Source: Acholeplasma sp. (GTDB taxonomy: Bacteria; Bacillota_I; Bacilli_A; Acholeplasmatales; Acholeplasmataceae). Taken from it: DNA of 52,085 bases. Position 1 is the first letter of the stretch. Each line of letters opens with the position of its first letter. The translations under genes and the position numbers were made by a program. The notes beneath the pieces are model-generated. The model was not told where the DNA came from and searched no databases. It worked only from the letters and a program-made list of their open reading frames with translations. The stretch is from the NCBI GenBank assembly GCA_012838065.1, contig DUPY01000049.1, forward strand, positions 1-52,085. The letters run 5' to 3'. This document shows, piece by piece, positions 1 to 52,085 of the stretch.

Positions 1-939
1 ATGTTCCAATATAGCAATTGCTTTTGCATGTGTTGAATCCGCTATTCTCTCTGATTCACTTAACGGTTTGTAAGTATCAACTAATTTTACATTTTCCTCA
101 TCAGCCTTTGCCACTAAACCACCACTTACAAGTGTAAACGCTTCACCTAACGGAGCCACTAAAGTAGTCATATCTGAACCACCGCTCTTCATAAAGAAGT
201 AGTCGTGAGCACCAAATTTACTTGGAGCAACATAACTTCCATCATTATGTTTGCCTGTAATTGTGTTACCTACTGTAATTGTATGATTATTTAATCCTGG
301 ATTTGATTCTTCTGTTGCGTCACCAGCTTCATTCTGAAATGCAAACACATGGCCTGTATTACCTTCCACAGAAAGTCTTGCTGCATCAGCTGCACTAACA
401 ACAACTGTAGTTTGATCAGCAACTGCACGAATATTCTCAACAACAAAGTAATTAGTATCCGCAACCCAGCTAACTGAAGCGCCCTCTAATTTTGCTGAAC
501 TTACATAAAGATAACCTGGTGTTTGTGATCTAACTTCTAATGCATATTCAATGTATGCTCCAGAATTTCCAGCTGCTGGAGTTGAAGTGTTCATTCCAAA
601 TAGTTTTACACCATCTTCAGTAGTTAAAGCTTTTAAATCAATTCTATTATGATTTTCATGATATTTAATTTCTAAAAATTCAACAAGTTTACTTGATGGC
701 AAGTTTGTATACCATGATTCAAAACCTGTAATATCTGCAACGGTACCACCCACGTAGCCTTTTTGTCCTTGAGCAATTCTAATTTCAAGCCCTTCACCTG
801 CTGTAATTGTACCGCGTACTTGACCAACTGTAGCCTCATTACCTAATGTAAACCATGCAAATGTTGTTGCACCAAGAGCTACCACTGTTAAAACTAAAGT
901 TAAAACTGATAGAATTAATTTTTTTGATAATTTACTCAT
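1..939 (-). CDS. SipW/TasA-like secreted surface protein, 3' end outside window
   Basis: This reading frame is open from its ATG at 937-939 to the window edge, giving 313 codons with no stop. It is the last visible gene of the riboswitch-controlled operon. The N-terminus has a short basic stretch, a hydrophobic core of about 20 residues and then TTFAWFT. That is the pattern of SipW-processed matrix proteins (TasA, camelysin and the CotN-like group), where the mature protein starts soon after the core. The rest is rich in Ser, Thr, Gly and Val and looks extracellular and beta-rich. An AAAGGAG ribosome site lies upstream of the ATG. The gap of about 75 bases to the preceding gene has no clear terminator, so co-transcription is likely. 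A role in a fibre or surface matrix is inferred from the N-terminus only. Confidence 0.7.
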   Translation of the reverse strand, partial: MSKLSKKLILSVLTLVLTVVALGATTFAWFTLGNEATVGQVRGTITAGEGLEIRIAQGQKGYVGGTVADITGFESWYTNLPSSKLVEFLEIKYHENHNRIDLKALTTEDGVKLFGMNTSTPAAGNSGAYIEYALEVRSQTPGYLYVSSAKLEGASVSWVADTNYFVVENIRAVADQTTVVVSAADAARLSVEGNTGHVFAFQNEAGDATEESNPGLNNHTITVGNTITGKHNDGSYVAPSKFGAHDYFFMKSGGSDMTTLVAPLGEAFTLVSGGLVAKADEENVKLVDTYKPLSESERIADSTHAKAIAILEH

Positions 940-1015
940 TTTTCTTTTCTCCTTTTATATTTCAATTTTTAATTATCTTTTTCTTTTTATATTTAGGGTT
1001 ATCCCCACTAATACC

Positions 1016-1966
1016 TTATTTATTTTCCTTTAAGCCTCTTACCGCTTTAAAAGTAAATTGAATTTTGACTTTGTCACCATGTACGCCGTCAAATAAATCT
1101 GCATCCCAACCTTCAATCCACACATTGATTGTAAGTCTTCCTTTGTAATACTTTAAGCCATCTTCGTTTACATCATTTGTTTCAATTAGTGTTAAGACTT
1201 TAGATGCTTCATCTAATGCAAATGGACTCGTTGAATCAAATTGCGACAACCGATAGGTTGTATTAGGAATCTCAGTTGGTAGTTTATATGGTTTACCTGT
1301 TATCTTTAATAAATAATCGTAAGCACCATATGGTTTAGCATATCCACGATGTTCATTTTCAGTTAAATCAAAGATTTTACTTAGTAGTGCATCATCATCG
1401 CGGTTATCAAAACTATCAAATCTTTGTTCATGCATTGCGACGCGCATTGCATCTTTTATATAGTACGTTCGAATATCACCTTCATGGATATATTCATTTT
1501 CATCATACAAGAACGTGTAGTTTGCACGCCATTTTCTTCCAAGTGATGTAATGTAAGTTCCATCTTTTGTAAGATCATAGGTGACTTCATTACTTACGTT
1601 ATCTGCCAAATATACATCACGTTCAAGTGCTGTAGTTCTAAAGTAGAATGTCAGTGATAAATAATCTTTACCAGCAATAACTTCTTTTGCTTCTTTGATG
1701 ATGCCATGATTAAAGTTTTTACCATCGATACTTGTGACATCTGTTAAATTCAAATTTTTCATTTGTTCCATAAGCAATTCGCCTGGCAAATGTTCATAGT
1801 AAGTTATTCCATCAAGTGAAATTTCTAACTTCGAATCTGAGATTGCTCCAATCTCGATACCTTCAATCGAATTTGATGTTGATAACGTTAACCAAGCATA
1901 TGTTACTGTCGAGAACGCTGCAATCATAAGTAAGACGGTTATGAAAGATATTGTTACTTTTCTCAT
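1016..1966 (-). CDS. SipW/TasA-like secreted surface protein
   Basis: This 316-residue protein starts with Met-Arg-Lys, then a hydrophobic segment ending TVTYAWLTLST. That is the same signal-peptide plus Ala-Trp-Leu/Phe-Thr junction as the next gene, typical of SipW-dependent exported proteins. No further membrane helix is evident, and the mature part is acidic with many Tyr, Asp and Thr residues. Its ATG overlaps the stop of the upstream gene in an ATGA arrangement (1963-1966), so the two are translationally coupled. I do not recognise a catalytic motif. Paralogy with the 1-939 protein is suggested by the N-terminus, but the bodies look different. A structural surface or matrix component is the best inference. 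Confidence 0.65.
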   Translation of the reverse strand: MRKVTISFITVLLMIAAFSTVTYAWLTLSTSNSIEGIEIGAISDSKLEISLDGITYYEHLPGELLMEQMKNLNLTDVTSIDGKNFNHGIIKEAKEVIAGKDYLSLTFYFRTTALERDVYLADNVSNEVTYDLTKDGTYITSLGRKWRANYTFLYDENEYIHEGDIRTYYIKDAMRVAMHEQRFDSFDNRDDDALLSKIFDLTENEHRGYAKPYGAYDYLLKITGKPYKLPTEIPNTTYRLSQFDSTSPFALDEASKVLTLIETNDVNEDGLKYYKGRLTINVWIEGWDADLFDGVHGDKVKIQFTFKAVRGLKENK

Positions 1967-2658
1967 ATCTCTCCGCCCTCAGCGTTAGCAATCGTTAGAA
2001 CAAATGAAAGTTTAGCTCGACCACCTAACATCTCCGGTTTTGTCCGTTCACCTTCTAACCAAACAAACATTGTAAGTTTTCGTATATTGTTAGGTTTAAA
2101 GTTTTTAATTTGAGTGGTTAGGATAAAATTACTTGATGGACTTTTACCAACACTTTCGTGTTCAATTAAAATATTTGTTTCTAAATCAACCTCATAAATT
2201 TTAATCATGATGGCATCCGCTAAATCATTTATTGATTGTGTAACGTTAATAAAGTAATTCACATCAATAATTTCAGTGCCATAATTTTTTAAATAAAACG
2301 TGTATGCAAGTATTTCCGGTGTTGTTTCTGAATAATACTGACCATCTGTGTTTAAAGCAGCATCGCGATTAAGTAGCACATGGTCTTCCGTATACTCATT
2401 AGCAAACTCAATAGGCTTCATTGCTAACTTACTAGAAGCATTCGCAAAATCAGCTGTTTCGGAAATCACAATACCTTTGTTTTGTGTCTCTCTACTAATT
2501 TGAATGAAATATGTACCTGTGAACTGTCCATAAAAGGTTACGATAACAATGACTGCTAGTAAAATACTTGTTATGGTAAGTCCAATTGTGATGATTGCTT
2601 TTTTTGACTTTTTATCGCGCTTGCTTGTACCAGTTGTAATATAATCCGATATCCGCAT
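1963..2658 (-). CDS. Membrane-anchored surface protein, first gene of the riboswitch operon
   Basis: This 231-residue protein has a cytoplasmic, lysine-rich N-terminus (about residues 1-20), one long hydrophobic helix (about 23-47) and an extracellular remainder. Unlike its two downstream neighbours it lacks a clear AWF/AWL junction, so it may stay anchored as a type II membrane protein rather than be cleaved. The segment near residues 195-205 (KLTMFVWLEGE) resembles the WIEGWDADLF region near the C-terminus of the neighbouring protein, hinting at a shared fold. A strong GGAGGTGG ribosome site precedes the ATG. Translation starts about 20 bases after the riboswitch terminator, which makes it the first gene under cyclic-di-GMP control. 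Possible roles are an anchor or minor subunit for the downstream proteins. Function is not established. Confidence 0.6.
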   Translation of the reverse strand: MRISDYITTGTSKRDKKSKKAIITIGLTITSILLAVIVIVTFYGQFTGTYFIQISRETQNKGIVISETADFANASSKLAMKPIEFANEYTEDHVLLNRDAALNTDGQYYSETTPEILAYTFYLKNYGTEIIDVNYFINVTQSINDLADAIMIKIYEVDLETNILIEHESVGKSPSSNFILTTQIKNFKPNNIRKLTMFVWLEGERTKPEMLGGRAKLSFVLTIANAEGGEI

Positions 2659-2679
2659 GCAACCACCTCCTTAAGATAC

Positions 2680-2719
2680 AAAAAAAGCCAATTATCATTA
2701 TTTCTAATGACAACTGGCT
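2680..2719 (-). terminator. Riboswitch expression-platform terminator
   Basis: The stem arms at 2686-2700 and 2705-2719 pair over 15 positions (two G-U) around a 4-base loop. Seven U residues follow on the minus-strand RNA. The 5' arm begins with the AGCCAG that is also the 3' strand of aptamer P1, so the aptamer and the terminator compete for it. Ligand binding should therefore favour read-through, making this an ON switch. Confidence 0.85.
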
Positions 2720-2780
2720 ACCATTTCAGGCCCTTTAGTTTTGCGTCCCTAAGTTTCCCTAGGTTTGCCTTTTACATTAA
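2706..2780 (-). promoter_or_regulatory. Cyclic-di-GMP-I (GEMM) riboswitch aptamer
   Basis: On the minus strand the RNA contains the conserved GEMM-I elements in order: GGCAAACC, a helix capped by a GAAA tetraloop (CCTAGG-GAAA-CTTAGG with one G-U pair), the hallmark GGGACGCAAA, GGGCC, and ATGGTAGCCAG. The outer P1 helix would pair GGC and AATG near the 5' side with GCC and CATT on the 3' side. The aptamer lies 50-120 bases upstream of the first surface-protein gene, in sense orientation. The upstream neighbours are GGDEF/EAL genes that make and break the ligand. Confidence 0.92.
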
Positions 2781-2814
2781 ATCTTCGAAATATACGATTA
2801 TGCGATATTTCAGG

Positions 2815-2841
2815 AGTATATTACCACACTTTTATAAACAA
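2815..2841 (-). promoter_or_regulatory. Candidate promoter of the riboswitch operon
   Basis: A TATACT box (2815-2820) lies about 35-40 bases upstream of the aptamer. A TTGTTT-like -35 (2836-2841) is only 15 bases away, a short spacer, so the -35 call is weak. The 150 bases between this operon and the preceding GGDEF-EAL gene contain nothing else recognised. Confidence 0.35.
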
Positions 2842-2934
2842 TGCAATAGAAATGTACTAAAATTGTGTGAAATTTTCGTTAAAACACTTATTTATGCATC
2901 TTATTTCCTATTTTTCAAGCAAAAACAAATATTT

Positions 2935-4431
2935 TTATTCGTTTTCTTTCTTTGGATTAACTTCAACATTTTCGTTTGGTTGTGTATGTGTTTCTTTTTC
3001 ATTCTCTTCTAAATCAATTGGCATAATTAAGAAATTTTCAATAAATGTCTTCAATATTTTTAAATCGATCGGTTTTGAAATCAAATACCCTTGAACATAC
3101 TCAATACCTGTTGCTTGTACTTTCTTGACATCTTTTATATCTTCAACAGCTTCACAAATAATATCGACTTGTTTTTCTTTTGCATAATCAAGTAATACTT
3201 GAAGTGTTTTTTTAGCGACAAATGATTCATCGTATAAATACTTCATATCGACTTTAATAATGTCAATTCCTAATTGTTCAGCACGCTCTAAGGATCCATA
3301 ATCTAATCCAAACCCATCAACTGCAAGTTTAAATCCAATAAGTTTAAGTCTCTTTAATGTGTCGTTTACAGTTTTATCTTTTTCAAACAATGCAAATTCG
3401 CCCATCTCTAGTACGATATTTTCTGGTTGAATTTTATGTTTTTTTAATATTTTTTGAAAATTAATAGCCAAAGTCTCGTCCAGCAACTGTTTCGCACTTA
3501 AGTTAATGCTTACTTTAAATGGATAAGGTAATACTTTAGATAATTCACTATAGGTTTTTAATATTGTTTCAAATCCCCATTGACCAACCCAGTGAATATC
3601 ACCGGATTGTTCCATGATGTTAATAAATTTATTTGGTGCAAGCACACCTAATGTTGGATGGTTCCAACGAATAAGTGCTTCAAATCCATAAAATTTTTTA
3701 CTATTAACATTGATCATTGGCTGATAATAAAGTAAGAATTCTTTATTTTCAATAGCGCTTCGTATTTGATAGAAATATTCAACAAAGTCTTCATTATCAT
3801 TTTGTGACTCTGAATAAACCAAACAATCGTTACCACCGTTTTTCTTAACATTGTAAATCGCAATTTTTAACGATTCGATTAAGTCTTTTACTGTTCCACC
3901 ATGTTGTGGGTAGTAACATAAGGCTATCGATGCTGTTTGTTCAATTTCAGTGTCACCATACAATTCAATCTTTTCACGAATTTCTTTTAACACATTATTT
4001 GCATACTCTAATGTTTCTAGTCGATCAAAGTTTGGAATAAATATTAAGAACTCATCCCCCTTATAACGTCCAATACTAATATCGCGAGGTAATGTTTTTT
4101 TAATACGTTGGACAATTGTTGTTAAAATCTTTTTAGCTTCTTTTTGACCAAAGGCACTACTTAAATCGCTAAAATTGTCTAAATCGACATACATTAAGGT
4201 GAAATTGCCTAAATTTCCAAGTTTTGCAATGTTACCACTAATTAAGCTATGCATGGCTGATTTCGTTAAAACACCTTCAATGTGTGTACTTTTTTCTTCT
4301 TTTGTAAGCTGAATATCTTTTTTCACCCAAAGAAAGAGTAAATATGTTAAGTATGCAAGTAATCCAATAATAAGAATTGTGCCAATAACTGCAAATACTT
4401 TATTGTCAAATAAACTTTGTAGTACAAACAC
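2935..4431 (-). CDS. Degenerate GGDEF-EAL membrane protein, possible c-di-GMP receptor
   Basis: This protein of 498 residues has one N-terminal membrane helix (about 10-37), a GGDEF domain (about 55-210), an EAL domain (about 220-470) and a charged C-terminal tail. The GGDEF signature reads KGDEF (about residue 125), so cyclase activity is doubtful. The EAL motif itself is present in GFEALIRW (about 250), as are SINLS, the VLEMGE glutamate, IIKVD and QGYLISKP. However, the metal-site DDFG motif is DGFG (about 373), losing the second aspartate. It may be a weak phosphodiesterase or a ligand-binding sensor. The start is GTG, sharing its G with the stop of the upstream gene and preceded by AGGTGG. 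It is the last gene of the three-gene signalling cluster. Confidence 0.85.
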   Translation of the reverse strand: MFVLQSLFDNKVFAVIGTILIIGLLAYLTYLLFLWVKKDIQLTKEEKSTHIEGVLTKSAMHSLISGNIAKLGNLGNFTLMYVDLDNFSDLSSAFGQKEAKKILTTIVQRIKKTLPRDISIGRYKGDEFLIFIPNFDRLETLEYANNVLKEIREKIELYGDTEIEQTASIALCYYPQHGGTVKDLIESLKIAIYNVKKNGGNDCLVYSESQNDNEDFVEYFYQIRSAIENKEFLLYYQPMINVNSKKFYGFEALIRWNHPTLGVLAPNKFINIMEQSGDIHWVGQWGFETILKTYSELSKVLPYPFKVSINLSAKQLLDETLAINFQKILKKHKIQPENIVLEMGEFALFEKDKTVNDTLKRLKLIGFKLAVDGFGLDYGSLERAEQLGIDIIKVDMKYLYDESFVAKKTLQVLLDYAKEKQVDIICEAVEDIKDVKKVQATGIEYVQGYLISKPIDLKILKTFIENFLIMPIDLEENEKETHTQPNENVEVNPKKENE

Positions 4432-6980
4432 TAACGTCCACCTCGCTTTTTCTTAATTACATCCGTATATAACGGTTCTTTGTTTTCATTATACTTCTTA
4501 AGTAGTTGAATTGCATCATCCATATTTACAGCTTTACTTAGTAAATATCCTTGAATAATGCTGCAATTTGCTTTATATAAGAACTGATATTGTTCTTTTG
4601 TTTCAACACCTTCTGCAATAACTTCAACATTTAAGTTTTTAGCAAGTGTTGTAATCATTCCGATAATTGCTTTTGAGTATTTATCATTTGGTAAATGCAT
4701 AATAAATGCTCTATCAATTTTAATTGCGTCAAATGGTAATTCTTGAAGATATTGTAGTGAACTATAACCCGTACCAAAATCATCTAAGTGAATAACAATA
4801 CCGGCGTTTTTAAGAATTTTAATTTTTTCGACAATAACATCGAAGGATGACATTAAAAATGTTTCTGTAATTTCAATAGCTATACCATTTGGTTCAACAT
4901 CATACGTTTGAAGTTTATCCATAAATTCACTAATAAAACCAGCTTGTAGCATTTGTGCTGGTGAAACATTTAGTGACAACTTAACATTATATTTTTCCAG
5001 TTGTTTTGCAATCTTCAATGTTTTATCGATAACAATGCGACCAATATCGATGATCATGTTGTTACTTTCAGCAAGTTGAATAAACTCAGAAGGTGAGTTG
5101 TTTTTATATTTTTCATTTTCCCAACGAATTAAAGCTTCAAAACTTACAATTCTTTCTTTATATATATCATATTGAGGTTGAAGATACATTGTAAACTCAT
5201 CGTTTAAAATAGCATTTTGTAAATCAACAGCCATTTGTTTTCTCGATGCCGTCATTAAGTCAACGTTTGAATCGTAGTACACAATTTTCTTCTTGACTTG
5301 TTTTGCATAATCCAGTGATTGAATGGTTCGATCATATATGTCATCAAACGTCAATGATTCGTCAACAGCTTGTAAATAATAAATACCCGCTCTAAGTTCA
5401 ATAACTAATTTACTCTTTTCAATTTCAAGTGGTTTTTCAAAGGTATCCATAAGTTCATCAACGAACTTTCTAAGTTGGTCTTCTGTAAAATCAGCAATTG
5501 TAACAATAAACTGGTCTTTTTGAACATTGTATACCGTTGATTTCATATTTTTAACATAATCAAGAATAAGTTTTGATACATTGACTAAAGCTAAGTCTGC
5601 TGTATCAACGCCAAGTAATTGATTAATGTTTTTAAAATTAATAATATCTAATGCAAGAACACTTAAACTGCGTTTCAAGTATATTTTTTCTTTAATATCT
5701 GTTTCTAAATCTTGTTGTAAGTGATTAATGTTTGGTAAATTAGTCGTTTGATGATACAACGCAATACCACGGTAAGTTTGGAAACTTAAGTCGCGCGCTG
5801 TAATATCTTCACCAATTAATTCAAAGCCTCTTGATGAGCGAATTGGTAAAAATCGTAAGACTACTTCTTTTTCATCGTTGGTAAATAAAACATTGAAGGG
5901 TTGTTGTCGTTCGATGTTACGCATGATATCACGTGCTTCAATATTTGCATTAAAACTTAAATCATTAATCGTTTTATATTTTTTATAATCAGGTACTCTG
6001 TCCTTAAATGCTTTATTAACACGTGTAATTTTACCATCACTATTGACTTGAATAATTGGTGATTTTACATAAAAATATGTGAGTTTCGCATTTTCAATAT
6101 CGCTATTTTTAATATAAATGAGTCGTTGTGAGAAGTAAATTGCAATTGAGAATGTTAAAAGAATAAGTAACATAATAAGTGCCATGATCAATATAAGTGT
6201 GCCGTATTGACGATACAAATCATCGTATTTAAATGTCATAACACCATAGATTGTTGTAACACCATCAATGACGATAGGTAAAGATGATAAAAATAATTCC
6301 TCACCGTTTAATGTAAATACTTTTATTGTTTGAGGTTCATTATTTAAAAACTTACCATCGACAATAAAGGATGATGTATTTCTTAAATAATTGTATAAAT
6401 ATTTATGATTATTTGTTTGCGGATAATAAATATAGTTGTCACTTGATACCATCATAAAATCATGTGTTTTATTATGCATTTTAACAAATGGTTCTACATA
6501 ACTTTCAATATCAAATAAGCCTACAAGGTTTTCATGTTTAAAAACACCGTAAAACTTTGAACTTGGATAATTATCAATAATTTCATTTAAACTATAAATT
6601 GTAAATCCTTGGTCGTAATAATCACTTTTAAGGACATAGTTTTGGTTTAATGTATATTCTGCGTCATCAATAGTTATTTTGTTGTTCGTAATTTTTCCAA
6701 AGTGTTCGAAAGTTAATCCTCTTGTAGAAACAAAACTTGATTTATTTTGGGTTAAATCGGTTAAATCGTTATTAGAGATTGTTAAAAAATATGCATAATC
6801 ATCAACGATCATTGATTTCATACTTTGGTTAATAGTCTCGGTAATTCGATTGGTATCATTTTTAAGTGTATCAACAACATATAGATTAGAAAACCATAGA
6901 TAAAAGAGTGTGCCTCCCATAAAGACAAACACTTGGATAATGATGAATGTAACATAAAGTTTTAGTGTGTACTTCTTCAT
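4431..6980 (-). CDS. Membrane sensor c-di-GMP phosphodiesterase (degenerate GGDEF, intact EAL)
   Basis: This protein of 849 residues has two transmembrane helices (about 8-32 and 262-287) that bracket an extracellular sensor region of about 230 residues resembling a Cache-type domain. A PAS-like segment (about 305-395), a GGDEF domain (about 410-565) and an EAL domain (about 585-835) follow. The GGDEF signature is replaced by QKDQF (about residue 487), so no cyclase activity is expected. The EAL domain keeps its signatures: FEALIRW, LNVSP, EITE, DDFGTGYSSL, IKID, AEGVE and QGYLLSKA. The prediction is hydrolysis of cyclic-di-GMP to pGpG, gated by an external signal. The gene follows the cyclase gene after 18 bases and overlaps the next gene by one base, so the three form an operon. 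Confidence 0.88.
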   Translation of the reverse strand: MKKYTLKLYVTFIIIQVFVFMGGTLFYLWFSNLYVVDTLKNDTNRITETINQSMKSMIVDDYAYFLTISNNDLTDLTQNKSSFVSTRGLTFEHFGKITNNKITIDDAEYTLNQNYVLKSDYYDQGFTIYSLNEIIDNYPSSKFYGVFKHENLVGLFDIESYVEPFVKMHNKTHDFMMVSSDNYIYYPQTNNHKYLYNYLRNTSSFIVDGKFLNNEPQTIKVFTLNGEELFLSSLPIVIDGVTTIYGVMTFKYDDLYRQYGTLILIMALIMLLILLTFSIAIYFSQRLIYIKNSDIENAKLTYFYVKSPIIQVNSDGKITRVNKAFKDRVPDYKKYKTINDLSFNANIEARDIMRNIERQQPFNVLFTNDEKEVVLRFLPIRSSRGFELIGEDITARDLSFQTYRGIALYHQTTNLPNINHLQQDLETDIKEKIYLKRSLSVLALDIINFKNINQLLGVDTADLALVNVSKLILDYVKNMKSTVYNVQKDQFIVTIADFTEDQLRKFVDELMDTFEKPLEIEKSKLVIELRAGIYYLQAVDESLTFDDIYDRTIQSLDYAKQVKKKIVYYDSNVDLMTASRKQMAVDLQNAILNDEFTMYLQPQYDIYKERIVSFEALIRWENEKYKNNSPSEFIQLAESNNMIIDIGRIVIDKTLKIAKQLEKYNVKLSLNVSPAQMLQAGFISEFMDKLQTYDVEPNGIAIEITETFLMSSFDVIVEKIKILKNAGIVIHLDDFGTGYSSLQYLQELPFDAIKIDRAFIMHLPNDKYSKAIIGMITTLAKNLNVEVIAEGVETKEQYQFLYKANCSIIQGYLLSKAVNMDDAIQLLKKYNENKEPLYTDVIKKKRGGR

Positions 6981-6998
6981 ACGTATAACCTACTTCTT

Positions 6999-8555
6999 TT
7001 ATTTATCAAAAAATTTGTATGCTTTTCCCTCTTTTTTTGCTTGATACATCGCCTGATCTGCTTCGTTAATTAATTGTACTACAGTTTCATTGTTTGTAAA
7101 CATAGATATTCCGATACTTACGCTTGCAAAATACTTCCGATTATTTAAAATAATCGGTTCTTTTGCAAAGTTAATAAATGATTTTATTTTTTCTTCTAAG
7201 ATATTTAAATCCATATTATCTTCAATATGAATAATAAATTCATCGCCACCGTATCGTGCGATGATACTATCGCTAAAATAATAAAATAGTTTGCGTGATA
7301 TTTCCATTAATACTTCATCACCAAGGCTATGACCAAAACTGTCGTTGAATTGTTTAAAATCGTTCACATCCATAAATAAAATATAATGTTTTTTAGATTT
7401 TTCATACGATAATCTTTCATCAACTTTGTCTAAAAAATATGTACGATTGTATGCGGCAGTTAATGGATCTTTTTCAAGTAATAATAAAATGCGCTTGTTA
7501 CGAGATTGGAAATCACTTAAATCTTTATAGATACCTACATAACTTAAGGCTTTAGTTTCTTCATCAATCAATGTAAAGATTTGAAGCCAAACTGGAAATG
7601 CAACACCATTTTGTTTCATATTCCACATTTCACCTTGCCAATAACCTTTGGTATTAATGCTTTGCCACATTGATTGATAAAATGCTTCGTTATGATATCC
7701 ACTATAGAGCAATTTTTTTGCTCGGCGTCCAATAACTTTATTCGCTTCAAATTCTGTCATATTCAAAAACGCTTCATTGGCAAATACAATTCTTAAAGAC
7801 TCATCTGTTATAATAACACCATCGTTATAATGATGAATGATTTTTTTGAAAATGGATAGTTTATGTTCATTCAATTGATTTTCAGTAATGTTTCGATATG
7901 TAATTTGCATTGCCGTAACTTTATTTTCTCTTACCGATGGTATTAGAATAACTTGGCAGTATATCGTTTCACCATGAATATCTTTAAGTGAACGTAGGTT
8001 TAATGTTTCAAATGTACTTTTTTCACTAAACAACGTATCAATTTTATGAATAACTCGCGTATCTTTTTCTAGCTCTACAATATGCTTTCCAGTAATAGAT
8101 TCTTCTGTCGTTTTAAAAAGTTTTAAATATGCATCATTAGCTGCGATGACACGCTGATCTTTACCAATAAGTAAGATTGCGTCAATCGTATGTTGAAACC
8201 CATTGCGAATTAAATGACTTGTTTCATAGCCTTTCAACTCAAAAAATTTCAAACTAAAGTAAGTCCTTTGTTTGAATTCAATCTTGTCAATAAATGCAGT
8301 AAATACTTTTTTATAATCGAGTGTACTTACATTTACTGGCTCATATATATCCACTTTGTTGTCAAGTTGATCTACAATTTTAATCGCTTCATTAAGAAAA
8401 TCCGTTACGATCAAACCTTCTTTAAGGTCTTTTAATACTTGGCGAGCTTCATTGTTAAACTGAATAACTTTGCCATTTTCGTCCAAAATAATGGTTGGAA
8501 ATGCATTGCGCGCTTTCAGCAAGATTGTTTTTGCATAATCGTTCATTTGATTCAT
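6999..8555 (-). CDS. Diguanylate cyclase with three PAS domains
   Basis: This soluble protein of about 518 residues has three PAS-type segments (roughly 10-110, 120-230 and 240-355). The last has a PAC-like extension, and a C-terminal GGDEF domain occupies about 360-515. The signature RYGGDEF (about residue 435) and the upstream FMDVNDFK metal-binding segment are intact. It should make cyclic-di-GMP from two GTP. The product-inhibition site (RxxD, five residues before GGDEF) is absent, with Ser where Asp should be, so feedback inhibition is not expected. No membrane helix is seen, so signals are probably cytoplasmic. GTG (8556-8558) and ATG (8553-8555) are adjacent possible starts behind GGAG; ATG is chosen. 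It heads the signalling operon. Confidence 0.88.
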   Translation of the reverse strand: MNQMNDYAKTILLKARNAFPTIILDENGKVIQFNNEARQVLKDLKEGLIVTDFLNEAIKIVDQLDNKVDIYEPVNVSTLDYKKVFTAFIDKIEFKQRTYFSLKFFELKGYETSHLIRNGFQHTIDAILLIGKDQRVIAANDAYLKLFKTTEESITGKHIVELEKDTRVIHKIDTLFSEKSTFETLNLRSLKDIHGETIYCQVILIPSVRENKVTAMQITYRNITENQLNEHKLSIFKKIIHHYNDGVIITDESLRIVFANEAFLNMTEFEANKVIGRRAKKLLYSGYHNEAFYQSMWQSINTKGYWQGEMWNMKQNGVAFPVWLQIFTLIDEETKALSYVGIYKDLSDFQSRNKRILLLLEKDPLTAAYNRTYFLDKVDERLSYEKSKKHYILFMDVNDFKQFNDSFGHSLGDEVLMEISRKLFYYFSDSIIARYGGDEFIIHIEDNMDLNILEEKIKSFINFAKEPIILNNRKYFASVSIGISMFTNNETVVQLINEADQAMYQAKKEGKAYKFFDK

Positions 8556-8596
8556 CACGACATCTACTCCTATTTTGAATATCCATTTATAAGAAT

Positions 8597-8625
8597 ATTA
8601 TATCACTTTAACAATAATTTATAAA
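8597..8625 (-). promoter_or_regulatory. Promoter of the c-di-GMP signalling operon
   Basis: TATAAT (8597-8602) lies 17 bases downstream of a weak TTTATA -35 (8620-8625). It is 40 bases upstream of the cyclase start and just past the guaC terminator. Confidence 0.5.
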
Positions 8626-8632
8626 AAAAGAT

Positions 8633-8657
8633 AAAAAACACACAAATATGTGTGTTT
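8633..8657 (-). terminator. Terminator downstream of guaC
   Basis: A 9-base perfect stem (8636-8644 with 8649-8657) and 4-base loop are followed on the minus strand by a T-rich run. It separates the guaC operon from the cyclase promoter. Confidence 0.8.
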
Positions 8658-8662
8658 CTTAA

Positions 8663-9640
8663 TTATTGCCAGTCACCGTTAAAAATTGAATTTTTAACAA
8701 TGACGTAATCAACTTTTTTAATGGACTCAATATCTTTACCACCAGCATATGAAATGGCTGATTGTAAATCTTCTTGCATCTCTTTAAGAGTTAAATGTAT
8801 TGGTCCCTTATTTGGTATTAAGATTTTTTTACCTTCAACATTTAACCTTGTCCCTTTTTGATACTCTGATGCACTACCAAAATACTCTTTCATCGGTTTT
8901 TCATTGACAATAACTGTTTTTCCTGGTGATTCTTCATGACCTGCAAACAATGAGCCAATCATGCATAGTGTTGCACCAAAGCGAATGGATTTTGCGATAT
9001 CTCCGTGATTACGAATACCACCATCAGCAATTAATGGTTTGCGGGCGACCTTGCTACATCGATGTAGTGCAGCCAATTGCCACCCACCAGTACCAAAACC
9101 AGTTTTCAATTTTGTAATGCATACTTTTCCTGGTCCAATGCCGACTTTCGTTGCGTCGGCACCTGCATTCTCTAATTCTCTTACAGCTTCAGGTGTTGCT
9201 ACATTACCCGCAATAACAAACGTTTGTGGTAAATAAACTTTGATATGTTTAATCATATTTATGACTAAATCAGAATGTCCATGTGCGATATCAATTGTTA
9301 TATAGTCAGGAATCAAATCAAGCTCCTTTAATTTTCTAACAAATTCAAACTCTTGATCTTTAACACCGACGCTTATGGAAGAAATTAATTTTTTATGCTT
9401 CATCAATTTAATAAATGGTAGTCGTGATGCTTCATCAAAGCGATGCATAATGTAAAAATAACCATTTTCTGCTAGCCAAACAGCAAGTTTTTCATCAATA
9501 ATCGTTTGCATGTTCGCTGGCACAACCGGTAACTTAAATGTGTGATTACCAAAAACAACCGTCGTATCACACTCACTACGGCTTTTGACGATACACTTAT
9601 TCGGTATCAATTGAATGTCTTCATAATCAAATATATTCAT
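8663..9640 (-). CDS. guaC: GMP reductase
   Basis: This 325-residue TIM-barrel enzyme has the usual length for the bacterial (GuaC type 2) family. It catalyses NADPH-dependent reductive deamination of GMP to IMP, linking guanine salvage to adenine nucleotides. Visible signatures include ANMQT near residue 42, the substrate loop [10 protein letters not shown] with catalytic Cys at about 174, ADGGIR, and the MIGSLFAG phosphate-binding segment. A CBS domain is absent, which separates it from IMP dehydrogenase. An AAGGGG ribosome site precedes the ATG. It lies 43 bases after the UPF0316 gene on the same strand and probably shares its transcript. No purine riboswitch is seen in that gap. Confidence 0.93.
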
Positions 9641-9683
9641 CTAACTTATCCCCTTTATTTAGATTGATATTTTTATTACTTAA

Positions 9684-10250
9684 CTATTTAATTATCTGTC
9701 TAAATTTTGAATGTTTTTTTACATATCCGCCTTGAATTACATTCACATCTTGAATGACAATTAAAGCTTTTGGATCTATTTTTGTTATAGTTTCCATAAC
9801 AAGGTCTCTTGATTTTCTATTGGCGTATACCATTAAAACAACTTTACACGATGTCATACCTTTAGCTTCAGTAATTGTTACGCCAAATTGCTCGGCTCTT
9901 AATGCATCTGCAAGCTCTTGATGTTTTTCAACGCTTGTAATAACTTGAGCATATATTTTACCAAAAGCAAGTTTGCCTTCAACAATTGAACCTAAGTAAA
10001 TACCAAGCGAGAAACCAACGCTATACACAATACCTTTAATTGGTGCCGTACTTAAGTCATTGATAACCGATGAGGCTACGAATACCCACAACATAATTTC
10101 AACAAAAGAAAACAGTGTTGCGCTTAATCGATAGCCTTTGTTAATTAAAATGATTCTCACAGTGCCTACAGTAACTTCAATTGTTTTTATAAGTAAAATT
10201 AGTAGCAGAATCCACCAAGACGAACCCTCAAAAAGCTTTAATAATACCAT
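9684..10250 (-). CDS. UPF0316 (DUF2179-containing) membrane protein
   Basis: This 188-residue protein has three hydrophobic helices in its first 100 residues (about 12-30, 42-62 and 68-90). A soluble C-terminal alpha/beta domain (about 100-185) is of the DUF2179 type, as in Bacillus YebE-like proteins. The membrane part carries the family-typical TIEVTVGTVRIILINKG segment. The biochemical function of the family is not known. The C-terminal domain resembles small ligand-binding regulatory domains. The gene sits between the NADP reductase and guaC with gaps of 11 and 43 bases, so it is likely part of a three-gene operon. An AGGGG ribosome site supports the start. Confidence 0.8.
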   Translation of the reverse strand: MVLLKLFEGSSWWILLLILLIKTIEVTVGTVRIILINKGYRLSATLFSFVEIMLWVFVASSVINDLSTAPIKGIVYSVGFSLGIYLGSIVEGKLAFGKIYAQVITSVEKHQELADALRAEQFGVTITEAKGMTSCKVVLMVYANRKSRDLVMETITKIDPKALIVIQDVNVIQGGYVKKHSKFRQIIK

Positions 10251-10261
10251 TATTTTTACCC

Positions 10262-11233
10262 CTATTCTTTAATCAATAATGATGAATAAACATGATTGTT
10301 TTGGTTTGGATTTAAACGATCATTAATCGCGCCAATCGCGGTTGCCACCTCACCCAATGCTACAGCGATTGTTTTTAATTTACCTTCATAACTTGTACAG
10401 TTTCCTGCTGCATAAATACCTGGTATGCTTGTTTCCATATTGGTTTTTACAACAATTCCATCATTGTCTGTTTCAATTAAAAATGTTGTGTAATTATTTT
10501 TCGAATTATTCATACCGTAAAATACACCCATGATGTCAACATCTAAAGTTAATTGCTCTTTTGATTTTTGATGTTCTAAAATAATTTTCTTAACATTGTT
10601 TCCATCATCAACTACATCTAACACGGTATAAGGTGTTAATATATTAACTTTACTTCTTAATTCATCAACGTTACCTTGATGCGCTCTAAACACGTCTCTA
10701 CGGTGTATGATGGAGACATTTTTAGCATGCTCATGGGCAAGTAATGCAAAGTCCACGGCAGCATCACCACCACCTAAAACGATAATTTCTTTTTCTTTTA
10801 GGTGAATGCTTTCAGGATAACTGTAATGAACATTATCGTAATGTTCTTTGCCAACTTCTAATTTTTTAGGTGAAAATGCCCCACCTCCATTAGCAATCAA
10901 CACGGTCTTTGTTTGAATCGTTTGCTTGTTTGTTGTTACTAAAAAACCTTGGTCATTTTGTTCAATGGATTGAACTTGCTCATTTAGTAAAATATTGATT
11001 TCATTTTTATATAATTCGTATTGCTCGTATAGATTTGAAACTAAGTCTTTAGCTGAAATTTTTTTAAATCCAGGCACATCATAAATTGGTTTTTCAGGAT
11101 ATAACGCTTGAAGTTGTCCACCAATTTCTAATGACGACTCTAATACGACTGCATCTATTTTTCTTAATCCGGCATAATATGCAGCATAAAGTCCTGCAAT
11201 TCCTGCGCCAATGATTACTAATTCTTTTTCCAT
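10262..11233 (-). CDS. Ferredoxin/flavodoxin-NADP+ reductase, thioredoxin-reductase-like
   Basis: This 323-residue flavoprotein has an N-terminal FAD site (GAGIAGLYAAYYAG, about residue 8), a central NADPH site (VLGGGDAAVDFALLA, about 155) and a C-terminal FAD-contact segment (GIYAAGNCTSYEGKLKTIAVALGE). The thioredoxin-reductase CxxC disulfide is absent. This matches the YumC-type ferredoxin-NADP reductases, which move electrons between NADPH and ferredoxin or flavodoxin. An in-frame TTG twelve bases upstream was rejected as the start because it overlaps the GGAGG ribosome site. ATG at 11231-11233 is correctly spaced. A TATAAT box at 11263-11268 is the likely -10. It is the first gene of the operon with the UPF0316 protein and guaC. 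Confidence 0.88.
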   Translation of the reverse strand: MEKELVIIGAGIAGLYAAYYAGLRKIDAVVLESSLEIGGQLQALYPEKPIYDVPGFKKISAKDLVSNLYEQYELYKNEINILLNEQVQSIEQNDQGFLVTTNKQTIQTKTVLIANGGGAFSPKKLEVGKEHYDNVHYSYPESIHLKEKEIIVLGGGDAAVDFALLAHEHAKNVSIIHRRDVFRAHQGNVDELRSKVNILTPYTVLDVVDDGNNVKKIILEHQKSKEQLTLDVDIMGVFYGMNNSKNNYTTFLIETDNDGIVVKTNMETSIPGIYAAGNCTSYEGKLKTIAVALGEVATAIGAINDRLNPNQNNHVYSSLLIKE

Positions 11234-11299
11234 GTAAGCCTCCAAAAAAATACTACCTTTCTATTATACTCGAAAATATTCATTTTCTTACATGAATGC

Positions 11300-12475
11300 T
11301 TATTCATTATCAATATATAAGCCGGCAGTATACCCTGTCGATAATGCCGATGTTATATTAAAACCGCCAGTGTAAGCATTTATGTCTAATAACTCCCCCG
11401 CGAAAGATAGAAACGGGTAAATTTTTGATTTCATTGTTTTAGGATCAACATATTTTAAATGGATACCACCATTTGTAACAAATGCACGCTTAAATCCACG
11501 TGTATCGTGAATTTTCATTGTAAAATTTTTAAGTTTTGATAAAATCTCATAACTTGTCAAAACGTCTTCTTTTATATAATCAATAAGACGTTTTGGAACA
11601 TTTTCATTTTGTAATATGTCTTTATAATCCATTGATTTAACTTCCATAGGTAAATTAACTCTTGGTATAAAGTCAATTGATACTAAAACATCTTTTTGTT
11701 TTTCAAGTAACTCAATAATGTCAAACGAAAGTCTAAGTGCTGCAGGACCACTTAGTCCAAAATGGGTAATTAATAAATCATGTGTAAGGGTACGAATAGC
11801 TTTTCCATTTTCGTTATAGACGGTCATTTTAACATCTTTAAACGATAAGCCTTGAAGTATTTTTTCTTGAATAAATCGCTCGTTTGAAACAAGTGGAACT
11901 TCTGCAGGCTTAAGTTCAGTAATTGGTTGATCAAATGCTTTTAAATGTTCATGCATGTTACCGTCTGAACCACTTTGAGGAAGTGTAATCCCACCTGTCG
12001 CAAGCACAAGATAGTCGAATGTGTAGCTCTTATCACTTGTTATGAGTTGTTTACTTACAAAATCCAGGTTTGTAACATATGTGTTTAAATGTAAATCAAT
12101 CTTTAATTCATTGATTTTCCGATTTAATGCGGCGATAATGTCCACAGCATTGTCCGTTACAGGAAACATACGGAAATGATCTTCCATCTTAAGAGGACAG
12201 CCGTTTTGATTAAAAAATTCGATAATGCTTTGTGGGTTATAATTGCTTAATGTGCTGTATAAAAAACGGCCATTTTTAACGACACTTGCAATGACTTCTT
12301 CGTTTGTAACATTTGCTGTGACGTTACAACGCCCACCACCAGTAAGTCTCAACTTCTGGCCAAGCATTTTGTTACGTTCAATTAAATGAACTTGGAACGA
12401 AGGGTTATTTAATTTTGTCGAGATTGCGGCCATCATCCCTGCTGGTCCGCCACCAATGATACATACAGTTTTCAT
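11300..12475 (-). CDS. YhiN/HI0933-family flavoprotein
   Basis: This 391-residue protein has an N-terminal dinucleotide-binding motif (CIIGGGPAGMMAAI) and the family hallmark GQKLRLTGGGRCNVTN-type segment near residue 45 (here NVTANV). ATGG and the C-terminal FAGELLDINAYTGGFN segment also match. HI0933/YhiN proteins are predicted FAD-dependent oxidoreductases whose physiological substrate is mostly unknown. Some relatives (BaiN) act on bile-acid intermediates. The start was set at the ATG at 12473-12475, because the upstream in-frame ATG precedes the AAAGGGG ribosome site, which would then lie within the coding region. It has its own weak promoter (TATAAT just upstream) after the atp terminator, and a 55-base gap separates it from the next operon. 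Confidence 0.85.
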   Translation of the reverse strand: MKTVCIIGGGPAGMMAAISTKLNNPSFQVHLIERNKMLGQKLRLTGGGRCNVTANVTNEEVIASVVKNGRFLYSTLSNYNPQSIIEFFNQNGCPLKMEDHFRMFPVTDNAVDIIAALNRKINELKIDLHLNTYVTNLDFVSKQLITSDKSYTFDYLVLATGGITLPQSGSDGNMHEHLKAFDQPITELKPAEVPLVSNERFIQEKILQGLSFKDVKMTVYNENGKAIRTLTHDLLITHFGLSGPAALRLSFDIIELLEKQKDVLVSIDFIPRVNLPMEVKSMDYKDILQNENVPKRLIDYIKEDVLTSYEILSKLKNFTMKIHDTRGFKRAFVTNGGIHLKYVDPKTMKSKIYPFLSFAGELLDINAYTGGFNITSALSTGYTAGLYIDNE

Positions 12476-12517
12476 ACAATACCCCTTTACCATTATACTT
12501 TATTTTAATAGGTTTAT

Positions 12518-12568
12518 TTATGAGATGCTTTTAATCTCATAAAAAAACACTCAACAACAATTGAGTGT
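12518..12568 (-). terminator. ATP synthase operon terminator plus second hairpin
   Basis: A perfect 9-base stem (12545-12553 with 12560-12568) and 6-base loop are followed by seven U on the minus strand, a strong Rho-independent terminator after atpC. A second hairpin (12520-12526 with 12534-12540) follows directly and lacks a U-run. Confidence 0.88.
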
Positions 12569-12575
12569 TAAATGA

Positions 12576-15199
<2,624 letters not shown>

Positions 15200-15200
<1 letters not shown>

Positions 15201-16705
15201 TAGATGAACCTCTTAAGTCGATTAATAAATTCAATTATTAGACTTTCTTCAGGTAATTCATGGGTAGTTCTAATGTGATCACGTATTGTTTTGCCTTCTT
15301 CAATAATACGTAAACCTTGTTCAATTTCGTCTTCTAAAACTTTAACTTGCTTTAAGTTTAAATCATCCATTAAACCGCTTTGTAGAGCAAATAATAAAAT
15401 AACTTGTGTTTCGATATTATAAAGTTCATGAACATCTTGTTTCATAATTTCCATCGTCTTTTCCCCACGGTCTAAACGACGTTTTGCATTTTCATCCAAG
15501 TCGCTACCAAATTGAGCGAAGGATGCGAGTTCACGATAGTTTGCTAAGTTAATTCTTAAAGTTCCAGACACTTTCTTCATTGCCTTAATTTGGGCTTGTC
15601 CACCCACACGGCTCACACTTAATCCCGCATTAACAGCAGGACGCATGCCCGCATAAAACAGTTCACTTTCTAAGTATATTTGACCATCCGTTATCGAAAT
15701 AACGTTTGTTGGAATATAAGCTGAAACGTCACCATTTTGTGTTTCAATAATCGGTAGTGCTGTAATTGAACCACCACCAAGTTCATCGCTCAATTTTGCT
15801 GAACGTTCAAGTAGGCGTGAATGAAGATAGAAAATATCTCCTGGATAAGCTTCTCGTCCCGGTGGACGACCTAAAAGTAACGATAATTCACGGTATGCAA
15901 CTGCATGTTTTGATAAATCATCGTAGACGATTAAAACGTCTTTACCTTTTTCCATAAAGTATTCTGCAAGTGTAACACCACTAAATGGTGCTAAGTACTG
16001 GAATGTACCTTCCTTTGATGCACCCGCTAAAATGACAGTTGTGTAATCAAGTGCACCTTTATCGTTTAATAATTGTACGATACTTGCCACACTGGACTCT
16101 TTTTGTCCAATAGCAACGTAAATACAAACAACATCTTTACCTTTTTGGTTTAAAATTGCGTCAATCGCAATCGTTGTTTTCCCTGTTTGTCTGTCACCAA
16201 TAATAAGTTCTCTTTGCCCTTTTCCAATTGGAATAAGTGCATCAATCACCTTAATACCTGTTTGAAGCGATTCATTAATACGACCACGTTCCATAACTTG
16301 TTTTGCTGGTCGTTCAATGGGTAAATATTTTTCAAAATGTAAATTACCTTTTAAATCCAGTGGCTCACCTAGTGGGTCTAAAACACGTCCCAGTAAGTTT
16401 TCACCAACAGGCATTTCAAAAATTTGATGTGTCGCTTTAACAATATCGCCTTCTTTAATTGTATGACTATCCCCAAGTAAGATAACACCAACTCGGTGTT
16501 CTTCTAAGTTAAAAACCATACCTTTTAATCCATTATTAAAAAGTACCATTTCACCCATTTTTACTTGTTTAAGACCGTATACTAATGCAATACCGTCACC
16601 AACACTTAAAACCCTACCAATACTTTCAAGTTTAGCATCTGATTCAAAGGATTCTATTTGTCGCTTAATGACTTCTGTCATTTGCTCGATATTTAATTTT
16701 GCCAT
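15200..16705 (-). CDS. atpA: ATP synthase alpha subunit
   Basis: This 501-residue non-catalytic nucleotide-binding F1 subunit has the standard length. The Walker A motif GDRQTGKT (about residue 169), the [13 protein letters not shown] segment, the Walker B-like [12 protein letters not shown] and the signature [14 protein letters not shown] with the arginine finger region are present. The N-terminal region expected to contact the delta subunit is intact. A ribosome site (AAGGAGG) precedes the ATG, 11 bases after atpH. It shares a base with atpG at its end. There is no sign of truncation or unusual composition. Confidence 0.97.
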
Positions 16706-16716
16706 GCCAAACCTCC

Positions 16717-17235
16717 TTAAATAAATGCGCTCAACTCTTCAAGTTGTGCATATAATGATCGGTCAATTGTTTGACCTTGATAGAAAATTTTAATACCACC
16801 AATAAGTCTTTTATCGATGATAACTTCCATTTCAATTTCTTTACCTTCAATCCAACCCCATAATTCTTCACGAATGATTTGAATTTGTTCTTTTGTTAGT
16901 GGTTTCGCTGATACAACGCGAACGTGGGCAATTTGTTGTTGTTCAAGTGCCAATTGACGCCATTTATCATATATTACTTCATAATCATGTATTACTTGGT
17001 TATATACTAATGTTTTTAAAAAATTCAAAAATACTGGGTGGAAAGTTGATAGTTCTTCCAATAATTCATATTTTTTATTTAAATCGATAAAAGGAGACTG
17101 CATCAAAAACAACCAGTTTGGTTGTTGTTCAACTGCAGCAACAAATGTCTCAAAATCATGGAAAACTTCATCTAAACAGTCTCTTTCCATTACCAAATCA
17201 AAAAGCGCTTGCGCGTAATTGACGTTTTTATTCAT
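16717..17235 (-). CDS. atpH: ATP synthase delta subunit
   Basis: This 172-residue peripheral-stalk subunit links F1 to the b-subunit dimer. The N-terminal helical bundle (about 1-105) and the C-terminal domain, with the conserved [21 protein letters not shown] segment near residue 139 onward, fit the family (OSCP/delta). Length is normal. Its ATG shares a base with the atpF stop (TAATG at 17233-17237). The sequence is divergent, as is usual for this subunit, but the gene order makes the assignment firm. Confidence 0.92.
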
Positions 17236-17765
17236 TAGAATTTATCATCGATGAGCGCGTTAATCATTGCTTCATGCTCATCTGCATCAATTTCATGTTG
17301 AACAATTTTTTCTGCTGCTGCAATGGAAATCTCTTTAATCGACTGTCTAATCTTTTCATTAGCTTTCTTAACTTCTTGACGTACGTCGAGTTCAACTTGG
17401 TCTAATCGACGTTTAGCTTCTTCACGTGCCTCACGAATAATACGTTCTTTTTCAAGCAATGCTTCTTCTTGTAATGTTTTTTTGAAGTTTTGTGTTTCTT
17501 CTTTTGCAGCCTCATAGGCAGCAACAACTTCTTTTTTCAATTTATCAGCACGCATGTTTTTTTCATGAGCTTCCATTAACTCACGATTTGTTGCTTCTTG
17601 CTTTTCTTCTAAATATTTAGTTATTGGTTTCCACAAGAATATACGAATTATTACAAATAATAAAATCGTCGCAATCACTTGCATGATTACTAAAAAAGGA
17701 TTTTCAAAAATTGAATATAATTCGTTTTCAATTGCTTGGGTAATATCTTGGAATATTTTATCCAT
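17235..17765 (-). CDS. atpF: ATP synthase b subunit
   Basis: This 176-residue peripheral-stalk subunit has an N-terminal amphipathic stretch, one membrane helix (about 25-45, VIMQVIATILLFVIIRIFLWKP) and a long charged coiled coil (about 50-165) with regular Glu/Lys/Ala heptads. The Trp-Lys-Pro at the membrane exit is typical for the family. ATG at 17763-17765 is preferred over the in-frame TTG nine bases upstream, because GAGGA is then correctly placed. Only one b-type gene is present, so the stalk should be a homodimer. Confidence 0.93.
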   Translation of the reverse strand: MDKIFQDITQAIENELYSIFENPFLVIMQVIATILLFVIIRIFLWKPITKYLEEKQEATNRELMEAHEKNMRADKLKKEVVAAYEAAKEETQNFKKTLQEEALLEKERIIREAREEAKRRLDQVELDVRQEVKKANEKIRQSIKEISIAAAEKIVQHEIDADEHEAMINALIDDKF

Positions 17766-17782
17766 TTTCCTCAACTACTTTC

Positions 17783-18058
17783 TTATTTACCACTTAAGAT
17801 TAATGCAATAATTAATGCGTAAATACCTGATGTTTCAACCATAACCTGACCAACGATCATCGTTACAGTAATTTTCCCTGATGCTTCTGGTTGACGTCCA
17901 ACGGCTTCAACTGCTTTTGCAGCAGCCAAACCTTGACCAACCCCTGCAGCACCTGCAGTTAAAATTGCGATTGCTGCACCTAAATATGCTGCAGCTCTTA
18001 CAAAATGTTCATTGTATTCAGCCACAAGGCTTGCTGTTTGTATTAATAAATTAAACAT
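17783..18058 (-). CDS. atpE: ATP synthase c subunit with sodium-type ion site
   Basis: This proteolipid of 91 residues has two membrane helices joined by the conserved polar loop GRQPEA (about residue 54). Aligned by eye with the sodium-binding c subunit of Ilyobacter tartaricus, the ligands correspond: Gln42 (their Gln32, in GVGQG), Glu75 (Glu65), Thr76 (Ser66) and Tyr80 (Tyr70, in GIY). Proton-specific rings usually lack the Gln and the Ser/Thr pair. Sodium coupling is therefore likely, though inferred. The N-terminal extension of about ten residues before helix 1 is slightly long. The start overlaps the atpB stop by 8 bases. Confidence 0.95.
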   Translation of the reverse strand: MFNLLIQTASLVAEYNEHFVRAAAYLGAAIAILTAGAAGVGQGLAAAKAVEAVGRQPEASGKITVTMIVGQVMVETSGIYALIIALILSGK

Positions 18059-18743
18059 GTACTAATTCTCCTTTTGTTAAATATTCTAAATCATTTTCAT
18101 CTGTTTTATTTGATGCGAAAATCACGGTTAACAACACAAATACAATCGTTTGAATCAATCCAAATCCAATATCAAATAAAATGTGTAGTGGTAATGCTGC
18201 TATTGGTGAGAAATACCCCGTAATGTTATAAATCATATATAACAACGCTGCACCACTTGCAATATTACCGAATAATCTTAATGTCATTGAAATCAATGGT
18301 GTAATATCACTCATAATATTTAATGGGAACATAAATGCCATTGGTTCAAACCATGTTTTCACATGCTTAAATCCCCGACTTACCATACCTGTAGTTTGTA
18401 CAGTTACAATTGAAAATAATGCGAGTACTGCTGTAACTGCAGTATATTTTGTTGGTGGATCTAATAAAAATAAACTTGAGATATTTGCAATAAATATATA
18501 GATTGCTAACGTTAATACAAATGGGGTAACATACTTCCAATGTTTTCCTATATTATTCTTAACAAAGTTGTTAAAAAACGCTATAAACGTAATAAATACT
18601 GTCAGAAATTTTGAAGGTTTATCGCCAATACGAAGTTTTTTTACTTTTGATCCGACAACGATACTTATAATCGATATAAATAGAACAATAATTATAATGG
18701 ATATAATTGGATATCCGCTATTGACTGGTTGTGGATTGTTCAT
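18051..18743 (-). CDS. atpB: ATP synthase a subunit
   Basis: This 230-residue membrane stator subunit has five to six hydrophobic helices. The essential arginine is in SMTLRLFGNIASGAAL (about residue 158), next to the c-ring. The C-terminal helices (about 175-212) include the IQTIVFVLLTVIFASN pattern. At 230 residues it is at the short end of the usual range. The gene overlaps atpI by 26 bases at its start and atpE by 8 bases at its end. Together with subunit c it forms the ion channel, so the sodium-type c signature bears on this subunit too. Confidence 0.93.
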   Translation of the reverse strand: MNNPQPVNSGYPIISIIIIVLFISIISIVVGSKVKKLRIGDKPSKFLTVFITFIAFFNNFVKNNIGKHWKYVTPFVLTLAIYIFIANISSLFLLDPPTKYTAVTAVLALFSIVTVQTTGMVSRGFKHVKTWFEPMAFMFPLNIMSDITPLISMTLRLFGNIASGAALLYMIYNITGYFSPIAALPLHILFDIGFGLIQTIVFVLLTVIFASNKTDENDLEYLTKGELVHV

Positions 18744-19095
18744 GTGTTACCTCCTTATCATCTTTAAATATGAGATGTCCTATAATAACGCCAACTTTTG
18801 ATGCAATTAAACCAAGAAGTACTAGGATCATCACTAATATTTCACCTTGCGTCTTAAAATACGCAAAAACTAAAATAATCAATATCATAATGTATCTTAT
18901 AAAGACATTAGTTACCATTTTAGTTTTATTTAATGATTTTGATGACGTTAATAGTTGTCCGTAATTGAACATGGACACTGCACCACCTAGTAAAAACCAT
19001 GTGGCTTCATCAAAATTACGAATAATTAAGATAATTAAAAATCCAAGAGCTACATAAGATAATGCTATAAGTCCGATTTTATGTAGTTTTTTCAT
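18718..19095 (-). CDS. atpI: ATP synthase subunit I (AtpI)
   Basis: This 125-residue protein has four hydrophobic helices (about 8-25, 29-45, 60-80 and 83-105) and a charged C-terminus. In other bacteria AtpI helps assemble the c-ring and, with AtpZ, has been linked to Mg2+/Ca2+ movement. The sequence is divergent, and the call rests on size, topology and its place just before atpB, with which it overlaps by 26 bases. The ATG at 19093-19095, correctly spaced from the upstream GAGGCGAG, is preferred to an ATG four codons earlier, which would overlap that site. It overlaps the preceding small gene by 17 bases. Confidence 0.75.
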   Translation of the reverse strand: MKKLHKIGLIALSYVALGFLIILIIRNFDEATWFLLGGAVSMFNYGQLLTSSKSLNKTKMVTNVFIRYIMILIILVFAYFKTQGEILVMILVLLGLIASKVGVIIGHLIFKDDKEVTHEQSTTSQ

Positions 19096-19300
19096 GTCTC
19101 GCCTCATTTCTTAAAAATTGAAAGATGAAAAGTATGTCTAAGAATAGCCCAACAATTAAACCTACACCCGCTAAAATCGGGGTCATCATTGAATTATCGC
19201 TATAGTATTTTTTTCCAATAAAAATACCAATAACACCCATTAAAGCAAGTGTTAAAATCAATTGTGTAGCTAATACATATATTCTAATTGCTTTTCTCAT
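19079..19300 (-). CDS. AtpZ/AtpI-family small membrane protein
   Basis: This 73-residue protein has two hydrophobic helices (about 6-28 and 40-62). The second contains GVGLIVGLFLDILFIFQFLR. This resembles the AtpZ (F0F1-ATPase, DUF-type) proteins that precede atpI in some Firmicutes, where the pair has been implicated in divalent-cation handling and c-ring assembly. The start is ATG at 19298-19300 behind GGTGA. A TTG four codons upstream is unlikely. It is the promoter-proximal gene of the atp operon. The sequence is short, so the family call is moderate, but position supports it. Confidence 0.65.
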   Translation of the reverse strand: MRKAIRIYVLATQLILTLALMGVIGIFIGKKYYSDNSMMTPILAGVGLIVGLFLDILFIFQFLRNEARHEKTT

Positions 19301-19334
19301 TTTTATCACCAAATATTAATTATTTCGTTAAAAT

Positions 19335-19360
19335 ATTAAACCGATTGTTCTTGGTTTAAT
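19335..19360 (-). other. Stem-loop in the atp operon leader
   Basis: ATTAAACC (19335-19342) pairs perfectly with GGTTTAAT (19353-19360) around a 10-base loop, 35 bases upstream of the first atp gene. On the minus strand it is followed by ATTTTAACG, too weak to call a terminator with certainty. It may stabilise the mRNA or attenuate. Confidence 0.5.
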
Positions 19361-19393
19361 ATCATTATGAAAAAATATTTTCATTACATTTTC

Positions 19394-19399
19394 ATTATA
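19394..19399 (-). promoter_or_regulatory. Probable atp operon -10 element
   Basis: TGATATAAT gives a consensus extended -10 (TGnTATAAT) with no good -35. The predicted leader is about 90 bases and includes the stem-loop at 19335-19360. Confidence 0.5.
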
Positions 19400-19600
19400 T
19401 CACATGCATGTATTTGTCGACACTTTTGGTATAGACTTCAGGCTATATATGTATTTTTCAATTTTATTTATGTTTTTAGCAATGATAATGTATTTTTTTA
19501 CTTTTTCATTATAACATAATTTCATTTTTTTATAACTTCTTAGATTGTAAATGATTCAAAAACGGTAAATTTTGGGATAATAAGTTATTCAGTTAATAAA

Positions 19601-19629
19601 TTGACATTTAATATGAATATTCGTATAAT
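19601..19629 (+). promoter_or_regulatory. Consensus promoter of ptsI-ptsH
   Basis: TTGACA (19601-19606) and TATAAT (19624-19629) are both perfect and separated by exactly 17 bases. The operator palindrome starts immediately after the -10, so repressor binding there would block initiation. Confidence 0.9.
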
Positions 19630-19645
19630 AGTGGTATATACCACT
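19630..19645 (+). promoter_or_regulatory. Operator palindrome at ptsI, probable GntR/HutC site
   Basis: AGTGGTATATACCACT is a perfect 16-base palindrome abutting the -10. Its 14-base core recurs at 25032-25045 before the EIICB operon, which encodes a HutC-type GntR regulator. HutC-family sites commonly follow the form GT-n-TA-n-AC, which this contains. Confidence 0.75.
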
Positions 19646-19696
19646 TTAGCTAATTTGACAGATTAAACAATAAAATTTTAAAAGATGAGGAATTTT

Positions 19697-21406
19697 ATGA
19701 AATATAAAGGTACACCAATTAGTACAGGGATTGGCATCGGAAACTTAATATTTATAGATACAAAACCAGTTTTAGTTAAAACTCAAAAAATATCTAATAT
19801 TGAATCCGAGTTTGTAAAATTTGATCTTGCTGTCTCACAATCCATTCAGCAGATTGAAAACATTAAGGAAAATGCAAAAGACCGCTTATCAAATGAAACC
19901 CTTGAAATCTTTGATGCACATTTAATGATTGCTGGCGACTCAGAAATTAAGTCGAAAGTTCAAACATACATTAAAGATGAAAACATAAGTGCTGCTTATG
20001 CTTTAAATCAAGTAGCAAACGAATATATTGAAATGTTTTTAGCAATGGATGATGCATACTTTAAAGAACGTGCATTAGACATTAAAGATGTAACACAACG
20101 TTTAATTAAAAACCTTTTAAATATTCCTATTGTTGATTTAGAATCTATTGATGAACCAACAATACTTGCAATTGATGATTTAACTCCTTCGATGATCTCA
20201 CAATTAAACACAGATTATATAAAAGGTATTATTACACGTATGGGAGGAAAAACATCCCACTCAGCAATTATTGCGAGACTTTTAGGTTTACCAATGATTT
20301 CAAATCTTAATGTTGAAACATTGAAATCAAATACAAAAACCATTATTGATGGTTCTAATGGAACATTAATTATCGAGCCTACAGATGAAGAGTTAGCTTT
20401 TTATTTAAAATTACATGAAGATTACTTACATGAACAACAAGAAATGTTTAAATGGATTGGTAAAAAAAGCCAAACTAAAGACGGACACGAAGTTTTACTT
20501 GTTGCAAACATTGGTTCACCAAGTGATGTTGCATATACTGAAAAATATGACGCTGAAGGTGTTGGCCTTATGCGTACAGAGTTTTTATTTTTAGATAGTA
20601 ATGATTTCCCTACGGAGGAAGAGCAGTTTGAAGCTTATAAAACCGTCTTACAGTCACAAGGTGATAAACCGGTTGTCATTCGTACAATCGATATTGGCGG
20701 CGATAAAGTTTTACCCTATTTAAAAATGGAACATGAAGATAACCCGTTCTTAGGTGTACGTGCAATAAGGCTTGCATTTAAAGAATTGGAATTATTTAAA
20801 ACACAAATACGGGCACTTCTTCGTGCAAGTGTCTATGGAAACTTAAAAATTATGTTTCCTATGATTGCAATAAAAGATGAATTCTTAAAAGCAAAATCGA
20901 TTGTTTTAGAAATTAAAGACGAGTTGTTAAGTCAAAATGTTAAAGTCAATGACTTTGAGATTGGGATGATGGTAGAAATACCTTCGAGTGCACTGATGGC
21001 TGATGATCTTGCAACAGTTGTCGACTTTTTCTCAATTGGAACAAATGACTTAATTCAATACACGATGGCCTCTGACAGAATGAACCCACATCTATCATAT
21101 TTATATCAACCATTAAACCCCGCTATCTTAAGATTAATCAATATGGTTACATCAGCAAGTAAAAAACATAATCTTTGGACTGGGGTATGTGGAGAAATGG
21201 CATCGGAAGTTCAAAATGCTTTAATGTTAATTGGTTTAGGTGTTGAAGAACTTAGTATGTCACCTGCAAATATACTAAAAGTTCGAATGGCTTTAGCAAA
21301 ATACAATTATAAAGATTTACAAGCTTTAGCGCAAAAAGCTTTAACATTATCAACAGAACATGATATCATTATGTTGATAGACTCATTTATAGAAAAAGGA
21401 GAGTAG
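19697..21406 (+). CDS. ptsI: PTS enzyme I
   Basis: This 569-residue protein is the first phosphocarrier of the sugar phosphotransferase system, taking phosphate from PEP and passing it to HPr. The active His lies in GGKTSHSAIIARLLG (about residue 188), and the HPr-binding helical region precedes it. The C-terminal PEP-binding barrel shows GLMRTEFLF, VIRTIDIGGDK, NPFLGVRAIR, MVEIPSSAL and the catalytic Cys in WTGVCGEMAS. Length is standard. ATG at 19697 follows GAGGA with a 5-base spacer. An ATG twelve bases upstream lies inside the ribosome site and was rejected. It is co-transcribed with ptsH. Confidence 0.97.
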   Translation: MKYKGTPISTGIGIGNLIFIDTKPVLVKTQKISNIESEFVKFDLAVSQSIQQIENIKENAKDRLSNETLEIFDAHLMIAGDSEIKSKVQTYIKDENISAAYALNQVANEYIEMFLAMDDAYFKERALDIKDVTQRLIKNLLNIPIVDLESIDEPTILAIDDLTPSMISQLNTDYIKGIITRMGGKTSHSAIIARLLGLPMISNLNVETLKSNTKTIIDGSNGTLIIEPTDEELAFYLKLHEDYLHEQQEMFKWIGKKSQTKDGHEVLLVANIGSPSDVAYTEKYDAEGVGLMRTEFLFLDSNDFPTEEEQFEAYKTVLQSQGDKPVVIRTIDIGGDKVLPYLKMEHEDNPFLGVRAIRLAFKELELFKTQIRALLRASVYGNLKIMFPMIAIKDEFLKAKSIVLEIKDELLSQNVKVNDFEIGMMVEIPSSALMADDLATVVDFFSIGTNDLIQYTMASDRMNPHLSYLYQPLNPAILRLINMVTSASKKHNLWTGVCGEMASEVQNALMLIGLGVEELSMSPANILKVRMALAKYNYKDLQALAQKALTLSTEHDIIMLIDSFIEKGE

Positions 21407-21410
21407 TCAA

Positions 21411-21662
21411 ATGGAAAGAAATTTTGTTTTAACAGCACCACATGGGTTACATGCTAGACCAGCTGCAAACTTTGTACGCTTTGCATCAACATTGCCAGAA
21501 AAAATTACAATCAAATTTAACAACATCGAAGCTGATGCCAAATCAATTATGGCAGTAATGAGTTTAGCGGTTCCTGCAAAAGCTGAATTTGCGATTGCTG
21601 CTGAAAGTGTTGAATCACTTGATAAAATCGAAGCTTATTTAAAAGAAAATAACTTAATTTAA
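21411..21662 (+). CDS. ptsH: Phosphocarrier protein HPr
   Basis: This 83-residue carrier accepts phosphate from enzyme I and passes it to EIIA proteins. The active histidine is His14 in PHGLHARPA. The regulatory serine is Ser45 in AKSIMAVMSL, the site used by HPr kinase in Firmicutes, so Ser phosphorylation and carbon-catabolite signalling are possible if hprK exists elsewhere. It starts 4 bases after ptsI behind AAAGGAG. Its terminator is interrupted directly downstream by an IS element. Confidence 0.96.
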   Translation: MERNFVLTAPHGLHARPAANFVRFASTLPEKITIKFNNIEADAKSIMAVMSLAVPAKAEFAIAAESVESLDKIEAYLKENNLI

Positions 21663-21758
21663 AAAAACAAAAGGCTACTAAGTAGCCTCAGGCTGTAGAC
21701 AAAGTACATTATTTTCGGATATTGTATTTTTTTATCTTTTATAATAAAATATAGATGT

Positions 21759-21851
21759 GAGAGTACCAGTTTAAAAAGTGCGGCTTAGACTGCTTAAAAA
21801 CACTTAAACCTAGAGTTTGAACAGTGTTCTGAGTACTCTCCTTTTATTTTT
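21759..21851 (+). other. Structured leader with terminator-like end in the IS left flank
   Basis: GAGAGTAC (21759-21766) pairs with GTACTCTC (21833-21840), closing a region of about 66 bases that contains smaller helices (GTTTAA...CACTTAAAC and GAACAGTGTTC). It is followed by CTTTTATTTTT. This looks like an elaborate Rho-independent terminator or structured RNA that would stop read-through from pts into the transposase. Confidence 0.45.
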
Positions 21852-21870
21852 GTCATCATAAAAAACTTTT

Positions 21871-21892
21871 ACCTATATATTTTTATATAGGT
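21871..21892 (+). other. Hairpin just upstream of the transposase start
   Basis: ACCTATATA and TATATAGGT pair perfectly around TTTT, 36 bases before the transposase ATG. In insertion sequences such hairpins often limit transposase translation from incoming transcripts. That role is inferred here. Confidence 0.5.
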
Positions 21893-21927
21893 AACATGGT
21901 AAAATAATAACAAAGGTTGGTGATTTT

Positions 21928-23273
21928 ATGTTAACAAGACATCAAATGAACAATCGCGAAAACATCTTCATCATGGACATGGATAAACTCGTTCCAAGCA
22001 ATCATCTTGTTAGAAAAATAGATAAAGCGATTGATTTTAGTTTTATTTATGATATTGTAGAAAATTTTTACGCTGACGATATGGGAAGACCTTCTATAGA
22101 CCCAGTCATTTTATTTAAGATTGTCTTCATCCAATATTTATTTAATATCAGATCCATGCGAAGAACAATTGAAGAAATCGAAGTCAATGCAGCATATCGA
22201 TGGTTTTTAGGATATGATTTTAATGATGTGGTTCCACACTTTTCAACCTTTGGGAAAAACTATGTACGTCGTTTTGAAGGCACTTCTGTTTTTGAGGAAA
22301 TATTTAATACGATTTATATCAAGCTATGAAATTAAAACTTGTTAAAATGGATAATATATTTGTCGATGCAACACATATCAAGGCATACGCAAATAAAAGG
22401 CAAGTCATCGATATCTTAATCAATGATTAGACTAACGGGTATGTAGAAGTCCTACAAAAAGAAATCAATGAAGTTAGAAGTGAAGAAGGCAAACAAGAAA
22501 TAGACTTTAATGAAGCAAAGAAAGTAACAAAGAGCCTAACTGATCCAGACTGTGGTATGTTTCATAAGGGTGAGAAAGAAAAACAACTAGCCTATAGTAA
22601 CCAAGTTACAAGTGATGAAAACGGATGGGTTTTAGCATCTCAAATATTTCCAGGTAACCTACACGATAGTCAAACTGGACTTGAAACAGTCATTAATTAT
22701 ATAGAAGCTCATGAAGAAGTTGATATGGCGGTCATGGATTCAGGATATGATCATCCAGTATTACTTCATGAATTGTTTAAAAGGGGTGTCAAACCAGTTA
22801 TCCCTTATAAAAGACCTAAAGGAAGAAAAGGAATTGGTGGATTATCAAATGCCTTATACCTTACAAAAAATAGATTCAAGTATATTGAATTCCATGATTA
22901 TTATGTTTGTCCAAACGAAAAAATCTTAACGTATAGAGGCATCAACAAACAGGGGTATAAAGCATATAAAACAAAAACGAAAGATTGTCTAAGCTGTCCT
23001 TTTAAGACTCAATGTACGAATCAAAAAACAAAAGTGATACTAAGACATTTTTATGAAGCAGATAGTGAAGAAGCGAAACTGATTCGACTATCTGAGGTTG
23101 GAAAAGACATATATCCGAAAAGAAAAACATCAGTTGAAAGGGTGTTTGGGATTTCAAAAATGAATCATTGCCTGGGATTTACGTTTCTTAGAGGACTTAA
23201 GAAAAATGAGGATCGAAGCCTCATGATTTTAAGTATGTACAATTTGAAAAAGTTAGCCACAATCATGTGGTAA
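21928..23273 (+). pseudogene. IS1182-family transposase, frameshifted and with internal stop
   Basis: The first part (21928 to about 22320, about 131 codons) holds the N-terminal DUF772-like region (DMDKLVPSNHLVRKID, GRPSIDPVILFKIVFIQYLF). The reading then moves to another frame near 22322, a net -1 shift. In the new frame an in-frame TAG at 22428-22430 interrupts before the main catalytic part (to 23273). The DDE residues are all present: Asp in FVDATHIKAYANK, Asp in MDSGYDHP, and Glu in KTSVERVFGISK, plus a Cys-rich CPFKTQC segment. Two independent lesions argue for an inactive gene rather than programmed frameshifting. The ribosome site GGTTGGTGA is intact. Confidence 0.88.
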
Positions 23274-23297
23274 TATCTTTACGTTTCAACTGAAATT

Positions 23298-23318
23298 GAG
23301 TGAAAAACTCTTTTTTTT
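23298..23318 (+). terminator. Transposase terminator
   Basis: GAGT-GAAAA-ACTC is followed by eight T, 25 bases after the transposase stop. The stem is short but the U-run is long. Confidence 0.6.
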
Positions 23319-23328
23319 ATACTTTAAA

Positions 23329-23361
23329 GAAAAAAAGAACATCTCAAAATGAGATATTCTT
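23329..23361 (-). terminator. IS-borne terminator facing the cutC-HAD operon
   Basis: The arms at 23335-23345 and 23351-23361 pair at 10 of 11 positions. On the minus strand the stem is followed by TTTTTTTCTTT. It would stop transcripts entering the element from the HAD gene, replacing the host terminator that the insertion split. Confidence 0.65.
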
Positions 23362-23394
23362 CTTTAAAAAACTGTTTTTGTCTACAGTCTGAGG

Positions 23395-24207
23395 CTACTT
23401 AGTAGCCTTTATTTTTTCTCTTGATTTTACGAGTGCTTCGTAAACTCCGTGTTCTGTGTTTGCCTCAACAATATAATCTGCGATTGCAAGTACATCGTGA
23501 TGTGCATTTCTTGGCGCGAAACTTACATCTGCCTCCTTTAGCATTTCAACATCATTTAAGTAATCACCAATTGCGTAAATTTTGTAATTTGTAATATTCG
23601 ATAGTTCTAATGCTTTTCTAATACCACTTGCTTTATTTGTTCCTTTATTGATTACATCGATAAAGTTCACGCCTGATGGTTGAATATTCATTTTGTCAAA
23701 CGTTTTAAATTTCTTTAAATCTTCTAACACATCTTTATGGTGTTCTTTGCTGACAAAGAATACCATTTTTGTAAATTCATATTGGTCTAGATTTTTTAAA
23801 GAAACAACGCGATGTTGGAATGTCACTTCACGAGTTTTTGTTACACCATTATTTTCAAACATAATATTTTCATATGGTGTTGAAAAACATGGAATAATAT
23901 GTGGTTTGTCTTTTGCATATTCGAGCGCTTCTTTTACATACTCTTTATCTAAAGTATCTTTATACAATACTTTATCTTGCTTAACATCGTAAATAACTGT
24001 TCCATTTGACAAAACAAATGGAAGATTCGATTTAATATTTCCCATGTATAATTTCACATCGGAAACATTTCGTCCGGTAGCGATTGAAAAAAAGTGTCCT
24101 TCATTCATCCAAGCGATCGCTTCATTAATGCTTGTTTCTGGTGCATGAACATATGGTGTATAAATAAATAGTGTGCCGTCTAAATCTGTATAAAAAACAT
24201 GTTTCAT
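23395..24207 (-). CDS. HAD-IIB (Cof-type) sugar-phosphate phosphatase-like hydrolase
   Basis: This 270-residue protein has the N-terminal HAD motif I DLDGTL (about residue 8), motif II SNGT (about 68), a cap domain in the middle and motif III/IV with AIGDYLNDVEMLKEADVSFAPRNA (about 216-240). This is the Cof/YidA-like class of phosphatases, which typically act on sugar phosphates or nucleotide-like phosphates. The substrate cannot be read from sequence. The start shares a base with the cutC stop (TAATG). Its TAG stop at 23395-23397 lies inside the palindrome at the IS border, so its last two or three codons may have been set by the insertion. Confidence 0.85.
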   Translation of the reverse strand: MKHVFYTDLDGTLFIYTPYVHAPETSINEAIAWMNEGHFFSIATGRNVSDVKLYMGNIKSNLPFVLSNGTVIYDVKQDKVLYKDTLDKEYVKEALEYAKDKPHIIPCFSTPYENIMFENNGVTKTREVTFQHRVVSLKNLDQYEFTKMVFFVSKEHHKDVLEDLKKFKTFDKMNIQPSGVNFIDVINKGTNKASGIRKALELSNITNYKIYAIGDYLNDVEMLKEADVSFAPRNAHHDVLAIADYIVEANTEHGVYEALVKSREKIKATK

Positions 24208-24893
24208 TATAATTTGTGCCCTTTCAAGTATGTTTGAACTTCTCGTATTGCTTCTTTGCTAATATTTTCATTATTGTTTTTATTATATTTAACGCCTGAG
24301 CCCATATGAATTTCCATAGGTTTAGCATCTTGTATAAATCGATCAACATTATCTAAGTATAATCCTGAACCCGGTAGAATGATGATTTTATTTTTAGATT
24401 CTTGAATCATTTCTTTAATCACATCAACTGCATCAGTAACTTTAGGTTTTCCACCTGAAGTTAAAATGCGATCAATATCGTATTTTAATAGTGTTTTTAA
24501 AGACTTCATTACATCGTTTGATTCATCAATTGCACGGTGGAATGTTAAACTTAGGTGTTCCTTAGCATGGATAACTTTTTTTAATAATGCTTCATCGATT
24601 TCACCTTCGCAAGTTAGTGCACCAAATACAATACCATAAGCCTTTGTTTTTTTAATTTCTTCAATATCTCTTAATATAACTTCTTCATCATATTTGTCAT
24701 AGACAAATGATTTTGCGTGAGGTCTTACCATTACGTTAACTGGTATATCTACGGTATTACAAACTTTTTCTATTAAGCCAATTGATGGTGTTAATCCACC
24801 AACTTCAATTCCTGTAACTAACTCAATACGGTCGCCACCATATTGTTCAATATCAATAGCATCTTTTAAAGTGACTGCAATAATTTCTAGCAT
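24207..24893 (-). CDS. CutC family protein
   Basis: This 228-residue TIM-barrel protein of the CutC family shows the family segments MLEIIAVTLKDAI, GGDRIELV(T), GGLTPSIGLI, VNVMVRPHAKSFVY, FHRAID, RILTSGG and ILPGSGL. CutC was named for copper tolerance in E. coli, but that role is disputed and a metabolic function is possible. Pairing with a HAD phosphatase suggests a metabolic role here, which is inference. ATG at 24891-24893 follows GGAGG with a suitable gap. An upstream in-frame ATG lies before this ribosome site and was rejected. Confidence 0.88.
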   Translation of the reverse strand: MLEIIAVTLKDAIDIEQYGGDRIELVTGIEVGGLTPSIGLIEKVCNTVDIPVNVMVRPHAKSFVYDKYDEEVILRDIEEIKKTKAYGIVFGALTCEGEIDEALLKKVIHAKEHLSLTFHRAIDESNDVMKSLKTLLKYDIDRILTSGGKPKVTDAVDVIKEMIQESKNKIIILPGSGLYLDNVDRFIQDAKPMEIHMGSGVKYNKNNNENISKEAIREVQTYLKGHKL

Positions 24894-24991
24894 AAACAAA
24901 CCTCCTACCATATAAATAGTATCAAAGTAACGCTAATAATACAATTAAATGAACAAATATCATTTTTTTTACACATTTCTTCATATATGTC

Positions 24992-25020
24992 TTGATTTTT
25001 TTTGAAAGCGCTATTATAAT
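24992..25020 (+). promoter_or_regulatory. Promoter of the EIICB-EIIA-GntR operon, with cre-like overlap
   Basis: TTGATT (24992-24997), a 17-base spacer and TATAAT (25015-25020) form a strong promoter. The spacer contains TGAAAGCGCTATTA (25003-25016), one mismatch from a loose catabolite-responsive element consensus. No CcpA gene is in the window, so that reading is tentative. Confidence 0.8.
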
Positions 25021-25031
25021 AGACTTAAAGC

Positions 25032-25045
25032 GTGGTATATACCAC
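25032..25045 (+). promoter_or_regulatory. Second copy of the GTGGTATATACCAC operator
   Basis: A perfect 14-base palindrome lies 11 bases downstream of the -10 and 20 bases before the EIICB start. It is identical to the core at 19631-19644 before ptsI. It is probably bound by the HutC-type regulator encoded at 27066-27761. Confidence 0.78.
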
Positions 25046-25065
25046 AAAACAAAAGGGAGGATTTT

Positions 25066-26535
25066 ATGAGCAATTTTTGGAGTAAAACAAAAGACGTTTT
25101 ATCACAAATCTTTGGTTACTTACAAAGAATTGGAAAATCGTTAATGTTACCTGTTGCGGTTTTACCGGCTGCAGCAATTTTACTCGGTATAGGTTATTGG
25201 ATTGACCCTGCGGGTTGGGGTGGAGAAAGCGTAGTTTCTAACTTCTTAGTTAAGTCTGGTGCTGCGATTATCGACAACATGTCAATCATTTTCGCTTTAG
25301 GTGTTGCGTATGGTTTATCTAAAGATAAAGACGGCGCTGCTTCTATCAGTGGTTTAGTAGCATTCTTAGTATTTACTACTTTACTATCAACTGGTTCAGC
25401 AGCGAACTTCTTAGGTACACTTACAGATTCACAAGAGTTAGCATTTGACAAGATCAACAACCAATTTATTGGTATCGTGAGTGGTGTTATTGGTGGTCAT
25501 GCTTATAATAAATTCAGTAAAGTTGAATTGCCAAGAGCATTAGCATTCTTTAGCGGCCGTCGCCTAGCTCCTATCATGACTTCATTCATTACAATGATTC
25601 TTTCAATTCCATTGTTGTTTGTTTGGCCAATATTCTTTGGTTGGTTAGTATCATTCGGTACTTGGATGTCAGGTTTAGGTGCATTTGGTGCTGGTTTATT
25701 CGGTCTATTCAACCGTCTATTAATTCCATTCGGATTACACCATGCACTGAACTCGGTATTCTGGTTCGACATGATTGGTATCGCTGATATTACGAATTTC
25801 TTAAATAACACAGGTACTGCTGGTGTTACTGGTATGTATCAAGCTGGTTACTTCCCAATTATGATGGGTGGTTTAATCGGTGCTGCATTAGCAATGATTC
25901 ACACTGCAAAACCAGAAAAGAGAGAAAATGTCGCAAGTATTATGATCGCTGCTGGTTTCGCTTCATTCTTAACTGGGGTTACTGAACCTATTGAATTTGC
26001 ATTCTTATTTGTTGCTCCATTACTATTCGTAGTACATGCTGTATTAACTGGTGTAAGTATGTTTATCGCTGCTACAATTCCTGCGATGTCAGGTTTCGCA
26101 TTCAGCGCTGGTTTAATCGACTTAATCTTACAAGCTAGAAACCCACTTGCAGTTAATTGGTGGATTTTACCAATCTTAGCAGTTGCATTTGGAGTTATCT
26201 ACTACTTCTTATTTAGATTATTAATTGTTAAATTAAACATTATGACTCCAGGTCGTGAAGATGATGATGCTGTTACAGAAGGATCAGTTAAATTATCACA
26301 CTTTGAAAGAGCTCAAAAATTCTTAGCTGCTTTAGGTGGAAAAGAAAACATTACTGAATCAGATCATTGCATCACTCGTTTAAGATTACGTGTTGCTAAC
26401 CCAGATTTAATTGACGATGCTGCATTAAAAGCTGCTGGTGCAACTGGCGTTATGAAACAAAAAAACAACGTTCAAGTTGTTGTTGGTACTCAAGTTCAAT
26501 TCGTTGCTGACGAATTTGATAAACTAATTAAATAA
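25066..26535 (+). CDS. PTS EIICB permease, glucose/N-acetylglucosamine type
   Basis: This 489-residue membrane protein imports and phosphorylates a hexose. The EIIC part (about 1-400, eight to ten helices) begins LQRIGKSLMLPVAVLPAAAILLGIG and contains the GVTEPIEF sugar-binding segment (about 305). The EIIB domain (about 415-489) has the phosphorylated Cys in DHCITRLRLRV (about residue 435). The linker TPGRED is close to that of NagE, so N-acetylglucosamine is as likely a substrate as glucose. No nagA or nagB lies nearby, so specificity is open. EIIA is separate, encoded next. A GGGAGG ribosome site precedes the ATG. Confidence 0.92.
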   Translation: MSNFWSKTKDVLSQIFGYLQRIGKSLMLPVAVLPAAAILLGIGYWIDPAGWGGESVVSNFLVKSGAAIIDNMSIIFALGVAYGLSKDKDGAASISGLVAFLVFTTLLSTGSAANFLGTLTDSQELAFDKINNQFIGIVSGVIGGHAYNKFSKVELPRALAFFSGRRLAPIMTSFITMILSIPLLFVWPIFFGWLVSFGTWMSGLGAFGAGLFGLFNRLLIPFGLHHALNSVFWFDMIGIADITNFLNNTGTAGVTGMYQAGYFPIMMGGLIGAALAMIHTAKPEKRENVASIMIAAGFASFLTGVTEPIEFAFLFVAPLLFVVHAVLTGVSMFIAATIPAMSGFAFSAGLIDLILQARNPLAVNWWILPILAVAFGVIYYFLFRLLIVKLNIMTPGREDDDAVTEGSVKLSHFERAQKFLAALGGKENITESDHCITRLRLRVANPDLIDDAALKAAGATGVMKQKNNVQVVVGTQVQFVADEFDKLIK

Positions 26536-26564
26536 ATAATTAAATAAAATACAATAAAATAGGG

Positions 26565-26592
26565 TACGAGGAAGCAGTTATACTTCCTCGTA
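26565..26592 (+). other. Intercistronic hairpin between EIICB and EIIA
   Basis: TACGAGGAAG pairs perfectly with CTTCCTCGTA around an 8-base loop. Only TCTTTA follows, so termination is probably partial. It may stabilise the EIICB message and set a lower level for the downstream genes. Confidence 0.6.
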
Positions 26593-26613
26593 TCTTTACA
26601 TTGAGGTAACTAT

Positions 26614-27054
26614 ATGAAAATTAATTTTAAAAAGCCTTTAAAAGGCGTTATAAAAAATATTACTGAAACTCCAGATGAAGTATTTTCATCAAAAATGCTT
26701 GGACCTGGTTTTGTAATTATTCCCGAAGACGGAACTGTAACAGCACCAATTGATGCTGAAATTGTTACCGTATTTCCTACAGGTCACGCAATTGGTTTAA
26801 AAACCAAAAAAGGACTTGAAATCTTAATCCACGTTGGACTTGATACCGTCGAATTAAAAGGAGAAGGTTTCACGCTGCATAAAAAAGTCGGTGACAAAGT
26901 AAAGACTGGTGATATTTTAATTACATTTGACTTAGATTTCATTACAAAGAATGCTACTTCTAGTGCCACACCGGTAGTGTTTTTACAAAAGAATGATGTT
27001 AAAATAGTTAAGGAGCATAAAGATAGTTTAACTTATACGCTAAAAATAGAGTAG
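26614..27054 (+). CDS. PTS EIIA component, glucose family
   Basis: This 146-residue soluble phosphocarrier passes phosphate from HPr to EIIB. The active-site histidines are His73 in ILIHVGLDTVEL and the assisting His58 in FPTGHAIGLKT. The GEGF segment and the C-terminal VFLQK-type strand are present. It is a free-standing version of the domain that is fused to EIICB in many Firmicutes, so it may serve other EIIBC proteins too. It follows the hairpin after EIICB by 21 bases and precedes the regulator by 11 bases. Confidence 0.94.
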   Translation: MKINFKKPLKGVIKNITETPDEVFSSKMLGPGFVIIPEDGTVTAPIDAEIVTVFPTGHAIGLKTKKGLEILIHVGLDTVELKGEGFTLHKKVGDKVKTGDILITFDLDFITKNATSSATPVVFLQKNDVKIVKEHKDSLTYTLKIE

Positions 27055-27065
27055 GATGATGCTAA

Positions 27066-27761
27066 ATGCAATTAAAGTACCAAGCGGTCTATGATTACAT
27101 AAATGAGCTTATAAACAACCAAGAACCAAATACAATGATTCCAAGTGAACGCGTTTTATCTGAAACGCTTGATATTTCACGTATGACTGTAAGAAAAGCC
27201 ATCGATATTATGGTTCAAGAAGGCAAACTGTATCGTAAAAATAATATTGGTACATTCGTTTCTGATAACCGCTTATACAAAATATACAATACACTTACAA
27301 GTTTCAGTGACGAAGTAAAAAGTTCTGGGGATATTCCAGGTAATATTGTCTTGAAGTTTGCTAAAATACCTGCACCGGAAAAAATCGCAACAAAACTTAA
27401 TATCCCTAAGGGTGAGTTAATTTATGAAGTAATTCGCGTTCGTTTAAAAAACGATGCGCCTTTGCAAGTTGACTTCTCTTATATTCCTGCAGATATTATT
27501 TACTTGGACGAAACAATCGTTCAAGGCTCAATTTATGAATATATTCGCAATGAATTAAAACTTGAAATTTATACTTCTATCAGAAGAATTGTTGCTGTTG
27601 GTATGCCTGAAAATTATGCACATCATATTCATTTAAAACCAAACGATCCAACAATAATGGATGAAAACGTTGCATACTTAAAAAATGGTCGAATTTTTGA
27701 ACTATGCATCAGTTATAGAAACCAACATAAGTATGAATTAATTATCCAATCTTGGAAATAA
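27066..27761 (+). CDS. GntR/HutC-family regulator with UTRA domain
   Basis: This 231-residue repressor has an N-terminal winged helix-turn-helix (about 5-70: IPSERVLSETLDISRMTVRKAIDIMVQEG, then GTFV). A UTRA effector domain (about 90-230) follows and senses phosphorylated sugars in NagR/DasR/TreR-type relatives. It lies in the EIICB-EIIA operon and probably binds GTGGTATATACCAC before both this operon and ptsI-ptsH, so it would set total PTS flux. Effector identity (for example GlcNAc-6-P or glucose-6-P) cannot be read. The ribosome site is a modest AGGATGATG. Confidence 0.9.
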   Translation: MQLKYQAVYDYINELINNQEPNTMIPSERVLSETLDISRMTVRKAIDIMVQEGKLYRKNNIGTFVSDNRLYKIYNTLTSFSDEVKSSGDIPGNIVLKFAKIPAPEKIATKLNIPKGELIYEVIRVRLKNDAPLQVDFSYIPADIIYLDETIVQGSIYEYIRNELKLEIYTSIRRIVAVGMPENYAHHIHLKPNDPTIMDENVAYLKNGRIFELCISYRNQHKYELIIQSWK

Positions 27762-27771
27762 GGAGAAAATT

Positions 27772-28680
27772 ATGACAAAACGCATATTAGATATTCGTCC
27801 AAACGAATTTAAAGATTTAACAAAAGATGATATTATCCAAAGCATTAATGCAAGCGAAGGTCGCACAATGGTGTCTGAAGTTATTTGTGCTGCAATGCCA
27901 ATGCTTTACGATGTTTCAAATGCAGAACTTGCTGCATCGCTTGGTGCAGATATCATCTTACTAAATGTTTATGATGTCAATAAGCCTTATTTAATGGGAT
28001 TTGAACCCCTACCTAATAAAACAGTTGTTGAAAGTTTAAAAGAAAAAGTCGGTCGCGTTATCGGTATTAACCTAGAACCTGTAGATAATAAAGAAATGTT
28101 AGAAAAAAAGGACACAATCGATACTGGTCGTACGGCTACAGCCGAAAATGCACGACTTGCATATGAACAAGGTGTTCAATTGCTTGTTTTAACAGGTAAC
28201 CCAAAAACTGGTGTTTCAAATGATGCAATCATTAGTTCACTAAAAGCTATTCGTAAAGAACTTGGTGAAAAATTAGTACTTGTGGCTGGTAAAATGCATA
28301 GCTCGGGTACTGCAGGTGAAGCAAGTTCTCGAATCATTGATAAAAAAACAATTAACGATTTCATCGAAGCTGGCGCAGATATTATTTTAATTCCTGCTCC
28401 AGGTACTGTTCCTGGTATTACTTTAGAATTTGTTAAAGCGATGACAGATTTTGTACACAGTAAAGGTAAAATGGTTCTTACAACGATTGGTACTTCTCAA
28501 GAAGGAGCAAGTGTTGAAACGATTCGTCAAATTGCATTGATGTGTAAAATGGCCGGTGCTGATATGCATCACATTGGTGATACAGGCTTCTTCGGCATGG
28601 CTGTTCCCGAAAATATATTTGAATATTCAAAAACAATTCGTGGTGTGAGACATACCTATCGAAGAATGGCAATGAAATAA
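27772..28680 (+). CDS. TIM-barrel-like protein of unknown function in a PTS operon
   Basis: This 302-residue soluble protein has repeating beta/alpha units: GADIILLNVYDV, RVIGINLEPVD, GVQLLVLTGNPKTG, LVLVAGKMHSSG, GADIILIPAPGTVPGITLE, KMVLTTIGTSQEG and GADMHHIGDTGFFGMAVPENI. The glycine-rich loops at strand ends and the Asp/Glu/His residues suggest a (beta/alpha)8 enzyme resembling PEP-mutase, BtpA or other phosphate-binding barrels. I cannot name the family with confidence. It is the last gene of the EIICB-EIIA-GntR operon, 10 bases after the regulator behind AAGGAG. A sugar-phosphate or PEP-derived substrate is a reasonable guess, not shown. Confidence 0.7.
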   Translation: MTKRILDIRPNEFKDLTKDDIIQSINASEGRTMVSEVICAAMPMLYDVSNAELAASLGADIILLNVYDVNKPYLMGFEPLPNKTVVESLKEKVGRVIGINLEPVDNKEMLEKKDTIDTGRTATAENARLAYEQGVQLLVLTGNPKTGVSNDAIISSLKAIRKELGEKLVLVAGKMHSSGTAGEASSRIIDKKTINDFIEAGADIILIPAPGTVPGITLEFVKAMTDFVHSKGKMVLTTIGTSQEGASVETIRQIALMCKMAGADMHHIGDTGFFGMAVPENIFEYSKTIRGVRHTYRRMAMK

Positions 28681-28689
28681 GAAATCAAA

Positions 28690-28718
28690 AGCAGAAACTA
28701 AAAATTTCTGCTTTTTTT
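28690..28718 (+). terminator. Terminator of the PTS operon
   Basis: AGCAGAAA and TTTCTGCT pair perfectly around a 7-base loop and are followed by a run of T. This ends the EIICB-to-unknown-barrel operon. Confidence 0.9.
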
Positions 28719-28782
28719 ATGTTTTATCATACTTTTTACAAAAAAATATGCAATATATTTCATTTCAAAATTAGTTTGATGT

Positions 28783-28788
28783 TAAAAT
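28783..28788 (+). promoter_or_regulatory. Possible extended -10 for the LemA gene
   Basis: TGTTAAAAT fits TGnTAAAAT, 36 bases before the ATG, with no convincing -35. A TTGATG/TATATT pair further on was set aside because transcription would start inside the ribosome site. Confidence 0.35.
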
Positions 28789-28823
28789 TAATTGAAATCT
28801 ATATTTTTCGGGAGGAAAAATTG

Positions 28824-29375
28824 ATGACAAAAAGACACAAAGTTATGCTCGTTATTGGTTTAATTGTAACCTTGGTATTGATTTTAGGTATAGGTGTCGC
28901 TTCCGCATTTAATAAAGCTACAAAATATAGAAACGATATTTATAATAATCGTGCGTTGATTGTTGTTGCTGTTGAAGCACGTTTTGACAAACTTGAAGAA
29001 TTGCTTACCGCATTAAATGGTCTTGAAGATCACGTTGAAACACAACTTGATAAAATAACAGAAGCTCGTAAAGCATTCACAACCGCAGATGCTACGGAAA
29101 TTGAAGAAACTTTCGAAGAAATTGAAAGTGGCGTTAATTTGATTCGTATAATGATTGAGGATAATCCAGATAGTTTTATCGCAACAGCTGCATATAACAA
29201 CTATATGGCTGAAATTACTGCGACAATTAACGCGATAACATCAAGTAAAGTTATGTATAACGATGCCGTTACAGCATACAATACATTTATACAAACTTTT
29301 CCAAGAAACCTCTTCTTATCAACTTTTGGATTTGACAAGATGGATCTTTACGAACCAAACATTTTAATTAACTAA
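28824..29375 (+). CDS. LemA family protein
   Basis: This 183-residue protein has one N-terminal membrane helix (about 7-30) and then a helical domain with the family pattern FNKATKYRNDIYNNRALIVVAVEARFDKLEELL (a NxlV...R-like segment). The C-terminal PRNLFLSTFGFD matches the usual FPxxxFA-like ending. LemA proteins are short membrane-anchored helical proteins with no agreed function, often next to TPM-domain proteins as here. The ATG at 28824 follows GGGAGG. A longer frame from 28719 lacks a ribosome site and was rejected. The TPM lipoprotein gene follows after 4 bases. Confidence 0.82.
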   Translation: MTKRHKVMLVIGLIVTLVLILGIGVASAFNKATKYRNDIYNNRALIVVAVEARFDKLEELLTALNGLEDHVETQLDKITEARKAFTTADATEIEETFEEIESGVNLIRIMIEDNPDSFIATAAYNNYMAEITATINAITSSKVMYNDAVTAYNTFIQTFPRNLFLSTFGFDKMDLYEPNILIN

Positions 29376-29379
29376 TTTT

Positions 29380-30180
29380 ATGAGTAGACGTAAGTCGATA
29401 TTATTTATACTAGGTTTTTTTGTCTTACTTGTTCTCATTGGATGTTCAAGAAAGCCAAAATACACATACTTTGGACCTAGCCTTGAATTTTATATTAACG
29501 ACAAAGCAGATGCGTTTTTACGCTATACACAATGGAATATTTATATCAACGGTGAATCTTTATATGAGGAAAGCTTGGTCGATAAATTCATTCCAGAAAA
29601 TATAAAAGGTGCACAAGTTGTTGTCTTAACCCAAGATATTAACGCGCCCAGCATAGATACTACGCGCTTATTTAATGAGTGGGGCATTGGCAAAAACAAT
29701 ATGGGTATTTTACTTGTGCTCTATTTTTCAACCGACGACGAATTACCCGAGTTTGTAAGTATTACCTCAAACATCGGACTTGGCATGATGGGTTATCTAT
29801 CAGCATTTGAATTAAATGATATGATTGATACACACTTTTTTCCGGAGCTTGAAAATTCAAACTATGAATTAGCGACACTTGTTTTATACCATGAAATTAT
29901 TGGTTTTATTTACACTGAAATTTATGGATATACAAGTTATACTTATAATTACGACACTTTTGTTGAGCGTCTTTATGATATGATGGAACCTCTTCCGTCA
30001 GAGAACAGTTTAAATCGCGGTCTTTTTGGATTGGTTTTATTTAACGACTTTCCGCTTTGGCTGTTTATTTTAATTGTATTATTTATACCAACGCTTGGTT
30101 ACATAGGTTTTTCAATCACCGGCAAAAGCCGTGGCGGTGGTGGACGTTCGATTGGTTATTGGTTTAATCGAAGAAAGTAA
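29380..30180 (+). CDS. TPM-domain lipoprotein
   Basis: This 266-residue protein has a signal peptide ending in a lipobox (LVLIGC, Cys at about residue 22). An extracellular TPM/YgcG-type domain (about 35-200) carries TRLFNEWGIGKNNMGILLVLYF, the family's R-x-F/N-x-W-x-IG segment. A C-terminal membrane helix (about 220-243) and a Gly/Arg-rich tail (GKSRGGGGRS) follow. TPM proteins partner LemA in many bacteria. Phosphatase activity is reported for plant TLP18.3, but the role here is unknown. No Shine-Dalgarno is visible before the ATG, which is 4 bases after the lemA stop, so translation probably depends on coupling. It converges on the next gene with a 1-base gap. Confidence 0.8.
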   Translation: MSRRKSILFILGFFVLLVLIGCSRKPKYTYFGPSLEFYINDKADAFLRYTQWNIYINGESLYEESLVDKFIPENIKGAQVVVLTQDINAPSIDTTRLFNEWGIGKNNMGILLVLYFSTDDELPEFVSITSNIGLGMMGYLSAFELNDMIDTHFFPELENSNYELATLVLYHEIIGFIYTEIYGYTSYTYNYDTFVERLYDMMEPLPSENSLNRGLFGLVLFNDFPLWLFILIVLFIPTLGYIGFSITGKSRGGGGRSIGYWFNRRK

Positions 30181-30181
30181 T

Positions 30182-30766
30182 TTACTTTAATAAAATACGC
30201 TTAACATACACTTGTAATTTGGGAACGACTTCTTCCATAAACCACGGATTTTTTTGTTGCCATCTGAAGTTTAAGGGCGACGGATGTGGTAAAACAAAAA
30301 ATCTTGGCAAATAATCTTTATAGCATTTAATACGCTCAGTTAAGGTTTTATGATCCTTCAAATAATATTTTTGTGAGTATGAACCTACTAAAATAATAAG
30401 CTCTACATGTTCCAAATGTTTTAAAATCTCTGGATGCCATTTATCAGCAAAACCTTTTCTTGGTGGTAAATCTCCAGTTTTACCTTTCCCGGGATAATAA
30501 AAATCCATCGGCATTTGTCCAAAGACATTTACATCATAAAATGTTTCTTTTGACACGTCTAACCAACTTCTCAATTTATCTCCACTTAAATCATTCCATG
30601 TCATAGCGCCTTGTTCAGCTTTCGTGCCTGGTGCTTGTCCAATAATTAAAATTTTTGAATTTTCATTTACTAAAAAAAGTGGTTTTAAACCTCTATCCGT
30701 ATAAGACTTATTCATTGGATCATTCATAATATCTAATTGGATACGTTTATAAAAATCAAGAGCCAT
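30182..30766 (-). CDS. Uracil-DNA glycosylase-like protein
   Basis: This 194-residue protein has the UDG-superfamily motifs: motif I as IIGQAPGTKAE (about residue 41) and motif II as LPHPSPLN (about 158). WNDLSGDKLRSWL lies between. This is the pattern of the small UDG-like proteins of Firmicutes that resemble families 4/5 but lack Cys ligands for an iron-sulfur cluster. It may remove uracil or other bases from DNA, although the exact substrate is unproven. Its start codon lies in a perfect 10-base hairpin. It is downstream of and on the same strand as the YolD/Y-polymerase pair, which fits a DNA-damage context. Confidence 0.82.
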   Translation of the reverse strand: MALDFYKRIQLDIMNDPMNKSYTDRGLKPLFLVNENSKILIIGQAPGTKAEQGAMTWNDLSGDKLRSWLDVSKETFYDVNVFGQMPMDFYYPGKGKTGDLPPRKGFADKWHPEILKHLEHVELIILVGSYSQKYYLKDHKTLTERIKCYKDYLPRFFVLPHPSPLNFRWQQKNPWFMEEVVPKLQVYVKRILLK

Positions 30767-30787
30767 AAGTTCACATCCTTATGGCTC
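30760..30787 (-). promoter_or_regulatory. Hairpin covering the UDG-like start codon
   Basis: GAGCCATAAG and CTTATGGCTC pair perfectly around an 8-base loop. On the minus strand the ATG lies in the 3' arm and the AAGGATG ribosome site spans the 5' arm and loop. The stem is followed only by TTGATTTTTA, so it may be a translational control element, a weak terminator for yolD, or both. Confidence 0.65.
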
Positions 30788-30818
30788 TATTATATATGAT
30801 TATGTTTAAACCGTAAAT

Positions 30819-31142
30819 TTATACGTCTAGGTCCAAGTAAATAATATCATCTAAGTTTAATGCTATTCGATTTTTTAAATGAAGTTTTCTATGGATAGGA
30901 TCAAGTTTTTTGACATAGCCATAAAGTGTTTTAATGAAACCACCTTCATAATAGTGAATATTCAACTCTAAATTGCTTGTTATAGCTTTTTCTAATGTTG
31001 TATCTAGGTATTCTAATTGGTCGCTTGATAAGACCGGTTTATCGCGTTTTAAGCGATTGCGAATCATATCCTTAATTTTATCGTTTAATCCAGCAAGCGA
31101 ATCAAATGGTGCCCATTTAATAATTCCACGATCTTCATACAT
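30819..31142 (-). CDS. YolD-like protein
   Basis: This 107-residue protein carries the family pattern: MYEDRGIIKWAPFDSLAGL near the start (usual DRGxxKWxPF), then an Asp/Lys-rich middle and a beta-rich C-terminus ending LDDIIYLDLD. YolD-like proteins are encoded with Y-family polymerases of the UvrX/YqjW group and are thought to act as UmuD-like accessory factors. ATG at 31140-31142 follows AGGTAGGTGG and is preferred to a GTG nine bases earlier. It overlaps the polymerase stop by 8 bases, so translation is coupled. Confidence 0.85.
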   Translation of the reverse strand: MYEDRGIIKWAPFDSLAGLNDKIKDMIRNRLKRDKPVLSSDQLEYLDTTLEKAITSNLELNIHYYEGGFIKTLYGYVKKLDPIHRKLHLKNRIALNLDDIIYLDLDV

Positions 31143-32406
31143 GATGACCACCTACCTGTTCATTACGTTTTTTAGCAGTCGCATGTTCTTCAAGTGATGT
31201 AGCCCGTAAAACTTTATTTTTACCGAAGCGCTGTTTTACTTTATCAAGCGTATATTCAAGATTGAATGTTTTTTCTAAAGTATCAACATCTTCGAATAAG
31301 GATAATTGTTGATATTTTTGTTCACTTAAATTACTTAACTGAATACCAACATTTTTAATTGGATAGTTCTCATAATATAAGTCAAAGAGTAACAGACATG
31401 TTTCAAAGATTTCTTTCGTACTTGATGTTGGCATATCGAGTGACAATTGTCGTGAAAAACCTTGTGTATGGGTTGCATCTCCAATCATTAACCCAATGGT
31501 CTTACATACCTTTTTTGATAGTCTTAAGCGCCTTGTCACTTCATCCGTCATTTCTAAAATAATTGTATAAATTTCTTTAGCATTGTATGTTTTAGGTAAG
31601 ACTTGACTTGTACCAAAAGATTTTGGATTATTTCTTAGTTTTCCTTTTTCTTGAATAAGACTCATATCAATACCATTGGCATGATACCAAAGTTCTAAAC
31701 CCATAACGCCATAAATACTTTTAAGTTTATTTTTATCGTATTTGGCAAGGTCTTCTATTGTAAAAATACCGAGTAAGTTTAAGTTATGCTCCATTCGATG
31801 TCCAATGCCCCACATTTTTGACAACGGCTCAATTTTATGCAGTTTTGTTTCGACATCATCATATGTCCATTCAGCGATATTATAACGTGTTTTTTTCGCC
31901 TCAATATCCATAGAAACTTTAGCAAGTAACATGTTTGGTCCAATCCCACACGTAGCTGTAAGTTTGTATCGATGATAAATTTCATTTAAGATTTTTATAG
32001 CAATTTCATAAGCACTCATTTTATAGTAACTTAAATAGTGTGTTAGATCTAAAAAGGCTTCATCAACAGAATAAACATACAAATCTTCTTCACTTACAAA
32101 ATCTAAATAAATATCAACGACCTTTGTTGAATACTCCATGTATTTTGCCATTTGTGGACGGGCAAAAATAATATCAATATCTTTTGGCAAGTCTTTGACT
32201 CGGCATCTAGAAGACACACCCATCTGTTTTAAATATGGTGTTACAGCAAGTACAATGGCATATTCGCCAATAGACTTGTCCGCCACAACTAACGGTGTTG
32301 TAAATGGATCTAGTCCTCGTAGTACACACTCAACAGAGGCATAAAACGATTTTAAATCGATACATAGAATTTTTTTATTTAATTGATAATCTTTTAAATT
32401 TTCTAT
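31135..32406 (-). CDS. Y-family DNA polymerase (UvrX/DinB type), apparent AUA start
   Basis: This translesion polymerase has the catalytic motifs ILCIDLKSFYASVE (first metal-binding Asp) and YVYSVDEAFLDLT (the Asp-Glu pair). Helix-hairpin-helix and little-finger domains follow. The frame extends to a TTG at 32428-32430, but that codon overlaps the promoter's -10 and precedes the AAGGGAGGG ribosome site, so it should not be in the mRNA or be the start. The first codon correctly placed after the ribosome site is ATA (32404-32406). It gives an N-terminus of about a dozen residues before ILCID, as expected for the family. No in-frame ATG, GTG or TTG lies between. The length would be about 423 residues. 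It is followed by yolD. Confidence 0.85.
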   Translation of the reverse strand: MENLKDYQLNKKILCIDLKSFYASVECVLRGLDPFTTPLVVADKSIGEYAIVLAVTPYLKQMGVSSRCRVKDLPKDIDIIFARPQMAKYMEYSTKVVDIYLDFVSEEDLYVYSVDEAFLDLTHYLSYYKMSAYEIAIKILNEIYHRYKLTATCGIGPNMLLAKVSMDIEAKKTRYNIAEWTYDDVETKLHKIEPLSKMWGIGHRMEHNLNLLGIFTIEDLAKYDKNKLKSIYGVMGLELWYHANGIDMSLIQEKGKLRNNPKSFGTSQVLPKTYNAKEIYTIILEMTDEVTRRLRLSKKVCKTIGLMIGDATHTQGFSRQLSLDMPTSSTKEIFETCLLLFDLYYENYPIKNVGIQLSNLSEQKYQQLSLFEDVDTLEKTFNLEYTLDKVKQRFGKNKVLRATSLEEHATAKKRNEQVGGHHV

Positions 32407-32429
32407 CGTTATCCCTCCCTTGTGTCTCA

Positions 32430-32458
32430 ATTATATTAAAGGACATCCGTGAAAGCAA
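32430..32458 (-). promoter_or_regulatory. Promoter of the Y-polymerase/yolD operon
   Basis: TTGCTT (32453-32458), a 17-base spacer and TATAAT (32430-32435). Transcription would start near 32423, just upstream of the ribosome site. No Gram-positive SOS box (GAAC-n4-GTTC) is visible. Confidence 0.7.
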
Positions 32459-32536
32459 TATGAAAACAACCGTCAAATTTTTATCATTTTATCAACTTAT
32501 TTGATTAATCGCTTAACAACAAACTAATCCACAATT

Positions 32537-32580
32537 TACAAAAAAAACGCTGTTTTTGTATTTTCAAAAAACAGCGTTTT
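32537..32580 (-). terminator. Terminator after cellobiose phosphorylase
   Basis: A 14-base stem (32544-32557 with 32567-32580) and a 9-base loop are followed on the minus strand by a T-run. It ends the cellobiose operon. Confidence 0.9.
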
Positions 32581-32591
32581 GTCTATTTAAA

Positions 32592-35012
32592 TTAAATATA
32601 AACTGTAACTTTTTGAACTTCTTTTGTAGCTTTGTATGGTACGACATTGCTATACAATTTCTTACCATTTAACTCTAGACCTTTATGTTCACTTCGTAAA
32701 ACAGTTATTTCATAGGTTGATTCTCTAAAGACTCTTGTAATTGTAACACGATCAAGATGGCTTGGTAAAACTGGATCAATTCTTAGGCCATCAAATTCTG
32801 GATGAACACCTAAAATATATTGAGAAATTGCTACAAAGTTCCATGCTGCTGTACCCGTTAACCACGAGTTTTTAGCCTCGCCATGACGTTTCGCTTCTTT
32901 TCCTGCAATCATTTGTGAGTAAACATACGGTTCAGTTCTATGAATATCGGAAACGTCTTCCAAATATGCTGGTGCGATTTTTCGATATACTTCAAATGCT
33001 CGGTCAGCACGACCAACAACTGCTTCTGCACAGGCAATCCATGGATTGTTATGGCAAAAAATACCACCGTTTTCTTTATAACCTTCTGGATATGATGAAA
33101 TTTCACCAAGTTCTAAATGATATCGTGAATAAGCAGGATAATTTAATACCATGCCATATGGTGTATCTAAATATTCTTTTGCACTATCTAATGCTTTAAC
33201 TGCCATGCCATTTTTAATACCAATACCAGCCATAACACACATGCCTTGTGGTTCAATAAAGATTTTACCTTCCGCATTATCTTTAGATCCTACTTTACGT
33301 CCGTATGCATCATATGCGCGTAGGAACCATGCACCATCGTAACCTGTCTTTTCAACGGTATTTACCATGCTATCAACATGTTTTTTTACATAGTTTGCTT
33401 TATCATGTTCATGTATTTTTTCTAATAGCTCATGAAACTTATTTCCAGCATAAACAAATAGCCCTGCAATAAAGACACTTTCAGCAACCTTGCCATCACC
33501 TTTATTTTGAACCGTTTGAAAAGATTCACCCGGTTCATCTGAAAAACAGTTTAAGTTTAAACAATCATTCCAATCGGCACGTCCAATAAGTGGTAAGCCG
33601 TTTGGTCCTAAATTTAAAGCAACTTTGTCAAATGCACGAAGTAGGTGTTCTAACATCGTACCTTTCATTGCTGGATTCGATTCATACATAACTACTTCAT
33701 TCAATATACTAAAATCTCCAGATTCTTTAATATATTGAACAGTCGCAAGTATTAACCAGTTTGGATCATCGTTAAATCCTGTACCTAAATCGGTATTACC
33801 TTTTTTTGTAAGTGGTGAATATTGGTGATATGCACCGCCGTCACGTAACAAGGTTGATGCAAGGTCTAAAAGTCGCTCACGCGTCTTTTTAATATCCATA
33901 TGCATAAATCCTAACAAATCTTGGTTAGAATCTCTAAAGCCCATGCCGCGACCTACACCAGATTCAAAGTATGATGCACTTCTACTTAAGTTAAAGGTTG
34001 TCATAACTTGATATTGGTTCCAAATGTTAACCATGCGGTTTAATTTTTCATCACTTGATTCAATTTTGTATTTTGATAAAGTTTCATCCCAAAATTGATT
34101 CAATTTATTAAAACTTTCTAAAACTTTTTCTTTTGTATTGAATGCTTCAATCAGTTTATAAGCATTTTGTTTATTAATAACTTTATGTGAACTAAATTTG
34201 TTTTCGCGGTCATTTTCAACGTAGCCTAAAACAAAAATAATTGTTTTTTCTTCATTTGGCTTAAGTGTTAATTTCAAATGATGGGAAGCTATGGGTGCCC
34301 AGCCATCAGCAACACTGTTTTTACTCATACCACTTACAACAACATCAGGACAACTAATATCATTATATAAACCAACGAACACTTCTCTATCAGAGTCAAA
34401 CCCCACGATATCTTCATTCACATGATAAAACGCATAATGATTTCGTCGTTCACGATACTCTGTTTTATGATAAATGGTATTATTTTCAACTTCAACTTCG
34501 CCAATTGAAAAGTTTCTTTGAAAGTTTGTCATATCATCTTGTGCATCCCAAAGTGCCCATTCAACATATGAAAACACGTCAAACATCTTTAAATGATCAC
34601 TCTCGTTTTTAAATGTTAACATATGTATTTCGCACGTATGCCCCTTTGGTACAAAACTCAATTGAGTTGCTAGTAAGCCGTTTTTGCTTGTTTTAAATTT
34701 TGTATAGCCCATACCATGACGCACTTCAAATGAATCAACTGGTGTTTTTGTAGGCTTTACACCAATGTTCCATATATTATCATTCTCACGAATAAAGAAA
34801 TATTTTCCTTCGTTATCTATAGGGACATTGTTGTAGCGATATCGTGTAATACGACGTTGTCTTGCGTCCTTAAAGAAACTATACCCACCGGAAGTATTTG
34901 ACATTAATACAAAGTAATCATCGCTTCCTAAATAGTTAATCCAAGGATAAGGTGTGTAAGGTGTATGTATAACATACTCCTTATTTTTGTCATCAAAGAA
35001 TCCAAATTTCAT
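32592..35012 (-). CDS. Cellobiose phosphorylase (GH94)
   Basis: This 806-residue enzyme is very similar, along its whole length, to what I recall of the Clostridium thermocellum cellobiose phosphorylase. Shared segments include MKFGFFDD at the start, [47 protein letters not shown] and the catalytic-acid region [14 protein letters not shown] (near residue 480). [12 protein letters not shown] also matches. It splits cellobiose with phosphate into glucose-1-phosphate and glucose, saving ATP. Laminaribiose or chitobiose phosphorylases are related alternatives, but the closeness to the cellobiose enzyme makes that less likely. It is the last gene of the operon with a sugar ABC importer. No signal peptide is present, so it acts in the cytoplasm. 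Confidence 0.92.
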
Positions 35013-35030
35013 AATGATATCCTCACTTTT

Positions 35031-35909
35031 CTAACCCTTAACACTACCAGCTGTAATTCCCTTAATAATGCGTTTAGAGAATATTAGGTATACGATAATC
35101 ATTGGGACAATTGCCCATGCCATTAACATAAAGTTTTTACCAGTATCAAATGTATCTGGCGATGAAGCACTTAAGAGTGAAATAATTACCGGAACTGTTC
35201 GCTTATTACTACTTTGAATAATAAGTGATGGGAAGAATAAATTATTCCAACTTGCTACAAAGGCAAAGATAAACTGTACCGCCATCGCTGGTGATAAAAT
35301 TGGTAAAACAATTTGATTGAATGTTCTAAATTCGTGTGATCCATCAACACGAGCTGCTTCTATGACTTCGTACGGTAAGTTTGAATCTAAATATTGTTTC
35401 ATAAAAAATACCGTTGTTGGTGATGCAATTGCCGGTAATATAATTACCCAGTAATTGTCAACAAAGTTTACTCGATAAAGTATGGTTACTAAACCAATAC
35501 TTGCAATTTGTGAAGGAATCATAATAATTGCAAGTATAAACATATAAGCAAATGTACGACCCTTGAAGCGATACAAATGAAGTGAGTATGCAGATAATGC
35601 ACTAAAGTATGTTGTAAGTACTGCTGAACATGTAGCAATAAATAAACTGTTTAAAATACCACGTGCAACAAACATATTCGTATCGCCAAATAAGGCCTTA
35701 AAGTTTCTTACAAAACTTTTACCTGGAAATAAAGATAACCCGCGTTGAATTTGAACGTGTGCTCTTGTTGTATTAATAACTAATGTATAGAAAATAAAGA
35801 TGATTGCTGCTGCAAAAAGTATTAATACTAAATACACAATAAATCTAAAGAAGTAAAGAGTTAGCTTAGATTTTAAATCTACTTGTTTTAAAGGACGATT
35901 TATTTCCAT
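35031..35909 (-). CDS. Sugar ABC transporter permease (MalG-like)
   Basis: This 292-residue membrane protein has six hydrophobic helices and the cytoplasmic EAA loop, here EVIEAARVDGSHEFRTFNQIVLP (about residues 188-210), that contacts the ATPase. The C-terminal KGITAGSVKG is the usual ending of CUT1-type MalG permeases. It forms the channel with the next protein upstream and imports the oligosaccharide handled by the phosphorylase. It overlaps the MalF-like gene by 10 bases with its own GGAGATG ribosome site. Confidence 0.93.
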   Translation of the reverse strand: MEINRPLKQVDLKSKLTLYFFRFIVYLVLILFAAAIIFIFYTLVINTTRAHVQIQRGLSLFPGKSFVRNFKALFGDTNMFVARGILNSLFIATCSAVLTTYFSALSAYSLHLYRFKGRTFAYMFILAIIMIPSQIASIGLVTILYRVNFVDNYWVIILPAIASPTTVFFMKQYLDSNLPYEVIEAARVDGSHEFRTFNQIVLPILSPAMAVQFIFAFVASWNNLFFPSLIIQSSNKRTVPVIISLLSASSPDTFDTGKNFMLMAWAIVPMIIVYLIFSKRIIKGITAGSVKG

Positions 35910-36880
35910 GAAGCTTTCATCTCCTTTCTTCTTTGACGTTCAAGTTTTATTTCTTCAAGTTCTTCTTTGTTCATAATAAAGAATAGGATCATACTAATAG
36001 AGACAGTAATCATAAATAGAATAACCGATGCGGCACCAGCCAAACCGATTTGCTTACTTGGTCCAAGTAGTCCATTAATATACATAATTACTGTTCGTGC
36101 ACTTTGTAGTGGCCCACCATTTGTTCTTGTAAAGATGTGTGGAATATCAAACATTTGGACACCACCGACAAGTGATGTTACAAAGACGAATAAAAGTATT
36201 GGTTTTAATAGCGGCAAGATGATTCGATAAAAGACTTGTAGACTGTTTGCGCCATCGACTTGTGCACTTTCGATAACTGTATCATCAATACCCATAATAC
36301 CTGCCATAAGTAAAATGGTTGTGTTACCAAACCACATAATGAAGTTCATTAATGCAATAAGTCCTCTTGTTGGCCATACCCGGTCAACAAAGCTAAATGT
36401 CTCGCCAATAATTCCGCCATCAGTTAGTAATTTAGTTATAGCACCTGTATTTGAAAATAGTTGCATAAAAATGAATGAAAATGCGGATGCCATAACTAAA
36501 TTAGGCATATACATAACTGTTTTAAAAAACCCTTGACCTTTAATCTTTAAACGCGTACTTGTAAACCATAAGGCAAGTAATAGTGAAACGACGATTTGTG
36601 GAACAAATCCAATGATCCAAATAATAACAGTGTTTCCTAAGTATTTAAAAAATAGACCATCTGCAAATAAAGCTTTGTAATTTAAAAACCATGCGAAATT
36701 TGGTCCAATTTCTCCTCTTACTTGATGATAGTAATATTCAAAGAAGCTATAGTAAAACGTTGAAAGTAAAGGTATGAGTGAAAATACGATATACACAATA
36801 AAAAATGGTGCGACAAAATAATAACCCCATTTATTGTAATTGATGACAGATTTTTTCTTGTGTTTTATAGTTTGTTGCAT
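35900..36880 (-). CDS. Sugar ABC transporter permease (MalF-like)
   Basis: This 326-residue membrane protein has six helices and the EAA-type loop VIESAQVDGANSLQVFYRIILPLLKP (about residues 207-233). The motif NxGGP, here TRTNGGPLQSA (about 255), is a MalF hallmark. It pairs with the MalG-like permease. No ATPase gene is present in the operon, so the transporter must use a shared MsmX/MsiK-type ATPase encoded elsewhere. A strong intercistronic hairpin lies between it and the binding-protein gene. Confidence 0.93.
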   Translation of the reverse strand: MQQTIKHKKKSVINYNKWGYYFVAPFFIVYIVFSLIPLLSTFYYSFFEYYYHQVRGEIGPNFAWFLNYKALFADGLFFKYLGNTVIIWIIGFVPQIVVSLLLALWFTSTRLKIKGQGFFKTVMYMPNLVMASAFSFIFMQLFSNTGAITKLLTDGGIIGETFSFVDRVWPTRGLIALMNFIMWFGNTTILLMAGIMGIDDTVIESAQVDGANSLQVFYRIILPLLKPILLFVFVTSLVGGVQMFDIPHIFTRTNGGPLQSARTVIMYINGLLGPSKQIGLAGAASVILFMITVSISMILFFIMNKEELEEIKLERQRRKEMKASWK

Positions 36881-36903
36881 TATTTAACCTCGCTTAATAG
36901 ATT

Positions 36904-36935
36904 TTAATAAGGGGCTTTTTAGGGCCCCTTATTAA
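36904..36935 (-). other. Strong hairpin between binding-protein and permease genes
   Basis: TTAATAAGGGGC pairs perfectly over 12 bases with GCCCCTTATTAA around an 8-base loop. Only ATCTATTAAG follows on the minus strand, so it should not fully terminate. Such hairpins commonly keep the binding protein more abundant than the permeases. Confidence 0.8.
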
Positions 36936-36954
36936 AGAGGAAAGAAAGATATTC

Positions 36955-38352
36955 TTATTTAGGCTCTGCAGGTGCAGCAGGCATTTTTAATTCTGGATAT
37001 TTTTCTTTAATGATGTTTGTGAAGTTTTCCCAAGCTTTAGCAAATGTTGCTTCGCCACTGAAGTAGTCTTTCATTGCATTTTGGATACCTTCGTTTAGAC
37101 CTTGGTCATAAGGTGAAGCGTTTGACATGTCAATATTTTCAGCTGCGCCAGTAAATAACGCGATATGGTTTTGTCCACCTAAGAATGCTGAACCGTAAGT
37201 TGGGTCATTAGCGATCTTAGTCATAGCTGCTTTGTTATTTGTGTAGTCTTCAACGTCACGAGTAATTTGTTCCATAATGACTTCGTTAGCTGTTAATTTT
37301 AACATAATGTCTTTAACTAACGTTGGATTGTCTGTTCCTTTAGCACCAACGATCCAAGTTCCACCCCAGTAATAACTTTCTGGACCGTAAACAACACGAT
37401 ATTCACCAAATAAACCGTTACCTACTTCTTTTGGTGCATCTGGATCAGCTAGTGAGTTACCTAATAATGTAAAGTTAATTCCCCAAGTTGAATAGAAGAA
37501 ACCGAATACGTCTCCATCTGGACCTTGGTCTTTTTGCCATCCTTCACTCCATAAACCGTTACCATTATTGTAACCTTTAGTCGTGAATTCTTTTGTTTGT
37601 TTAATCCAATCTAATACTTTTTGATCAAGAACTACATTGTCGTTTTCATCAACCCATGGTTTAGAGAAGTTATTTGAGAATGTACGATATGCATCATCAT
37701 AACCTGATAACATCTTATAATCTTTAGCTGCCATTTGAGCTGCAACTTGGTTGAATTTAGTCCAGTCACTTAAAGCTGCTTGAACTTGTGTAGGATTGTC
37801 AGTACCTAATACTTCTCTAGCGATATCTGCACGGTATGCAAATAAACCTGGAGTTGCTTGCCATGAAACTGCTCTTAAAATGCCATCTTTGTCAGTTACA
37901 ATGTCTTTTGTATATTGGTATTGATTAGCTAATGCTGATTCGCGAATACCAAGTTCACCAATAACATCTAATGCAAATCTGTCGTTAGCATATTTAGTCG
38001 CATAGTCTGCTTCGATTAAGAAAATGTCAACTTTATCGTTTGCAGCTGCATTTTCTTGTTGAGCTAATGCAGAATCTAGTGCTAATTGGTATGCATTGTT
38101 GTCATTAGCAACGATAACCCATTTAACGATTGTGCCGTCATCTAATAAGTCTGTACCATCTGTGTTTGTTTTCACATAACCTGGATAGTAAGCTCTAAAG
38201 CGGTCTTGGAATTCTGTATTCCATGCGCGGATGACTAATACATCGCCCTCTTTTTGTACTAATAAACCTGAATCATCGCCATCTTTATTACATGCAACCA
38301 TAACGAATGCTGTAGCGATAACTAGTAATGTAAGTAAAACTTTTTTAAACAT
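36955..38352 (-). CDS. Sugar-binding lipoprotein of ABC importer
   Basis: This 465-residue protein has an N-terminal signal peptide with lipobox VMVAC (Cys at about residue 21). The extracellular solute-binding fold has VLVIRAWNTEFQDRF near the start and many aromatic residues (FFYSTWGINF, ESYYWGGTWIVG) expected at a sugar site. Unusually for family 1 binding proteins it is Asp- and Asn-rich and has a C-terminal PAAPAEPK tail. It delivers the sugar, probably cellobiose or a longer beta-glucan fragment given the downstream phosphorylase, to the MalF/MalG-like permeases. It is 37 bases downstream of the LacI gene, with an AGGAG ribosome site. Confidence 0.9.
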   Translation of the reverse strand: MFKKVLLTLLVIATAFVMVACNKDGDDSGLLVQKEGDVLVIRAWNTEFQDRFRAYYPGYVKTNTDGTDLLDDGTIVKWVIVANDNNAYQLALDSALAQQENAAANDKVDIFLIEADYATKYANDRFALDVIGELGIRESALANQYQYTKDIVTDKDGILRAVSWQATPGLFAYRADIAREVLGTDNPTQVQAALSDWTKFNQVAAQMAAKDYKMLSGYDDAYRTFSNNFSKPWVDENDNVVLDQKVLDWIKQTKEFTTKGYNNGNGLWSEGWQKDQGPDGDVFGFFYSTWGINFTLLGNSLADPDAPKEVGNGLFGEYRVVYGPESYYWGGTWIVGAKGTDNPTLVKDIMLKLTANEVIMEQITRDVEDYTNNKAAMTKIANDPTYGSAFLGGQNHIALFTGAAENIDMSNASPYDQGLNEGIQNAMKDYFSGEATFAKAWENFTNIIKEKYPELKMPAAPAEPK

Positions 38353-38389
38353 ATTTTTCTCCTTTTCTATTTTTATATTTATTATTTTT

Positions 38390-39403
38390 TTACTTATTAA
38401 TATCCTTAACTGTTTTGCCTTCTTGGAGTTTTCCGTTAATCATGATGATTTCCGGAACAAACGTTTTTGGTTTTTCAATTTGATCGACTAATTTAATCGC
38501 AGCCGCACGGCCAATTTCAACACTATCTTGTACATACGTTGTAAGAACCGGTCTTAAGATGCGACTTAAATAAATGCCATCATAGCCGACAACTGAAATG
38601 TCGTCTGGTACTTTTAAACCATGTTTTTCTATTTCGCTTAACCCTCCCATAAGCGAGTAATCATCGGGATAGATAATACATGTTGGCGGATCTTGTAAAC
38701 TTAATAACTCTCTTGTTTGTAGGCCACTGTTTTTTGGAATATGATATAGGGCAGGTCTTACATACTCTGTTGGAATCGGGATGTTCAATCGTCCACACGC
38801 AGCATAAAACGCACTTAAGCGATCTTTTGTTACGCCAGTTAATTCCCCATGTATAAACGCAATTTTTCGGTGTCCTTGTTGATAAATATATTCGACAAGT
38901 GTTGCCAGTCCAACGGTATTATCTGACATAATCGCTGTGCGGTTTTTATAAATGTGATCAATTACAACAACCGGCATATCAGATTCGATTAAATCCATAA
39001 CTTCTTTATCTTCGAAATCTGCAGTAACAATGATGATGCCATCACATCTACGATATCTTGCATGACTTAATAGTGTATGCTTTGTAGGCCCAACAATGTT
39101 TGAAATAAATGTCAAATCATAACCATGCGTTCTTAATTCTTCTTGAATGCTTCCAAGCATCGTTGAAAAATAGTCATGACCAAGTCCAGCACGTGCGTTA
39201 TCAACATAGACAACACCAATGTTGTAAGAACGATTTGTTTTTAAGTTTCGTGCTGAAGAGTTTGCAATATAGCCCATCTCATTTGCCATCTTAACAATTT
39301 TACTTGTCATTGCCTCACTTATTTCATGGCTATTATTAAGTGCTTTGCTTACTGTAGCCACTGAAACACCTACTGCTTCAGCAATGTCTTTTAGTTTTAC
39401 CAT
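38390..39403 (-). CDS. LacI-family regulator of the cellobiose operon
   Basis: This 337-residue repressor has the N-terminal helix-turn-helix and hinge (VKLKDIAEAVGVSVATVSKALNN, residues 2-25, then ARNLKTNRSYNIGVVY). A periplasmic-binding-like effector domain (about 60-330) follows with CIIYPDDYSLMGGL and SVVGYDG. It probably senses a disaccharide or its product and controls its own operon, as it is the first gene before the binding protein, permeases and phosphorylase. It has a promoter and a repeated site directly upstream. The helix-turn-helix lacks nothing obvious. Confidence 0.92.
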   Translation of the reverse strand: MVKLKDIAEAVGVSVATVSKALNNSHEISEAMTSKIVKMANEMGYIANSSARNLKTNRSYNIGVVYVDNARAGLGHDYFSTMLGSIQEELRTHGYDLTFISNIVGPTKHTLLSHARYRRCDGIIIVTADFEDKEVMDLIESDMPVVVIDHIYKNRTAIMSDNTVGLATLVEYIYQQGHRKIAFIHGELTGVTKDRLSAFYAACGRLNIPIPTEYVRPALYHIPKNSGLQTRELLSLQDPPTCIIYPDDYSLMGGLSEIEKHGLKVPDDISVVGYDGIYLSRILRPVLTTYVQDSVEIGRAAAIKLVDQIEKPKTFVPEIIMINGKLQEGKTVKDINK

Positions 39404-39414
39404 TGCATTTCTCC

Positions 39415-39435
39415 TTTACGCAATCGTTTACGCAA
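39415..39435 (-). promoter_or_regulatory. Repeated TTGCGTAAA site at the LacI-operon start
   Basis: TTGCGTAAA occurs twice in direct orientation (39427-39435 and 39415-39423) separated by three bases, between the -10 and the ribosome site. It includes a central CG as in LacI-type operators but is a direct rather than a clean inverted repeat. It is a probable autoregulatory operator. Confidence 0.55.
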
Positions 39436-39439
39436 CTAC

Positions 39440-39468
39440 ATTTTATCATCTAGAAAGTGGCAATACAA
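39440..39468 (-). promoter_or_regulatory. Promoter of the LacI/cellobiose operon
   Basis: TTGTAT (39463-39468), a 17-base spacer and extended -10 TGATAAAAT (box 39440-39445). The repeated TTGCGTAAA site follows within 5 bases. Confidence 0.7.
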
Positions 39469-39516
39469 TACAATTAATAACGAAAATGTAAGCGTTTTAT
39501 TTTCGTAAAATTTATA

Positions 39517-39552
39517 AAAAATAAAAGGCCATGTTTCTCTAAACATAGCCTT
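39517..39552 (-). terminator. Terminator after the ABC exporter operon
   Basis: A 12-base stem with one G-U pair (39525-39536 with 39541-39552) and a 4-base loop precede TTTATTTTTTAT on the minus strand. Confidence 0.9.
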
Positions 39553-39560
39553 AAATCTTA

Positions 39561-41411
39561 CTATTCTAATTCAAATGCTCCTGTAAACAATTGATAGTAA
39601 ACACCTTGATATTCAATTAAATCGTAATGGTTACCACGTTCAATGATACGTCCATCTTCTAAAATAATAATTGCTTTTGAGTTTTTAATTGTTGAAAGTC
39701 TGTGAGCAATTACAAATACCGTTCTTCCTTCCATCAATTTATCCATACCATCTTGAATTAGTTTTTCTGTATATGTATCAATACTTGAAGTTGCTTCATC
39801 AAGAATAAGTACTGGTGGATTTGAAATCGCTGCACGTGCAATTGATAACAATTGACGTTGTCCTTGTGAAAGGTTTGCGCCATCATCTGTCACTATTGTG
39901 TCATAACCTTGTGGAAGTTTTAGTATAAATTCATGTGCATTTGCCAGTTTAGCTGCTTCAATAACATCGTCATCTGTCGCATCTAATCGTCCATAACGAA
40001 TGTTTTCTCTGACAGTTGTATGGAAAAGGTGTGTATCTTGTAAGACCATACCTAATGCACGGCGAAGTGCTGATTTTTTAATACGTACAATATCAATGCC
40101 ATCAAATGTAATAGTACCTGAATTAACTTCATAGAATCGATTTATTAAATTTGTTATTGTTGTTTTTCCTGCACCGGTTGAACCAACAAATGCAATTTTT
40201 TGACCTGGCTTAGCAAACACAGACACATCTTTTAAGACAAGCTGATCCTTTATGTAACCGAAGTTTACATGATCTAAGCGAACATCACCTCGAAGCAAGA
40301 TAAGTTCATTACCATCTTTCCATGCCCAAATGTTTGTGTTTTCATCTGTTTCAACAAGTTCATTATTTTCGCTATATTTCGCATTAACTAAAACAACATC
40401 ACCTTTATCTACTTCTTTTTCTAAATCAAGAACTTCAAATATACGACCAGCACCAGCGAGTGCCATTTGAACAAAGTTTAATTGTTGACCCATTTGGTTT
40501 ACTGGTCCAGTAAATTGTCGAGTAAATAATAAATAAGTTACTAATTGCGGAACACTCAAATCTCCTCTTAGCACAAGTAAGCCACCTAAAATTGCTGCAA
40601 TCGCAAAACTTAAGTACCCCATATTTACAGTAAGTGGAATTAACACACCGCTTCTTGACATAGAAATTCTTGCCGCATCTGTAACATTACGGTTTAATTT
40701 TGTAAAACGGTTAATTGCTTCATCTTCATAACGGAAGACTTTAACAACTTTTTGTCCTTCAACCATTTCTTCAATAAATCCAGTAATTGCCCCAACATTT
40801 TTTTGTTGTGCGATAAAGTATTTTTTACTACGACGTGAAATGTAACGTGTCACTCCAATTAATAAAATACTAAATACTACTGTAAAGATTGATAATAGCC
40901 ACGACGTCATAATCATCGCGAACAAATAGCCAATCATAAGTAATATGGATGTGGCAAGTTGTGGAAGACTTTGTGAAATCATTTGACGGGTCGCATCAAC
41001 GTCGTTTGTATATCGACTCATTACATCGCCATGCTTATTACTATCAAAGTAATTAAGTGGCAAGTCCATCATATGTGTAAACAGTTTTTCTCTAATAGAA
41101 AATAAGGTATCTTGCCCTACACGGACCATAATTCTTAAGTGAATGTATGTAAATGTAATATTAATTAGATAGAAACCTGCCATAATTAAGACTAAACGAA
41201 TAATATTCGTAAAGTCGCTACTATTTTCTTTAAACAGCCTTACGGCTTCGTCTAAGACGTTTTGGATCGTTGACATCCCTTGCACGTTTGCGAATGTTGC
41301 TGTTAACATAAAAAGCAATACAAAGATAATTTTAAATTTATGTTCTTTAAATACAAGTTTTAATAAGCGAAGGAAAGTACCTTTTTTGGCAGTTTTTTTA
41401 ACGTTTGTCAT
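39561..41411 (-). CDS. ABC exporter half-transporter, canonical catalytic site
   Basis: This 616-residue protein has a six-helix transmembrane domain (about 15-325) fused to a nucleotide-binding domain (about 380-610). Walker A is GSTGAGKTT, the signature is LSQGQRQ and Walker B is PVLILDEATSSID with the catalytic glutamate, followed by the IAHRLSTI switch. It is the intact partner of a heterodimeric exporter resembling LmrCD, YheIH or TM287/288, which export drugs or lipids. Its start is one base after the partner's stop. The extra 40 residues before the ATPase domain (NENTNIWAWKDGNELILL) are an uncommon insertion. Confidence 0.92.
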   Translation of the reverse strand: MTNVKKTAKKGTFLRLLKLVFKEHKFKIIFVLLFMLTATFANVQGMSTIQNVLDEAVRLFKENSSDFTNIIRLVLIMAGFYLINITFTYIHLRIMVRVGQDTLFSIREKLFTHMMDLPLNYFDSNKHGDVMSRYTNDVDATRQMISQSLPQLATSILLMIGYLFAMIMTSWLLSIFTVVFSILLIGVTRYISRRSKKYFIAQQKNVGAITGFIEEMVEGQKVVKVFRYEDEAINRFTKLNRNVTDAARISMSRSGVLIPLTVNMGYLSFAIAAILGGLLVLRGDLSVPQLVTYLLFTRQFTGPVNQMGQQLNFVQMALAGAGRIFEVLDLEKEVDKGDVVLVNAKYSENNELVETDENTNIWAWKDGNELILLRGDVRLDHVNFGYIKDQLVLKDVSVFAKPGQKIAFVGSTGAGKTTITNLINRFYEVNSGTITFDGIDIVRIKKSALRRALGMVLQDTHLFHTTVRENIRYGRLDATDDDVIEAAKLANAHEFILKLPQGYDTIVTDDGANLSQGQRQLLSIARAAISNPPVLILDEATSSIDTYTEKLIQDGMDKLMEGRTVFVIAHRLSTIKNSKAIIILEDGRIIERGNHYDLIEYQGVYYQLFTGAFELE

Positions 41412-41412
41412 C

Positions 41413-43161
41413 TTACTCTACCTCCTTAGCTTTATTTTGTGCATCGTAGATAGTACGATACATCTCGTTATTTGCATATAGTTCATTATGTTTACCTAAT
41501 GCACTAATACCATTTTCGTCCATGATGATAATAATATCTGCTTTTTCGATCGATGACAATCTTTGACTAATAACAACTTTTGTCATATCTGGCGTTTCAT
41601 TTTGAAGCGATTGTCTTATTTTAGCGTCTGTCTTCGTATCAACAGCACTTGTTGAATCATCTAAAATTAAAATTTTCGGATTTGCAATCAATGCACGTGC
41701 AATCGTAAGTCTTTGACGTTGACCACCACTGACGTTAACGCCGCCTTGTTCAATCCAAGTATCAAGTTTTTTCTCCGTTTTCATAACAAAATCATATGCC
41801 TGAGCTTTTTTTAATGCATCGATAATTTCTTCATCGGTTGCATCTTTTTTACCCCATTGGATATTTTCTCGTATTGTGCCACTGAATAAAACATTTTTTT
41901 GCAATACTAGAATTACTTCTTTTCTTAAGGACTCTAAACTGTATTGCTTAATATCTTCGCCACCAACATAAATTGAACCTTCAGTTGTATCGTATAAACG
42001 GGCAAGCAATTGAACGAGTGTTGATTTACCTGTTCCTGTTGAACCGAAAATACCAACAAATGATCCGCTTGGTACATCTAGGTTAATGTTTTGTAATACG
42101 TTTTTTTGACTACCTCTATATTTAAATGAAACATTATCAAATTTAAATGAACCATCCTTAACTAGATCAATTGGATTTTCAACTTCTGTTAAAAGTGGTA
42201 CTTCATTTAAAACTTCATTAATTCTTTCAACAGATGCTCTTGACATTGTAAACATTAAGAACACTTGACTAATCATCATTAAACTAAATAATACTTGGTT
42301 AATGTATGTAATTGTATTTGCAAATTGACCCTCAGTTAACGTTTCTGACACAATCATTTTCGATCCGATAAAGCCAATAAGTACAAAACTTACGCCGATT
42401 GCAAACTGCATAAGCGGGTTATTAAAGATAACAATTTTTTCAGCTCGAATAGCAATATCTTGTACATCTTTCGCAGCTTTCTTAAAGCGTTTAACTTCAT
42501 AATCTTCGCGAACATACGATTTAACTGTACGAATACCAATTAAATCTTCTTGAATGGTTAAATTTAAATTATCAATTCTACCAAACATTTGCATAAAATA
42601 TTTATGCGCGCGTGTCATAATGAAATAAAAACCAACAATTAATATCGGAACAACAATTAAAAGCACCATTGCAAGTTTACCTGCAAAAATTGAGATTGTT
42701 GCTATTGAGAAAATAAATAGCATCGGTGCTCTTAAGGCAACCCTTAACACCATATTTGTTGATTGAACAAGCATTGTTGTATCCATTGTAATTCTTGTTA
42801 TTAGACTTGATGTTTTAAAATTATCAATATTTTCAAATGAATACGTTTGAATTTTTTCAAACTGTGCTTGGCGTAAGTTGTTACCAAACTCGGTAGCTAC
42901 TTTCGCGCCAACACGTGTAACTAAAACACCGAAGATAAGCGCGATAATCGCTGATACGATCATCAAACCACCATACATGAAAATAATATTTTTATCTGGA
43001 ACAACATTTCCAAACGCATCTTTAGCATTAATACCGTCGTCAATTAATTTAGACATAAATACAGGAATTAAAATTTCAAATAATACTTCAATAATGACAT
43101 ATATTGGAATTTTAATTAAATCTTTTTTTAGTGGTTTAAAGTATTTTAACAAGTTCTTCAT
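41413..43161 (-). CDS. ABC exporter half-transporter, degenerate catalytic site
   Basis: This 582-residue protein is the partner of the previous gene. The six-helix domain occupies about 1-310 and the nucleotide-binding domain about 335-575. Walker A is GSTGTGKST, the signature is VSGGQRQ, and Walker B ends ILILDDSTSAVD, with Asp replacing the catalytic Glu, and the switch histidine region reads ISQRLSS with Gln in place of His. Such one-sided degeneracy is the rule for heterodimeric exporters, leaving one active and one degenerate ATP site. It overlaps the MarR gene stop by 4 bases, so expression is coupled to the regulator. Confidence 0.92.
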   Translation of the reverse strand: MKNLLKYFKPLKKDLIKIPIYVIIEVLFEILIPVFMSKLIDDGINAKDAFGNVVPDKNIIFMYGGLMIVSAIIALIFGVLVTRVGAKVATEFGNNLRQAQFEKIQTYSFENIDNFKTSSLITRITMDTTMLVQSTNMVLRVALRAPMLFIFSIATISIFAGKLAMVLLIVVPILIVGFYFIMTRAHKYFMQMFGRIDNLNLTIQEDLIGIRTVKSYVREDYEVKRFKKAAKDVQDIAIRAEKIVIFNNPLMQFAIGVSFVLIGFIGSKMIVSETLTEGQFANTITYINQVLFSLMMISQVFLMFTMSRASVERINEVLNEVPLLTEVENPIDLVKDGSFKFDNVSFKYRGSQKNVLQNINLDVPSGSFVGIFGSTGTGKSTLVQLLARLYDTTEGSIYVGGEDIKQYSLESLRKEVILVLQKNVLFSGTIRENIQWGKKDATDEEIIDALKKAQAYDFVMKTEKKLDTWIEQGGVNVSGGQRQRLTIARALIANPKILILDDSTSAVDTKTDAKIRQSLQNETPDMTKVVISQRLSSIEKADIIIIMDENGISALGKHNELYANNEMYRTIYDAQNKAKEVE

Positions 43162-43595
43162 TTTGTCTCCTCCTCATCTAGCCATTTATCTATTTTACTT
43201 GTAATTTTTGAAAATACTTTTCGTTCTGATTCAGTTAGCAATTGATAGATATCATTTTCTAACTGTGTAATCGTCTCGATAGCTTTAAGTGCCATTTTTT
43301 CACCAGTATCAGTTAAAATAATACGGCGTTTTCTACGATCAAGTTCTGACTCAATACGTTGAATGTATCCGCTGTTTACAAGCACATCAATCATGCCAGT
43401 AACTGTCCCTCCACGAATTTGAAAAGCTTGTTCTAAATCCTTTTGATAAGTCACTTCGTCTTTTTTATGATATAAGTATGTTAATATGCGCGATTGTCCC
43501 GCATATAAACCATTGATTGAATGTTTTTTGTCTAGCAGTCGTTTCAGTTTATTTGTTAGAATAAACATCTCTTTTGCCATTTGTTTTCTTTCCAT
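43158..43595 (-). CDS. MarR-family regulator of the ABC exporter
   Basis: This 145-residue winged-helix regulator has the DNA-binding part at about residues 45-110 (TYQKDLEQAFQIRGGTVTGMIDVLVNSGYIQRIESELDRRKRRIILTDTGE). The DxRKRRI-type beta-wing is standard, here DRRKRRI. Its helical ends dimerise. It probably represses its own promoter and the two exporter genes, since a perfect palindrome overlaps the start of transcription. It is the first gene of the three-gene operon and its stop overlaps the next start. Confidence 0.92.
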   Translation of the reverse strand: MERKQMAKEMFILTNKLKRLLDKKHSINGLYAGQSRILTYLYHKKDEVTYQKDLEQAFQIRGGTVTGMIDVLVNSGYIQRIESELDRRKRRIILTDTGEKMALKAIETITQLENDIYQLLTESERKVFSKITSKIDKWLDEEETK

Positions 43596-43610
43596 GAAAT
43601 ACCTCCTATT

Positions 43611-43656
43611 TAGTTAGGTTCCTAACTATTATAGATGTTTTTCAAATGTTTGTAAA
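43611..43656 (-). promoter_or_regulatory. Promoter and MarR operator palindrome
   Basis: TTTACA (43651-43656), a 17-base spacer and TATAAT (43628-43633) form the promoter. TAGTTAGGTTCCTAACTA (43611-43628) is an 18-base inverted repeat starting at the last base of the -10, well placed for autorepression. Confidence 0.8.
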
Positions 43657-43725
43657 CTGTTAAGCAATACTTTTTTAATGAAAACGGTTTTAGTAATTTT
43701 ACATTGACTATTATAAAATTTTACA

Positions 43726-43768
43726 TACAAAAAAAGACCCTAATTTTACATATTTTTTAAGGTCTTTT
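43726..43768 (-). terminator. Terminator after the Pr6Pr-like gene
   Basis: AAAAGACC (43732-43739) pairs with GGTCTTTT (43761-43768) around a 21-base AT-rich loop and is followed by further T on the minus strand. The long loop makes it less certain than the others. Confidence 0.6.
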
Positions 43769-43778
43769 CAGTCTTTTT

Positions 43779-44417
43779 TTATTTTAATAAGTATTTTGAA
43801 ATGAACTTACTCACTTTTTGTTTAACGAATAAAATAAGTATATCAAAGATTATAATAAGCGGCATCATAATCACTAACGTTATTTTTAATACTTCACCTA
43901 AACCATTTAGAGATACATCTAAAAAAGGGTATGCATAAAAACCTGTAAACGGACCTGTGGCTAGTATGATTATAAAATAAAGTAGTGGGTGAATCAGTCC
44001 TACCCATAATTTTTTATACGTAACATTTTCATTAACGAAAATTAAATAATAGAACACAAAATAGATAGGATTAAAAGTATGAACTAAAAAATTTAAGAAA
44101 TTATTTAAATCGTAAATTGTAACTACTGTTGATGGTATCATTAAATCTGTCAACAACAAATGATAAACAACACCGGTTATACCAATACTAAGCATGCCAA
44201 TGAAACTTATGTACTTGAATAACTTATGATTTTCCTTCTTAAAATAAATCATTATAAAAATAAGAAACAAAATAAGGTTGCTTTGGTTTGTAAAATAGCG
44301 TAAAGATGTTAAACTTGTATATGCGAGCGCATTAATTACAGCTACGCCTGTAAATATCAAACCAATCAAACTGAACATTCGTTTATATGTTAAAAGTTTT
44401 TTCATTGAACGTTTCAT
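43779..44417 (-). CDS. Pr6Pr-family membrane protein
   Basis: This 212-residue protein has six predicted membrane helices. The family-typical segment YFTNQSNLILFL (about residues 40-52) and HTFNPIYFVFYY (about 112-124) point to the Pr6Pr (FAR-17a/AIG1-like) group. No enzymatic role is known for most bacterial members. Relatives in animals hydrolyse fatty-acid esters of hydroxy fatty acids using conserved Thr and His, and a Thr and His occur here in similar positions, but that is only suggestive. It is monocistronic, with an extended -10 (TGTTATAAT) overlapping the divergent yaaA promoter. Confidence 0.72.
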   Translation of the reverse strand: MKRSMKKLLTYKRMFSLIGLIFTGVAVINALAYTSLTSLRYFTNQSNLILFLIFIMIYFKKENHKLFKYISFIGMLSIGITGVVYHLLLTDLMIPSTVVTIYDLNNFLNFLVHTFNPIYFVFYYLIFVNENVTYKKLWVGLIHPLLYFIIILATGPFTGFYAYPFLDVSLNGLGEVLKITLVIMMPLIIIFDILILFVKQKVSKFISKYLLK

Positions 44418-44444
44418 ATGCCTTTCCTTATATTAATTGATACT

Positions 44445-44452
44445 ATTATAAC
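44445..44452. promoter_or_regulatory. Overlapping divergent -10 boxes of Pr6Pr-like gene and yaaA
   Basis: TATAAT on the minus strand (44445-44450, with TG extension) and TATAAC on the plus strand (44447-44452) overlap. Expression of the two genes may therefore exclude each other. No convincing -35 was found for either. Confidence 0.4.
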
Positions 44453-44492
44453 ATAACACACATTCAACAGATACTTATACAGAGGGAGTTCT

Positions 44493-45170
44493 ATGATTAT
44501 TTTCATTTCACCAAGCAAGACCTTTTCAAATGTTATAGATGACAGTAACTTAACCTGTCTTTTTGAGACTAAAACAAATAAATTATTACTTAAATTAAAA
44601 GCGATGACTATAGAAGAAATTACACAAACATTTAAACTTAGCGATAAACTTTCTAAAGATGTTTTTGATTACTATCAAAACCCAAAATATGGAAAAGCTA
44701 TCGAATTATATCATGGGGTACAGTATAAAGCATTAGATTATAAATCTATTAGACATTCAACCAATACCTTATATATTATGTCCGCATTATATGGACTACT
44801 TCGCCCTGATATGTATATTCAAAAGTATCGTTTAGATTTTTTTCATCATCCGTTTAAAAACCTTTATGAATATTGGCAAAAAGATATTGAAGATTATTTA
44901 TCCAAACATCATTTAAATGAGATGTTTATAAATCTAGCTAGTGAGGAGTTTGGTAGTTTAATCAAAAACTTAGAAAATGTATATACGATTCAATTTACAA
45001 GTAATAAACGCTTAAGTAGTGTTTTATTAAAACAAGTTCGTGGTATGTTTGCTCGATTACTTTTAAATAGCAATGCTAAAACATTAGCAGATATCAAAGC
45101 GATAAATGCTCTTGGATTTGTTTATAAAGATATCATTGATAAAGATATCATCTTTTATCTGAAGCAATAA
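44493..45170 (+). CDS. yaaA: Peroxide stress protein YaaA
   Basis: This 225-residue protein of the YaaA/DUF328 (UPF0246) family starts MIIFISPSKTF, the family hallmark. Further conserved parts are YHGVQYKALDY and YIMSALYGLLRPDMYIQKYRLDF, with INLASEEF later. In E. coli YaaA lowers free iron and protects DNA during peroxide stress. The protein is 20-30 residues shorter than the E. coli form, with losses in loops rather than at the ends. GAGGGAG precedes the ATG. A bidirectional terminator directly follows. Confidence 0.92.
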   Translation: MIIFISPSKTFSNVIDDSNLTCLFETKTNKLLLKLKAMTIEEITQTFKLSDKLSKDVFDYYQNPKYGKAIELYHGVQYKALDYKSIRHSTNTLYIMSALYGLLRPDMYIQKYRLDFFHHPFKNLYEYWQKDIEDYLSKHHLNEMFINLASEEFGSLIKNLENVYTIQFTSNKRLSSVLLKQVRGMFARLLLNSNAKTLADIKAINALGFVYKDIIDKDIIFYLKQ

Positions 45171-45198
45171 AAAATGGAACTTGATGTTCCATTTTTTT
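45171..45198. terminator. Bidirectional terminator between yaaA and the HAAS gene
   Basis: AAAATGGAAC and GTTCCATTTT pair perfectly around 5 bases. There is a T-run on the plus side and an A-run that serves the minus strand, so it ends both converging genes. Confidence 0.9.
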
Positions 45199-46366
45199 AC
45201 TCTTCATCGTCATCCTTGTCATCTTCTTCTTTTGGTGAGCGTTTCACAACAACGATACGTTTACCTTCATTTGTTATAATCGCAACCATCGGAACACTTA
45301 AGAATACAAGCCAAGCATATGCCCAAAGTCCAAAGAATGTGCCTAAAATCATAAATATAATAACACTTAAGAATGGCATATATGCGACAGGTTGCTTAAA
45401 GCGTTCATGTATGAATATACGTGCCATAGGGAATGTTAATAAAATAATCCATGACCAATGCCATACATCATCAAATACAAAGCTTACGATAAGGTATATA
45501 ATCACAATAACTAGCCCTGAAATAAGTGAGGGACGAACTTTAGTTTTCCATTCTGATGATCCAAATTCGAATGTTATACCATTTAATAACATCGCGATAC
45601 CAAGTACACCTAAATATGGTGTCCAAGCGACGTTTTTATAGCCTAGCACATGATATAACACTTGTTGTAATATAACACCAACAACAATCGTAATAATAAG
45701 TAAAATGTTCTTTTTATCATTTGGTTTTGTTAATATAAGTGCTGTTAAAGGTATGATGGCATAGACGGCATAACCATATGCATAAAACTCTACACTCACC
45801 AAGTGACTTACTAAGAAATAAACAGCAGTTGCAATAAACGGTGTAAGACCAATATATTTATCACGCCCTTTAGACTGTAATAAAATAGCTGTAACTGGAA
45901 TAAGTAAGAATACAAGCCAACCTGGATGCCATGCGCCAAAGTAAAATCCTATAAATAAAAACAGAATAATACTTAAAAATGGTGTATATGCTATAAATTT
46001 TGATCGTCCCTTAACATTAAAAGTTATCGCAGTTATTGGAATAAGTAAGAAACTCATCCATGAAAACTCCATCAAATCAAGCGGATATGCGAGTATAAAG
46101 AATAAGATGATTGAAACGAATGGAGATAGTGCAACCATTCGATTAGATTTTTGAACATATCGATAGCTCAATGTATCCTTAAGTGACTGATAGATTTTAT
46201 CAGGTGTACCTAATTTTTTATAAATTTCTTCATCAGTTAATCCATGTTCAAGTGCACTATCATAAAGTTCTGTATAATCATCGACAATATTTTCAACGTC
46301 ACTATCGATGACGTTCTTATTTAAAAAATAATCTTTTAATTGTTCTAAATATAACTTTTTATTCAT
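45197..46366 (-). CDS. HAAS-domain membrane protein with five tandem membrane repeats
   Basis: This 389-residue protein has an N-terminal cytoplasmic HAAS (DUF1700-like) domain (residues 1-70: YLEQLKDYF, DYTELYDSA, KKLGTPDKIYQSLKD). The membrane part (about 75-365) has about five repeats of a two-helix unit of the form PF-LSIILFL...W.WLVFLLIPVTAI. A highly acidic tail (EEDDKDDDEE) ends it. HAAS domains act as partners for PadR-type regulators, encoded just upstream and overlapping by 8 bases. ATG at 46364-46366 follows TAGGAGAG and was chosen over a longer in-frame start. The function of the membrane repeats is unknown. A signalling or envelope-stress role is inferred. Confidence 0.8.
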   Translation of the reverse strand: MNKKLYLEQLKDYFLNKNVIDSDVENIVDDYTELYDSALEHGLTDEEIYKKLGTPDKIYQSLKDTLSYRYVQKSNRMVALSPFVSIILFFILAYPLDLMEFSWMSFLLIPITAITFNVKGRSKFIAYTPFLSIILFLFIGFYFGAWHPGWLVFLLIPVTAILLQSKGRDKYIGLTPFIATAVYFLVSHLVSVEFYAYGYAVYAIIPLTALILTKPNDKKNILLIITIVVGVILQQVLYHVLGYKNVAWTPYLGVLGIAMLLNGITFEFGSSEWKTKVRPSLISGLVIVIIYLIVSFVFDDVWHWSWIILLTFPMARIFIHERFKQPVAYMPFLSVIIFMILGTFFGLWAYAWLVFLSVPMVAIITNEGKRIVVVKRSPKEEDDKDDDEE

Positions 46367-46682
46367 CAATTTCTCTCCTATATAATATTTTGTTAACATT
46401 ATCAATAAACTCGGTGTAACTATCTAAGTATGCCTTTAATTTTTTATTGCCTTTATCGGTTATACGATAATACTTTCTCTTTGCACCTAATGGGCTATCT
46501 ACGGTATAAGTTTCAAATAACTTTTGTTCGGTCAGTCTTCTTAAAATTGGATAGATCGTATTTTCATTAACATCTAGAAGTGTAGCCAGTCTATCAATGA
46601 TTTCAAATCCATACATTTCTTTATCCTTAACAGCTTTTAGAATGCATAAATCTAAGATACCTTTTTTAAATTGTGTATTCAC
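46359..46682 (-). CDS. PadR-family regulator
   Basis: This 107-residue winged-helix protein of the short PadR class has a DNA-binding core (LCILKAVKDKEMYGFEIIDRLATL, then NENTIYPILRRLTEQKLFETY). The wing KRKYYRITDKGNKKL and a C-terminal dimerisation helix follow. PadR proteins repress by binding inverted repeats. A 15-base inverted repeat surrounds its own promoter, so autoregulation is likely. The start is GTG (46680-46682) behind AAGGAG. It overlaps the HAAS-membrane gene by 8 bases, and the two form a regulator-partner pair. Confidence 0.88.
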   Translation of the reverse strand: MNTQFKKGILDLCILKAVKDKEMYGFEIIDRLATLLDVNENTIYPILRRLTEQKLFETYTVDSPLGAKRKYYRITDKGNKKLKAYLDSYTEFIDNVNKILYRREIDE

Positions 46683-46705
46683 TGTAACACTCCTTTCTTA
46701 CATGT

Positions 46706-46755
46706 ATTGTGTATCACACACTACTATAATATCACAGTGCTGTGTGATACACAAT
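46706..46755 (-). promoter_or_regulatory. PadR promoter inside a 15-base-arm inverted repeat
   Basis: ATTGTGTATCACACA (46706-46720) and its exact complement TGTGTGATACACAAT (46741-46755) are separated by 20 bases. TTGTGT in the far arm serves as -35, and TATTAT lies 17 bases on, in the spacer. Each arm is itself near-palindromic, suggesting two dimers bind. Confidence 0.75.
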
Positions 46756-46764
46756 ACCTAAATG

Positions 46765-46797
46765 AAAAAAAGTCACACATTTTTTTGCGTGACTTTT
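46765..46797 (-). terminator. leuS terminator
   Basis: A 12-base stem with one G-U pair (46768-46779 with 46786-46797) and a 6-base loop are followed by a T-run on the minus strand. Confidence 0.88.
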
Positions 46798-46804
46798 AAA
46801 TCGT

Positions 46805-49213
46805 TTATTTTACAACAATATTTACAATTTTATTTGGTACGACAATAACTTTTACGATTTGTAATCCATCTGTAAATTTACGAACGTTTTCTTGTTCTAA
46901 AGCAAGCGTTTCAAGTTCTTTGTTACTTAAATCTTTAGCTACTGTAATCGTTGCACGAAGTTTACCATTAACCGATACGGCAACAGTTACATCGCTAGAT
47001 TCTAAATACTTCTCATTGTATGTTGGAAAATCTGAATAAATAAGTTGTTCATTTTGTTTGAGCGCTACTTCATTTAACTCTTCGGTCATATGTGGAGCAA
47101 TCGGATTTAGAAGTTTTAAGAAATCACGTGCTTGACGTTTAGAAATACGCTTAACTCGATAAACTTCGTTAACAAAGATCATCATTTGGCTAATTGCTGT
47201 GTTAAATGCTAGTTTTTCATAGTCGTCGGTTACTTTCTTAATCGTTTGATGGAAGATAGGGTTTAATTCCTCAACATCCTCATCAGTTATGTCAAATTCA
47301 AACATACGCCATACGCGATCTAAGAATCGTTTAGCACCTTTAACACCGTCAACGGACCAAGCTTTTTCTGCTTCTAGTGGTCCCATAAACATTTCGTAGA
47401 GTCTTAAAGTGTCCGCGCCATCTGAATGAATAACGTCATCAGGGTTTACAACGTTACCTCTAGATTTACTCATTTTTTGACCGTCTGGTCCTAAAACCAT
47501 ACCTTGGTTAACGATTTTCATGAATGGTTCTTTTGTATCAACAATATTTAAATCATATAAGAACTTGTGCCAGAAACGTGCATAAAGTAAGTGACCAACA
47601 GCATGTTCAGTACCACCAATGTATAAATCTACTGGTAACCATTTTGATAATTCTTTTCGAGCTTCTTCACTATTTAATGGAATAACACCTAAATGATTTT
47701 TTAAAATATATGCAATGTAATACCAAGAACTACCTGCTAATTGCGGCATCGTGTTTGTTTCACGGCGCACATCCATACCTTTGTAGTTTAAATACAACCA
47801 ATCGGTTGCATTAGCTAGTGGTGACTCACCTGTACCACTAGGTTTAATATTTTTTAACTTAGGTAAATCGAGTGGAAGGTCTTCATCATCAAGTAAATGA
47901 ATACGACCTTGTTCGTCGTATACAACAGGGAATGGTTCACCCCAATATCTTTGTCGAGAAAACACCCAATCGCGAAGGCGATATGTTGAATGTTTGTAGC
48001 CAAGTTTCGCTTTTTCTAAATACTCGATAATTTTCTTTTTAGCATCTTCGTTATTTAAACCATCGATAATACCTGAGTTGTAGTGAATACCATCACCAGT
48101 GAATGCACCATCAGCTTCACCTTTAATAACTTCGATAATGTCTAAGCCATAGTTTTGGGCAAATTCAAAATCGCGCGTATCATGTGCAGGTACTGCCATA
48201 ACTGCGCCTGTACCATAATGCGGTAACACATAATCGGCAATCCAAATAGGAACTTCCTTATTGTTAATTGGATTAACAGCGTATGCACCAGTGAAAACAC
48301 CAGTTTTCTCTTTATCTGTCATACGCTCTAAATCACTCTTTTGTTTTGTTTGTTCAACATAAGTGTTTACTGCATCTTTTTCATCAGCTGTAGTAATTTC
48401 ATTTACAAAGGGATGTTCAGGTGCTAATACGACATATGTAGCACCATAAATCGTATCCGGTCTTGTGGTAAAGACTTCAAACTGTTTGTTTGAACCGGCA
48501 ACTTTAAATGCTATCATCGCGCCATCGGATTTTCCAATCCAATTGCGTTGCATTTCTTTTAAGTTTTCTGGCCAGTCTAATAAATCTAAATCTTCTAACA
48601 AACGGTCAGCATACTCTGTAATTCTAAGTACCCATTGACGCATTGCTTTTTTAACTACTGGATAGTTTCCGCGCTCTGAAACCATACGACCATCAACCAT
48701 TAAAATTTCATCGTTAGCTAATACCGTACCTAATTGTTCACACCAGTTAACTTCAACATCTTTTAATACTGCTAAATTATGTTCATATAATTTTTTAAAA
48801 ATCCATTGAGTCCATTTAAAAATATTTGAATCAGATGTTGCAAATTCTCGATCCCAGTCAACACCTTTACCCGATTCAATAATTTGTCGTTTAAAGTTTT
48901 TAATATTTTCATACGTAAATGTACGTGGGTCATTACCTGTTTGTAGCGCATATTGCTCAGCAGGGAGACCAAAAGCGTCCCATCCCATTGGATGTAGTAC
49001 GTTATAGCCTTTCATACGTTTGAATCGACTTATAATATCTGTAGCCGTATAACCTTCAATATGACCAACGTGTAAGCCTTGAGCACTTGGATATGGGAAC
49101 ATATCCATCACGTAATATTTATCTTTTAAATTTGAATCTTCAGTTTTAAAAAGTTTTTGGTCATACCAACGTTTTTGCCATTTTTTCTCGATCTCACGAA
49201 ATTGATATTTCAT
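46805..49213 (-). CDS. leuS: Leucyl-tRNA synthetase
   Basis: This 802-residue class I synthetase charges tRNA-Leu. The HIGH-type motif is HVGH (residues 48-51), and KMSKS is present in QKMSKSRGN (near residue 578). The editing domain (about 220-420) keeps the TTRPDT and [12 protein letters not shown] segments. Length is within the usual bacterial range (about 800-860). The leader of about 90 bases has no T-box element, so tRNA-sensing control is not evident. GAGGGG precedes the ATG. It follows the acpP terminator on the same strand. Confidence 0.97.
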
Positions 49214-49291
49214 TTAAACCCCTCATTTCTTGTTAATATCAATTATATATGAAATTAACGTTTTTATCAATTAAAGAAGCCGTTTTTTTGC

Positions 49292-49318
49292 AATAAAAAA
49301 AGCAGAATTCATCCGCTT
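49292..49318 (-). terminator. acpP terminator
   Basis: AAGCGGA and TCTGCTT pair over 7 bases (one G-U) around a 5-base loop (49300-49306 with 49312-49318). A long T-run follows on the minus strand. Confidence 0.8.
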
Positions 49319-49342
49319 CTTTTAATTAATTTCTAATTTAAA

Positions 49343-49570
49343 TTATTGTAGTGATTCAATCACTTTCACAAGGTCGCCAACTGTACGAATACCTTGAGCT
49401 GCTTCATCACTAATTTGAATGTCAAATTCTTCTTCAACTTTCATGATTAATTCAACAGCGTCAATTGAGTCTGCTCCTAGGTCTTCAGAAATTCTTGATT
49501 CTGGCGTAATTTTTTCTGCTGGAATTTTAAGTTCTTCAACTATAAGTCCTTTAATTTTTTCGAAGATCAT
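49343..49570 (-). CDS. acpP: Acyl carrier protein
   Basis: This 75-residue acidic protein carries acyl groups on phosphopantetheine attached to the serine in LGADSIDAVELIM (about residue 35). The family usually has DSL here, and DSI is a conservative variant. Length and acidity are standard. It stands alone rather than in a fatty-acid gene cluster, with its own strong promoter. That fits a housekeeping role in fatty-acid or lipid synthesis, or in supplying acyl groups for lipoproteins. Confidence 0.95.
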   Translation of the reverse strand: MIFEKIKGLIVEELKIPAEKITPESRISEDLGADSIDAVELIMKVEEEFDIQISDEAAQGIRTVGDLVKVIESLQ

Positions 49571-49599
49571 CTTTTTCCCTCCTTATAATCAGCATACCT

Positions 49600-49628
49600 A
49601 TTTTATGACAATAAATAATTTTTGTCAA
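49600..49628 (-). promoter_or_regulatory. acpP promoter
   Basis: TTGACA (49623-49628), a 17-base spacer and TAAAAT (49600-49605), near consensus. The ribosome site AAGGAGGG follows downstream. Confidence 0.85.
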
Positions 49629-49798
49629 GCAAAGATATTTTGAATATCGAAGTTTTAATTTTATGATGTCATTATTTTTTACATATTTTCGATATGTTTA
49701 TATATAAAATATGCTCTTTTTCGCTATATAATGCCATATAAAAAAATGTAAAAAAGAATTTATATTCAAGTTATGATACAATATCACTAGGTGATAAA

Positions 49799-50521
49799 AT
49801 GAAGAATGTAAATTGGCTGAAAAAAGAAAAAATCGCTCATAGAGGATTATTTGATAATTCTAAACATATATATGAAAACACACTTGAGGCATTCAATCTT
49901 GCCTTAGAACATAACTATGCAATCGAAATGGATATACAATTAACACTTGATAATGAAATCATTGTTTTTCATGATAAAGATTTAAAACGATTCTTTAATA
50001 TTGATAAACGTGTTAGTCAAACACGTTATGAAGAGTTCATTGAACTTGGTAAAAATGGTTTAAAAGCTCCGTTATTTAAAGATGTTTTACATCATGTTAA
50101 TGGTCAAAAACCATTGTTAATTGAATTAAAAGCATTTAAAGATTATAAGCTGTTAGTAGATAAAACAATGCAGGAGTTAAATAGTTATAAACATCCTTAT
50201 GCTCTGTTTTCATTTGATCCAAGAGTTGTTTACTACTTAAAGAAAAAGTATCCTTGTGTCATACGAGGTCAAATTACAAGTTCATTTAAAGATGATAAGA
50301 TGAGTCCATTTGTTAAATTTATGATGAAACGTATGATAACAAATAAACTTACCCAACCTGATTTTATTAGTTATGATATTAAAGATTTGCCAAACAAATA
50401 CGCAGATCGAGCATTTAAAAAAGGTCTTGTTGTTATAAGTTTTACTGCAAGAAATAAAGATGAGTTTTATTTTGTACGCAAATCTTATCACAATGTTGTT
50501 TTTGAAAATTTTAGACCATAA
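49799..50521 (+). CDS. Glycerophosphodiester phosphodiesterase
   Basis: This 240-residue cytoplasmic enzyme of the GDPD family hydrolyses glycerophosphodiesters to glycerol-3-phosphate and an alcohol. Key residues are in IAHRG (catalytic His at about 18), the ENTLEAF glutamate, EMDIQLTLDNEIIVFHD (metal-binding Glu and Asp, second catalytic His at about 59) and LIELK. The family TIM barrel is shortened to the minimum. AGGTGA precedes the ATG and an extended -10 (TGATACAAT) lies about 20 bases upstream. It is monocistronic, with a bidirectional terminator after it. Confidence 0.92.
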   Translation: MKNVNWLKKEKIAHRGLFDNSKHIYENTLEAFNLALEHNYAIEMDIQLTLDNEIIVFHDKDLKRFFNIDKRVSQTRYEEFIELGKNGLKAPLFKDVLHHVNGQKPLLIELKAFKDYKLLVDKTMQELNSYKHPYALFSFDPRVVYYLKKKYPCVIRGQITSSFKDDKMSPFVKFMMKRMITNKLTQPDFISYDIKDLPNKYADRAFKKGLVVISFTARNKDEFYFVRKSYHNVVFENFRP

Positions 50522-50529
50522 ATAGGAAA

Positions 50530-50560
50530 ACACCTCCATCGTATAATGGAGGTGTCTTTT
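50530..50560. terminator. Bidirectional terminator after the GDPD gene
   Basis: ACACCTCCAT and ATGGAGGTGT pair perfectly around 6 bases, with CTTTTAT on the plus strand and a T-rich stretch on the minus strand. It serves both converging genes. Confidence 0.88.
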
Positions 50561-50566
50561 ATAATA

Positions 50567-50838
50567 TTAGTCAATGTTAAAATATCCCAAGTTTTTTCTA
50601 CCTAAGTTACATTCACGAAAATACGACTTATCATTATAGAGTGCATAAATCGGATGATCGATTAATATAGGAGGAAAATTAGTTGCATACATATCCTTTA
50701 GTTCATTAAAGAACTTTTGAGCTTCTTCTTTTTCCTTTTCAGAAAAAAGTTCCATTGAATATGCAATTGAAATATGAAACTCATAAGTATCATCGAGTTT
50801 TAAGTGAATTAAATCTGCAACTGGCTTTTGGTACATTA
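50567..50838 (-). pseudogene. 3' fragment of a gene cut by an IS3 element (2H-phosphoesterase-like)
   Basis: About 90 codons remain, ending at 50567, with no start of their own. The frame continues into IS sequence upstream. The fragment contains EFHISIAYSME, an H-x-S motif like one half of the two-histidine (2'-5' RNA ligase-like) phosphoesterase fold, where the second H-x-T/S would lie in the missing part. The rest (FSEKEKEEAQKFFNEL) is a helix. The 5' half should lie to the right of the element, outside the window. The family call is tentative. Confidence 0.6.
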
Positions 50839-50849
50839 AAGTGGACACA

Positions 50850-51712
50850 TTAAGTAAGAAATTCGTAATTTGAATAATACACTTCAATTGGTGTTTTATA
50901 ACCAATTGATCCGTGAATCCTTTTTTTATTATAGAAACCTTCAATATATCTGAATATTCCTAATTTAGCTTCCTCATAATTTTTAAATATTTGCCTGTGG
51001 ATATACTCACGTTTGATAATTGAATGAAATGCTTCAATTGGTGAATTATCTGCAGGATTTCCTTTTCTAGAGTATGAGTGTATGATACCAAGTTTACTTA
51101 GTAATTCTTTAACCTCATAACTTAAATACTGACTGCCTAAATCTGATTGTACAATGATGCCTTTAGTATCCTTTGTTTTATAGATTGCTTGTTTAATTGA
51201 TTCAATCACTATTTCTTTTGTCATTCTCTTACTATAACAGTAACCAATAATCATTTTAGAATGTAGGTCCATGACACTCGCTAAATATGTCCACCCATTA
51301 TAGATTGTGTGGATATAGGTGATATCCACACCCATTTCTTATTTGTCATGGATGTCCCAAATTCACGGTTCATAAGATTTTCTTTATCATCTGGTGCTTT
51401 TGATTTACTACCAGGATTAAATCTTTTGGTTATAATAGACTTTAAACCTAAGCGTCTCATATAACGGCTAATACGCTTAACCGATGCATAATAACCTTGT
51501 TTTAGTAGTTCCTTTTGTAGTTTGGGTGCACCATAGATACCGTCAAACGCTTGATATAAATCGATTATTCTACTTTCTAAATCTAGACGATCAATTTCTC
51601 GTAGAGACATTTGAGTGTTAAAAATTTTATATGCTGTACTACGGTTGATTTTTAAAACATTACACATGCGTTTAATTTCATACACATGTTTAAAGAGTTT
51701 AACGAAATTCAC
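50850..51712 (-). pseudogene. IS3-family transposase orfB, frameshifted
   Basis: The N-terminal part (51712 to about 51310) holds the HTH_21-like segment (DLYQAFDGIYGAPKLQKELLKQG). The integrase core continues in another frame from about 51335 to 50850 with DITYIHTIYNGWTYLASVMD (first Asp), IVQSDLGSQYLS (second Asp) and NSPIEAFHSIIKRE (Glu). The shift occurs near AAATGGGTGTGGAT. The core residues are intact but separated by the shift, so full-length product is not expected. The codons before the GTG at 51710-51712 are in the same frame as orfA and are separated from it by orfA's TAG. Confidence 0.88.
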
Positions 51713-51730
51713 CTTTTTATTTAGGCTTTT

Positions 51731-52006
51731 CTAATCGAAATGGTGAGTCGCTTTTTTTAAGATTTCATTTTCCATTTCAAGTTCTTCAATACGCTTTTGC
51801 ATTGCTTGTTTATCTTTTTGATTAAGTGGTGTATCAGAATCAATGTGATCTATTAGTTTCAATTCTTTAATCCATTTATAGATTGTATCGCCAGGAATGC
51901 CATATTCACTAGACAATTTAGTTACAGATTGCCCTTGTTTGCTCAGTACATATATTTGTTCTTTAAAATCAATTGAGTAACGTTTACCAGTCATGGTTTT
52001 TGACAT
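51731..52006 (-). CDS. IS3-family transposase orfA (HTH protein)
   Basis: This 91-residue protein has an HTH_Tnp_1 domain (about 8-50: YSIDFKEQIYVLSKQGQSVTKLSSEYGIPGDTIYKWIKE) and a short leucine-zipper helix (KRIEELEMENEILKKA). An A7 run followed by G near the end (51752-51758) is the usual -1 slippage site of IS3 elements. Here, however, the -1 frame hits a stop after about 14 codons, and orfB lies in the same frame as orfA. The normal OrfAB fusion therefore cannot be made. A GGAGG ribosome site precedes the start. Confidence 0.85.
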   Translation of the reverse strand: MSKTMTGKRYSIDFKEQIYVLSKQGQSVTKLSSEYGIPGDTIYKWIKELKLIDHIDSDTPLNQKDKQAMQKRIEELEMENEILKKATHHFD

Positions 52007-52085
52007 GAAGCATCGCCTCCTTCCTCATATTTTATCATAAGTAAGGATTCTTACTATTCATGTCTACTGTTCTATACTAAATACC

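Follow-up and report, generated by a model that had tools for sequence, protein, structure and literature searches.

Among the closest described systems, the Bc2 RNA upstream of cap, the gene for a collagen adhesion protein in Bacillus thuringiensis, has been shown experimentally to act as an ON switch by antitermination (PMC4933901). In the class to which Vc2 belongs, C92 is a ligand base contact and is counted among the highly conserved positions (PMC3764141), while G20 and C92 are less conserved than A47 (PMC9049102). A SipW-type peptidase is encoded beside secreted proteins with aromatic residues in the cleavage region in both tapA-sipW-tasA of Bacillus subtilis and sipW-bsaA of Clostridium perfringens (PMC9674648, PMC10151520, PMC7395162). 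For Acholeplasma laidlawii, 14 GGDEF/EAL proteins were reported in 2008 (PMC2408644); our literature search found no paper linking c-di-GMP riboswitches to Acholeplasma and no description of the surface operon analyzed here.

The operon lies on the minus strand of a 52,085-nt stretch of Acholeplasma sp. DNA, referred to throughout, at its full length, as the window. Its leader is best read, with a probability of about 0.8, as a c-di-GMP-I ON switch that works by antitermination and drives a SipW-linked surface operon fed by local c-di-GMP enzymes. The locus thus shares with Bc2-cap a GEMM-I aptamer, a (predicted) ON switch by antitermination and a surface-protein output, but Bc2-cap has one adhesin as its output, anchored to the wall of a walled cell, whereas the leader in the window precedes an operon of several genes with SipW and AAA+ members, no transpeptidase gene being present in the genome; c-di-GMP enzymes are encoded locally, and residue 92 is U. 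The resemblance to the two sipW operons lies in the SipW-like peptidases encoded beside secreted proteins and the aromatic cleavage-region residues; of the operons compared, only the present one has a McrB-like AAA+ ATPase, a coiled-coil protein, a second SipW-like gene and predicted control by a c-di-GMP riboswitch, and its surface proteins have no TasA sequence or fold match.

In a cmscan search of the whole window, the sole Rfam match above the gathering threshold was RF01051 (c-di-GMP-I, GEMM-I) at 2779–2706 on the minus strand, scoring 65.2 bits (E 1.4e-10; threshold 35 bits) over the full length of the model (1–87). The original prediction had placed a GEMM-I aptamer before the surface genes on this strand and proposed an RF01051 search as its check, which it passed, and all the landmarks were present: GGCAAA, GGGACGCAAA, the GAAA loop and ATGGTAGCC, with a P1 helix of AAUG/CAUU. 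Using the residue numbering of PMC3764141, the ligand contacts G20 and A47 are kept (G and A at model positions 11 and 38), the GNRA loop on P2 is GAAA and the interhelical C44-G83 contact is present as model C35 and G74. The aptamer differs from Vc2 and others of the family in a short P3 and in having U at the position of C92. Since G20 and C92 are less conserved than A47, the assignment to RF01051 by score and fold stands, and by its sequence the region 2706–2779 is a member of the c-di-GMP-I riboswitch class, with c-di-GMP as its predicted ligand.

Further upstream, a candidate promoter read by eye, TTGCAT-17-TAATAT with an extended -10 TGg (2818–2846, minus), is a weak consensus match that fell under the scan threshold; it would put the transcription start at about 2810. 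The Shine-Dalgarno sequence of the first operon gene, AAGGAGGTGG (2663–2672, minus), lies outside the terminator. The whole leader was 3.4 sd more stable than shuffled sequences, its fold being the terminator form. A second GEMM-I of this genome, on contig C67 (L074, 1870–2005, minus) downstream of rplQ, precedes a gene for a long secreted protein and retains C92. Its apparent terminator (AAGATAGACTAT...ATAGTCTATCTT) leaves the aptamer strand unused, and the terminator loop GCACTGGC is complementary to GCCAGTTGC of the aptamer, a pairing that could give a different switch logic.

Three surface-protein genes follow the riboswitch, as had been anticipated, the last being cut by the contig end. 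The first (1963–2658, minus) encodes a 231-aa protein, P231, with one membrane helix and a beta sandwich (AlphaFold2 mean pLDDT 84), and its family is conserved across the order and beyond. The second (1016–1966, minus) has a SipW-type signal peptide, STVTYAWLT, and a beta-rich ectodomain modelled at a mean pLDDT of 88.5 (AlphaFold2) without a PDB match; the truncated third (1–939, minus) carries ATTFAWFT. The second and third genes are related to each other, with signal peptides of the form TYAWLT/TFAWFT. The two complete surface proteins gave no Pfam, NCBIfam or PDB profile match and no Foldseek match at E ≤ 0.001, TasA/camelysin included. As none of these searches confirmed a TasA identity, the name SipW-linked surface proteins is used. 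Archaeal structures (bundling pili, cannulae, the 0406 filament) did appear in the Foldseek list for P231, but with TM 0.2–0.4 and E > 0.001 they are at most a lead. Of the SipW/TasA-like operon first proposed, the SipW link was supported and the TasA likeness was not confirmed; the part of the operon inside the window yielded no SipW gene, and the SipW-like genes found are on contig C23.

Contig C23 is the likely continuation of the operon because a C-terminus matching the third gene (VRIWIEGWDNEAYNAIF) stands at its end; no sequence overlap between contigs C23 and C34 was found. The gene order on C23 is a SipW-like peptidase, a 511-aa AAA+ protein, a charged, coiled-coil-like protein of 629 aa, and then another SipW-like peptidase; this succession of SipW-like genes and AAA+ family recurs in the reference loci. 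The first of these peptidases matched NF046067 at E 2.7e-23, yet with 82.5 bits against a cut-off of 190, and one C23 SipW-like copy passed TIGR02228. The 511-aa protein has N-terminal hydrophobic segments followed by an AAA+ domain with the motifs GISGTGKTS, VLDEMN and GTANKDDST. The profile of its family matched the McrB motor domain at E 1.2e-4 (hmmsearch, PDB), the nearest solved relative, and AAA_5 was matched in 6 of the 15 family members. The likeness to the McrB AAA+ GTPase domain thus comprises the motor-domain profile match and the Walker A, Walker B and sensor 1 motifs; unlike McrB, the C23 protein is apparently anchored in the membrane and belongs to a surface-protein operon, in which no McrC or nuclease gene was identified. 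On C23 (L073, 7765–14472, minus), three SipW-like peptidases are encoded within 7 kb among several AWFT-type secreted proteins, followed by proteins of 1132 and >950 aa.

The genes expected next door for making and breaking c-di-GMP are present, all three GGDEF/EAL genes being located upstream of the riboswitch on the minus strand. The nearest (2935–4431) encodes a membrane GGDEF-EAL protein with degenerate motifs (RYKGDEF, and VDGFGLDY for DDFGTGY) and is probably a sensor or receptor, not an enzyme, which makes it a candidate LapD-like c-di-GMP receptor. The next (4431–6980) encodes a membrane protein with a degenerate GGDEF and an intact EAL (FEALIRW, HLDDFGTGY), probably a c-di-GMP phosphodiesterase, and the third (6999–8558) a PAS-PAS-GGDEF protein with an intact RYGGDEF, by its motifs a probable diguanylate cyclase. 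Most loci that extend far enough upstream of the operon have this pair of phosphodiesterase and degenerate GGDEF-EAL protein there as well. The change of DDFG to DGFG was also seen in orthologues of the 2935–4431 gene from many genomes, usually beside an intact EAL partner. Just upstream of the cyclase, a gene of the IMP dehydrogenase/GMP reductase family (8663–9640, minus) provides a possible link to guanine nucleotide supply. The genome as a whole contains 8 GGDEF domains. No penicillin-binding transpeptidase was found in it, and murA gave a weak profile match far under the cut-off; the absence of the transpeptidase is consistent with the wall-less cell that had been supposed.

The arrangement had been thought unusual for the Acholeplasma side of the tree; this proved wrong. 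Within the order, GEMM-I was found in 91 of 160 genomes (20 of 28 genera), GGDEF in 128 and the first gene (P231) in 62. In one genus with genomes of 0.3–0.9 Mb, probably Phytoplasma, GEMM-I was absent and GGDEF almost absent among the members listed. A GEMM-I lay ≤450 nt upstream of the first gene in 23/26 and 16/18 copies from the order (39 of the 44 sampled), and this conserved placement makes the switch a regular part of the operon there. The corresponding figure in a named set was 20 of 40 copies, and many of those without GEMM-I are second copies or from outside the order; as half of these operon copies lack it, the machinery does not depend on the riboswitch. Named loci, gathered with the AAA+ gene alignment as query, included those of Acholeplasma granularum, A. 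oculi, Paracholeplasma vituli, Peloplasma aerotolerans, Anaeroplasma, Izemoplasmatales and Clostridia MAGs. Across 80 named loci (1.15 Mb) all GEMM-I cores were on the operon strand and none on the opposite one, with none in shuffled sequence. The genome taken as A. laidlawii (G005) has the complete locus and four GEMM-I, of which two stand ahead of the first gene and one further down. The riboswitch-operon arrangement is common to most free-living relatives, including A. laidlawii, a well-known cell-culture contaminant.

Several variants of this arrangement were observed. Tandem GEMM-I arrays of two to four copies spaced ~125 nt apart precede the operon in L042, L028, L053, L047 and others, and most copies in such arrays carry their own terminator. 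Two matches, L031 and L195, one of them in the genome taken as A. laidlawii, belong to the variant family c-di-GMP-I-GGC (RF03167), not RF01051. Operon copies without GEMM-I beside the first gene occur at L079 (17999–18709), L108, L112–L114 and L116–L117, some being second copies, and the machinery is thus also under other control.

The terminator of the original prediction was recovered at 2719–2686 (minus) as an intrinsic terminator of 15 pairs, with a T run at 2685–2680, in a terminator scan and in the folds; the scan found 1 against 0.2 expected from shuffles. Its 5′ arm, AGCCAGUUGUCAUU, is the aptamer 3′ strand, the P1 strand CAUU included, so that the terminator uses up aptamer bases including the 3′ strands of both P1 and P3, and the two folds are mutually exclusive. 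This exclusion is also seen in the energies: the minimum free energy fold of the growing transcript was a closed aptamer-like fold at 76–84 nt (-17.5 kcal/mol), whereas at 88 nt and beyond it was the terminator, with -32.8 kcal/mol at full length. The overlap, defined as pairing of five or more of the last eight aptamer bases, AGCCAGUU, in a hairpin followed by a T run, was kept in 42 of 48 operon leaders (33 loci), compared with 57 of 960 (6%) shuffled tails, and the 3′ arms of the terminators covary with the 5′ arms (GUCAUU with AAUGAUA, GCAUG with CAUGC). The sequences thus show the aptamer, the terminator and their mutual exclusion, the conservation of these three, and the gene order. Mutually exclusive folds of this type point to an ON switch in which the ligand blocks termination. 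P2 and P3 would fold first as RNA polymerase leaves the promoter; bound c-di-GMP would hold P1 (AAUG/CAUU) and the base of P3 closed, keeping the aptamer 3′ strand from forming the terminator's 5′ arm, so that the operon would be read, while without ligand the 15-bp terminator would win. The neighboring cyclase and phosphodiesterase are proposed to set the local c-di-GMP level. The operon product would be a membrane-anchored, SipW-processed surface layer or fibre, in whose assembly the membrane-bound McrB-like AAA+ ATPase and the coiled-coil protein may take part; the words layer or fibre are suggested by the signal peptides, the SipW genes and the gene context, the surface proteins being without a family or fold match.

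Closer inspection of the binding pocket showed that the equivalent of Vc2 C92 (model position 83) is a U in the covariance alignment, in a register set by the P3 pairs A40-U81 to U43-A78. An alternative register, with the C of GUC as residue 92, was provisionally rejected, since relatives that carry GCCAU share P1 with the window aptamer and depart from it at precisely that residue. U92 was present in 37 of 48 leaders of the operon and in none of the 31 second-site switches of such loci, with a Fisher p of 5e-13 that is overstated because the sequences are related. Among the matches listed, aptamers of other orders in the class have C92, with the exception of L192, which again lies before this first gene. 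In A. laidlawii and A. granularum, both sites carry C92. The substitution weakens any claim on the exact ligand, and U92 may lower the affinity or change the ligand.

These observations bear on how the switch is to be read. GEMM-I OFF switches exist in other bacteria, and on this general ground ligand binding in the window leader might promote termination; this is quite improbable here, as the terminator consumes the 3′ strands of P1 and P3 in nearly all leaders and the two folds cannot coexist. The altered residue 92 would also suit a degenerate remnant, an aptamer-like sequence without regulation retained as a terminator only, but dozens of diverged genomes retain the aptamer core along with the terminator arms, which leaves this the least probable reading. 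A change of ligand is somewhat easier to entertain, if still unlikely: with guanine recognized on one side and adenine on the other, a GEMM-I relative with G20 kept and U92 might prefer 3′,3′-cGAMP over c-di-GMP. The confinement of U92 to operon leaders and the retention of C outside the operon context (among the matches listed) are in keeping with this, as is the shift of Vc2 to c-di-AMP by a designed G20A/C92U double mutant (PMC9049102). However, a G-U wobble with c-di-GMP may merely reduce affinity, both C92 and U92 forms occupy the homologous site in related species, and the operon neighbors are EAL and GGDEF genes.

There is also a refinement of the ON-switch reading, which we consider possible though well short of even odds: U92 would tune the switch down, such that the operon leader needs high c-di-GMP and the downstream C92 switch low, setting an order of expression. 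The uneven distribution of U92 and C92 over the two sites, allowing for the relatedness of the sequences behind its p value, and the tandem copies ahead of the operon in many relatives agree with such tuning, but A. laidlawii and A. granularum with C92 at both sites, and the lack of a second switch inside the locus of the window genome, speak against it. The preferred reading, an ON switch for c-di-GMP, goes beyond the original prediction, which gave no switch direction and mentioned neither the operon part with the AAA+ gene and second SipW, nor an inactivated EAL partner, nor the C92U substitution. More tentatively, and a little nearer to an even chance than the tuning itself, the locus may encode an as yet undescribed machine for surface assembly in wall-less bacteria, controlled by c-di-GMP and made up of SipW-processed proteins, a membrane McrB-like AAA+ motor, a pseudo-enzyme GGDEF-EAL receptor and a natural G20/U92 leader aptamer whose threshold or choice of ligand differs from that of the C92 switch farther down the locus.

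What we regard as real is a conserved riboswitch of known class, with an unusual contact residue, before a surface operon that is undescribed as far as we could find. The split of C92 and U92 between two switches of one locus type offers a natural test of how this contact sets affinity or ligand choice. In a wall-less cell, wall-linked attachment of a matrix would be unavailable, and the conserved, predicted ON riboswitch together with the conserved surface operon provides a concrete and testable candidate output for c-di-GMP signalling in Acholeplasma.
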